Assembly (NCBI GenBank): GCA_030149115.1
Contig: JASBSE010000401.1
Location: 1 to 47,330 of the forward strand
Length of the DNA stretch: 47,330 bases
Reading direction: 5' to 3'
Source: Winogradskyella sp.
GTDB taxonomy: Bacteria; Bacteroidota; Bacteroidia; Flavobacteriales; Flavobacteriaceae
Under the pieces are notes generated by a model that made no database searches, was not told the origin of the DNA, and was given only the letters and a program-made list of their open reading frames with translations. Position 1 is the first letter of the stretch. Every line of letters begins with the position of its first letter. The translations under genes and the position numbers were made by a program. This document shows positions 1 to 47,330 of this stretch, piece by piece.

Positions 1-1146
1 TATTTCTATTGTTTCTTCAACAGAAGTAGGCTCAACAATAACCTTTTGGAAACGACGCTCTAGGGCACCATCTTTTTCTATATACTGTCTATACTCATCT
101 AATGTTGTAGCACCTATACATTGAATTTCACCTCTTGCTAATGCAGGTTTAAACATGTTAGAAGCGTCTAAACTTCCTGTTGCTCCACCAGCACCAACAA
201 TGGTGTGAATTTCGTCAATAAATAGAATAATATCGTCATTCTTTTCAAGCTCGTTCATGACGGCTTTCATGCGCTCTTCAAACTGACCTCTGTATTTTGT
301 GCCAGCAACTAAGCTTGCTAAATCTAAGGTAACCACACGTTTGTTAAAAAGTGTTCTTGACACCTTTCGTTTTACAATACGTAGTGCTAAGCCTTCAGCA
401 ATAGCAGATTTACCAACACCAGGTTCTCCTATTAGAAGAGGGTTATTCTTTTTACGTCTACTTAATATCTGAGAAACACGTTGTATTTCTTTTTCTCGAC
501 CTACTACAGGGTCTAATTTGCCTTCTTCGGCAAGTACTGTTAGATCTCTACCAAAGTTATCTAAAACAGGTGTTTTAGACTTTTTATTTGTTTTACCAGA
601 CTGGCTACCTCCAAAAGGATTTTGCTTTGCATCCTCTTCTTCATTCATTTCATCATCAGAATATGATTCGGCTTTAGGCTCGTCTAGATAATCGTCTTCA
701 CTTGTAATCATAGATTTAAATTCGTCTTTTACATTATCATAATCAACTTTAAGTTTGTTTAATAACTTAGTAGTTGGGTCATTTTCATTTCTTAATATAC
801 ACAATAATAAATGTGCTGTATTTATTGAGGTGCTTTGAAACAACTTAGCTTCTAAAAATGTTGTTTTTAAAGCACGTTCAGCTTGCCTTGTTAAGTGCAA
901 GTTTTTCTTTTCGTTAGATGTTGATATAATATTAGGATTAGCCGGACTTAAAATCTCTACTTTGCGTCTTAAGTGATTTAAATCAACGTCTAATGCGCTT
1001 AATATATCTATAGCTTTTCCGTTGCCATCTCTTAATAAGCCAAGCATTAAATGCTCTGTACCTATAAAATCATGGCCTAAGCGTAAAGCTTCTTCTTTGC
1101 TAAAAGCTATAACATCCTTAACTCTTGGGGAAAAATTATCATCCAT
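1..1146 (-). CDS. clpC: ATP-dependent Clp protease ATP-binding subunit ClpC (partial, N-terminal part)
   Basis: Reverse-strand reading from the ATG at 1146 gives [39 protein letters not shown]..., a Clp N-domain, followed by AAA+ sequence; runs off the window start. Confidence 0.9.
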
Positions 1147-1408
1147 AGTAAACTCCTTTCTGCATTAAAAATAGTAAAAACATATTATCTACAAGGCAAA
1201 AACCATACCTTAAATAAAATGGTTTAACGAATAGACTAAAAAAGCATTTTAAATCAAAGCAAATTTAATGATACTTATTAACGAAAAAGATATTAAAAAT
1301 TGTTAATAAAAACTCCTAAAAACAGCCTCTATAATCACTTTAAACACTACTGAAATGCTTATATTAGCACGTTTTGAAAACCTAGAAAAAATCTAATAAT
1401 TTTTATAT

Positions 1409-3946
1409 ATGGCAGAAGGAGAAAAACTCATTCCGATTAACATTGAAGATGAAATGAAATCAGCCTACATTGATTACTCAATGTCGGTCATAGTGTCACG
1501 TGCTTTACCAGATGTAAGAGATGGCTTAAAACCAGTTCATAGACGTGTGCTTTATGGTATGCACGAGCTTGGTGTTAGAGCTAATTCAGCACACAAGAAA
1601 TCAGCAAGAATTGTAGGTGAGGTTTTAGGTAAGTACCATCCTCATGGAGATACTTCGGTTTATGATACTATGGTGCGTATGGCTCAGGAATGGAGTTTAC
1701 GATATATGTTAGTAGATGGTCAAGGTAACTTTGGTTCTGTTGATGGTGATAGTCCTGCAGCAATGCGTTATACAGAGGCTAGAATGCAGAAGATTTCTGA
1801 AGAAATGTTAGCAGATATAGATAAAGAAACTGTAGACCATAAACTTAATTTTGATGATACATTAGAAGAACCTACAGTTTTACCTACACGTATTCCTGGT
1901 TTATTAGTTAATGGTGCTTCTGGTATTGCCGTTGGTATGGCAACCAATATGCCACCTCACAACCTTACAGAAGTTGTAAACGGAACTATAGCTTACATCG
2001 ATAATACAGATATTGAAGTAGATGAGCTAATGCAGCACATTAAAGCACCAGATTTCCCAACAGGTGGAACAATCTACGGTTATGATGGTGTTAAAGAAGC
2101 ATTTCATACAGGTCGTGGTAGAATTGTAATGCGTGGTAAAGCCAATATTGAAGAAGTAAATGGACGTGAGTGTATCATTGTAAATGAAATTCCTTACCAA
2201 GTTAACAAAGCAGATATGATTAAAAAGACTGCAGACTTGGTTAACGATAAAAAGCTTGAAGGTATCTCTACTATAAGAGATGAGTCCGATAGAAAAGGGA
2301 TGCGTATTGTGTATGTTTTAAAGCGTGATGCAATTCCTAACATCGTACTTAATAAATTATATAAGTATACTGCTTTACAGTCTTCTTTTAGTGTAAATAA
2401 TATTGCCTTAGTAAAAGGACGTCCACAACTTTTAAATCTTAAGGATTTAATTCACTATTTCGTAGAACACAGACACGAAGTGGTTGTAAGACGTACAAAA
2501 TACGAATTACGTAGGGCTGAAGAGCGCGCTCACATTTTAGAAGGATTAATCATAGCTTCAGATAATATTGATGAAGTAATTGCTTTAATTAGAGCTTCAT
2601 CTAATGCTGAAGAAGCGAGAGAAAAATTAATAGAACGTTTTAAACTTACTGAAATACAAGCTAAGGCCATCGTAGAAATGCGATTACGTCAGTTAACAGG
2701 TCTGGAGCAAGACAAGTTAAGAGCAGAGTATGAAGAGTTAATGAAAACTATAGAAGACCTTAAAGATATTTTAGACAAGAAAGAACGTCGTATGAATATC
2801 ATTAAGGAAGAGCTTGAAGTTATTCGTGATAAATATGGTGATGAGCGTCGTTCTGTTATTGAATATGCTGGTGGAGATTTAAGCATTGAAGATATGATTC
2901 CAGATGAAAAAGTAGTCATTACTATTTCTCACGCTGGTTATATTAAACGTACCTCTTTAACAGAATACAAAACTCAAAATAGAGGAGGAGTTGGTCAAAA
3001 AGCATCAACAACTCGAAATGAAGATTTCTTAGAGCATCTGTTTGTTGGGACCAACCATCAATATATGTTGTTCTTTACCCAAAAAGGAAAATGTTTCTGG
3101 ATGCGTGTTTATGAAATCCCAGAAGGTTCTAAAGCTTCAAAAGGTAGAGCAATACAAAACCTTATTAATATTGAACAAGATGATAAGGTAATGGCTTTTA
3201 TCTGTACTCAAGATCTTAAGGATGAAGATTACATAAACAGTCATTATGTCATAATGGCAACGAAAAAAGGTCAGGTTAAGAAAACATCTTTAGAGCAATA
3301 CTCTAGACCACGTACGAATGGTATTAATGCAATTACTATTAAAGAAGGAGATGAATTATTAGAAGCTAAGCTTACAACAGGAGAAAGCCAAGTAATGTTG
3401 GCGCTAAGGTCTGGTAAAGCAATTCGTTTTGAAGAAGCCAAAACAAGACCAATGGGTCGTAATGCTTCGGGTGTTAGAGGTATAACCTTAGCAAATGATA
3501 ACGATGAGGTAATAGGAATGGTTGCTGTTGATGATTTTGAAAGTAATATCTTAGTGGTGTCTGAAAATGGATATGGAAAACGCTCTAGTTTAGATGATTA
3601 TAGAATAACTAATAGAGGAGGAAAAGGTGTTAAAACTATTTCAATCACAGACAAAACTGGGAACCTAGTAGCTATTAAGAATGTTTCTGATGAGGACGAT
3701 TTAATGATTATTAATAAGTCAGGTATTGCAATTCGTATGGAGGTTGCAGACTTAAGAGTAATGGGAAGAGCAACACAAGGTGTAAGACTTATCAATTTAA
3801 AAGGTAATGATTCTATCGCTGCTGTTGCCAAAGTGATGAAAGATGATGAAGATGAAAATGTAGAAGAATTAGATGTAGAAAATGCCGGAGATCAAACAAC
3901 AAATGAAGATGGCACGGCTATTGATACTACAGAAACAGAAAACTAA
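1409..3946 (+). CDS. gyrA: DNA gyrase subunit A
   Basis: 845-aa ORF with [43 protein letters not shown] and C-terminal beta-pinwheel repeats. Confidence 0.98.
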
Positions 3947-3976
3947 AATTAACAACAATAAATTATTTAACTAAAA

Positions 3977-5263
3977 ATGAAAAAATTATTGACATTAGTG
4001 CTGGTTTTTACAGTTACAGCTGTGTCTTTTGCTCAAAAGGATGAAATAAAAGCATTAGAGAAAGCACTAAAAAAATCGAATTTTGCTGATGCTAAATCAG
4101 CTGCATCAGCAGCTGAAGCAATGATGGGCAATATGGATGATAAAACGAAGGCTAAGTTCTTATTCTTAAAAGCTCAGGCTCTTTATGCTAATGGAACTGC
4201 TTCTGGTAGTGATTTAGATGAAACAGTTGCTACTTTAGAAGAATTAAAAGATCATGAATCTTCTGTTGGTAAACTACGTTACACAGAGGATGCTGATGAG
4301 ATGAAGTCAGAAATTTATAATTCCTTTTTAACTAAAGCTAATGAGGCATTTAAGAAAAAAGATTATGATGTAGTTACAAAAGCTTATGAAAAGATTTATA
4401 AAATTTCACCAAAAGATACGTCATTTTTGTACGATGCAGCTTTGCTCTCAGCACAAAACAATGACTATGAAACGTCTTTAAAGCACTTTATTAAGCTGAA
4501 AGAATTAGGTTATACAGGAATAAAAATGACTTATAGAGCTACTAATAAAGAGACAGGGAAAGAAGAGCCATTTATAGATAAAGCCTCAAGAGATTTTTCT
4601 GTTAAAACTATTAAGACTCATATCAAACCTGTTGATGTCAAAGAAGAGTCTAAAAGAGCAAATATTGTGAAAAATATTGCTTCGATCTATGTTTCTCAAG
4701 GTGATAATGAAAAAGCTCTTACTGTTACTAAAGAAGCAAGAGATGAGTTTCCAGATGATAAGGAATTATTATTGACAGAAGCGGTGGTTTTAACTAAAGT
4801 AGGTGAAAATGAAAAGGCTTTAGGATTGTTCAAACAGGCTTTAAAAGAAGATCCTAACAATGCTAATTTGAATTTTAACGTTGGCGTAACTGCAATGGAA
4901 GCTAATCAATATGATGTTGCAAAATCAGCGTTTGAGCAAGCACTTAAACTGAAACCAGATTATGTAAACGCTGCGATGAACCTTTCTTTTATTGAAGTAG
5001 ATAAAGGAAACTCTTTATATGAAGAGATGAATAAGTTAGGTGATTCAGCTGCTGATTATAAGCGTTATGACGAGTTAAAGGCTCAAAAAGATGAGTTATT
5101 TAAGGCTGGTGCAGAAATATTAGAGAAGTTTGTAGCTAATAATCCAAACTTAGATGAAGTTGGTGTTTATAACCAATTAGCTAATATTTACAGTGCTTTA
5201 GGAGAAACAGATAAATATAATTCTTATAAGAATAAGGTAAAGGAAATAGAATCTGGTAATTAA
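3977..5263 (+). CDS. Tetratricopeptide repeat protein, secreted
   Basis: Signal peptide MKKLLTLVLVFTVTAVSFAQ and repeated TPR-like motifs. Confidence 0.85.
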   Translation: MKKLLTLVLVFTVTAVSFAQKDEIKALEKALKKSNFADAKSAASAAEAMMGNMDDKTKAKFLFLKAQALYANGTASGSDLDETVATLEELKDHESSVGKLRYTEDADEMKSEIYNSFLTKANEAFKKKDYDVVTKAYEKIYKISPKDTSFLYDAALLSAQNNDYETSLKHFIKLKELGYTGIKMTYRATNKETGKEEPFIDKASRDFSVKTIKTHIKPVDVKEESKRANIVKNIASIYVSQGDNEKALTVTKEARDEFPDDKELLLTEAVVLTKVGENEKALGLFKQALKEDPNNANLNFNVGVTAMEANQYDVAKSAFEQALKLKPDYVNAAMNLSFIEVDKGNSLYEEMNKLGDSAADYKRYDELKAQKDELFKAGAEILEKFVANNPNLDEVGVYNQLANIYSALGETDKYNSYKNKVKEIESGN

Positions 5264-5280
5264 GAATTATTACCAAGATA

Positions 5281-5321
5281 AAAAAAATGCGACTTAGATA
5301 ATAAGTCGCATTTTTTTTTTT
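5281..5321. terminator. Bidirectional intrinsic terminator
   Basis: Stem TGCGACTTA/TAAGTCGCA with A-tract before and T-tract after, between convergent genes. Confidence 0.85.
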
Positions 5322-6069
5322 AAATAATCTTTTTAATTACTCTAAGTCGATGTGTATGCATTTTTTTATCAATATTATAAATACCGCTATGATCTAATCG
5401 ATCAATTCTAACTTTGCCATGTGCGTGGATAATGTAATTGTCTTTCATTATTATCCCAACATGTATAATATTGCCATCAGCATTATCAAAAAATGCCAAA
5501 TCACCAGGCTCGCTTTCTTCAATAAAACTTAATGCAGCTCCTTGGGTTGCTTGCTGAGACGCATCACGTAGTAATTGATAACCATTGAGCTTATACACCA
5601 TTTGAGTAAAGCCTGAGCAGTCGATTCCGAAAGGAGACTTTCCGCCCCATAAATAAGGTGTGTTTAGATATAAAAAAGAGGTATCAATAATTTTAGATTT
5701 TTCACTTTTTTCGGTAATCATATTGCCTTCAAACTTTTGTTTTAAAATATCTAAACAGTTTAGGTCGGAACCGAGTGGAATAGGGTAAATACTATCGGCA
5801 TCATCAGAAACAAATTGTATAAGATTTTTAGATAAGGCAATATCAGAATTTACTAATTGTACGTACTGATCTTCTTCAATTTCAACATATTGTTTGTTGT
5901 CTATCCAACCTTCATATTTATCATATGCAAAACGAATGCGACTCCATTTTTTGCGCTGTTCAAGCACTTTAAAAAAGTCACCATACAAGGCCTGTGTTAC
6001 CATCTCACTAGTATCAGTAGGCTCTAATCGTATAGGTACAATCCCTAGATTGCAAACTCCGTATTGCAT
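5320..6069 (-). CDS. SH3-domain / NlpC-P60 family cysteine peptidase
   Basis: GIDCSGFTQMVYKLNG (catalytic Cys), HVGIIM and HAHGKVRID motifs, N-terminal SH3-like region. Confidence 0.88.
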   Translation of the reverse strand: MQYGVCNLGIVPIRLEPTDTSEMVTQALYGDFFKVLEQRKKWSRIRFAYDKYEGWIDNKQYVEIEEDQYVQLVNSDIALSKNLIQFVSDDADSIYPIPLGSDLNCLDILKQKFEGNMITEKSEKSKIIDTSFLYLNTPYLWGGKSPFGIDCSGFTQMVYKLNGYQLLRDASQQATQGAALSFIEESEPGDLAFFDNADGNIIHVGIIMKDNYIIHAHGKVRIDRLDHSGIYNIDKKMHTHRLRVIKKII

Positions 6070-6078
6070 AAAAGAAAT

Positions 6079-7257
6079 TTAAGCGCGTTCTATTACTATT
6101 GCAGAAGCACCACCACCACCATTACATATAGCAGCTGCACCAATTTTAGCATTGTTTTGGTGTAATACATTAATAAGTGTAACCAAGATTCTTGCGCCAG
6201 AGCATCCAAGAGGGTGACCTAAAGAAACAGCACCACCATTTACATTTACTTTATCGTCAGATAATCCTAAAATCTTCATATTTGCTAGACCAACAACTGA
6301 AAAAGCTTCATTAAACTCAAAGAAATCTACATCACTTAATTCTACATTCGCTTTTGCTAATGCTTTTGGTAATGCTTTTGCTGGTGCGGTAGTAAACCAT
6401 TCTGGTTCTTGAGCAGCGTCAGCATAACTTTTTATAGTTGCTAAAGGTTTTAAACCTAATTCTTCAGCTTTTTCCTTACTCATTAAAACTAAAGCCGCTG
6501 CACCATCATTGATAGTTGAAGCATTAGCAGCTGTTACAGTACCATCTTTAGTAAAGGCAGGACGTAAAGCAGGAATTTTTTCCATCTTTACATTAGTATA
6601 TTCTTCATCTGTATTAACAACTATAGCATCACCACGACGTTGAGGTACTTCAACAGGAATAACTTCATCATCAAATTTTCCAGCTTCCCAAGCAGCTTTA
6701 GAGCGCTCATAAGATTGTACAGCAAATGCATCTTGGTCCTCTCTGCTAAATTCGTATTCAACCGCACAAGCATCTGCACAAACACCCATTGCTTTGTTGT
6801 CATAAGCATCTACCAAACCATCTTTTTGCATACCATCTACAAGAGTAGCAGGGCCAAATTTCGTAGCACTACGTGCATGGTAATAGTGTGGTATAGCACT
6901 CATGTTTTCCATTCCTCCAGCAACCATTATATCAGCATCGCCAAGACTAATAGCCTGTGCAGCTTGCATTACAGCTTTCATACCAGAAGAACAAACTTTA
7001 TTTATTGTTGTACAAGGCACAGTATTTGGAATTCCAGCGAATATAGCTGCTTGTCTCGCAGGCGCTTGTCCTGTACCAGCTTGAACTACATTACCCATTA
7101 GTACTTCATCTACCATTTCAGGTTTTAGATTTATCTTTTCTAGTGCTCCTTTTATGGCAGCAGCTCCAAGTTTTGGGGCTGGTACACTAGATAAACTTCC
7201 TAAAAAACTTCCTATAGGTGTCCTAACGGCAGATACAATTACTACGTCCTTGTTCAT
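6079..7257 (-). CDS. Acetyl-CoA C-acyltransferase (thiolase)
   Basis: NKVCSSGMKAVMQAAQ active-site Cys region, GGMENMS, NGGAVSLGHPLGCSGAR, CNGGGGASA motifs. Confidence 0.96.
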   Translation of the reverse strand: MNKDVVIVSAVRTPIGSFLGSLSSVPAPKLGAAAIKGALEKINLKPEMVDEVLMGNVVQAGTGQAPARQAAIFAGIPNTVPCTTINKVCSSGMKAVMQAAQAISLGDADIMVAGGMENMSAIPHYYHARSATKFGPATLVDGMQKDGLVDAYDNKAMGVCADACAVEYEFSREDQDAFAVQSYERSKAAWEAGKFDDEVIPVEVPQRRGDAIVVNTDEEYTNVKMEKIPALRPAFTKDGTVTAANASTINDGAAALVLMSKEKAEELGLKPLATIKSYADAAQEPEWFTTAPAKALPKALAKANVELSDVDFFEFNEAFSVVGLANMKILGLSDDKVNVNGGAVSLGHPLGCSGARILVTLINVLHQNNAKIGAAAICNGGGGASAIVIERA

Positions 7258-7371
7258 TATTATTTTGTTTATAATTAATTCCTGCGAAATTAAGGATTTT
7301 TTGAGATATTTCGGAATGTATTACAGATTATGGAGGTTTTAAATTTTAATATTTGTTACATTTGATTATAT

Positions 7372-9414
7372 ATGAAAGAACTTCTGAATAAATGGTATAA
7401 AAATCATGCTCTAGTATATAAAATACTATTGTTCCTGTTGACTACGTTGTTTGTCGTTTATTTATTTCCTAAAACAGGGAAGTTTAGGTATTCTTTTGAA
7501 AAAGGTAAACCTTGGCAGTCTGAAAGTTTATTAGCGCCATTTAATTTCGCGATTCAAAAGACTCAAGAAGAGATTAATGAGGAACAGCTTGAAATTGAAA
7601 ATAATGCTTCAGTTTATTTCGATATTGATCTTGAAATTCCAAAGACCATCAAGCTGAATTACATTACTAAATTCAATGAGGTTTTTAATGATTCTATTTC
7701 ATCTAAAACAGATTTATTTAAGCAAGGCACTGATATAATTGAGACTTTATATGAAAATGGAATTTTAGATACAGATTATCCATATTCTAATGATAAACCT
7801 GTTGTATTGGTGGCTTCTAATACGGTTGAAAAACGTTTAGAGTATAAAGGTTTAATTGAAATAAACCAACTTCGAGATCGACTTGAGAATTATTTGGCAA
7901 AATCAACTTCTGCTGAGAATAAAAATAGAATGATATCCTTGTTTTTTGATATCGTTAAACCTAATGTAACATTAAATGAAACGCTCACAAAAACCACATT
8001 AGAAGAGGATCTTTCTCAAATAGCATTAACTCGTGGAAGCATAGATAAAGACCAGTTAATTATTTCAAAAGGGCAGGTGGTAGAAGATGAGGAATACAAT
8101 ATTTTAAAATCACTGAAATCTGAATATGAATCTCAGGTTTGGAATACAGCTAATTATAATTGGGTTCTTGTAGCCTATACATTATTAGTGGCTCTGGCAC
8201 TTTTGATGTTATTACTGTTTTTGCAGAAATATAGGTTGGAGGTTTTTCAAAATAATACCAAAGTAACCTTTATATTTTTTAATATAGCTCTGATGATATT
8301 ACTTACCACTTTGGTGATTAACTATAACTCTCAATACATATATGTGGTGCCATTATGTATATTACCATTGGTGTTAAAAGCCTTTTTTGATGCGCGACTT
8401 GGTTTATTCTCTCATGTACTCACGGTTTTGCTTTTAGGCTTTATTGTACCCAATAGTTATGAGTATATGTTTCTGCAAATTATTGCAGGAATCGTAACTA
8501 TATTGACGGTTTCAGAGTTATATAAACGTGCCAATCTTTTTATTTCAGTTGGTCAAATAACGCTTATATATATCATTGCTTATTTTGCCTTTTTCGTAAT
8601 TCATGAAGGTCAAATAACAACTTTAAAGTGGGATACATTTGGGCTATTTATTCTATGTGGTTTAGCAACACTTTTTGTTCAGCCACTTATCTATATTTAC
8701 GAAAAGATTTTTGGTCTTGTATCTGATGTTTCCCTTTTAGAATTATCAGATACCAACACTAAGCTTTTAAAAGAATTATCTAACAAAGCACCAGGTACAT
8801 TTCATCATTCATTGAATGTTGCCAACTTGGCAGAAGCTTCAGCTAATGAAATTGGTGCAAATGCTATGCTGGTTAGGGTAGGAGCTTTGTATCATGATAT
8901 AGGTAAAATGAAGAATCCAACCTATTTTACCGAAAATCAAAGTAATGGTATTAATCCTCACGATGAGTTATCAAGTAGAGAAAGTGCAATGGTAATAGTA
9001 GACCATGTATTGAATGGTATTGAAATTGCCAAAAAATATAATCTACCAGATCGTGTTATTGATTTTATTAGAACCCATCATGGTACAAGTGTTGTTTATT
9101 ATTTCTACATGAAAGAGAAGGCGGAAAATGATTCTGTAAAAATTGAAGATTTTTCATATCCAGGACCAAAACCATTTAGTAAAGAAACGGCTATTTTAAT
9201 GATGTGTGATAGTGTAGAAGCTGCGTCAAAAAGTTTAAAGGAACCAACAACAACAAAGATTAATGATTTTGTTGAGAATATCATTAATAAGCAAATGGAA
9301 AGTGGTCAATTTCTAAATGCTAATATTACTTTTAAAGAAATTCAATCTATAAAAAAGGTTTTAAAGCACAAGCTTGCCAATATCTATCATTTGAGGATAG
9401 AGTACCCAGAATAA
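7372..9414 (+). CDS. 7TM-HD (PgpH-like) membrane HD phosphohydrolase
   Basis: N-terminal extracellular domain, multiple TM helices, HHSLNVANLAEASA...YHDIGKMKNP...HHGTS HD motifs. Confidence 0.92.
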   Translation: MKELLNKWYKNHALVYKILLFLLTTLFVVYLFPKTGKFRYSFEKGKPWQSESLLAPFNFAIQKTQEEINEEQLEIENNASVYFDIDLEIPKTIKLNYITKFNEVFNDSISSKTDLFKQGTDIIETLYENGILDTDYPYSNDKPVVLVASNTVEKRLEYKGLIEINQLRDRLENYLAKSTSAENKNRMISLFFDIVKPNVTLNETLTKTTLEEDLSQIALTRGSIDKDQLIISKGQVVEDEEYNILKSLKSEYESQVWNTANYNWVLVAYTLLVALALLMLLLFLQKYRLEVFQNNTKVTFIFFNIALMILLTTLVINYNSQYIYVVPLCILPLVLKAFFDARLGLFSHVLTVLLLGFIVPNSYEYMFLQIIAGIVTILTVSELYKRANLFISVGQITLIYIIAYFAFFVIHEGQITTLKWDTFGLFILCGLATLFVQPLIYIYEKIFGLVSDVSLLELSDTNTKLLKELSNKAPGTFHHSLNVANLAEASANEIGANAMLVRVGALYHDIGKMKNPTYFTENQSNGINPHDELSSRESAMVIVDHVLNGIEIAKKYNLPDRVIDFIRTHHGTSVVYYFYMKEKAENDSVKIEDFSYPGPKPFSKETAILMMCDSVEAASKSLKEPTTTKINDFVENIINKQMESGQFLNANITFKEIQSIKKVLKHKLANIYHLRIEYPE

Positions 9415-9421
9415 AACAAAA

Positions 9422-9447
9422 AAGCCACACTAAAATAGTATGGCTTA
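9422..9447. terminator. Probable intrinsic terminator downstream of the 7TM-HD gene
   Basis: Stem AGCCACACTA/TAGTATGGCT (one mismatch), loop AAAA, immediately before attL. Confidence 0.6.
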
Positions 9448-9449
9448 AT

Positions 9450-9471
9450 GTGATCGCGACAGGATTCGAAC
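9450..9471. repeat. attL, direct repeat of tRNA-Arg 3' end
   Basis: GTGATCGCGACAGGATTCGAAC identical to 46790-46811; rest of the tRNA is absent here. Confidence 0.92.
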
Positions 9472-9622
9472 TAAATTTCAAATCCCCTTTATTTATAGGC
9501 TTTCACTAATACTTTCAAACTATGTTGACCGAATTGTGTATTTACAATTTGACTTTCAATCTTATTGTAAAGATAAGCATTTCAAAAGAGTAAAACTAAC
9601 TAAACACTACTAAAACTTATGA

Positions 9623-9820
9623 TTAATCTATTAAGTATTTGTTGACAATTTCCTCTTCTATTCCGCTGTATTCAACAAACTCTTTGATTGTGATAAATTG
9701 ATATGACTCCTTTCCAAAGTAGTTTCTAATATCATTTAAAAGCTTACGCCCATAGCGTTCACTACGTCCTGTGATACGCTGAATATCTTTTGGGTATATG
9801 CAAGCTCTTTTTGGGGTCAT
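9623..9820 (-). CDS. Small putative helix-turn-helix protein
   Basis: 65-aa ORF MTPKRACIYPKDIQRITGRSERYGRKLLNDIRNYF... with HTH-like spacing; divergent from the 10045 cassette. Confidence 0.6.
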   Translation of the reverse strand: MTPKRACIYPKDIQRITGRSERYGRKLLNDIRNYFGKESYQFITIKEFVEYSGIEEEIVNKYLID

Positions 9821-9890
9821 AATACTCTATCTATGCTTTATCCGTACATCATCCATACTTCATTGTTTTATGATTATGGTGATGGTGATG

Positions 9891-9995
9891 CGTTGTTAAA
9901 ATGTTGGAAATCCCGATAGGGTTTTCAATATTTTAATGACGTTTTTGGTTGTATCGGAATGGATGACCGAAAACGGAATTGGATTTTTAACAACG
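9891..9995. other. Strongly self-complementary non-coding DNA (closing stem plus two internal hairpins)
   Basis: Closing arms CGTTGTTAAAA (9891-9901)/TTTTAACAACG (9985-9995), hairpin 9904-9928, hairpin 9940-9975. Confidence 0.75.
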
Positions 9996-10044
9996 TGCTA
10001 TAAAATTACGTGATTTGGTTTCATTAATCAAAAAACGAATTATT

Positions 10045-10800
10045 ATGGCAAAACAAACTGGTATTATTAAACTGAAAGGAACTATCGGTGGTATTTCCTT
10101 TTACAAAACGACTGATGGGCATCTAGCACGCGAAAAAGGCGGTGTTGACGGCAATCGTATTGCGAATGATCCTGCGTTTCAGAGAACTCGTGAAAATGGG
10201 TCTGAATTTGGTAGAGCTGGTAAAGGTGGTAAACTTTTGAGAAATGCTATTCGTATTCTTTTACAAAATGCAAAAGACAAACGTGTGGTATCTCGTTTGA
10301 CTAAAACGTTGGTTGCTATCACTAAAACTGACACCACCAATGAAAGAGGATCTAGAACACTTCAAGATGGGAATTTAAGCTTGTTAGAAAGCTTTGAATT
10401 CAATTTAGGTGGAAAGTTAGGAACAACACTTTTTGCTCCGTTTACGAATGCTTTTGACCGTGTTTCTGGTGATGCTACGGTTAACCTTGATGCATTTTCT
10501 CCAACGGTTAGAATTGCAGCTCCAACTGGAACAACTCATTTTAAGGTGGTAATGGGTGCTTCTGAATTGGATTTTGAGAATGAAACCTCAACATTTGAAA
10601 ATGATGATACTGCTATTCTGCCTTACACTGCTGCTGACACAGCTGCTATTGCCTTGACAGCTTCTTTGACTGCTAACTCAACGCTTCCTGTTGTACAGGT
10701 GCTTGGTATTGAGTTTTACCAAGAGGTAAACGGACAGATGTACGAGCTTAAAAACGGTGCTTACAACGCTTTGGCAATTGTTATTGTAGATACGCCGTAA
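10045..10800 (+). CDS. Conserved-looking hypothetical protein (beta-rich, unknown function)
   Basis: ORF with likely start at MAKQTGIIKLKGTIGGISFYKTTDGHLAREKGG; the upstream in-frame ATG at 10015 is less likely. Confidence 0.85.
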   Translation: MAKQTGIIKLKGTIGGISFYKTTDGHLAREKGGVDGNRIANDPAFQRTRENGSEFGRAGKGGKLLRNAIRILLQNAKDKRVVSRLTKTLVAITKTDTTNERGSRTLQDGNLSLLESFEFNLGGKLGTTLFAPFTNAFDRVSGDATVNLDAFSPTVRIAAPTGTTHFKVVMGASELDFENETSTFENDDTAILPYTAADTAAIALTASLTANSTLPVVQVLGIEFYQEVNGQMYELKNGAYNALAIVIVDTP

Positions 10801-10802
10801 GT

Positions 10803-11225
10803 ATGGAATTAGTGCTGCATAGAGCCTATTTTGAAGAGGGCACCAATGGTGCTCTCTTTAATTCTGATAGATTCCTTTGTCATACCATCGAATTGCCCTG
10901 GAACAATAACAAACGAAATATTTCCTGTATTCCTGAAGGCACTTATGAAGTTGAACCACGTTTTTCTAAACGATTTAAGCAGCATTTGATTTTGAAGTCT
11001 GTAAAAGGTAGAAGTTTTATCCTGTTTCATCCTGCGAATGATGCCTTAAAAGAACTTCAAGGGTGTATTGCTCCAGTAACTTATTTGAGTGGTATAGGAA
11101 AGGGCGTTTACTCTAAAAATGCTATGCAAAAACTGTTGTCTTTGGTGTATCAGGCTAAAGACCGAAAAGAAACCATTTTATTAACTATTAAATCACAGAA
11201 TTATGAACATTGCAGAGCGTTATAA
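10803..11225 (+). CDS. DUF5675-like protein
   Basis: 140 aa, MELVLHRAYFEEGTNGALF...CHTIELPWNNNKRNISCIPEGTYEV...FILFHPANDALKELQGCIAP.. resembles the DUF5675 pattern. Confidence 0.75.
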   Translation: MELVLHRAYFEEGTNGALFNSDRFLCHTIELPWNNNKRNISCIPEGTYEVEPRFSKRFKQHLILKSVKGRSFILFHPANDALKELQGCIAPVTYLSGIGKGVYSKNAMQKLLSLVYQAKDRKETILLTIKSQNYEHCRAL

Positions 11226-11445
11226 AAAACCAACTCCAAAATTCTTTAAAACTTTACGAAATATTGGTATCGCTTTAGCTACTGCAGGTGGTGCTATCAT
11301 AGCTGCACCAATAACAATGCCTGCCATTGTGGTAACCATTGCTACTTATATGACCGTTGCCGGAACTGTGGCTACCGCAGTAAGTCAAGCAGTTGTTACT
11401 GATGATGAAAACACAGAAACAGATGAGGTTGACGATGGATTATAA
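11203..11445 (+). CDS. Small membrane protein (holin-like in size and topology)
   Basis: 80 aa with two hydrophobic Ala/Gly-rich segments and an acidic C-terminus; overlaps the preceding gene. Confidence 0.65.
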   Translation: MNIAERYKKPTPKFFKTLRNIGIALATAGGAIIAAPITMPAIVVTIATYMTVAGTVATAVSQAVVTDDENTETDEVDDGL

Positions 11446-11623
11446 TACCAAATCTGCCATTATTGGTGGTACTTTCTTTTCATCAATTGTGAATATTGGT
11501 GTTGAAGATTTGATTACTACTATTATTTTCGCTGTTGTTGGTGCTATCGTAAGTTTCTTCGTTTCTCTACTACTTAAAAAGTTTATCACTTTTCTCGGGG
11601 CAAAGTGTCGTAGGAGGAAGTGA
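11435..11623 (+). CDS. Small membrane protein
   Basis: Likely start MDYNTKSAIIGG at 11435, overlapping the previous stop by 11 nt; hydrophobic segments and a basic C-terminus KCRRRK. Confidence 0.6.
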   Translation: MDYNTKSAIIGGTFFSSIVNIGVEDLITTIIFAVVGAIVSFFVSLLLKKFITFLGAKCRRRK

Positions 11624-11656
11624 TTATTGATGTTAAGCGGTTGGAAAGATAAATAA

Positions 11657-11687
11657 AGGGCATTTTCTAAAAAATGCTCTTTTTTTA
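11657..11687 (+). terminator. Intrinsic terminator of the four-gene cassette
   Basis: AGGGCATTTT-CTAA-AAAATGCTCT followed by a T tract. Confidence 0.8.
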
Positions 11688-11890
11688 TGCGCGGTGTTGA
11701 GGTGGGTAAATGAAAAGAGCAATACCCTGATAAGGGATTGAGCGAATGTAATGCATCCTACCGCAGACACAAGGCAAAACATTAATAATTGCTGTAACCT
11801 ACACCGTTGAAATGGGTGGTGGGGAAAAGATGGAAAAATTGTGTGTTCTAAATTTCAATGCCAGTTCTGAATTGAGCGTGGGGAATGTCG

Positions 11891-11965
11891 GCTATTTTAC
11901 ATAATGGCGTTATAGTACAGAAAGTGAATGAATGCTACTATAACTACCCGTTATGTAAACATAGC
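11891..11965. repeat. Large imperfect palindrome
   Basis: GCTAT-TTTACATAA-tggcg-TTATAGTA ... TACTATAA-ctacccg-TTATGTAAA-c-ATAGC; 22 paired positions. Confidence 0.75.
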
Positions 11966-11970
11966 TTAGG

Positions 11971-12090
11971 GTAGTTTTTGGCGTGAGCGATGGGAACAGC
12001 TCTTTGCTTTTTTGCTGTACCAATTTTGTGAATAATTTTTTTAAGCAAAACAAGCAATGTGCTGTGTGCGGGTTGGCAGCCAAAAACTAC
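11971..12090. repeat. Inverted repeat enclosing structured non-coding sequence
   Basis: Perfect 12-bp arms GTAGTTTTTGGC (11971-11982) and GCCAAAAACTAC (12079-12090). Confidence 0.7.
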
Positions 12091-12288
12091 ATGCGCGTTG
12101 GCGAGCGGAACAAACCAAAAGACAGAGGATTTTTGCTTTTGCAACAAACTGGGTTTTGGTTTGTGGGGAATTACTTCTTTACAGACATAAAGGTTTCATA
12201 TAAAAAAAGTTTTCTATTCTTTTTATCAATATTAACGACTTAAACCTGCCAATTTCTCTAGATCATTAATTTAAGATACTAGACAAAA

Positions 12289-13092
12289 CTATTCTTCTTC
12301 GTCCTTTGAAAATTCTTCACTTAATTTATTAATTGCATTATGCAATTTTTTATATGGATATAAGCGATTTGAAGAAAATCCAATTTTTAAATCATAAAGT
12401 GAAAACATCTTATTTACATACTTGCATGCTAAATCAACATAATGAAAATCAGCATCAGTGCTAAATTTACCAGGTCTTCTAAAGTTCTTATGAAGCGGAT
12501 TACTAGACTCTATCAAGTTATATTTAGCTATATGATTCCACATGTTGTGTGCGTTTACGCTAAATGGTTGGTAAACATAATTATAAAAATCTATGCACCC
12601 AGCTTCTTCTGCCATTTTTCTTACACTAATTTCTGACCACTTTGATAGATTAACTTCTGTTAGAAAGACATACCGTTGGGAATTAATCCAATTTTCCATT
12701 GCTTCAATATATACTTTATTCTCTTCAAGATTTCCAGAAGATTCTAATTCTTTTTTTTGATGTGCAATTTGTAGTTTTTCTTGACCTAGCCCAAAAAAAA
12801 TAAATTTTCGAGACCTTTCAAGTGGATCTTCCAAAATCCAAGCTAGGTTTATATAATTATCCGCTAAACTCCTTAAAATCATAGGGGCCATATGACCATT
12901 CCATGAAGAACTACAACTTAAAAGATGTTCAGTAATTGTTATTTGTCTAGCCAATATACCCCCAACCACTTCATAAATTTCTGGTGTATTAAGATCTTTT
13001 TGCCAAGAATTCCATCTTTCCTTTAATTCAAATTGAATGTCCTCTATATATAAATTAAGTATATGTTGTATCTTTTCATTAATGTTTTTCAT
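12289..13092 (-). CDS. DUF5677-like protein
   Basis: 267 aa helical protein with ITITEHLLSCSSSWNGHMAPMILRSLADNYINLAWIL, resembling DUF5677. Confidence 0.6.
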   Translation of the reverse strand: MKNINEKIQHILNLYIEDIQFELKERWNSWQKDLNTPEIYEVVGGILARQITITEHLLSCSSSWNGHMAPMILRSLADNYINLAWILEDPLERSRKFIFFGLGQEKLQIAHQKKELESSGNLEENKVYIEAMENWINSQRYVFLTEVNLSKWSEISVRKMAEEAGCIDFYNYVYQPFSVNAHNMWNHIAKYNLIESSNPLHKNFRRPGKFSTDADFHYVDLACKYVNKMFSLYDLKIGFSSNRLYPYKKLHNAINKLSEEFSKDEEE

Positions 13093-13836
13093 TTAATCAA
13101 AATAGAAATTATTAATTACGTATGGCTCTATTTCAAAAGCTCTATTCCAAAAGTATTTTTGCCAATCACTATTTTCTATATCCCTCTTTTTGCTTTTTAT
13201 TATTGGGTATATTGATGCTCTAATAGCTGAAGCAACTTTTCTAGATAATTCAGTAGCAGGATATTTTTCTATTTCTGGTAAATGAATTAAAGAACTTTCT
13301 TTAGTTACTCGTAAAATATCCAATAGAAATAAATGATAAATAATGTTCCCTAGTGCCCAAACACTTTCTTTATTCCTTTTTCCATCAATAGACTTAAGAA
13401 TCCTCTTAACCTCGGAAACATCTTCCTGATTGTATTCCGGAATATCAGAAAATAAAAAATTAAGAGGTGATTTAGGAAATACTTTAATCAATGGAAAGAT
13501 ATTAGGTTTTATCCTATCTAATAAATGGTTTGAAGCTTTTAAAACTTGTTCTTTTTCTGATTTAGTTAAAACCTCAAAATCGCTAATAAACGAAAAGCAT
13601 TTTGTGGTTTTTTCTTGTCTAATATCCCTTATTATTTTGAGAAAATTCAATGAAAGTTCAGCCGATTGTGACACACCTAGTTTGTCATTCAAAAATGCTA
13701 ACCAAATTATCTCTGGAACAATGTTGTCCATGAATGATACTTCTATGAATTGAGTTTGCCAATCATCAAAATAATTAAGAAAAGGTGGTTGTAGTTTTTT
13801 TCCAACTTGCTTATGATCTTTTAAAACTTTGTTCAT
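13093..13836 (-). CDS. Hypothetical protein
   Basis: 247-aa ORF directly abutting the next gene (TAA-ATG); no recognised motif. Confidence 0.75.
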   Translation of the reverse strand: MNKVLKDHKQVGKKLQPPFLNYFDDWQTQFIEVSFMDNIVPEIIWLAFLNDKLGVSQSAELSLNFLKIIRDIRQEKTTKCFSFISDFEVLTKSEKEQVLKASNHLLDRIKPNIFPLIKVFPKSPLNFLFSDIPEYNQEDVSEVKRILKSIDGKRNKESVWALGNIIYHLFLLDILRVTKESSLIHLPEIEKYPATELSRKVASAIRASIYPIIKSKKRDIENSDWQKYFWNRAFEIEPYVINNFYFD

Positions 13837-13850
13837 AGTAACCTGCTTAT

Positions 13851-16832
13851 CTATATTTTCGAATCATAACTGATTGGTTGAATCGAAATAATTTTTATGG
13901 ATTCATCAGTATTCTCAACTGTTATTGATTTTTTATCTAAATCTATTTTAGATTTAATGTCTTTACCATCAAGCATTTTTTTAAAATGTTGAAACATCTC
14001 GGGTATGGATTTGTGATAATTACCTGATTGTAATCTAATAAAAGTATAAAGCGTATCATTTACATTGTACCGCCTTAACTCAATAAACCCAGAAATAGCA
14101 TTAGTACTCATATTTGTATTTGTAATGTCCCAAAGGTCTTTATTATCTGATTTTAATACTATTTCGACAATAGTTTCTGCTTCATCTTGGGCAAGGTTAT
14201 TAAAATCTATTACTCTTTGAAGCTTTTGCTTAATAAAGTTAAAACTTAAGAATTCAAATCTAATATATCTACTAAAATCGGTATAGCTTTCTATCTCCAA
14301 AAATCGAACATATTCTTTCAATTCGAATGTAATAGGTTCTGGCAAATTATTATTTATAAACTCCTTGTATTTTTGTTTGGATCCAAATAATTGTGCTGCA
14401 TAATCTGATGTTTTTAGCATTTTGGTGGTCCAAGCATCATTTTGGGTCATTTGGGCACACAATAAAGTGATATCGTTTTGAGACCAGAACTCTATCGTAA
14501 TTGGGTTAATCGTATCAGCAGTATGAAATTTTCGAACATCATGATAGGCATGATAAAAAGAGTAGTCATAAATGCTCCATAAATTGTTTTGCTTATCGTC
14601 TAATAACTTTTTATATAAAGAAAGTGACAGCTCTTTAAGATCATCTTCTGTGGTTCCCCAATCAGAAAAATCAAGTCTAATTCTAGATTCACTTATGAGT
14701 GCTAAAAATTTGATTTTACTTTCAAGTTTAAAATTATCCTTATCGATAAACTCTTGAATTATATATTTCCAGATACTTGGTTTTTCATTATCTGTCCAAA
14801 AATCATTATTTCCTATTTTAAGCTTTAATTGACGCCCAATAAATTCAGATAATATATTCCAAACAGATGTTGAATGAGTAGCATAAGATTCTGCATCATT
14901 AAAAATATATAGCAATATTATTATTGCTTTTAAAGCCTCATCTTTATCTATTGTATTGAAATATGCTAGTCTATTTAAAATGCTATTCGTATGCCCTTCA
15001 TTCAATAACTTATTTAAATTCTCAAAATCATTATCAAAATTAAATATGCTTTTAAATTTGACTTCACTTAAATCTTTTTCTTGTATTTTCTGTTGAAGTA
15101 GTTTTCGAAGATTATTCTCAAACTTTATTGAGGTATGGCTGTCAGCAATATTTTCTTTACCAAAAAGCACAATTAATGTCTTTATTAATAAAATATTTTG
15201 CTGTTTAGTTAAGTTATTAGTTTCGTTAATCTTTGTTTCTTTATCAATGTCTTTTGAGATTTCATACTTGCTAAAATCTATATTAAGCTTTTGATTTAAA
15301 TGAAAAACCCTATATCTTCTCATTGCTTTAAAAGTATCACCTTTATCAGAATCATTTTCGGTTTCTACCAATTCACAAAGATTTGTTTCTGGATTATAAG
15401 GAATTATGGTTGACCAATTATTATTTAAAAATTTTATTGCATAAGGAAACGTCATTTTTAAATAAGTAAAATTTAAAAAATCATTTGTGTCAAGCTCATC
15501 TGGTAAGGACTTAAAATCAAAGACCAATTGATTCACCAAGCGTTTTACACCTCTATAGTTTGAAATATAATCATCAAATAAATTATCTTCTCTATAGATA
15601 CAAGTTTCAACATTTCTAACAAAATCTGCTTCAAAACCTAAATCTGTTTGTTTAAATAAACCTATGAAATCAGTTTTTAGCTGGGATTTTTCAATTTCTG
15701 GCAAATAAACTTCTAATTGAAAAAATTTGTCTACAAATGTATGGTCGGCAATATCATTTTTCACTAATAAAGACTCAAGTACATAATCTTTATCTAATGC
15801 TATTAGAAAAATGAAGTTTTTAAAATTTGCAGTATTTCTAACTAACTTTAAGACTTGTAGAACTTCACTATTTGAAAGTCTATCTAGATCATCTATAAAT
15901 ACTATATATTTCTTATTTAATATATTTAAAGTATCATTAATTTTTTTATAAGTATCATAAGAAGACGAATCAGAAAATATGCTCGAATTAGGTTTAAAGA
16001 ATTCCGAAATACTTTTATTCTTGTACAATTTTAAAAGCTTATCAGAATAACTTAAAAATTGATTTGACAACCTTCCACTATATTTATTTATTTCGGCACT
16101 TAACTGTTTGAAAAACTCTGAAATAATATCAGTTTCACTATGATTTAGATATGGTAAAAACTTTAAATGAATCGTATGCTCATTACTTTTCTCTTCTAAC
16201 TTCTCTTCAATTAGGCTAATCAAACTTGATTTACCATTACCCCAAGGACCAACAATTCCAATTGTAAATGAATTTTTAAAATTTGATCTTTCTAAATATT
16301 CAACAATTTTTTCCGCTCTTTTGTGGTAGTTTAACTTGTCATCGCCTTTTAATAAAACAGGATCATCAGAGATAAACGGATTTGGCTTTCTTTCAAACTC
16401 TTTTTTACTTAATAAATTTATAGCAGTTAGTATAATTGTAAGAACCAACAATACACCTAAAAAGTCAATGTACAATAATTTTGAAGAAAATAATATGAAG
16501 TCCCATCCATCTTTATCAATTCCCCACTTCAATACTACATAAATCAAGCTCGACACAACTAATGAATGAATCAAAAAGATTGAAGGCTGATACTTTTTTA
16601 AAGCTATTTTGTATAAAATATACATTACAGCTATAGTAAATAAAAGAACAAAAATAAATTTAGGAATTTGTAATATTAGCTTTTCATCGATAGTAAAATA
16701 TTTAGAAATTATTCTATTAACTGTAGATGATGCTAAATAGAACATTAAGATTCCTAATACATAAACTGATGAAACCTTAAACATTCTATTTTCAAAAATC
16801 TTATCGAAAAAACTTTCTATTCTCTTTGGCAT
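13851..16832 (-). CDS. KAP-family P-loop NTPase, membrane-anchored
   Basis: N-terminal TM helices, Walker A GIVGPWGNGKSSLISLI, Walker B KYIVFIDDLDRLSNSEVLQVLKLVRN. Confidence 0.88.
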   Translation of the reverse strand: MPKRIESFFDKIFENRMFKVSSVYVLGILMFYLASSTVNRIISKYFTIDEKLILQIPKFIFVLLFTIAVMYILYKIALKKYQPSIFLIHSLVVSSLIYVVLKWGIDKDGWDFILFSSKLLYIDFLGVLLVLTIILTAINLLSKKEFERKPNPFISDDPVLLKGDDKLNYHKRAEKIVEYLERSNFKNSFTIGIVGPWGNGKSSLISLIEEKLEEKSNEHTIHLKFLPYLNHSETDIISEFFKQLSAEINKYSGRLSNQFLSYSDKLLKLYKNKSISEFFKPNSSIFSDSSSYDTYKKINDTLNILNKKYIVFIDDLDRLSNSEVLQVLKLVRNTANFKNFIFLIALDKDYVLESLLVKNDIADHTFVDKFFQLEVYLPEIEKSQLKTDFIGLFKQTDLGFEADFVRNVETCIYREDNLFDDYISNYRGVKRLVNQLVFDFKSLPDELDTNDFLNFTYLKMTFPYAIKFLNNNWSTIIPYNPETNLCELVETENDSDKGDTFKAMRRYRVFHLNQKLNIDFSKYEISKDIDKETKINETNNLTKQQNILLIKTLIVLFGKENIADSHTSIKFENNLRKLLQQKIQEKDLSEVKFKSIFNFDNDFENLNKLLNEGHTNSILNRLAYFNTIDKDEALKAIIILLYIFNDAESYATHSTSVWNILSEFIGRQLKLKIGNNDFWTDNEKPSIWKYIIQEFIDKDNFKLESKIKFLALISESRIRLDFSDWGTTEDDLKELSLSLYKKLLDDKQNNLWSIYDYSFYHAYHDVRKFHTADTINPITIEFWSQNDITLLCAQMTQNDAWTTKMLKTSDYAAQLFGSKQKYKEFINNNLPEPITFELKEYVRFLEIESYTDFSRYIRFEFLSFNFIKQKLQRVIDFNNLAQDEAETIVEIVLKSDNKDLWDITNTNMSTNAISGFIELRRYNVNDTLYTFIRLQSGNYHKSIPEMFQHFKKMLDGKDIKSKIDLDKKSITVENTDESIKIISIQPISYDSKI

Positions 16833-16994
16833 TTTAATTAATTGTTAAATACAAAAAGCCAATGAAATATCATTAGCTCCTGAATTGTAAAATAATTTGA
16901 ACTATATCAGTCCTAAATATACGAATTATGTGTTTGAAGTCTTACGAAAATCCTTGTTGGCTATTCTTTCAAAAAAATGTGTTTTAATAGAAAA

Positions 16995-18035
16995 CTATTT
17001 AAGAGTTTTATGATGTAAATCAATACCTTCTATTTCATAGACTTGAGTAGTGCGACAATCTAATTTATCTGGATTGAAAATGGCTAAATTATAACCAACA
17101 GAGTATAACGAACTTTGGTATTCAACTCCATCAAATCCCAAAGACTTTATAAATTCTGAAATATATTGTGTTGGGATATAATCTAACTGCTTATCTAATT
17201 TTCTGATTGGTAAGGAAATTTCTTTTTGCAGTGTTTGAATGAAAGGAACATAAATTAAGAAGTCTTCTATTGCTTCATATTCTGACCAAGGAATAGGGTC
17301 ATCTTTAGGGTTTCTTAAATTTAAAATTTTCAAATCTTCTTCTAATTGAAATTCGCCAACAGTCACATAGTCAAATAGTGAAGCTCGCGTTTCGTACAAT
17401 GATGTTTTTAACGAATCTGCCACATATAAATAAGAAATACCTTTAGGGTTAGCTCTACCACCAGTTGTTAATTCTTTAGGGGGGTTTCCCATTTTATCAG
17501 GCGAAAAACCATTTTTATCAGAAATACGACATCTATAAAATATTCTTCCTTTTTTAATTTCCTTATAGAAGCTTTCGTGCATAAAAAAGTTAGTAAGCTT
17601 ATTTAAGTCAATTGTGTTTTGAATGTGATACCGGTTTGTATATTTTATTTCTTCTTTAAAGTCTTCCCAAATACCGTGAATTTGGTTTGTTTCGGTAAGT
17701 AAATCAATCTTAATTTCAGAAGATACATTATTGTTAAACAAATCTTCAATATCTTCAATTTCATCTGCAAAAATTGCTTGGAAAAGTTCTTTAGAATTTA
17801 CAACCTTGTTTGTAGTAAGATTAAAGTCTTTTTTTAAAGATTGTGGCAGATCAAGTTCTGAAGCTTCATTAACTGTATAAAGCGATATGATATTTCTAAA
17901 AAATGGTGCAAGTTCCCTAGCTGCATATATGGATACATTGGTCGATTTACAGAAATTGCAATTACCGACTCTATCATCTGCATTTATAATACTAATGAGA
18001 TAGTCACTGGTAAAGCAGTTAACACAACAATTCAT
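16995..18035 (-). CDS. RES-domain protein with N-terminal zinc-ribbon/HEPN-like region
   Basis: CCVNC...CNFC Cys pairs; FYRCRISDKNG, ANPKGISYLYVADSLKTSLYETRA, FDGVEYQSS typical of RES toxins. Confidence 0.82.
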   Translation of the reverse strand: MNCCVNCFTSDYLISIINADDRVGNCNFCKSTNVSIYAARELAPFFRNIISLYTVNEASELDLPQSLKKDFNLTTNKVVNSKELFQAIFADEIEDIEDLFNNNVSSEIKIDLLTETNQIHGIWEDFKEEIKYTNRYHIQNTIDLNKLTNFFMHESFYKEIKKGRIFYRCRISDKNGFSPDKMGNPPKELTTGGRANPKGISYLYVADSLKTSLYETRASLFDYVTVGEFQLEEDLKILNLRNPKDDPIPWSEYEAIEDFLIYVPFIQTLQKEISLPIRKLDKQLDYIPTQYISEFIKSLGFDGVEYQSSLYSVGYNLAIFNPDKLDCRTTQVYEIEGIDLHHKTLK

Positions 18036-18037
18036 AA

Positions 18038-18973
18038 CTATATATTAGTAATTACCAGTTCGATGTGGTTCATTACAGATAGTTTTTTAAGAGTTCCTAG
18101 ACCAGGAAAATGACCTCTTTGTTGCAAGTCCCTAAAAATTTCTACCGCTCGGGTATGAATGTTTTGTTGATTACACCAGGCTACTAATTTATCTAAAGCT
18201 TCAATAAACTTACCACCGATATCTGAAGTGTCACCATTTGAATCTGAAACAAAATGCTTTACCTTAATTTTACCTGTACCGTCAATATAAGATAGATGAA
18301 TTGCCACAGCTCTTGGTAAAAATCCAGAATCAGAATAATTATCGCCTATTGTGATAAAGTCACCAAATCCTACAAAACCGTCTTCTTGATAGTATCTGTA
18401 TTCTTCAGAAAAACTACTTTCTTGGTCTAAATAATCAGCATTTTTAGATAACTCCTTAAAATAATCATCAAGAGACACCCTTGTATTTTGTTCAAATTCT
18501 CGGTAATATCTTCTACTTGTTTTAGAGAAGTAAATTAAATTATAAACAACATTTAGGCTTGAACTTAACAACTCAATGTTTTCTGTTGTTGTTTCAGCAT
18601 TATGAATCAGAGTTACGCCATTATAATCTAGGTTTAAACCCTCAATAAATGGAATTAAAGTATCTAATTGTCTTGATGAAAAAGCATCGATAATTACAGC
18701 TAATTGATAATTTTTGTAATGATTTAGATTTTCAGTAAGAACATCAATTATTACTTGACGGTTGTTTTTTAAATCTCCAACTCTAGGGTTAATAACAACA
18801 TTAAAGTTGACATTTTTAGAAGCCAGTTCCTTTAAAGAAGATTTTAATGTGGAAGAACTCTTCACAGGTTCTATTACTGGTGAAGTCTTTAAAATATCGT
18901 TTGGAAATAAGCCACATAAATCTCTTAATGCGATTAACTCAAATTGTTTACCTCTGACATATGGGAAATACAT
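18038..18973 (-). CDS. sce7725-like (Beta-protein-like) family protein
   Basis: MYFPYVRGKQFELIALRDLCGLF start and position between an sce7726-like gene and a RES gene. Confidence 0.65.
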   Translation of the reverse strand: MYFPYVRGKQFELIALRDLCGLFPNDILKTSPVIEPVKSSSTLKSSLKELASKNVNFNVVINPRVGDLKNNRQVIIDVLTENLNHYKNYQLAVIIDAFSSRQLDTLIPFIEGLNLDYNGVTLIHNAETTTENIELLSSSLNVVYNLIYFSKTSRRYYREFEQNTRVSLDDYFKELSKNADYLDQESSFSEEYRYYQEDGFVGFGDFITIGDNYSDSGFLPRAVAIHLSYIDGTGKIKVKHFVSDSNGDTSDIGGKFIEALDKLVAWCNQQNIHTRAVEIFRDLQQRGHFPGLGTLKKLSVMNHIELVITNI

Positions 18974-19839
18974 ACTTTGCTTTTTTGTGATAAGAAATAT
19001 TCTAATTGTTGGTATTCAATATCTGAAAAATCCAAAGAATAACAAATATGCTTAAGCGATTCTGGGATTTGTCTTTCTTTAAAAACTTCCGGATTAGAAA
19101 TGTTCCTATATTTTAATTTTTGTACAACTAATTTTTGAAATTCTAAAATATCTATTTTTTTTGACATCTTAAGACATTCTCTAAAAATTTGGGTATTAGG
19201 AACATCAGGCACAAATTTAAAATAAGATCTCATCAAACTAATGTATTCATCTTTTCGTAATGTCTTGAAAAGAGCATCGTGCTTGAAAGTAAAGGTGTTT
19301 TTTTTAGCTTCTTTTACAGTTTTTAGTGCATTTCGTTGAGTTAACTCAATTATACCAATATTAGAATTATAATATTTCATTAATAGGTTTGGTATATGCT
19401 TTGAGCTTGTAACTATATAGATTTTATCTGCAAATTTTTCGTAATCAGATAACTGTTTATCTAACTTTTCCAGACCATCTAATTCTGTTTTGATTTCATA
19501 TATGCGAGCTTCACCGTTTAAAAGAACAAAGTCAGCAATTGAATTACCTATTTTAAATTCATTTAATGCTATAGTGCTTTTCAAACTATATTTTCTCAAT
19601 AAAAGCTTATTGATAAGAATGTTCTTATAAACATACTCATTTTTATAATTGCGAACTAAGGATTTGTAAATTTGATTTAGAACCTGAAGATTAGTAGTAC
19701 TCTCTTTGACTTTTGTATATCTATCGACACGATAAAATGTATCAAAATAATCTTCGTCTCTCACTATTTTTTTAAAATTAGCGGTAGAAAAAATTTGAGC
19801 TAAACTCCTAATTTGATTTAAATCTTTTGTTATCTCCAT
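18934..19839 (-). CDS. sce7726-like family protein with PD-(D/E)XK-like motif
   Basis: IADFVLLNGEARIYEIKTELDGLEKL (D...ExK); overlaps the next gene by 40 nt. Confidence 0.7.
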   Translation of the reverse strand: MEITKDLNQIRSLAQIFSTANFKKIVRDEDYFDTFYRVDRYTKVKESTTNLQVLNQIYKSLVRNYKNEYVYKNILINKLLLRKYSLKSTIALNEFKIGNSIADFVLLNGEARIYEIKTELDGLEKLDKQLSDYEKFADKIYIVTSSKHIPNLLMKYYNSNIGIIELTQRNALKTVKEAKKNTFTFKHDALFKTLRKDEYISLMRSYFKFVPDVPNTQIFRECLKMSKKIDILEFQKLVVQKLKYRNISNPEVFKERQIPESLKHICYSLDFSDIEYQQLEYFLSQKSKVCISHMSEVNNLS

Positions 19840-19922
19840 ATATTTTACAAATCTACAAAATTCATATAGAAGTCGTAATTCTAACGACTTTTAGGTTTTT
19901 TTATTGGGTATGCGACTTTGTA

Positions 19923-20582
19923 TCAGGTTCTTTTGTCTTTACTTTCCTTATCAAAAGCAATCAAATTGAATAGTTGTCGCATTCTGGAACGTACTCTATT
20001 GCCGTATCTTTCTTCTAATTCTTGTGCATTTAAATTTGTTGTGGCGTGAGTTCTAGTTTTACGCTGAAGAAATAAATCGTAACGAGATAAGAGGATTTCG
20101 CCCATAACATTGCAATCTTTACCAAAATGTCTTCCAGTTGTTTCTACTCCTAAATCATCAAAGCAATAGAAATTACTACTTCCATATTCTTGAATGGTTT
20201 TGTAGCCAATATTGTTGAAAGCAAACGTGATGTTTCTTGCTGGGATTAATTCGTAAGATTTTTGGTGTGGTACGATGTTCCTTAATAATTTCATTAAACT
20301 GGTTTTACCACAACCAACAGGACCCGATAATAAAATCCCCTTGTTTGGATCTATATTTAGTTTTGCACAGGCTTCAAAATCACGAATGAAATAAATGCAT
20401 AGTTTATAAAGCACCACCTCATCTTCTTCATAAATCTTGAAGTTTTTGCCAAACATCAATTTCCCTTTTGCATCGAGGTAAATGAGTATGCTTTTGAAAT
20501 CATACTGAATACAATTGTCTTTTAACTCGCCAAGTTTGTATTGGACTCCTTTTTCGATGATTATGTGAGGTTGATTATTCAT
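19923..20582 (-). CDS. DnaC/IstB-like ATPase
   Basis: Walker A GILLSGPVGCGKTSLMKLL, Walker B FYCFDDLGVE. Confidence 0.8.
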   Translation of the reverse strand: MNNQPHIIIEKGVQYKLGELKDNCIQYDFKSILIYLDAKGKLMFGKNFKIYEEDEVVLYKLCIYFIRDFEACAKLNIDPNKGILLSGPVGCGKTSLMKLLRNIVPHQKSYELIPARNITFAFNNIGYKTIQEYGSSNFYCFDDLGVETTGRHFGKDCNVMGEILLSRYDLFLQRKTRTHATTNLNAQELEERYGNRVRSRMRQLFNLIAFDKESKDKRT

Positions 20583-20600
20583 TGTTATGCTGAATTAAGA

Positions 20601-20655
20601 CTTCTCGACTGCGCTCGAAGTGACAATGAGATTCTGAATCAAGTTCAGAATGACA
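20601..20655. repeat. Two adjacent REP-like palindromic repeats
   Basis: CTTCTCGACTGCGCTCGAAGTGACA and GAGATTCTGAATCAAGTTCAGAATGACA; second has perfect arms ATTCTGA/TCAGAAT. Confidence 0.7.
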
Positions 20656-20661
20656 AAAAAT

Positions 20662-21198
20662 TTAAAGTGGTTCGTTATAATTTTTATTTTTAGTTGTCCT
20701 AAGGTTGTCCGAATTTGGGACACTGCTATTTTGTTTTAAATCAATTTCAGAATCATTAAAACCTGAATTTTTAAAATTTTTCTGTTTATTACTGTTTTTG
20801 TTTTCTATAGTTTGTATATGTTTATATATAGGTACCAGTGCTTGTCCACTGCTTGTCTCGATTTGAGTAGAGTTGTGTCCTACTACTTGTCCAGAACTTG
20901 TCCCAAATTTGAGCATCTTAATTTTACTCCCTCTATACGGATTGTGGGATGGGAAATACACGATATATTTCCAATGATTTAATTCCTTGATGCATCTATG
21001 ATAGGTAGATTTAGAGCCTATTTTAGATAGTTGCATAACCTCATCACGGTTTATAAAAAACTCTTCTAAAAATCGGTTTAAATTCCACAACTGAAATAAG
21101 GCTATGTATAGGCTTATGTGGGTTGGGTTTAATCGACTATCTTTAGAGAATTGGTTGAAAACTGCGTTGAGATGTTTGATATAGTTTACTTCTTCCAT
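20662..21198 (-). CDS. Putative replication/HTH protein of the mobile element
   Basis: 178-aa ORF next to the DnaC-like gene with a winged-helix-like N-terminal half. Confidence 0.6.
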   Translation of the reverse strand: MEEVNYIKHLNAVFNQFSKDSRLNPTHISLYIALFQLWNLNRFLEEFFINRDEVMQLSKIGSKSTYHRCIKELNHWKYIVYFPSHNPYRGSKIKMLKFGTSSGQVVGHNSTQIETSSGQALVPIYKHIQTIENKNSNKQKNFKNSGFNDSEIDLKQNSSVPNSDNLRTTKNKNYNEPL

Positions 21199-21204
21199 AA
21201 GGGT

Positions 21205-21240
21205 GAGATTGCCACGTCGCTATAGCTCCTCGCAATGACA
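21205..21240. repeat. REP-like repeat
   Basis: GAGATTGCCACGTCGCTATAGCTCCTCGCAATGACA, arms ATTGC/GCAAT; same flanking logic as the repeats at 20601-20655. Confidence 0.7.
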
Positions 21241-21519
21241 CTAAAATTTGTTATGGATGCGGTTTTCTTCCATTACTTTTAGGATTTCTTCGTAGTCGTA
21301 ATAGATAACACCACCAACTTTAGTGTAGGGTAGTGTGCCATTGATACGCAAATTTTGTAATGTTCCTGGTGAGATGCTTAAAAGGTCTCTTACTTCTGGT
21401 GATTTCAACCATTTTTTAGGTGCAAAACCTGATTGATGGTTAATGATTGCTTTGATGTCTTCCAGTAATTCTTCTTTAAATTCTCGTAGGTCTTCGGTAG
21501 TAATAATTGTTGCTGCCAT
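21241..21519 (-). CDS. Helix-turn-helix (excisionase-type) DNA-binding protein
   Basis: KKWLKSPEVRDLLSISPGTLQNLRINGTLPYTKVGGVIYYDYEEILKVME. Confidence 0.88.
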   Translation of the reverse strand: MAATIITTEDLREFKEELLEDIKAIINHQSGFAPKKWLKSPEVRDLLSISPGTLQNLRINGTLPYTKVGGVIYYDYEEILKVMEENRIHNKF

Positions 21520-21663
21520 AGTAAAGTTTTAAGTTAAATAGCTACCGCCTCGAACTCTCATTCTCGGCAGCAGCTATTAATGTGATTTGACTTTCGTTTG
21601 GCAAATATGAAGTGAATTGGTAAGCTTTATTCACAACGGGGATTGTGTTGTGAACGATTTTAC

Positions 21664-22512
21664 CTAAATCCCTTCATCGGTATCTTCCATTCGTTTTAGC
21701 AATCCTTTATTTAATGTGGTAAGGAATTTTGCTCTATCGGCTTTCCGAGTCCTAATTTCAAGGAATGTACGACGGTATTGCCCTAAATCTATTTCAAAAA
21801 TATGTTCAAAATATTCTGCAATATCTTTTAAATCAGCAGCACCATTATTAAAGACACCTTCTGTGTGTAATGCATAAACCAGCTCAATTAAGGCTACTTT
21901 TGGGCTTGTCCAAATCATTTTCAAGTTCGGTTTGCGTTGTGATTTTTCGCCATTGTCTTTATTACCAATTAATACTAAATTATTTTCTAAATACAATTGA
22001 ATTAAATCGTTTGCCAATATTTTGGCCACTTTATAATCGTGCGATGTTGAGAAACTTGTATCTGCTTCGAAATAGTAACTATCTAAAGACATCTTAATAT
22101 CAAACCTACTACGCAGGAAATATTTATGGTCTAAATAGGTGCTTCTTGAACGGTAATATCTATAAAACTCTAGCTCATTATCAAAAAATGCTTTTAGCTT
22201 AACTAATTCATTATTGTAATATTTTTTTACTATTCTATTACCTCCATTTGGTTTCTTCATTTCGATTTTAAAAATCGTGTTATAGTAAATGAGTTTAGAG
22301 GTAAATTGTGGCTTTATTTCTTTAAAGAACTTAATTTCTTCAGCATCTGTCTTGAACTTTGTTTTTTGTACTACAATCTTTAATGCTTTGATGGTTTTTA
22401 AAATGACTTCAATTGCACGTTCACAACGTGTGGATTCATTGTCTATTTCTAAATTTATAAAGCTTAATTGATCGTTAAGATTAGTTAGTAGGCTGTTTAT
22501 TTTTGAACTCAA
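21664..22512 (-). CDS. RteC-family protein
   Basis: 282 aa with KIMWTSPKVALIELVYALHTEGVFNNGAADLKDIAEYFEHIFEIDLGQYRRTFLEIRTRK, typical of RteC. Confidence 0.88.
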   Translation of the reverse strand: MSSKINSLLTNLNDQLSFINLEIDNESTRCERAIEVILKTIKALKIVVQKTKFKTDAEEIKFFKEIKPQFTSKLIYYNTIFKIEMKKPNGGNRIVKKYYNNELVKLKAFFDNELEFYRYYRSRSTYLDHKYFLRSRFDIKMSLDSYYFEADTSFSTSHDYKVAKILANDLIQLYLENNLVLIGNKDNGEKSQRKPNLKMIWTSPKVALIELVYALHTEGVFNNGAADLKDIAEYFEHIFEIDLGQYRRTFLEIRTRKADRAKFLTTLNKGLLKRMEDTDEGI

Positions 22513-22620
22513 ATAGTTTTATTTTCATTAAACTTATTTAATGTTTCTACCCTCTTTTACTGCTACCAACTCATGTGAAACAATAAATTCAAGGGTATTT
22601 TTAAATTATTTATCAAAGAT
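22505..22620 (-). pseudogene. C-terminal remnant of a TetR-family regulator
   Basis: Reverse strand reads NNLKIPLNLLFHMSW*Q*KRVETLNKFNENK, matching the C-terminus of the intact TetR at 30792-31424 (NTLKFLNSLFLHRLVSVKGLETLNMFNKN) with stops/frameshift. Confidence 0.75.
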
Positions 22621-22630
22621 TGCAGAAATG

Positions 22631-23158
22631 TTATTCAACTATCAATTTCTCTATTGCATTTTCATTAGAAGTAAAATCTTTTCCTGAAAACAGAACATAT
22701 TTTGCTTTTGTTTTTATGGAAGTAGAACTATCTTCAAGTTCAACAAAAATGTTTTCCAAGTATAATTTACGATTATTTATGGTTACATAAACTTTAGATT
22801 TTTGGTTAGGATAATGAATTAGATAAAATTTTAATTTTGATGATGCTGCCAAATGCATTTCTATAAGGTTCGGTGCAATTATTTTTGTGTTCATTCCGTA
22901 TGCAAAATCTTTTTGCACTTTACTTAATGGTTTTTTAACACCTCCTTCTGTATAGACAATGCGATACTCAACTATTGGGTTCTTTGTATTAATAGATTCT
23001 CCTTCCATATTTGCATCATACACATAAGTATTATGATTATTGCTGTGTTGTATATAAAAAAGTCGTGTCGCTGTTTTTTCAGGTTTTGGGTAGTTTTCCT
23101 GTGAAAAGACAATTGTGTTGCTAAAGAAACAAAAGAAAAAAGGTAATAAAGTCTTCAT
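22631..23158 (-). CDS. DUF4833 protein, secreted (copy 1)
   Basis: Signal peptide; RLFYIQHSNNHNTYVYDANMEGESINTKNPIVEYRIVY; closely similar to 36567-37094. Confidence 0.8.
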   Translation of the reverse strand: MKTLLPFFFCFFSNTIVFSQENYPKPEKTATRLFYIQHSNNHNTYVYDANMEGESINTKNPIVEYRIVYTEGGVKKPLSKVQKDFAYGMNTKIIAPNLIEMHLAASSKLKFYLIHYPNQKSKVYVTINNRKLYLENIFVELEDSSTSIKTKAKYVLFSGKDFTSNENAIEKLIVE

Positions 23159-23194
23159 GCAAAATCTTATATGTTTAATTTTTAAAAAATTAAA

Positions 23195-23962
23195 TTAATT
23201 AAGTATACGTAACAGTTCATCATTTTTTTCTCTAGCATATTCATAACCAGCTTTGTAAATTTCATCAATTTTTGAAAAATCAAATGTACCATAGGTTTCC
23301 ATTTTTGGCGGTTCCATATAAATATCACAAAGTTGTTTCTTATCCTCCACATTATAATTAATAGAAACTTTAACTATACGTTCTATGATGGCTTTATAAC
23401 TCCATTTTACAATGGGCGATTTAGGAATATTAGATACATTAACACCTATTATTTTATCGCATTTACCTTTAATCAAATTTGTAGGGAAATTGTTTAAAAT
23501 ACCGCCATCACATAAATAAGCATCATTAATATGCACAGGCTCAAATACCAAAGGTACAGCACAAGATGCCTTTACAGCTGTTGAAATGGATCCTTTATTA
23601 AATACTACTAATTCTGCATTTATCAAATTAGTTGCTGTTACAAAGATTGGTATTAGTAACTGATCAAAATCGTCGTGAGGAATGTATTTGTTTAAAATAC
23701 GTTTAAAAATATTGGGGGTAAACAGTCCTGCGGACTTTAATTCCAGACTAGAGCGACTAAAAAACTTTTCTGCTTTACCAATTTCTAATATTTCTTTAGG
23801 TTCATAACCTGCAGCTAAAAAAACACCAGCCAATGAACCGGCACTTGTTCCTGAAATAACGGAAGGTTGTATTCCAATTTCGTATAAGTATTGAAGCACA
23901 CCTAAATGTGCCATTCCTCGAATACCTCCTCCAGATAATGCAATGCCAATGGTTGGGTTCAT
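23195..23962 (-). CDS. Patatin-like phospholipase (copy 1)
   Basis: GGGIRG, GTSAG (GxSxG), DGG catalytic motifs. Confidence 0.93.
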   Translation of the reverse strand: MNPTIGIALSGGGIRGMAHLGVLQYLYEIGIQPSVISGTSAGSLAGVFLAAGYEPKEILEIGKAEKFFSRSSLELKSAGLFTPNIFKRILNKYIPHDDFDQLLIPIFVTATNLINAELVVFNKGSISTAVKASCAVPLVFEPVHINDAYLCDGGILNNFPTNLIKGKCDKIIGVNVSNIPKSPIVKWSYKAIIERIVKVSINYNVEDKKQLCDIYMEPPKMETYGTFDFSKIDEIYKAGYEYAREKNDELLRILN

Positions 23963-23991
23963 ATTTTGTTGTAATTTATCTGTTTATACTC

Positions 23992-24750
23992 TTAATGTAT
24001 TGTCATACCACCATCTACAATATGTTCTTGTCCTGTAATGAAAGACGCTTCATCCGAAGCTAAAAACACAACAATTCCTGTTAATTCACTCGTTTCTGAA
24101 ATTCTTCCTAACGGAATTTCATCTAAGGCGCTTCTACCTTCTTTAGAGGCATCTTCATCGGTAGCTTCAATCATCATTGGCGTTAATACAAAACCTGGAT
24201 GCATAGAGTTTACTCGTATATTTTTTGGTCCGTATTCAAACGCAGCGCCTTTGGTCATTCCTCTAATAGCAAATTTACTTGCCATATAGGCAACGTTTGG
24301 AAAGCCAAAACAAGCTACAATACCTGCAATGGAAGATACATTGATAATAGACCCTACACCTGCTTTTAACATCGATGGTATTACGGCTTGCATTCCTAGC
24401 AAAATACTATGCTGATTAATCTCGATGACCTTGAGATAGTCTTCGTATTTTAAGTCCATTACTCCTGCAACAGGCCCTAAAATACCTGCATTATTTACAA
24501 GCACATTAATGTTTCCGAATGTTTTTTCTCCAATCTCTACAGCATTTTTCCAATCTTCAGGTTTTGTGATATCTAGTTTTATAAATAGTGCATTATCACC
24601 TAATTCATCTGCTAAGGCTTGTCCTAAATCCACTTTAATATCAGCTAGTATGACTTTAGCTCCTTGTGCTATAAATTCTCTTGCGTGGGCTTCGCCCATT
24701 CCTCTTGATGCGCCTGTAATAATGGCAACTTTGTTTTCTAATCTGTTCAT
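23992..24750 (-). CDS. SDR-family oxidoreductase
   Basis: GASRGMGEAHA, NNAGILG, YMASK, typical SDR; likely start MNRLENKVAIITG at 24750. Confidence 0.93.
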   Translation of the reverse strand: MNRLENKVAIITGASRGMGEAHAREFIAQGAKVILADIKVDLGQALADELGDNALFIKLDITKPEDWKNAVEIGEKTFGNINVLVNNAGILGPVAGVMDLKYEDYLKVIEINQHSILLGMQAVIPSMLKAGVGSIINVSSIAGIVACFGFPNVAYMASKFAIRGMTKGAAFEYGPKNIRVNSMHPGFVLTPMMIEATDEDASKEGRSALDEIPLGRISETSELTGIVVFLASDEASFITGQEHIVDGGMTIH

Positions 24751-24778
24751 ATTAAATATATTTATTGTTAACTGTTTT

Positions 24779-26389
24779 TTAAACCGCGACAGCACCTGCT
24801 CCAGCGGCTATAGTTTCTGTAGTATTTTTTCTTACTCTAAAATTATATCCTTTAATCGATTCGCCTTTAAGCAGTTTTCGTACTAATATTAATCTTCGGT
24901 AATAGGTGTTTTCAAAACGTATTGCCAAGGTGAATAGCATTATAATTATTCCTGCAATAATGGAATAACCATACAATGCTTTTGAAGCAGTAAGTACAGC
25001 TTGTATTCGCGAACGTCCATATACTGCCAGTCCACCACCTCTAAATTGTGATAAGTTTACTGCATCTAAATGATGTGCTATGTTTTCCAACCCTTGCAAC
25101 TGTAATTTGTAAAACAACCAAGAGTAAATGGCTCCAGCAAATGCTACACTTATCAATGAACGGACTACAATTGACAAGGATGCCACTGCTAAGGTTTCAG
25201 CCATATCAAAACCATCTAAGGTATAAAACCAAATACTTATAAAAAGAATGACCATTCCCATTCCTCTTAATATAGAAGGAACAATTAAATAGTTGATGTC
25301 AACTTCTGGACTGATTAAAAAATACATCATTACAAAGTGTAAGGTGTAAAAAATCATTCCTGAAATAATTAAAAATTTGGTAGGCCATTTTTTTGCATAC
25401 CACTTTCTAGCATAAATAGCCCCTATAATAATTCCTGGTACCATTGCGTAATTCAATAGGTTGTTGGTGAGCGAATCATAGCCAAGAATACCAACCGTAA
25501 AGGTGTTTTGAATAACACCCGAAGCTAAAAACATACCTAAACACATCAATAAAATAAAGCCTTGAATAAAGTTTTTCTTTTTAAAAACACTTAACGGAAC
25601 ATAAGGTCGTTTTAATCCTTTTTGTCGCCATAGAAAAAGAATCATAGTGATGATAAAGCCAATGGTTGAAGCTTGTATATAGCTTGAAGCAAACCAATCT
25701 TGTTGTTTGGCAAATACTAAGGTATAGGTTAATAGGAAAAAGGACACTACAAAAAGTAACATACTCAATAAATCAATTTGATATAAAGGTAGTTTTCTTG
25801 AAAATCGTAAGTCGTGCATAAAAATAACCGAGATAAGCACCAAAACAAGCATTATAATTGCCATTACCAAATAGACCGATTCCCATTGTAGGTTATAGGC
25901 AATTTTTGCAAAGAAATAACCTCCTATTTGAGCGGTTGAAATACTTAAAGGATAAAATACTGTATAAAATTTGGTTCGGTCGCCATCTGGACTTAGAATA
26001 AATAATAGCGGAAGTACAAACTCAATAATTGCAATGATTTTAAAAAAACCAATGACAAAGTTTGCTGCAATAATAACATACGGGCTATCTGTGGTTATAA
26101 TGGCTATTGAACACAATGCGATCATCGACAAACTGGTAATCATCAACTCTTTGCTTCTAAAGCGCATTTTAAACCGTAACAAATACGGTAAGGCTGTACC
26201 CATTCCAATAAAGGATGCATAGTTAGCGAATGAGAGATACTCTGAATACATACCCAAATCGCTCATCATATTGCTAAAATTGGCTGTATAAATTCCACCT
26301 ACAACCAATAACGGAAATAGGTATAGAATAATGAGCAATAGCATTGCGGGTTTGGGTACCCAATCTTTAAAAAGGCCTTGGTTATACAT
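24779..26389 (-). CDS. MFS transporter, DHA2/EmrB-like
   Basis: About 14 hydrophobic segments; adjacent to HlyD and TolC genes. Confidence 0.85.
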   Translation of the reverse strand: MYNQGLFKDWVPKPAMLLLIILYLFPLLVVGGIYTANFSNMMSDLGMYSEYLSFANYASFIGMGTALPYLLRFKMRFRSKELMITSLSMIALCSIAIITTDSPYVIIAANFVIGFFKIIAIIEFVLPLLFILSPDGDRTKFYTVFYPLSISTAQIGGYFFAKIAYNLQWESVYLVMAIIMLVLVLISVIFMHDLRFSRKLPLYQIDLLSMLLFVVSFFLLTYTLVFAKQQDWFASSYIQASTIGFIITMILFLWRQKGLKRPYVPLSVFKKKNFIQGFILLMCLGMFLASGVIQNTFTVGILGYDSLTNNLLNYAMVPGIIIGAIYARKWYAKKWPTKFLIISGMIFYTLHFVMMYFLISPEVDINYLIVPSILRGMGMVILFISIWFYTLDGFDMAETLAVASLSIVVRSLISVAFAGAIYSWLFYKLQLQGLENIAHHLDAVNLSQFRGGGLAVYGRSRIQAVLTASKALYGYSIIAGIIIMLFTLAIRFENTYYRRLILVRKLLKGESIKGYNFRVRKNTTETIAAGAGAVAV

Positions 26390-26392
26390 TGG

Positions 26393-27460
26393 TTATTCTA
26401 CGATAATATTTACATTCATTCCTACACGTAAACTGTTTAAATCTTCTTCTGAATTATCTTCGGTAAAATCAATACGAACCGGAATACGTTGCTGTACTTT
26501 CACAAAATTTCCGGTAGAATTATCTACAGGAATGGTCGATAATTTAGAGCCTGTAGCTGCCGAAATAGAACTTACTTTGCCTTTAAAGGCTTTTCCTCCC
26601 AAAGCATCTACTTCGATAGTCAATTCTTTTCCAACTGTAATGTCTTCCATTTGGGTTTCTCTAAAGTTAGCAATGACCCATTTTTTATCATTGGTTACAA
26701 TACTGGCTACTTGCTGACTAGGGTTTAACAATTGACCTTCGTTTACTTTACGTCTTCCCATAAAACCATCGTAAGGTGCAGTAATTACAGTATAAGATAA
26801 ATTGAGTTTTGCCAAGTCTAAAGCCGCTTCTGCTTGTTTGATTCCTGCTTGGCTCATTTCAATTCTACCATCCATTTCACGAAGCGAATAATCTACCGAT
26901 TTACGTTGTCCTAATAAGGCGTTGTATTGTGCTTTGGCAGCATCGTACTTGGTTTTTATACCATCGTATTGTTGTTGGGTTACCGCTTCATCTTTTAACA
27001 AAGCAGCAAACCGATTTAAGTCTCTTTCAGAATTTTCTAAATTGGATTTAGCACCAGCAATATTGGCTTCAATAATAGACGTGTTGTTAGCAACTGTATT
27101 AATTGTTGATTTTGCTGTTTTTTCACCAGCCAAGGCATTTAAATAAGCAGCTTCAGCTTGTAAAACTTTGGCTTTAATTTCGCTATCATCTAAAATTACC
27201 AACGTATCGCCTTTTTTTACTCTCTGGTTTTCTTCAAAACGAATTTCTTTAATATAAGCGGAAACTCTGGTGTTTATGGGATTGATATAAGCTTCTACTT
27301 GTGCATCGTTTGTAAAGTTTTTATCGCCAATATGGAAATAGTGTTTTAATACAAAAATCAAGGCAACTAATGCTACTAAAAATATAAGTAGATTGACAAA
27401 AAACACTGTTTTTTTGTTTTTACCTGCTTTCTTTTCGGTTTTTGAATTGTTATCTGACAT
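26393..27460 (-). CDS. HlyD/EmrA-like membrane fusion protein
   Basis: Single N-terminal TM, NDAQVEAYINPINTRVSAYIKEIRFEENQRVKKGDTL, APYDGFMGRRKVNEGQ. Confidence 0.92.
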   Translation of the reverse strand: MSDNNSKTEKKAGKNKKTVFFVNLLIFLVALVALIFVLKHYFHIGDKNFTNDAQVEAYINPINTRVSAYIKEIRFEENQRVKKGDTLVILDDSEIKAKVLQAEAAYLNALAGEKTAKSTINTVANNTSIIEANIAGAKSNLENSERDLNRFAALLKDEAVTQQQYDGIKTKYDAAKAQYNALLGQRKSVDYSLREMDGRIEMSQAGIKQAEAALDLAKLNLSYTVITAPYDGFMGRRKVNEGQLLNPSQQVASIVTNDKKWVIANFRETQMEDITVGKELTIEVDALGGKAFKGKVSSISAATGSKLSTIPVDNSTGNFVKVQQRIPVRIDFTEDNSEEDLNSLRVGMNVNIIVE

Positions 27461-27480
27461 TTTTATTCTTTTTGTAATGG

Positions 27481-28797
27481 TTATAGTGTTCCTACAGTTT
27501 TTAATACATTATAGTATGCCTGAAGGATATTAATTTCTGAATTTACATATTGTAATTCGGCTTCTAATTTAGAGTTGCTAGCATCCAACATTTCAGTAAT
27601 AAGTGCTAACTGATTTAAATATTTCTTTTCAATAATCTTGTAGTTTTCTTCGGCCAAACGTTTGCTTTCCAAATAGGTTGTTTTTTGCGAAACCGCTTCG
27701 TTGTATTTTAAATAAGCTGCTTGTGTAGCCACTTGTAAATTTTGTTGTGTAAGCGTTTTGGCTTCGGTTACTTGCTCTACTTTTAGCTTGTTTAATGACT
27801 CTTTTGCTTTGTTTTTGTAAAGCGATTCAATATTATAGGTTAACGATACACCAACTTGCCAACTATTAAAATACACATCGTTTATTGGAAAGGAATTGGT
27901 TAATGGCCGTTGCATATTGTAGCCGGCAAAACCTGCCAAAATAGGTAGTTTATCTGCTTTGGTAATATTTAAGCTTGTTTCGGCTAGCTCCTTTTGTGTA
28001 TCCATAGTTCTTATGAGTGGATGATTGGTTGCTACTTCATCTTGATATGTTTCTATATTTTGTAACGCAGGATTAAGTTTTAGCGTTTCTTCATCAGGAA
28101 TAATTTTAGTATTTGCTGGTAATCCTAATGCAATAACCAATTGGTTGTTTAAAATTAATATATTATTATCTATCGTTACTATGGCTTGGTTTAAGGATGC
28201 TAATAATAAATCACCACGGATTACTTCGTTACGTGTTACCATTCCTTGATTGTAGAAACTAGTTACGTTATCAATTCGTCTTTGGGCAAGTTTAATGTTT
28301 TCTTGAAATACTTGCTTTTGGTTGTATAATTTGTAAAGGTTTAAATAATTGGATATCACCAAAGATTTAATACCAATTTCATCGTTTTCTAAACTTAAAT
28401 TTGCCAATTCTTCTTGAAGATTTCCAACCTTAATGGTATTATTAATAGCGTTTCCTTTGTAAAGCAATTGTTGCGCCTGTATGGAAAAGTTATTACCAAA
28501 ATGTGGCATGTCTACGGTTTGTAATTTTGAAAAATCGGTGTCCAAAATTTCAATATCACCCAAATACATTGCTGTTGCACCAACAGATAGGTTTGGCAAT
28601 TGTAGTTGCTTATAGACTTCGGTTTGCTGTTTGGCAATATCAACCGATTTTTTAGAGACTTTTAGTTTTTGATTGTTTTCTAGCGCAAGCTGAACAATCT
28701 CATCAATGGTATAGGTTTTAGAATTTTCTTCTTGTGAAAAGCCAAAGCCATAAACGAATACTAGTATTATACTAATTGTATGTCTTATATAATTCAT
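27481..28797 (-). CDS. TolC-family outer membrane efflux protein
   Basis: Signal peptide, long coiled-coil TolC repeats. Confidence 0.9.
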   Translation of the reverse strand: MNYIRHTISIILVFVYGFGFSQEENSKTYTIDEIVQLALENNQKLKVSKKSVDIAKQQTEVYKQLQLPNLSVGATAMYLGDIEILDTDFSKLQTVDMPHFGNNFSIQAQQLLYKGNAINNTIKVGNLQEELANLSLENDEIGIKSLVISNYLNLYKLYNQKQVFQENIKLAQRRIDNVTSFYNQGMVTRNEVIRGDLLLASLNQAIVTIDNNILILNNQLVIALGLPANTKIIPDEETLKLNPALQNIETYQDEVATNHPLIRTMDTQKELAETSLNITKADKLPILAGFAGYNMQRPLTNSFPINDVYFNSWQVGVSLTYNIESLYKNKAKESLNKLKVEQVTEAKTLTQQNLQVATQAAYLKYNEAVSQKTTYLESKRLAEENYKIIEKKYLNQLALITEMLDASNSKLEAELQYVNSEINILQAYYNVLKTVGTL

Positions 28798-28814
28798 TAA
28801 TTTATAGTTATTTT

Positions 28815-28834
28815 AGTTCTTAACAAAAAGAACT
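28815..28834. promoter_or_regulatory. Candidate MarR/GbsR operator upstream of the efflux operon
   Basis: AGTTCT-N8-AGAACT, same half-sites and spacing as 29341-29360. Confidence 0.65.
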
Positions 28835-28849
28835 TATTGTGTAAATTTT

Positions 28850-29296
28850 TTATTTTTCTTTCCACTTTATAATTGCTTCATCAATTTTTTGATTTAAAAA
28901 GTTCTGAAAATCAATGACATCTTTCAGCTTGTTGTTAAATTCTATGTCGTTATTGCTTCGGTGTTTTAAAACATCTTCCATTACATTGTTAAAATCATAT
29001 AGTTTTTTAGCATATTCCTCAACTCTCTTTTTCCAATTTTCTAAATCTAGATAAAAGTATCTTTTTCTATCACCACTAAATGTTTTGTAATTAATTGTAC
29101 CATCTTGTAAATGACCATTTATTGCATTGCTTACTGCACTTTTACTTGCGTTTAAAAACTCTCTAATTTCATCAAATGTTTTATAAGAAGGTTCGGCTAA
29201 TAACAAGAAACTAAATACTCTGCTTGCAATGGGTGTTTTTCCAAATTGCTCATATACAACTCCAATATCTTCTACACGTTGTTTTAAATTATCCAT
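28850..29296 (-). CDS. MarR/GbsR-type transcriptional regulator
   Basis: SRVFSFLLLAEPSYKTFDEIREFLNASKSAVSNAINGHLQDGTINYKTFSGDRKRYF winged helix; likely start MDNLKQRVEDIG. Confidence 0.85.
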   Translation of the reverse strand: MDNLKQRVEDIGVVYEQFGKTPIASRVFSFLLLAEPSYKTFDEIREFLNASKSAVSNAINGHLQDGTINYKTFSGDRKRYFYLDLENWKKRVEEYAKKLYDFNNVMEDVLKHRSNNDIEFNNKLKDVIDFQNFLNQKIDEAIIKWKEK

Positions 29297-29340
29297 ATTA
29301 AAATATGTATTGTTTCTGTGCAAATATAATAAGTTTTTTT

Positions 29341-29360
29341 AGTTCTGTGAACAGAGAACT
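29341..29360. promoter_or_regulatory. Candidate autoregulatory operator of the MarR/GbsR gene
   Basis: AGTTCT-GTGAACAG-AGAACT flanked by T7 and A7, symmetric. Confidence 0.65.
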
Positions 29361-29588
29361 AAAAAAATTTTCAAATATCATTAAAAGATTGACATATCTG
29401 GTCATATTAAAAAAAAGTAAAAGCACTACTACTTTTACCCCTATATAACATTAAAGCATACTAAGGTGAAAATCTTCATTTTAATTACAAGTGATTATTT
29501 GAATTTACCCAAAATAAGGCATTTGGTATTGCTTCAATAAATAACTGTAAAATTCAAGAAGTATGTATCAAAAAATAATCCTTAACTT

Positions 29589-30692
29589 TTAAAACTCTAT
29601 TTGCATAATATCAATACTATCTTCATCACTAGCTACCGGATTATGGTAAAGGGTATAAAGGACGTTCCAAAAATTGCCATCTACAGCTGGACCATAACCA
29701 AACCCTTCAAAATGAGGTCCCAAACCTAATGCATGCCCAACCTCATGTATCACTAAATTGAGCGTGATTTCATTTTGGCATTCTGCAGAGCCAATGTGCA
29801 CGTAAAGAACGGTATTAATGCGGCCTGTAGTGTCATAGAAAGGATCTTCTACTACACGAAATTTAATTACATAAGCACCACCATCCATATCTTCTTGATC
29901 TCCTGAAATCCAAGCATTAGCACCAATAACTATTCCATTAGCATCATACAAACTCCTATTATAAAGTGTGGTACAAATGGCATTTCCATCAATATCATAG
30001 ATTAATTCCTCTTCTTGGGCTACAAGACCAATTACCAGGTTATCGTCATCGAATATATAAGGTGTATCTTCTAATACTTTACCTACTATATTGCCTTGCT
30101 CATCGTAAGCAGATTCTATAAACGGATAATCATAACCAATAATGTTTCCATCATTGTCATATTCTAAATAAACATTTTCGGAAGAGTATTCTGTGTTTTC
30201 TCCGTAATAAGGATAACTGAATGTACCAACGCCTTCTGATACATGGCCACAATCTGTTGCTGGATTTGGTCCTGAAGCTGTACCTTCGCTAAAAATTATT
30301 CCTCTGGAAACTTGGTCGTTAGGTGTTGAGGCTATGCTTGTTCTGTCAAATAAGGTAAACCCCAATTTATCTTCAATAGCATCTAAAGCTTCAACCTCAA
30401 AAGGAACATTATCAAATTTTACAGGTATTAATCCATCATGATCTTTATCCCATCTTTTTAGTAAACCATCGGTTAATTCGGCATATCCACATCCTGTATT
30501 GTTAACATCATCTTGAAAATACCAAGGAAAAGCATAAGTACTTAAATTGGTTGTATTTATGTTTTGCATAATGCCTGCTTCTCCAACAATGTCGGTGTCA
30601 CCACCAGAATTATTGTTATTGTCGTTATTATCATCGTCACCACAAGAATTTAATGTTAAAATTAAGAGTAGTGCAAACCAAAGTTGTAGCTT
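29589..30692 (-). CDS. Metzincin-like zinc metalloprotease, lipoprotein; start codon region disrupted
   Basis: HEVGHALGLGPHFEGFG; the reading frame extends upstream of the called ATG (30569) through LQLWFALLLILTLNSCGDDDNNDNNNN (lipobox + acidic stretch) to a stop at 30693-30695, with no ATG before the lipobox. Confidence 0.65.
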   Translation of the reverse strand, partial: KLQLWFALLLILTLNSCGDDDNNDNNNNSGGDTDIVGEAGIMQNINTTNLSTYAFPWYFQDDVNNTGCGYAELTDGLLKRWDKDHDGLIPVKFDNVPFEVEALDAIEDKLGFTLFDRTSIASTPNDQVSRGIIFSEGTASGPNPATDCGHVSEGVGTFSYPYYGENTEYSSENVYLEYDNDGNIIGYDYPFIESAYDEQGNIVGKVLEDTPYIFDDDNLVIGLVAQEEELIYDIDGNAICTTLYNRSLYDANGIVIGANAWISGDQEDMDGGAYVIKFRVVEDPFYDTTGRINTVLYVHIGSAECQNEITLNLVIHEVGHALGLGPHFEGFGYGPAVDGNFWNVLYTLYHNPVASDEDSIDIMQIEF

Positions 30693-30791
30693 TTATGTTT
30701 TTATATGAGCTAAGAGTAAAAATTCTATTCAACTATATTGAATTACGAAATCTAATTTACTTTGCATAAGTTTCACCACAATAATATTATT

Positions 30792-31424
30792 CTAATAATT
30801 CTTTATATGCTTTTTTAAAGGGTTTTTATTAAACATATTTAACGTTTCTAATCCTTTTACCGACACCAGCCTATGTAAAAATAATGAGTTTAAAAACTTA
30901 AGTGTATTTTGGTTTGTTCCTGGATTGTAGAAAAAACCATCCAAAAAAATAATTTTAGAAATATCATTAAAAGATTCACAAATTTCTTCAGCATTTATAT
31001 CTTTTTTATAAACTCCTTCTAGTTTACCTATTTTGATATTTTCAATAAGAAAAGGTATTACTATAGTATTTTTGTGTTTAACAACATCTAAAAAAATTGT
31101 TGGATAGTATTTTTTTAATTCCCTACCAAAGGAAGCAGATACGTTAAAGGAAAGCTTATTTATATAGTCAAAAAAAAGTATTAATTCTTGTAATGCATTT
31201 TCGCTTATTTGTTTGTTTTCAAAAATTTCTTTTTTTAGTTCTTTTATTTGTAATTCTATAACTTGACGCAACAAATCATCCTTATTTTCAAAATATTTAT
31301 AAATTGTTTTTTTAGAAACACCGCATTTTTTTGCAATATCATCCATTGTGATATGCTGGATCCCATAATTAAAAAACATATTGACTGCTTGTTCTAAAAT
31401 CATTTTTTTTCTATTAAAAGCCAT
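30792..31424 (-). CDS. TetR-family transcriptional regulator
   Basis: HITMDDIAKKCGVSKKTIYKYFENKDDLLRQVI. Confidence 0.93.
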   Translation of the reverse strand: MAFNRKKMILEQAVNMFFNYGIQHITMDDIAKKCGVSKKTIYKYFENKDDLLRQVIELQIKELKKEIFENKQISENALQELILFFDYINKLSFNVSASFGRELKKYYPTIFLDVVKHKNTIVIPFLIENIKIGKLEGVYKKDINAEEICESFNDISKIIFLDGFFYNPGTNQNTLKFLNSLFLHRLVSVKGLETLNMFNKNPLKKHIKNY

Positions 31425-31438
31425 ACTCTATTTTTTTG

Positions 31439-32320
31439 TTATGATAAATTTCCAATCCATCTCCTTTTATATTCATCTTTATATTTTCGTTTCCAACGTC
31501 TATGACTCCAGAGGTAGTTTTCAGGGTTTTTATATATTGACTCTTCTAATTTTTTGGCATAAAATTGTGTGATTAATCCAACTTGATATTGTTCTGAAAA
31601 ATCAAAAAGAGGTGTTATAACAAATTTGTAATAACCTCTATCTAAACGAATAATGTTTGCAAAAAAGGAAGTGGTTTTATTTGATGCCGTATAAAGTTCG
31701 GCTCCACTTAAAAAGGCTGTTTTTTGGTTTAAAAAATTTGTCCAAAAACTTTTTATTGAAATTTTTGGGGTTTGGTCTGCAACTAAAACTAATACATGTG
31801 GATTGTCCTTGAATTTTTCAATCTCTCGTTTTAATTTTTTTGATGAAACCAATTTTGAACCAAATCGACTCCTCATTTGCTTCATTAAGCTATTAAACTT
31901 TTTATTTTTTATGGGTTTGTAAGCAACTATAACATTATCTTCTAATACACTTGAAATATGTAAATTCGCCCATTCCCAATTAAACTGATGCCCCAAATAA
32001 ACATGACAATTTTTCTTTTGAGATATTATGTTTATTAATTCAGAATAATCTACAGAGATCCTGCTATGCAATTCTTCTTTTGATATCGACAAAAGTTTTA
32101 ATGTCTCAATAAAATTATCGCAGAAATTTCTGTAAAATTTTTTCTCAATAATTAGCCTTTCTTTTTTGTTTAGACTGGTAAATGAATTCTTAATGTTTTC
32201 TGATACCGTTTTTCTACGATATTTTACAACATAATACAACAAATAATAACAGACATCTGATATCAGATACAACAGTCTTAACGGTAGAAGTGAAAACGCA
32301 TATGATATTTTGTAAAGCAT
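31439..32320 (-). CDS. LpxL/HtrB-like lipid acyltransferase
   Basis: HVYLGHQFNWEWANLH, VLVADQTPK, FWTNFLNQKTAFLSGAELYT, YLWSHRRWKRK. Confidence 0.88.
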   Translation of the reverse strand: MLYKISYAFSLLPLRLLYLISDVCYYLLYYVVKYRRKTVSENIKNSFTSLNKKERLIIEKKFYRNFCDNFIETLKLLSISKEELHSRISVDYSELINIISQKKNCHVYLGHQFNWEWANLHISSVLEDNVIVAYKPIKNKKFNSLMKQMRSRFGSKLVSSKKLKREIEKFKDNPHVLVLVADQTPKISIKSFWTNFLNQKTAFLSGAELYTASNKTTSFFANIIRLDRGYYKFVITPLFDFSEQYQVGLITQFYAKKLEESIYKNPENYLWSHRRWKRKYKDEYKRRWIGNLS

Positions 32321-32469
32321 ACGTTAGAGTTTAATTTAAAGGTGTATTACATTTATGAAGTATATTTTATGACTAAAACACTTGTTCTTAGAATATTCTA
32401 AAATGATATTTTTACTATTTCTCTTCATATTAAAAATTTAAAAAAGAATTTGTTTTGCTTGTATATAAA

Positions 32470-33705
32470 TCATAACCAGTAAATAACAAAATGAGAAACT
32501 ATTGCTACTACCAAACCTAATAAGAATGTATAGAGCGATATTCTAATAAGTTTGTTTTTTACCTGCAAGATTTGACCTTGATAGTAGAAATCTTTGATCA
32601 TTGATGTGTACAAATAATCTTTATCTTGTAAGAGCTGTAAGAAAGCCCATTCGAAATCACGATAATGCATGTTATGAAAGTTTCCAAAATAGAGTAAGTT
32701 TCCTTTTTTACTTCTTATATCTTCTTCGGTAAAGTTTCCTTGTGTTTTATTAGGTGTTATAGAAATAATAGCAAATGCTATGGATATTAAATTAGTTACC
32801 GCAAAAATGATTGAAGGAATATTTAAAACTACTTCATTAGAAGATTTACCTATAATACCTCCTAATATTAGAGATAGTATAATTGAGTTTATCGTAATCA
32901 TTATACGTGCTTTTCCATCTACCATCTTATTTAAGGTGTAATGGTTTCTTGAGGTATTTCTGAATAAAGTTTGAATGCCTCTATCATCTCTACCCTTAAT
33001 TTTACCTATATCTTTTTTTAACTTTTTAATTTCTTGATCACTAATTTTTAACTCTTTTTGTAAAATTAAATTTGTATGATTTTTGTGATCCTTTCTTTCT
33101 TTTCTTAAAGATTTGTAAAGCTTATCTATTGATGGCTGTACATGGGTTTGACCAAAATGGGTAGTTATTCTATAAGCATCTAAAATACCTATAAGCGTAT
33201 CGTACCAATTGCTTTTAGATAGTTTAAAATCTTTTAAAATCATCTGCTCATACATTTTTTTTAACCTATCTCTTCCTTGATTGCCAGCAAAATCCATGAT
33301 GTTAGCATCTGAAATGATTTTAGACTCTAATAATTTTGTTTCATTAAAAGGAAATGATTCTATAATAATTGTCTTTACTCTATTTACAGTTTCACTATTT
33401 AATTTGAATTTTAATCTAAGACTATCTAATATTTCATTTATTGATGTTTCGCTGTCCTTAAAATTTAATGTATTAGCTTTTGTAGTGGCTTGTTCTATGT
33501 TTAACACATAATTAGCTAGGTATAAACAATCTATATCAATATTTTCAATTTTATCCTCTTTAATTATTGTGTTGATATTTTTTTCAATCCTATACACTCT
33601 ACTAATTGTAGTGTATAAATTTTTATCAGATTCTTTATCTATAATTTCAAAAGTATAATCCTTAATGTTATTTACTATTTGAGATATGTTGGTATTTACT
33701 ATCAT
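32470..33705 (-). CDS. PycTM/DUF5706-type membrane effector fused to a degenerate HD-like domain
   Basis: RNHYTLNKMVDGKARIMITINSIILSLILGG...KGNLLYFGNFHNMHYRDFEWAFLQLLQDKDYLYTSMIKDFYYQGQIL..KNKLIRISLYTF, the DUF5706 pattern; N-terminal half resembles HD domains of this family without the HD residues. Confidence 0.8.
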   Translation of the reverse strand: MIVNTNISQIVNNIKDYTFEIIDKESDKNLYTTISRVYRIEKNINTIIKEDKIENIDIDCLYLANYVLNIEQATTKANTLNFKDSETSINEILDSLRLKFKLNSETVNRVKTIIIESFPFNETKLLESKIISDANIMDFAGNQGRDRLKKMYEQMILKDFKLSKSNWYDTLIGILDAYRITTHFGQTHVQPSIDKLYKSLRKERKDHKNHTNLILQKELKISDQEIKKLKKDIGKIKGRDDRGIQTLFRNTSRNHYTLNKMVDGKARIMITINSIILSLILGGIIGKSSNEVVLNIPSIIFAVTNLISIAFAIISITPNKTQGNFTEEDIRSKKGNLLYFGNFHNMHYRDFEWAFLQLLQDKDYLYTSMIKDFYYQGQILQVKNKLIRISLYTFLLGLVVAIVSHFVIYWL

Positions 33706-33720
33706 AAGATATATACAATA

Positions 33721-35379
33721 TTAAACCGATGATTTACCCTTTTTCAACATTGAAATAACTATGTATATCCCTAGAAATAATGAAATTGTAAAACCTAAAA
33801 AACCTAGAACAGGTATGTTGTAAATTTTAGGGGGCATGTCTGCTAATACTAGTATTGCAGAACCAATTGAAAGTGCTGCTAAAATTATTGCTATTACTAG
33901 ACGATCTACTGTACTTGCAACTAACTCAATACCTTTTATCTTGTGCGATACTTCTATATCGTTCTCTTTAATTTTGTGAACTAGAGATTGTATTTCATTA
34001 GGTAAATCCCCTAGAAGTTCTGAAACATTTTGTAGTCTTTTTATACCTTTAAAAAAGTTATATTTTGGGGAAAGTTTTTTTTGGATAACTTCAATAGCAT
34101 ATGGTTCTATTATTTGATAAACATTAATATTTGGGTTTAATTTTCTACCAATCCCTTCAATTAATGCAATCCCTTTCATTAAAAGATAAACGTAATCAGG
34201 AAACTCTACTTCATTTTGTTTAAATATTTCTTTTAATTTTTTTATAATTACGGTTAAATCAATATTATTTAATGAAGACTCATCCACAATTTCAAAAATT
34301 TGATAAACATCTCGTTCTAATTGTTTTTGATTTTTTACAGAATATGATACCGCTATTTTTTTTAGCGTAGATATTAATTTTTTAGCATCCTTATTTATAA
34401 GATATTGTAAGAAATCTTCGATATGCTCGATATCTGAAGGCATTAACCTTCCCATAATACCAAAATCTATAAAAGAAATCTCTCCTTTGTATGTTACAAA
34501 AATGTTTCCTGGATGTGGGTCTGCATGAAAATAACCATTCTTTAATACTTGTTGCATATACATATCAAAGCCTACCATAGCTACTTGATTAGTATCAAAC
34601 CCTTGATTTTCTAGTGAAGATATGTCCGTAATCTTAATGCCTTCTATAAATTCTAAACACAGAATATTATTATTAGACAAATGCTTAAATGTTTTATGCA
34701 CATACAAGTTTTCATCTTCTTGAAAATCTTTTCTGAAGCGTTCAATATTATCGAATTCTTGCAAGAATGAAAGTTCTGTATGGATTGATTTTTCAAACGT
34801 ATGAACAATTTTATATAAATTTATCTTCTTACTTTCTGCATTATAGTTTTCGAGTATTTTGGCAAGGTCTTTCATTATTAAAAGATCTGCTTCTATTGTT
34901 TCTTGAATTTTTTCTCTTTTTATTTTTAAGACTACTTTTTCTCCTGTTTTTAATTGCGCTTTAAAAACTTGGGATATTGAAGCTGTTGCAAAAGGTTTTT
35001 CATCTATAGATTCAAAAAAATCATCTGGGTTAATTTGTAATTCTTTACCTATTTTTTCTCTTACATTTATAAAATCTTCGCCAGCATTATTTTGAAGTTT
35101 TTTTAATTCTGCGGTAAGTTCAGAGGGTAATAAATCATCTCTATCACTAAATAATTGCCCTAATTTTATATAAGTTGGTCCCAAATCTGAAATAGCCATT
35201 CTAATACGTGCATAAACAGAAAGTGATTTTATTCTATCTATTTTTTCATTTGCATGAATAAATTTCTTAGGTATTATCTTGTCGATACTACTATGTGAAA
35301 TAATATCTTCGAATCCATATTTTGAGAGTACCGAAGCTATTTTAATAGTTCTAGTTATTTTATTAGTATTATTTCCCAT
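33721..35379 (-). CDS. ABC1/UbiB-family atypical kinase
   Basis: LGPTYIKLGQLFSDRDDLLP, PFATASISQVFKA, GYFHADPHPGNIF, SFIDFGIMGRL. Confidence 0.95.
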   Translation of the reverse strand: MGNNTNKITRTIKIASVLSKYGFEDIISHSSIDKIIPKKFIHANEKIDRIKSLSVYARIRMAISDLGPTYIKLGQLFSDRDDLLPSELTAELKKLQNNAGEDFINVREKIGKELQINPDDFFESIDEKPFATASISQVFKAQLKTGEKVVLKIKREKIQETIEADLLIMKDLAKILENYNAESKKINLYKIVHTFEKSIHTELSFLQEFDNIERFRKDFQEDENLYVHKTFKHLSNNNILCLEFIEGIKITDISSLENQGFDTNQVAMVGFDMYMQQVLKNGYFHADPHPGNIFVTYKGEISFIDFGIMGRLMPSDIEHIEDFLQYLINKDAKKLISTLKKIAVSYSVKNQKQLERDVYQIFEIVDESSLNNIDLTVIIKKLKEIFKQNEVEFPDYVYLLMKGIALIEGIGRKLNPNINVYQIIEPYAIEVIQKKLSPKYNFFKGIKRLQNVSELLGDLPNEIQSLVHKIKENDIEVSHKIKGIELVASTVDRLVIAIILAALSIGSAILVLADMPPKIYNIPVLGFLGFTISLFLGIYIVISMLKKGKSSV

Positions 35380-35414
35380 TATGATTTATATGTTTTGTTT
35401 TGCCTATTATAGAT

Positions 35415-36521
35415 TTAACTTGAGCTTTGTGTTGTTTGTGAGACCTTATCTTTAAAAACCAAAGTGCGATGTGGAAACGGTATTTCTATACCTTCTTTAT
35501 CAAAACGTTTTTTAACACTTTCGTAGAGATCACATTTCATTGCAAATGCTTCTTCAAAATTGTTTGCCCAAGCCCAAGCTCTTAAAGTAACCTCAGAATC
35601 ATTTAAACCAATAACACGTACCTTTACTTTTTTTTCATTATTATATTTATCTAATTCACTTCTATTGTCTATCAAATATGGATGGCTTTCACATTCTTCT
35701 CTTATGATATGTTTTGCCAAATCGATGTCGCTGTCATAAGAAATACCTATTTCAATCCATTGACAACACTTGCGTTCCCCTAAATCATAATTGACTAATT
35801 TTTCTTTGTTTATAATGGCATTAGGAATTACTATCATCTTATTTTCATAATCTCTAATTACAGTATGGCGCAATGTAATGTCAGTAACGGTACCTATCAT
35901 GGTTTGATCTACCTTAATAATATCTCCTATCTTAAAAGGCTTAAACGAAACAATAAAAAAACCGCCTATAAGGTTTGCTAGTGCTTCTTGAGAAGCAACT
36001 CCAGCTATAATAGCAATAATACCTGCTCCACTTAAAACGGTTTGAGCTATATCTCTTAATGATGGAAAAGCTAGTATTGCTAATAATGTTCCAAGAAAGT
36101 AAACACAAACAATTGCTACATACCTTAAAAACTTATAACTTGTAGCATCTTGTTGTTGTGCTGTCTTTTCTTTTATTTTTTTAGAAAACCATAATTGCAC
36201 AAAAGAGGCTATTACTAGGGTTAGCACTGCAATAACACCCAAATACAAGACAAGGAAAAAATTGGTTGTGGCCGTCTTATAATGTTCTTCATCGATAAAA
36301 ATAAAAGCAAGAGCCATAATCCCTAAGACGATCCAAAGTGCATTTAAAATACGTTTGGTTAAATGGATTGTTTTTGGGTCTTCATTAGGGTATTTTTTAA
36401 GCGCTAGCTTTTCAAGTTTATTGTGCAATAATTTTGTTAAAAAACGTAAAAACACCACCACAGCAATTACGATAAACATATAAAAAATGGACTGCTTATA
36501 GTTGTTGTAAAATTCTATCAT
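35415..36521 (-). CDS. MscS-family mechanosensitive ion channel
   Basis: GAGIIAIIAGVASQEALANLIGGFFIVSFKPFKIGDII MscS pore/beta domain. Confidence 0.94.
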   Translation of the reverse strand: MIEFYNNYKQSIFYMFIVIAVVVFLRFLTKLLHNKLEKLALKKYPNEDPKTIHLTKRILNALWIVLGIMALAFIFIDEEHYKTATTNFFLVLYLGVIAVLTLVIASFVQLWFSKKIKEKTAQQQDATSYKFLRYVAIVCVYFLGTLLAILAFPSLRDIAQTVLSGAGIIAIIAGVASQEALANLIGGFFIVSFKPFKIGDIIKVDQTMIGTVTDITLRHTVIRDYENKMIVIPNAIINKEKLVNYDLGERKCCQWIEIGISYDSDIDLAKHIIREECESHPYLIDNRSELDKYNNEKKVKVRVIGLNDSEVTLRAWAWANNFEEAFAMKCDLYESVKKRFDKEGIEIPFPHRTLVFKDKVSQTTQSSS

Positions 36522-36566
36522 ATGGTTTTGTTATTATGTCTTAGATAACTTCATAGAATTTTGAAG

Positions 36567-37094
36567 TTATTTTACTATTAATTTTTCTATTACATTTTCG
36601 CCGGTAATAAAATCTTTTCCTGAGAACAAAACATATTTAGCTTTTGTTTTTAGGGAAGTTGAACCTTCTTTAAGTTGAACAAACATGCTATCTAAGTATA
36701 GTTTACACTTGTTTATAGTTACATAAACTCTAGGTTTTTCTTTATCACTAAAAGTGAGATAGAATTTTAACTTTGATGATGCTGCCAAATGCATTTCTAT
36801 AAGATTTGGCGCAATTAATTTCGTAATCATTCCGTAAGCAAATTGCTTTTGAATTTTATTCAATGGTTTTTTAGCACCGTCTTCTGTATAGACTATTCTA
36901 TACTCATTAATTGGATTCTCAGTGCTAATAAAATCTCCTTCCATATTTGCATCATATACATAAGTATTATAGTTATTACTATGTTGTATATAAAAAAGTC
37001 TTGATGCTGTTTTTTCAGGTACTGGGTAATTTTCCTGTGAAAAGAGGATGGAATTAATAAAAAAGCAAAAGAAAAAAGAAAAAAAAGTTTTCAT
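36567..37094 (-). CDS. DUF4833 protein, secreted (copy 2)
   Basis: Likely start MKTFFSFFFCFF (37094); closely similar to 22631-23158. Confidence 0.8.
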   Translation of the reverse strand: MKTFFSFFFCFFINSILFSQENYPVPEKTASRLFYIQHSNNYNTYVYDANMEGDFISTENPINEYRIVYTEDGAKKPLNKIQKQFAYGMITKLIAPNLIEMHLAASSKLKFYLTFSDKEKPRVYVTINKCKLYLDSMFVQLKEGSTSLKTKAKYVLFSGKDFITGENVIEKLIVK

Positions 37095-37131
37095 ACAAAA
37101 TTCTATTTGTTTGTTTTCAATAGAAAATAAA

Positions 37132-37896
37132 TTAATCAAGGAAACGTAACAATTCATTCTTTTTTTCTTTAGCATAAACATACCCAGTCTGGTATATTTC
37201 ATCTGCTTTTTTGAAATCGAAAATTCCATAGTCTCTAATACTTGGTGGTTCTATATATACATCGCATTTATATTTTTGAGTTTCTACAGAGTTGCCAATT
37301 GCTATTTGAACTGTTCTTTCAATAATTTGTTTATAACCTATTTTACCTTCTATGGTGTTTATGCGATTTACATTGACGCCAATGATTTTATCGACTTTAC
37401 CTTCTAAAATATTTACAGGAAAATTATTTAAAATACCACCATCACTAAGGTAGATTCCTTCAAATAAAACAGGTTGAAAAACCAATGGTACACAACAAGA
37501 AGCTTTTACAGCTGTGGCTAATGAACCTTCATTAAAAATTTTTAATTTTCCGTTATTCAAATCTGTTGCTGTGATGAATAATGGAATTTCTAATGACTCC
37601 AACGTTTCCTGAGCAATATGTTTTTTAATTATATTCTCGAATATATCTGTTGAAAATAACCCTACACCTTGTCGTTTAAATAGGCTTGAATAATTAAAGA
37701 ATTTTTCAGATTTTCCTATTTTAAAAATTTGTTTAGGCTCAAAGCCTGCTGCATAAAATGCTCCAACTAAAGCACCTGCGCTTGTACCAGAAATAACAGA
37801 AGGTTTTATGCCTAACTCTGTTAAATACTGTAACACGCCAAGATGTGCCATACCACGAATACCGCCTCCAGAAAGTGCTAAACCTAGTTTACTCAT
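37132..37896 (-). CDS. Patatin-like phospholipase (copy 2)
   Basis: GGGIRG, GTSAG, DGG; similar to 23195-23962. Confidence 0.93.
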   Translation of the reverse strand: MSKLGLALSGGGIRGMAHLGVLQYLTELGIKPSVISGTSAGALVGAFYAAGFEPKQIFKIGKSEKFFNYSSLFKRQGVGLFSTDIFENIIKKHIAQETLESLEIPLFITATDLNNGKLKIFNEGSLATAVKASCCVPLVFQPVLFEGIYLSDGGILNNFPVNILEGKVDKIIGVNVNRINTIEGKIGYKQIIERTVQIAIGNSVETQKYKCDVYIEPPSIRDYGIFDFKKADEIYQTGYVYAKEKKNELLRFLD

Positions 37897-37910
37897 TTTA
37901 TTATTTTAAA

Positions 37911-37942
37911 ACAACCCTTGACGTTTTAATGACAAGGATTGT
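37911..37942 (-). terminator. Putative terminator after the coiled-coil gene
   Basis: ACAACCCTTG/CAAGGATTGT stem with one mismatch, flanked by A/T tracts. Confidence 0.5.
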
Positions 37943-37948
37943 TTTTTA

Positions 37949-38560
37949 TTATAGAGACTTAAACGCTTTTTTTAAATGTTTGTAAGATTGTGCTACTTCT
38001 TTTTTAAAGTTGTCCAACTTTTCTGTAGCCTGTTCTTTTTCCTCATCAAGTTTTGAAGCAAATTCTTTGAATTTTTCGGTAGCTGCTTCCATACTATTCT
38101 TATATTCTTGTGTTAGTTCAACTTTTTTTCCTGATATGTTTTTTTCCAAAAGTTCTAGTTGTAACTTGGATTTTTGAGAAATAGCATTAAATAATTGATT
38201 TGTTCTTTTAGTTTGAGGGCTATTTTTAATACTTTTCTTCGCATCATTAATAGCATTAACAATATTTTTCTTTTGCGTTTCAAAAGCTTCTTTTGAATAA
38301 GTAACATCTTCATCTAAGTGTTCTTCAATTTTTTCTAAATTGTTTTTTATAAACACCTCTGTTTCTTTAAGTTCGTGAGCTAGTTCAATTTTAACTTCAT
38401 GAATATTTTTCTTTAAATCTGCTTTTGCCTTTTTAAATTCATCATTCATTTCTGCTTTACCAAGAGAAACTTGAACCGCTAAATGGTCTAATTCTTGTTG
38501 ATCTTTTATTAGTTTTTCAGCTATTCTTACTCTAATTGGTTTTTGTGATTTTTTTTCCAT
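37949..38560 (-). CDS. Coiled-coil protein, unknown
   Basis: Highly charged heptad-rich ORF, likely start MEKKSQKPIRVRIAEKL. Confidence 0.7.
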   Translation of the reverse strand: MEKKSQKPIRVRIAEKLIKDQQELDHLAVQVSLGKAEMNDEFKKAKADLKKNIHEVKIELAHELKETEVFIKNNLEKIEEHLDEDVTYSKEAFETQKKNIVNAINDAKKSIKNSPQTKRTNQLFNAISQKSKLQLELLEKNISGKKVELTQEYKNSMEAATEKFKEFASKLDEEKEQATEKLDNFKKEVAQSYKHLKKAFKSL

Positions 38561-38588
38561 TTTATTTATTTTTAAGGTTAATCTGTAT

Positions 38589-39869
38589 TTATTTAAAATC
38601 TCCAATTGCTTTTTTATAATTGGCTTCATTAATTCTATAATTTGCCTTAGCATCTATAACGTCTGAATATGCTTGCTGCCAGAGCACTTGAGCTTCTAAA
38701 ACATCTTTTCCTGTTACGGTTCCAGCATCAAAGCGATCTTGATTTAATCTTAAATTTTCATCAGCTTGTTGTAATGATTTTTCTGTAATTTCAACTTTTT
38801 GTATTGCCTGTTGAAGCTCTAAATAGGCATTTTGAATTTGAAGTGACAATAATTCTTCGGTTTCTTCCAATTCTAATTTTTGTGCTTCAACTTTAAATTC
38901 TTGTTCTTTCACTTTTTGCTTTCTGCTTCCCCAATCAAATATGGGTATGTTGACATTTAACAAACCGTAGTAAGAGGTTAAATCATTACTTCCATCTGTG
39001 AAATTAATTTGTTTGCCGTTAGCATAGATTCCGCTTACATTAAGCCCAATTGTTGGCTTTCTATCAGCTTCTAAAATTTTAGATTGTAACTCTTCAATCT
39101 CAACAGCTTTTTTAAGCATTTTTATTTCTGGTCTATTATCAATTGCTGTTGATTGTGAAACTTCATCTAATAAAATAACATTATTACTAATAGTGTCCTT
39201 TACTAAAAAATCTATGTTGGGCATACCTGTTAATTGTGCCATCTTCAGCTTTAGCAGTTTAAGCCCATCATTTGCCTTTGTTAAATCTAGTTCTGCCTGG
39301 TTTAATTGTACTTGTACACGTAAAACATCGTTTTTATATATAATACCGGCATTGTATGAGTTAGTTAAATCTTTTAATAATTTTGTTAATAACGCTTTAT
39401 ATTTATTAGCTAGCTCTACTTTGCTTTTTACATTTATTATTTGCCAATACGTTGTTTCAACATCTAAAAGCACTTCGCTATCTGTTAGTTCTTTTTGTGA
39501 AGTATACAAATCCACTGCTGTAGAACTCATTTTTTTAGCCGTGTTTATTTTACCACCTGCATAAATTACTTGAGTTACTCCTAAAGAGGCGTTTGCGAAA
39601 AACTCTGGCAGTAATGTATTTATTGGGTCTCCAACATGAACTCCCATACCGCTTGCCTCTACGAAGGGTTTGTCTGATGCATAAACCGATGCCTTTGCAG
39701 CTTTAGCTGCTTCAATGGTCTTATCTGCTTTTTTAATTTTTTTATTATTAGATAAGGCCATTGACTTTGCTTCTTCTAAACTCAACAACCTATCTTGGGC
39801 TATAGCCTGGTGAAAAGTGGTGAAAACCAACAAAAAAACTAGTGATAGCGTATATTTATGTGTACTCAT
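38589..39869 (-). CDS. TolC-family outer membrane efflux protein
   Basis: Signal peptide, LLSLEEAKSMALSNNKKIKKA, coiled-coil TolC repeats. Confidence 0.92.
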   Translation of the reverse strand: MSTHKYTLSLVFLLVFTTFHQAIAQDRLLSLEEAKSMALSNNKKIKKADKTIEAAKAAKASVYASDKPFVEASGMGVHVGDPINTLLPEFFANASLGVTQVIYAGGKINTAKKMSSTAVDLYTSQKELTDSEVLLDVETTYWQIINVKSKVELANKYKALLTKLLKDLTNSYNAGIIYKNDVLRVQVQLNQAELDLTKANDGLKLLKLKMAQLTGMPNIDFLVKDTISNNVILLDEVSQSTAIDNRPEIKMLKKAVEIEELQSKILEADRKPTIGLNVSGIYANGKQINFTDGSNDLTSYYGLLNVNIPIFDWGSRKQKVKEQEFKVEAQKLELEETEELLSLQIQNAYLELQQAIQKVEITEKSLQQADENLRLNQDRFDAGTVTGKDVLEAQVLWQQAYSDVIDAKANYRINEANYKKAIGDFK

Positions 39870-39974
39870 AATTTGTTTTAAGTTTTTCTAAAACAACTAT
39901 AGAAACTACTGTCTTATTTAAAAGGGGTAAATTGCTATTAATCTTTTAAAACAGTAGTTCTATAGCCTTTTTCT

Positions 39975-42900
39975 TTATTTCTTGATTCGTTTTTTTAATT
40001 TATGCTTCATCACTTCTAATTTGCGAAGTGTTCTACTCTTCTTTTTAGGTTTATACAAAATGGTTTCAAATACTTCTGCATCAGGATGAGGATGTACTTC
40101 ATCTGGTTGCGGATTAGCAAATTTGTAATAGAGTATAGGTACTATAAATAAGGTTAATACCATAGAAACTATTAAACCAACTGCTAATACACTTCCTAAA
40201 GGTGCCCATAGTGGTGATTTACCAATAATCATAGGTACAACACCAATAGCTGCTGCTGCAGATGTTAAAAAGATTGGACGCATTCGTCTTTTACCTGAAG
40301 CTTTAGCCGCAGCTTTTACGGTATAACCGTGTTCTAACACCAACTCATCTGCATAATCCACCAAAATAATTCCGTTTCTTACTACGATACCTATTAAACT
40401 GATAATTCCCATAAAAGCCGTAAAACCAATTGGATTACCTGTAAGTAACAGCCCCAAGAATGCTCCTAATAAACTCAACGGAAATGTTGCTAAAACAATT
40501 AATACTTTTGTAAAATCCTTAAATTGAAATAAAAGCACTAAAAAGATGAGTATTAAACTTATACCTAAAGATGCCATCATGTGTGGTGCAGTTTCATTAG
40601 TGCTTTCGTACTCACCTCCATAGTTGATTGATATGCCGTCTGGTAATTGTAATGCATTAATTTTAGGCATAATATCATTCTGTATTGTGGCAGCTTTTAT
40701 ACCCAATTGTGCTTCAGCTCTAACCGTTAATGTTCTTAAACCATTCCTATGTGTAATGGCTCCTGTATGCCATTCAGGTGTAATGTCTGCCACTTCTCTT
40801 AAAGGCACTTTTGTACCAAATACTGTAGGTATGTTTAAAGCTCCTAAATCGTTAAAATTTTCACGGTTTTCAGCATCAAAACGTAAAAGAATATCAATAG
40901 CTTTATCTCCTTCATATAACGTAGAAACTGGATATCCTTTTAAGCCTGCTCCCAAAGTTTGCGAAACCATTGCATTTGTTACTCCTAAACGATTTGCCTT
41001 ATCGTCATTTAAATTTACTTTTACTCCATAATAATCATCTTGATACGATGTTCTTACCCAGTTTGTACCTTGTGCATCTTCTAAAATTGTTTTTACTTGC
41101 TCAGCTACTTGTTTTTGCTTGTTTAAATCCTCACCTACAATTCTTACTTCAACAGGTGCTGGTGTTTCTTTCATTGAAAGTTGCCTTATACGTATATAAC
41201 CATCTGGAACAAAACCTTCGAATTTTTTAATGTATTCATCTGCCAATTCTTGTGTAGCTTCTTTACCTGTTGTAGTGATAAATATTTGGGCAAAGTTTTT
41301 ACGAGGAAATTCTGGTGCATACGTAGAATGAAATCTTGGGGAACTCGTACCAACAAAACTTGCAACACCTAAGACTCTCTCATCTTTTTTTATTTCATTC
41401 TCAACACGTGTTACTACATCTTCCGTTTGTTTTAAATTTCCTCCATTAGGTAACCAAACTTCTATGTTAAACTGATTTCTTTCTGCAGTTGGAAATAACT
41501 CTTGGTCTAATCCCATTGCTACTAAAACTGCTAATACAATAGATAAAAAACCAATAAATAATGTTGCTTTTGGCCATCTAAAGCTATAATCTAGTGCATT
41601 GTTAAATACATGCTGCAACCTATCTAACATACTTTTTTTATCTCCATCACTTACCTTGTGTTTTAATCCTTTTTTTATAAAGACATAGCACATATATGGT
41701 GTTAACAATAATGCTACTAACAACGAAGCAAATAGTGCAACAGCAACAGCAATAGGTAAAGCTTGTATAAATTCCTTAGCTAAGCCATTTAAGAAAAAAG
41801 CTAATGGTAAGAAAGCAAAAATAATTGCCATGGTTGCTGTAAAAATTGGCACCATTAATTGAGTAGCACTTTGCCAAGCAGCTGTCCATCTATCTTCTCC
41901 TTCATCTAATTTTTCAATGTAATTATCTACAACTACAATGGCATTATCCACTACCATACCCAATACTATAATTAAGGCTGCTAATGTTACCTGATGAATT
42001 TCTATACCAATAACATTTAAAACTCCAAATGTTATAACAATAGCTATAGGACATGCCACTGCCGAAACTATTGCCACCCTGAATGGTAATAACAGAATTA
42101 CCACAATAATTACTGCTACAATTGCAATAACAAATTCTAGCATAAAGTGGCTAATACTTCCTTTTACAACTGAAGGCTGATCTACAATAGTAGTAACTTG
42201 AACATCTTGAGGTAATTGTTTTTTTACTTCATTGATTTTTTCTGTTATTTTCTCTCCAAATTGGACGATGTTATTACCTGGTTGCATCTCTACAGTTAAC
42301 ATCATTACTTTTTGATCATCAACTTTAATAAAGCTTGACACTTCTTCGTAACGACGTTCAATAGATGCCACATCTTTTAAGCGAACCACTTTACCATCTG
42401 GACTACTATACACAATTTGATTACCTAAATCAGCTTCATTTTTATATTGATTTTTGGCAAAAACAGAGACCTCAGAATCTTCTAAAGTAATACCACCAGA
42501 ATATCCAGTATTATTTTGCATTTGAATAACTTGAGCAATAGTTGAAAAATCGAAACCATATTGTTTCATTTTTTCGTCTTGTACCGTTACGTAAATCTGC
42601 TGTTTTTGTCCTCCATAACGTTTTATTTTTGATGTTTCGTTAATGGTTTTTAAACCATCTTCTAACTCATCTAAATACGTTTCAATTTCTGCATAACTGC
42701 GTCCTGGTGCGGAAACTGTTATCATTTGTGCAACTACGTCTCCAAAGTCACTATTTACTATTGGGCCAATCATTCCTTGAGGAAGTGTGTAATTTTGCCT
42801 AAATGTGGTATTTAAACCATGTTGTAAAGTCGCCCAAAAACCATCAGTATCTTTTACATTTTCATTTAACTCAACTGTTACAATTACTTGTCCTTCTTTT

Positions 42901-43175
42901 GTTTCAGAAATTGTTTTTTCCTTTCTAACCTCCTCAAAACCAAATAAAAACTGTTCAATCTGATTGGTTAATTGTTGTTCTACCTGCAACTCGTCTGCGC
43001 CAGGAAATGCTGCTATTACCAAACCTTTACGAACCGTAATTTGTGGATCTTCACTTCGAGCCATAGTCGCTAAAGCATATATTCCCAAAATCATTAACAA
43101 TATCGTAAGTACAATGGTTACCTGACGGTATTTCATTGCAGCCTCTATAAAGTTTATTTTTACTTTTTTCATCAT
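39975..43175 (-). CDS. RND-family efflux transporter permease
   Basis: 1066 aa, AcrB-like; FPGADELQVEQQLTNQIE, GMVVDNAIVVVDN, FMGIISLIGIVVRNGIILVDYADE. Confidence 0.96.
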   Translation of the reverse strand: MMKKVKINFIEAAMKYRQVTIVLTILLMILGIYALATMARSEDPQITVRKGLVIAAFPGADELQVEQQLTNQIEQFLFGFEEVRKEKTISETKEGQVIVTVELNENVKDTDGFWATLQHGLNTTFRQNYTLPQGMIGPIVNSDFGDVVAQMITVSAPGRSYAEIETYLDELEDGLKTINETSKIKRYGGQKQQIYVTVQDEKMKQYGFDFSTIAQVIQMQNNTGYSGGITLEDSEVSVFAKNQYKNEADLGNQIVYSSPDGKVVRLKDVASIERRYEEVSSFIKVDDQKVMMLTVEMQPGNNIVQFGEKITEKINEVKKQLPQDVQVTTIVDQPSVVKGSISHFMLEFVIAIVAVIIVVILLLPFRVAIVSAVACPIAIVITFGVLNVIGIEIHQVTLAALIIVLGMVVDNAIVVVDNYIEKLDEGEDRWTAAWQSATQLMVPIFTATMAIIFAFLPLAFFLNGLAKEFIQALPIAVAVALFASLLVALLLTPYMCYVFIKKGLKHKVSDGDKKSMLDRLQHVFNNALDYSFRWPKATLFIGFLSIVLAVLVAMGLDQELFPTAERNQFNIEVWLPNGGNLKQTEDVVTRVENEIKKDERVLGVASFVGTSSPRFHSTYAPEFPRKNFAQIFITTTGKEATQELADEYIKKFEGFVPDGYIRIRQLSMKETPAPVEVRIVGEDLNKQKQVAEQVKTILEDAQGTNWVRTSYQDDYYGVKVNLNDDKANRLGVTNAMVSQTLGAGLKGYPVSTLYEGDKAIDILLRFDAENRENFNDLGALNIPTVFGTKVPLREVADITPEWHTGAITHRNGLRTLTVRAEAQLGIKAATIQNDIMPKINALQLPDGISINYGGEYESTNETAPHMMASLGISLILIFLVLLFQFKDFTKVLIVLATFPLSLLGAFLGLLLTGNPIGFTAFMGIISLIGIVVRNGIILVDYADELVLEHGYTVKAAAKASGKRRMRPIFLTSAAAAIGVVPMIIGKSPLWAPLGSVLAVGLIVSMVLTLFIVPILYYKFANPQPDEVHPHPDAEVFETILYKPKKKSRTLRKLEVMKHKLKKRIKK

Positions 43176-43189
43176 CTTATTCAGTTCTT

Positions 43190-44203
43190 TTATAGAGACA
43201 CTGTTTGCCCGTCTTTTAAATTTTTGTTTCCTGCGATTACAACCGAATCACCTATTGACAAGCCCTTGGTAACTATTACTTCATTTCCTTTAAAACTACC
43301 AAGAGACACCCTTTTTTTAATGGCTTTATTTTCCTTTACGACAAATACATATAGTATATTGTTAGCATCTCTTATAATACTTTCTGAAGGAACTGTAATA
43401 ACATCTACAGTATTACCTGTATTGATTTTTATATTACTAATCATTCCTGGTAATAGTTTATCTTCCTTATTGTCAAGGCGAACTTTTACATTAAAAGTTC
43501 TGGTTACAGCATCTGCACTTGGATTTACAATAGCTACTTTACCATTAAAAGTTTCATTTAATGAAGAGATTTCAACTTTAGCGTCTGTACCTATTTTGAG
43601 TTTAGATATTTCAGATTCAGTAATAGAAGCCTTAGCATATACTTTATCTGTTTTCATTACAGTAAAAGCAGGAACACCAGGTGCTGCTGTAGCACCTATT
43701 TCTGTCATTTTAGCTGTAATCATTCCAGAAAAAGGGGCATAAAGTTTAGTGTCTGCTAAATTTTTTGCTGCTAAATTTTTGTTTGCGTTTGCTTGGGCTA
43801 CAGCCACTTTAACTGCAATAAAATCGCGTTCTGGCAAACTACCTTTTTGATATAAACTATTTAATCTTTTGAAGTTATCATTTGCTTGTTCTAAGCCTGC
43901 ATTTGCTATATCAAATGCATTTTTATAGGTGGTTTGGTCTATTGTTGCTAGTAACTGCCCTTTGTTTACTTTTTGACCTTCTTGAACATAAACTTTTGAA
44001 ATTCTACCGGGAACTGAGAAACCTAAAGATACTGTGTTATCTGCTTCAATGGTTCCACTATATGTTAGGGATTCCTTTTCTACTGTTGAATTAATTTTTT
44101 TAACAGTGACCTTGGGAATCACAACTTCTTTTACAGTTTCCTTTTTTTCTGAACAACCTACTAATAATAAAGCCAAAGTTGTAAAGGTGATAATTTGCTT
44201 CAT
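43190..44203 (-). CDS. RND efflux periplasmic adaptor, lipoprotein
   Basis: LLLVGCSEKK lipobox, GRISKVYVQEGQKVNKGQLLATID, YAPFSGMITAKMTEIGA. Confidence 0.94.
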   Translation of the reverse strand: MKQIITFTTLALLLVGCSEKKETVKEVVIPKVTVKKINSTVEKESLTYSGTIEADNTVSLGFSVPGRISKVYVQEGQKVNKGQLLATIDQTTYKNAFDIANAGLEQANDNFKRLNSLYQKGSLPERDFIAVKVAVAQANANKNLAAKNLADTKLYAPFSGMITAKMTEIGATAAPGVPAFTVMKTDKVYAKASITESEISKLKIGTDAKVEISSLNETFNGKVAIVNPSADAVTRTFNVKVRLDNKEDKLLPGMISNIKINTGNTVDVITVPSESIIRDANNILYVFVVKENKAIKKRVSLGSFKGNEVIVTKGLSIGDSVVIAGNKNLKDGQTVSL

Positions 44204-44358
44204 ATTTATTGCTATAATTTTATAATAATAGGTTACAAAAGTCCTATTATTGATATAATTACAACAGGTCTACAAAAGGAAAAAATTGGTCAAAATCAGT
44301 TATTTTTATTAAAAAAAATAAAAAAAATGCACTATTAAGGAAGTTTGTTGGTCAAAAC

Positions 44359-45267
44359 TTAACTTTTAAACTTAATCTCTCTGAACTTAGAGGGTGAGTA
44401 ACCCGTGTGTTTTTTGAAATATTTACCAAAGAAAGATTGGTCACTAAATTGAAGCTCGTTTGCAACTTCCGAGATTGATAAGGTTTGATTTTTTAACAGT
44501 AGTTTTGCCTCCATTATTACCGCTTCATCAATTAATTGACTTGCTGTTTTTTTTGAAATAATTTTTAAAACCTTAGACAAATAACCAGGTGTTAAACATA
44601 AAATATCTGCATAAAATTGAACTGTTCGTTCTTGCTTAAAATTTTCATTTAACAATTTCAAAAAACGAAGTGCTAATTTTTCCTGTCTTGTTAAATTTGC
44701 TTCTAGATTAGGAAACTGTATCTTTAATAATGAAGCGTAATGATACATTAATAAGTTAAAACTATGAGTTATTATCTCATTATTATATGGGTTATTTTTT
44801 CCAAGTCGATTATTTTTTTCTAAAATTTTTGAAACAGAAATAAACGTTTTTAAATCCTCCTTAGATAATTTTAACTTGGGGATACTATTTGCCGTAAAAA
44901 AGTCTAAAGTATCAATATCATTTTTGTTAATTGAGTTTCTCAATATAAAATCAACATTAAAGCTAATAGTTGCTATTTCAAGATTTTTGCTCATTTCTTG
45001 AATATGAGTAACCGTTTGTGGATTTATAACTATTATCTCTGAATTTTTTATAGTATATCTCAGTAGATTTAATTGGATTTTTAAACTTCCCTTAACTACT
45101 AGTAAAAAAGCATAAGAATTACCTCTAAAAGGATAACCTATAGGAATTTCTTTAAACTTATTTTTTGATAAATGAACATGTAATCCATTTTCTTCTTGTG
45201 GTATATCTCCAATAATTTCCACCAAATCATCTATTGTAAGACTTTTTATTGAAGATTGTGGATACAT
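44359..45267 (-). CDS. AraC-family transcriptional regulator
   Basis: C-terminal AraC HTH: TLSISEVANELQFSDQSFFGKYFKKHTGYSPSKFRE. Confidence 0.94.
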   Translation of the reverse strand: MYPQSSIKSLTIDDLVEIIGDIPQEENGLHVHLSKNKFKEIPIGYPFRGNSYAFLLVVKGSLKIQLNLLRYTIKNSEIIVINPQTVTHIQEMSKNLEIATISFNVDFILRNSINKNDIDTLDFFTANSIPKLKLSKEDLKTFISVSKILEKNNRLGKNNPYNNEIITHSFNLLMYHYASLLKIQFPNLEANLTRQEKLALRFLKLLNENFKQERTVQFYADILCLTPGYLSKVLKIISKKTASQLIDEAVIMEAKLLLKNQTLSISEVANELQFSDQSFFGKYFKKHTGYSPSKFREIKFKS

Positions 45268-45304
45268 TTTGAGTAGATTTTGTACTCAAATATACTGTAT
45301 TATT

Positions 45305-46561
45305 TTATTTTGATTTAGAATGAATCTTTTGATTGTTTTTATTAATCATCTTAATCTTTAAAGTATTAATATCTTCACTTACTTTTCTTTCAATAACTCT
45401 TGCATAAATTTGAGTAGTTGCAATTTTTGTATGACCTAATAATTTTGAAACCGTTTCTATGGGAACGCCGTTACTTAAAGTTATAGTTGTAGCAAATGTA
45501 TGTCTTGCTATGTGAAAAGTTAGGTTCTTTTTGATTTTGCATAAGTCTGCTATTTCTTTTAAATAAGCGTTTATCCTTTGATTAGATAATCTAGGAAGTA
45601 TTCCATTATTCGCAACAACTCTTGGATGGTTTTCATATTTAAAAACTAGCTCTAATGCCTTATCTAGAAGTGGGATTTTTACATTAGTCTTTGTTTTCTG
45701 CCTTTTAGTAATTAACCAGTCGTTACCATCAATACCTTTAACAATATTATCTCTGGTAAGATTATTTAGATCTATATAAGAAATACCAGTATAGCAACTA
45801 AATACAAATAAATCTTTAACTATGTTTAGCCTATTAACAGGACTGTGAAAGTTTTCTAATTTCAATAATTCACTTTCAGAAAGGAACTCTCTTTCTCTCT
45901 TTTCAAAAGAACTCTTAAACCTTACAAAAGGATCTCTGTCTATCCATTCTAAATGGTATGCCATAGTAACCATTTTACGCAACCTCTGTAAATGTTTCAT
46001 TGCAGTATTATTACTGATTTTTCGTTGGTGGTCTGTGGGTTCGTGTGCTTTTAAATAGTATTCAAAATCTACAATAAAAGAATAGTCTAAATTTGATAAG
46101 TAGATATTGTCTGTTTTGATTTTTTTAGACAAAAAGGATTTCAAGTAATTTTGAGTTGTCTTGTAGTGCCTCATTGTGTCTTTGTGAAGATTTTTGCTCA
46201 TAGTGGTATTGTGGTATTCGAAAAGCTCTAGTAAACTTCTGTGTTGTTCGTCTTCCCCTAAATATCGAGCTTTAATAGCTTGAGCAGTTATAAGCTTGTT
46301 TTCGCTCAATAGTTGTTCGTAAGCCAAGTAAATTTGGCTACGAACTTGTTCTAAAAATCTATTAAATAATTTGGCTTCTTGGTTGCTGCCTTTTAGTTTG
46401 CTCTTTGCAGAATCCCATTCGGATAAAATGACTTTTCGCTTTAAACTGATGTTAACTCTTTTACCGTTTACAGTTACTCTAGCATAAACCGGTACCTGGT
46501 TGTTATTTAATCGTGAAGTGTTAACCCAAAATAGAAGGGAAAATGTTGACCGAGTTCTCAT
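45305..46561 (-). CDS. Site-specific tyrosine recombinase/integrase
   Basis: SAM-like N-terminal domain, CYTGISYIDLNNLT (catalytic-region Arg position occupied differently), HIARHTFATTITLSNGVPIETVSKLLGHTKIATTQIYARV. Confidence 0.95.
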   Translation of the reverse strand: MRTRSTFSLLFWVNTSRLNNNQVPVYARVTVNGKRVNISLKRKVILSEWDSAKSKLKGSNQEAKLFNRFLEQVRSQIYLAYEQLLSENKLITAQAIKARYLGEDEQHRSLLELFEYHNTTMSKNLHKDTMRHYKTTQNYLKSFLSKKIKTDNIYLSNLDYSFIVDFEYYLKAHEPTDHQRKISNNTAMKHLQRLRKMVTMAYHLEWIDRDPFVRFKSSFEKREREFLSESELLKLENFHSPVNRLNIVKDLFVFSCYTGISYIDLNNLTRDNIVKGIDGNDWLITKRQKTKTNVKIPLLDKALELVFKYENHPRVVANNGILPRLSNQRINAYLKEIADLCKIKKNLTFHIARHTFATTITLSNGVPIETVSKLLGHTKIATTQIYARVIERKVSEDINTLKIKMINKNNQKIHSKSK

Positions 46562-46732
46562 AATTGTCGTCTTTTAGTTAAACATTACTCAAAGACGAAA
46601 GTCAAATCAACTACTTGAATTACAGTTTTTTATATCTTATTCGGTCAACACTTTTTGAACATTTATTTGTTGACCGATTAGCGTCCATAAGATATTAAAT
46701 TTTATCAAATTTTATGATGCCCTAAAAACTAG

Positions 46733-46766
46733 AAAACCTTGCAAATCATATAGTTTGCAAGGTTTT
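46733..46766 (-). terminator. Terminator-like hairpin downstream of the tRNA cluster
   Basis: AAAACCTTGCAAA ... TTTGCAAGGTTTT, 13-bp perfect arms. Confidence 0.75.
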
Positions 46767-46789
46767 GACACACATTGAATGTGTTTCTA

Positions 46790-46811
46790 GTGATCGCGAC
46801 AGGATTCGAAC
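46790..46811. repeat. attR, direct repeat within tRNA-Arg
   Basis: GTGATCGCGACAGGATTCGAAC identical to 9450-9471. Confidence 0.92.
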
Positions 46812-46864
46812 CTGTGACCGTCTGCTTAGAAGGCAGATGCTCTATCCAGCTGAGCTACGCGACC
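46791..46864 (-). tRNA. tRNA-Arg (anticodon TCT)
   Basis: 74 nt cloverleaf GGTCGCG...CTTCTAA...GGTTCGAATCC...CGCGATCA. Confidence 0.97.
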
Positions 46865-46875
46865 ATTAAAAAAAG

Positions 46876-46950
46876 TCGGGGTGGCAGGATTCGAACCTGC
46901 GACCTCCGCGTCCCAAACGCGGCGCGATAACCGGGCTACGCTACACCCCG
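46876..46950 (-). tRNA. tRNA-Pro (anticodon TGG)
   Basis: CGGGGTG...TTTGGGA...GGTTCGAATCC...CACCCCGA. Confidence 0.97.
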
Positions 46951-46969
46951 AAAACTCGTTATCTATTTG

Positions 46970-47053
46970 CGGAGAGACGGGGATTCGAACCCCGGCAACA
47001 CTTACGCGTTGACAGATTAGCAATCTGCTCCATTACCACTCTGGCACCTCTCC
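46970..47053 (-). tRNA. tRNA-Ser (anticodon GCT)
   Basis: GGAGAGG...ATTGCTAAT, long variable arm, GGTTCGAATCC, TCTCTCCG. Confidence 0.95.
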
Positions 47054-47210
47054 AATTCAATACGTTAAGAACTTGACTTAAAATTGAAAGCTTTTACAAT
47101 AAATTTCTATTTATCATTTAAGCGGGTGCAAATGTAACTTTTCATATTAATTAACGCAATAATTTTTTTGGGTTTTTTTGAAGAATATTTAGATATCACT
47201 ACTCAAAACG

Positions 47211-47330
47211 TTAACCAAGCTTTCCAGTCTTGTGCATTACAAATAATATAATAATTGGTATTGCCAGTAGTCCAACATGAAGCAAATCTGTCTGTAACAA
47301 TGAAGGCTGTAATAATAAGGTGATGACATA
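47211..47330 (-). CDS. Partial membrane protein (C-terminal end), unidentified
   Basis: Reverse frame YVITLLLQPSLLQTDLLHVGLLAIPIIILFVMHKTGKLG* running off the window end. Confidence 0.5.
   Translation of the reverse strand, partial: YVITLLLQPSLLQTDLLHVGLLAIPIIILFVMHKTGKLG

Follow-up and report, generated by a model that had tools for sequence, protein, structure and literature searches.

Conserved five-gene module with proposed lysis functions at the attachment-site end of tRNA-integrated genomic islands in Bacteroidota

The Pseudomonas tmRNA islands I23, I44 and I55 begin with a tyrosine integrase and finish with AlpA, carry defence cargo and have no transfer genes of their own (PMC12595487). 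They resemble the Bacteroidota islands analyzed here, including the one in our window (the whole analyzed stretch of 47,330 nucleotides from Winogradskyella sp.), in the end-placed integrase, the small regulator at the opposite end, the tRNA-like direct repeats, the defence cargo and the lack of their own transfer genes, whereas their hosts, target and genes are different and the accessible part of the source mentions neither a 251-aa protein like the one described below nor a lysis set (PMC12595487). In the Flavobacteriales, the 10K genomic island of Riemerella anatipestifer occupies, as the window island does, a tRNA-Arg site and encodes a tyrosine integrase; its excision and circular form were detected by PCR (PMC6764341). 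A 24-base pattern derived from the att repeat of this 10K island had no match in 398 order-level genomes. PICIs and other phage satellites share with the window island an int gene, an excisionase-like gene, replication genes and the lack of a full virion gene set. Unlike these satellites, the window island has no recognized terminase small subunit or capsid-interference gene, possesses its own proposed lysis genes and is larger. Bacteroides IMEs such as NBU1 have an integrase and an RteC-like regulator in common with the window island, which differs from them in the lack of a mobilization relaxase among its Pfam matches.

The window contains a 37-kb island with the terminal 22 bp of the tRNA-Arg(tct) 3' end at either border. 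The intact tRNA-Arg(tct) gene (46790-46864, minus strand) includes the proximal attachment site (46790-46811), and the tRNA-distal attachment site (9450-9471) is an exact copy of it. The tyrosine integrase gene (45305-46561, minus strand; Pfam Phage_integrase, SAM_5 and Arm-DNA-bind_5) is located at the island end beside the intact tRNA, and the genes studied here lie at the opposite end, just inside the tRNA-distal attachment site. The comparison of empty and occupied sites, proposed as a check in an earlier sequence-only reading, revealed the empty site in three genomes (G004, G008, and G009), where the orthologue of the left-flank gene is directly followed by tRNA-Arg-Pro-Ser. With border repeat, integrase by the tRNA and empty site all present, the window island is a tRNA-integrated genomic island of the tyrosine-recombinase type. 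The small autonomous module that had been suggested is instead the part of a large integrase island that adjoins its attachment site. Three other islands carry, at the corresponding end, integrases 55-64% identical to that of the window. The same plan was observed at tRNA-Pro in the islands of G011 (22 kb) and G001 (29 kb), both with a 16-bp tRNA-Pro repeat at each end, as well as at tRNA-Arg in an island of about 33 kb in G016, with the integrase beside tRNA-Arg.

Four plus-strand open reading frames ending in a terminator (11655-11682), all reported by the sequence-only reading, were present at this island end. The first gene (10045-10800) encodes a 251-aa protein that matches no Pfam or PHROG family. 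Its length had been given as 261 aa, counted from TTG 10015; homologues from all sources begin at ATG 10045. The second gene (10803-11225) had been described as DUF5675-like, and its product is a full-length member of Pfam PF18925 (E = 7e-31, 106.9 bits against a cut-off of 26.7). The third (11203-11445) and the fourth gene (11435-11623) encode membrane proteins of 80 and 62 aa, respectively, and homology to relatives indicated ATG 11435 as the best start of the latter. The four-gene unit is real but was drawn too narrowly, as a fifth, divergent gene (9623-9820, minus strand) belongs to it. This gene encodes a 65-aa helix-turn-helix-like protein, and its association with the 251-aa gene is conserved.

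Iterons of 11 bp (consensus about TATCCATACTT) are arranged in tandem at positions 9821-9866, immediately upstream of the 65-aa gene. Self-identity across 88 loci was 0.491 at a lag of 11 (0.302 in shuffled sequence, standard error 0.007) and 0.428 at a lag of 22. The 65-aa protein has no Pfam match and matches weakly to excisionase/Cox and regulator families in PHROG (E 0.015-0.17). The iterons fit a small DNA-binding protein of this kind, which may act as an excisionase (recombination directionality factor) and/or as regulator of the operon. The intergenic stretch between the two divergent genes (9821-10047) has an RNA fold z of -4.9. A conserved hairpin between these genes (9885-10000) was considered and rejected, as it is restricted to the nearest relatives and missing from L064, L068 and other loci.

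In a scan of bacterial genomes, at least 573 relatives of the 251-aa protein were matched, of which 80 loci from Flavobacteriaceae, Chitinophagaceae and other Bacteroidota were kept for counts. The four plus-strand genes occur in order in 69 of these 80 homologous loci, a recurrence far beyond chance, and all five genes, including the 65-aa gene, occur in 64; several loci without the full order are contig ends. The co-occurrence across Bacteroidota that had been put forward as a check was therefore confirmed for relatives above about 60% identity. Distant homologues (roughly 30-45% identical) are present in one to five copies per genome, mostly without lysis genes and in some cases with a 65-aa-like neighbour. 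Homologues devoid of these neighbours, which had been named as evidence against the earlier reading, were thus found among the distant members, and this evidence applies in part. Since DUF5675 and the two small membrane proteins are missing from the distant loci, only one branch of the family has the lysis genes. Four further, highly diverged homologues without lysis genes were seen in the assembly of the window itself (G000, contigs C424, C189, C495, and C66; L002-L005), and a related copy was seen in G011 (L052), where it immediately follows an MnmE-like gene. No publication describing this five-gene module was found in the literature.

In 42 of the 80 loci, a 3'-end fragment of a tRNA (Pro, Arg, Ser, Asp or Tyr) was detected 450-930 bp to the left of the 251-aa gene, in a single orientation throughout. 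None was oriented the other way, and a control stretch contained no fragment. The search was made with a library of 28 tRNAs, all from one genome, and the 38 loci without a fragment count against this placement. On the protein tree the target tRNA switches at least 10 times, which means that the module keeps its place while targets change. The four plus-strand genes are a conserved end-piece of a widespread Bacteroidota island family that inserts into tRNA genes. Between the copies from Lacinutrix sp. and Tenacibaculum soleae, identity is 99.86% across the 4,193 bp that extend inward from the tRNA-Pro att site, and their left flanks are unrelated. Comparison of the sequences lends good support to the integration site, the position of the module, its conservation and its horizontal transfer. 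A circular 25.3-kb record from Marivirga (p1) contains in one row the genes for an initiator-like protein, an HTH protein, the integrase, the 65-aa, 251-aa and DUF5675 proteins and the two membrane proteins. The integrase stands directly beside the module in p1, as a circularized island predicts; this record is supportive only, its integrase and 251-aa genes have broken frames, and it may be decayed or badly sequenced.

The origin of the module from phages was considered as well. A search of 50,697 phage records yielded no homologue of the 251-aa protein, so that a confinement of the family to ordinary tailed prophages, the second finding that would have spoken against the earlier reading, was not observed. 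IMG/VR gave a single distant match, which adjoins a type III restriction system and lies beyond the Mu-like phage genes of its contig, and an origin from a free-living viral contig was rejected. Capsid, terminase, portal, tail and relaxase families were not recognized in the window island, in agreement with the earlier statement that no ordinary phage genes are near the cassette, and no phage structural family was among the top PHROG matches of 148 neighbouring ORFs in relatives. Prophages carry lysis genes and an integrase, and the module could on this ground be regarded as what is left of an ordinary tailed prophage. This view is at odds with the recurrence of one short gene set in dozens of intact copies, and an ordinary tailed prophage was rejected on the absence of the 251-aa homologue from the phage records and of structural genes from the island and the neighbouring ORFs; a prophage remnant is very improbable.

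The structured non-coding DNA that had been noted on both sides of the genes was only in part attributable to the module. The left side corresponds to the attachment site and the iterons. The right side (11597-12180) was considered as an element end or a packaging site and rejected, because it is a dispersed, cargo-associated repeat that lies outside the module and occurs elsewhere without it. The repeat consists of sub-blocks at roughly 11597-11880 and 11933-12175, the second of which ends in the hairpin AACAAACCAAAA...TTTTGGTTTGTGGGGAA, and relatives have several copies per genome, beside cargo genes. Cargo genes were found inserted between the sub-blocks in relatives, and the repeat is possibly a recombination site for gene cassettes.

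The adjacent defence-like cargo of the window island (12289-19839, minus strand) comprises a DitA-like pair, a KAP/PifA-like NTPase, a RES-HEPN protein, a 311-aa protein and a cll-family protein; PycTM also belongs to this cargo. Two adjacent ORFs (12289-13836) each match one half of PADLOC DitA, which looks like the splitting of a single defence protein. Further minus-strand genes encode a DnaC-like helicase loader (19923-20582; phrog_50, E 6e-22), a protein called initiator-like from its position (20662-21198), a 92-aa HTH excisionase-like protein (21241-21519; assigned by PHROG scan of a near-identical relative) and RteC (21664-22512). The pair of DnaC-like loader and initiator-like protein is common to the islands of G011, G001, and G016. 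A DUF4833 and patatin-like pair is present twice in the window island (22631-23962 and 36567-37896), suggesting duplication. In other loci, 148 island-side ORFs gave 525 PADLOC families and 139 chromosome-side ORFs gave 130, numbers that refer to families and not to systems. This location in defence islands would suit a module that is itself an anti-phage defence by altruistic lysis, with the 251-aa protein as the sensor of infection and the lysis genes as the agents of early cell death; a sensor combined with membrane or wall effectors is known from the logic of abortive infection. PADLOC gave no match for the module (0 families for the 251-aa and DUF5675 proteins), and the module stays at the attachment site in dozens of islands whose cargo differs, a fixed placement that is backbone-like rather than cargo-like. 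The 65-aa partner and the iterons, moreover, point to recombination or regulation, and altruistic lysis appears unlikely as the function of the module.

The AF2 model of the 251-aa protein (pLDDT 92.5, pTM 0.80) comprises a beta-hairpin arm (residues 12-30), a long helix (43-68), a further helix (81-93) and an eight-strand beta domain (133-249). Residues 1-110 carry a net charge of +12 and residues 111-251 one of -12. A search of the model against the PDB and viral structures gave no match below E 0.001, and the only similarities were generic Ig/C2-type sandwiches. Judged by its model, the 251-aa protein is a well-folded new family. In L155, a DUF6266 (PF19781) gene sits between the 65-aa gene and the 251-aa gene. 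DUF6266 proteins resemble the 251-aa family in an N-terminal hairpin-like arm, a conserved central helix motif and a beta-rich C-terminus; however, the family model matched none of 30 members of the 251-aa group at E 0.1. The common layout and the tandem position suggest that both families are probably distant kin. In another Bacteroidota genome (L154), tandem DUF6266 genes adjoin two tyrosine integrase genes. No publication on DUF6266 was found in the literature.

It is a reasonable guess that the 251-aa protein binds DNA and assembles, and it is a candidate DNA-binding/coat or release protein. A bolder proposal, which we regard as doubtful, is that the protein, with its basic arm and helices and its acidic beta domain, is a new DNA-binding coat or packaging protein, and that the island builds its own non-canonical transfer particle, which is freed by its own lysis genes. 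If true, this would be a virus-like element without any recognized virion gene. The 251-aa protein might also be a secreted product freed by the lysis genes in the manner of a bacteriocin, as in colicin operons a protein gene is followed by lysis genes. Such a release would be at odds with the lack of an immunity gene and of a toxin domain, with the high conservation of the 251-aa sequence across genera and with solo copies without lysis genes, and we give it hardly any weight.

The DUF5675 family was found in 154 phage records. Three microviruses, which have 4-8 annotated genes, offer no other plausible lysis enzyme, and in a Mu-like phage the DUF5675 gene is located just after Mor, the late activator. 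Gly87 is invariant in the DUF5675 proteins of the islands, and Cys88 and His76 are present in 68 and 67 of 68 proteins, respectively. The best sensible fold matches of the predicted structure (pLDDT 88.5) were weak and fell to L,D-transpeptidases (Tlde1a, TM 0.46; Ldt, 0.42; E > 0.04). No functional test of DUF5675 was found in the literature, where the family is named only in passing in phage genome papers. The protein is best read as an L,D-transpeptidase-like enzyme for cell-wall lysis. The 80-aa protein has hydrophobic stretches at about residues 21-60, a relative of it has a weak holin match (E 0.16), and no phage homologues were found. The 62-aa protein has a hydrophobicity maximum of 2.68 and a basic tail, and a relative matches weakly to phrog_937 “hemolysin” (E 0.003). 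Both membrane proteins, which are conserved in order, are holin candidates by size and hydrophobicity only. The minimal lysis/release module of the sequence-only reading thus persists as a conserved cassette on a mobile element, for which lysis and release are probable; on the evidence of the gene set, lysis of the cell is likely to be self-encoded.

In the explanation that we favour and consider probable, the genes are the attachment-end module of tRNA-3'-end integrase islands and serve a satellite-like island that is excised, replicates and lyses the cell with genes of its own. The far-end integrase would excise the island, aided by the 65-aa protein, which would bind the 11-bp iterons next to its own gene and the attachment site. 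In the excised circle, integrase and module would become neighbours, and the circle would replicate with the initiator-like protein and the DnaC-like loader. The divergent operon would then produce the 251-aa protein and the three-gene lysis set of DUF5675 wall enzyme and two holin-like proteins. This set would open the cell, and the island DNA could exit free, bound to the 251-aa protein, or in the particles of a helper phage. In this cycle, the action of the 65-aa protein as an excisionase, the replication and release of the island, the lysis of the cell and the function of the 251-aa protein are inferred. The weak L,D-transpeptidase fold match, the holin assignment by size and hydrophobicity only and the distant 251-aa homologues without lysis genes were counted against this explanation.

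A rival and less likely explanation is that of a pure phage satellite, in which a helper phage packages the island and the module redirects the packaging of the helper or alters the timing of lysis. An element that has an integrase, an excisionase-like protein and a helicase loader but no structural genes shows the layout of a satellite, and the lack of capsid and relaxase fits it as well. A jumbo phage moves I55-type islands, in which integrase and AlpA occupy opposite ends and the cargo is defensive (PMC12595487). However, neither a gene for packaging or interference (terS, cpm, ppi, psu, sid or a similar one) nor a cos/pac or capsid-size feature was recognized in the window island, and islands of 22-37 kb are larger than usual satellites. 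A full lysis set is, moreover, rare in phage satellites. Because no packaging or interference gene was recognized and no helper is known, membership in the satellites is not established. By analogy, the island may work like a phage satellite or a “hitcher” island such as the Pseudomonas I55 type (PMC12595487), and its own lysis genes would then be a new trait.

Defence islands that are integrated in tRNA genes and lack transfer genes are common, and their movement is an open question. The island family described here carries a strictly placed and strictly conserved gene set that resembles a release machine, together with a well-folded novel protein family. The module gives context to the uncharacterized families DUF5675 and DUF6266, and the signature of 65-aa, 251-aa and DUF5675 genes is a marker for locating such islands in Bacteroidota genomes. 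How such islands leave cells becomes, with this module, a question that is testable at one operon.
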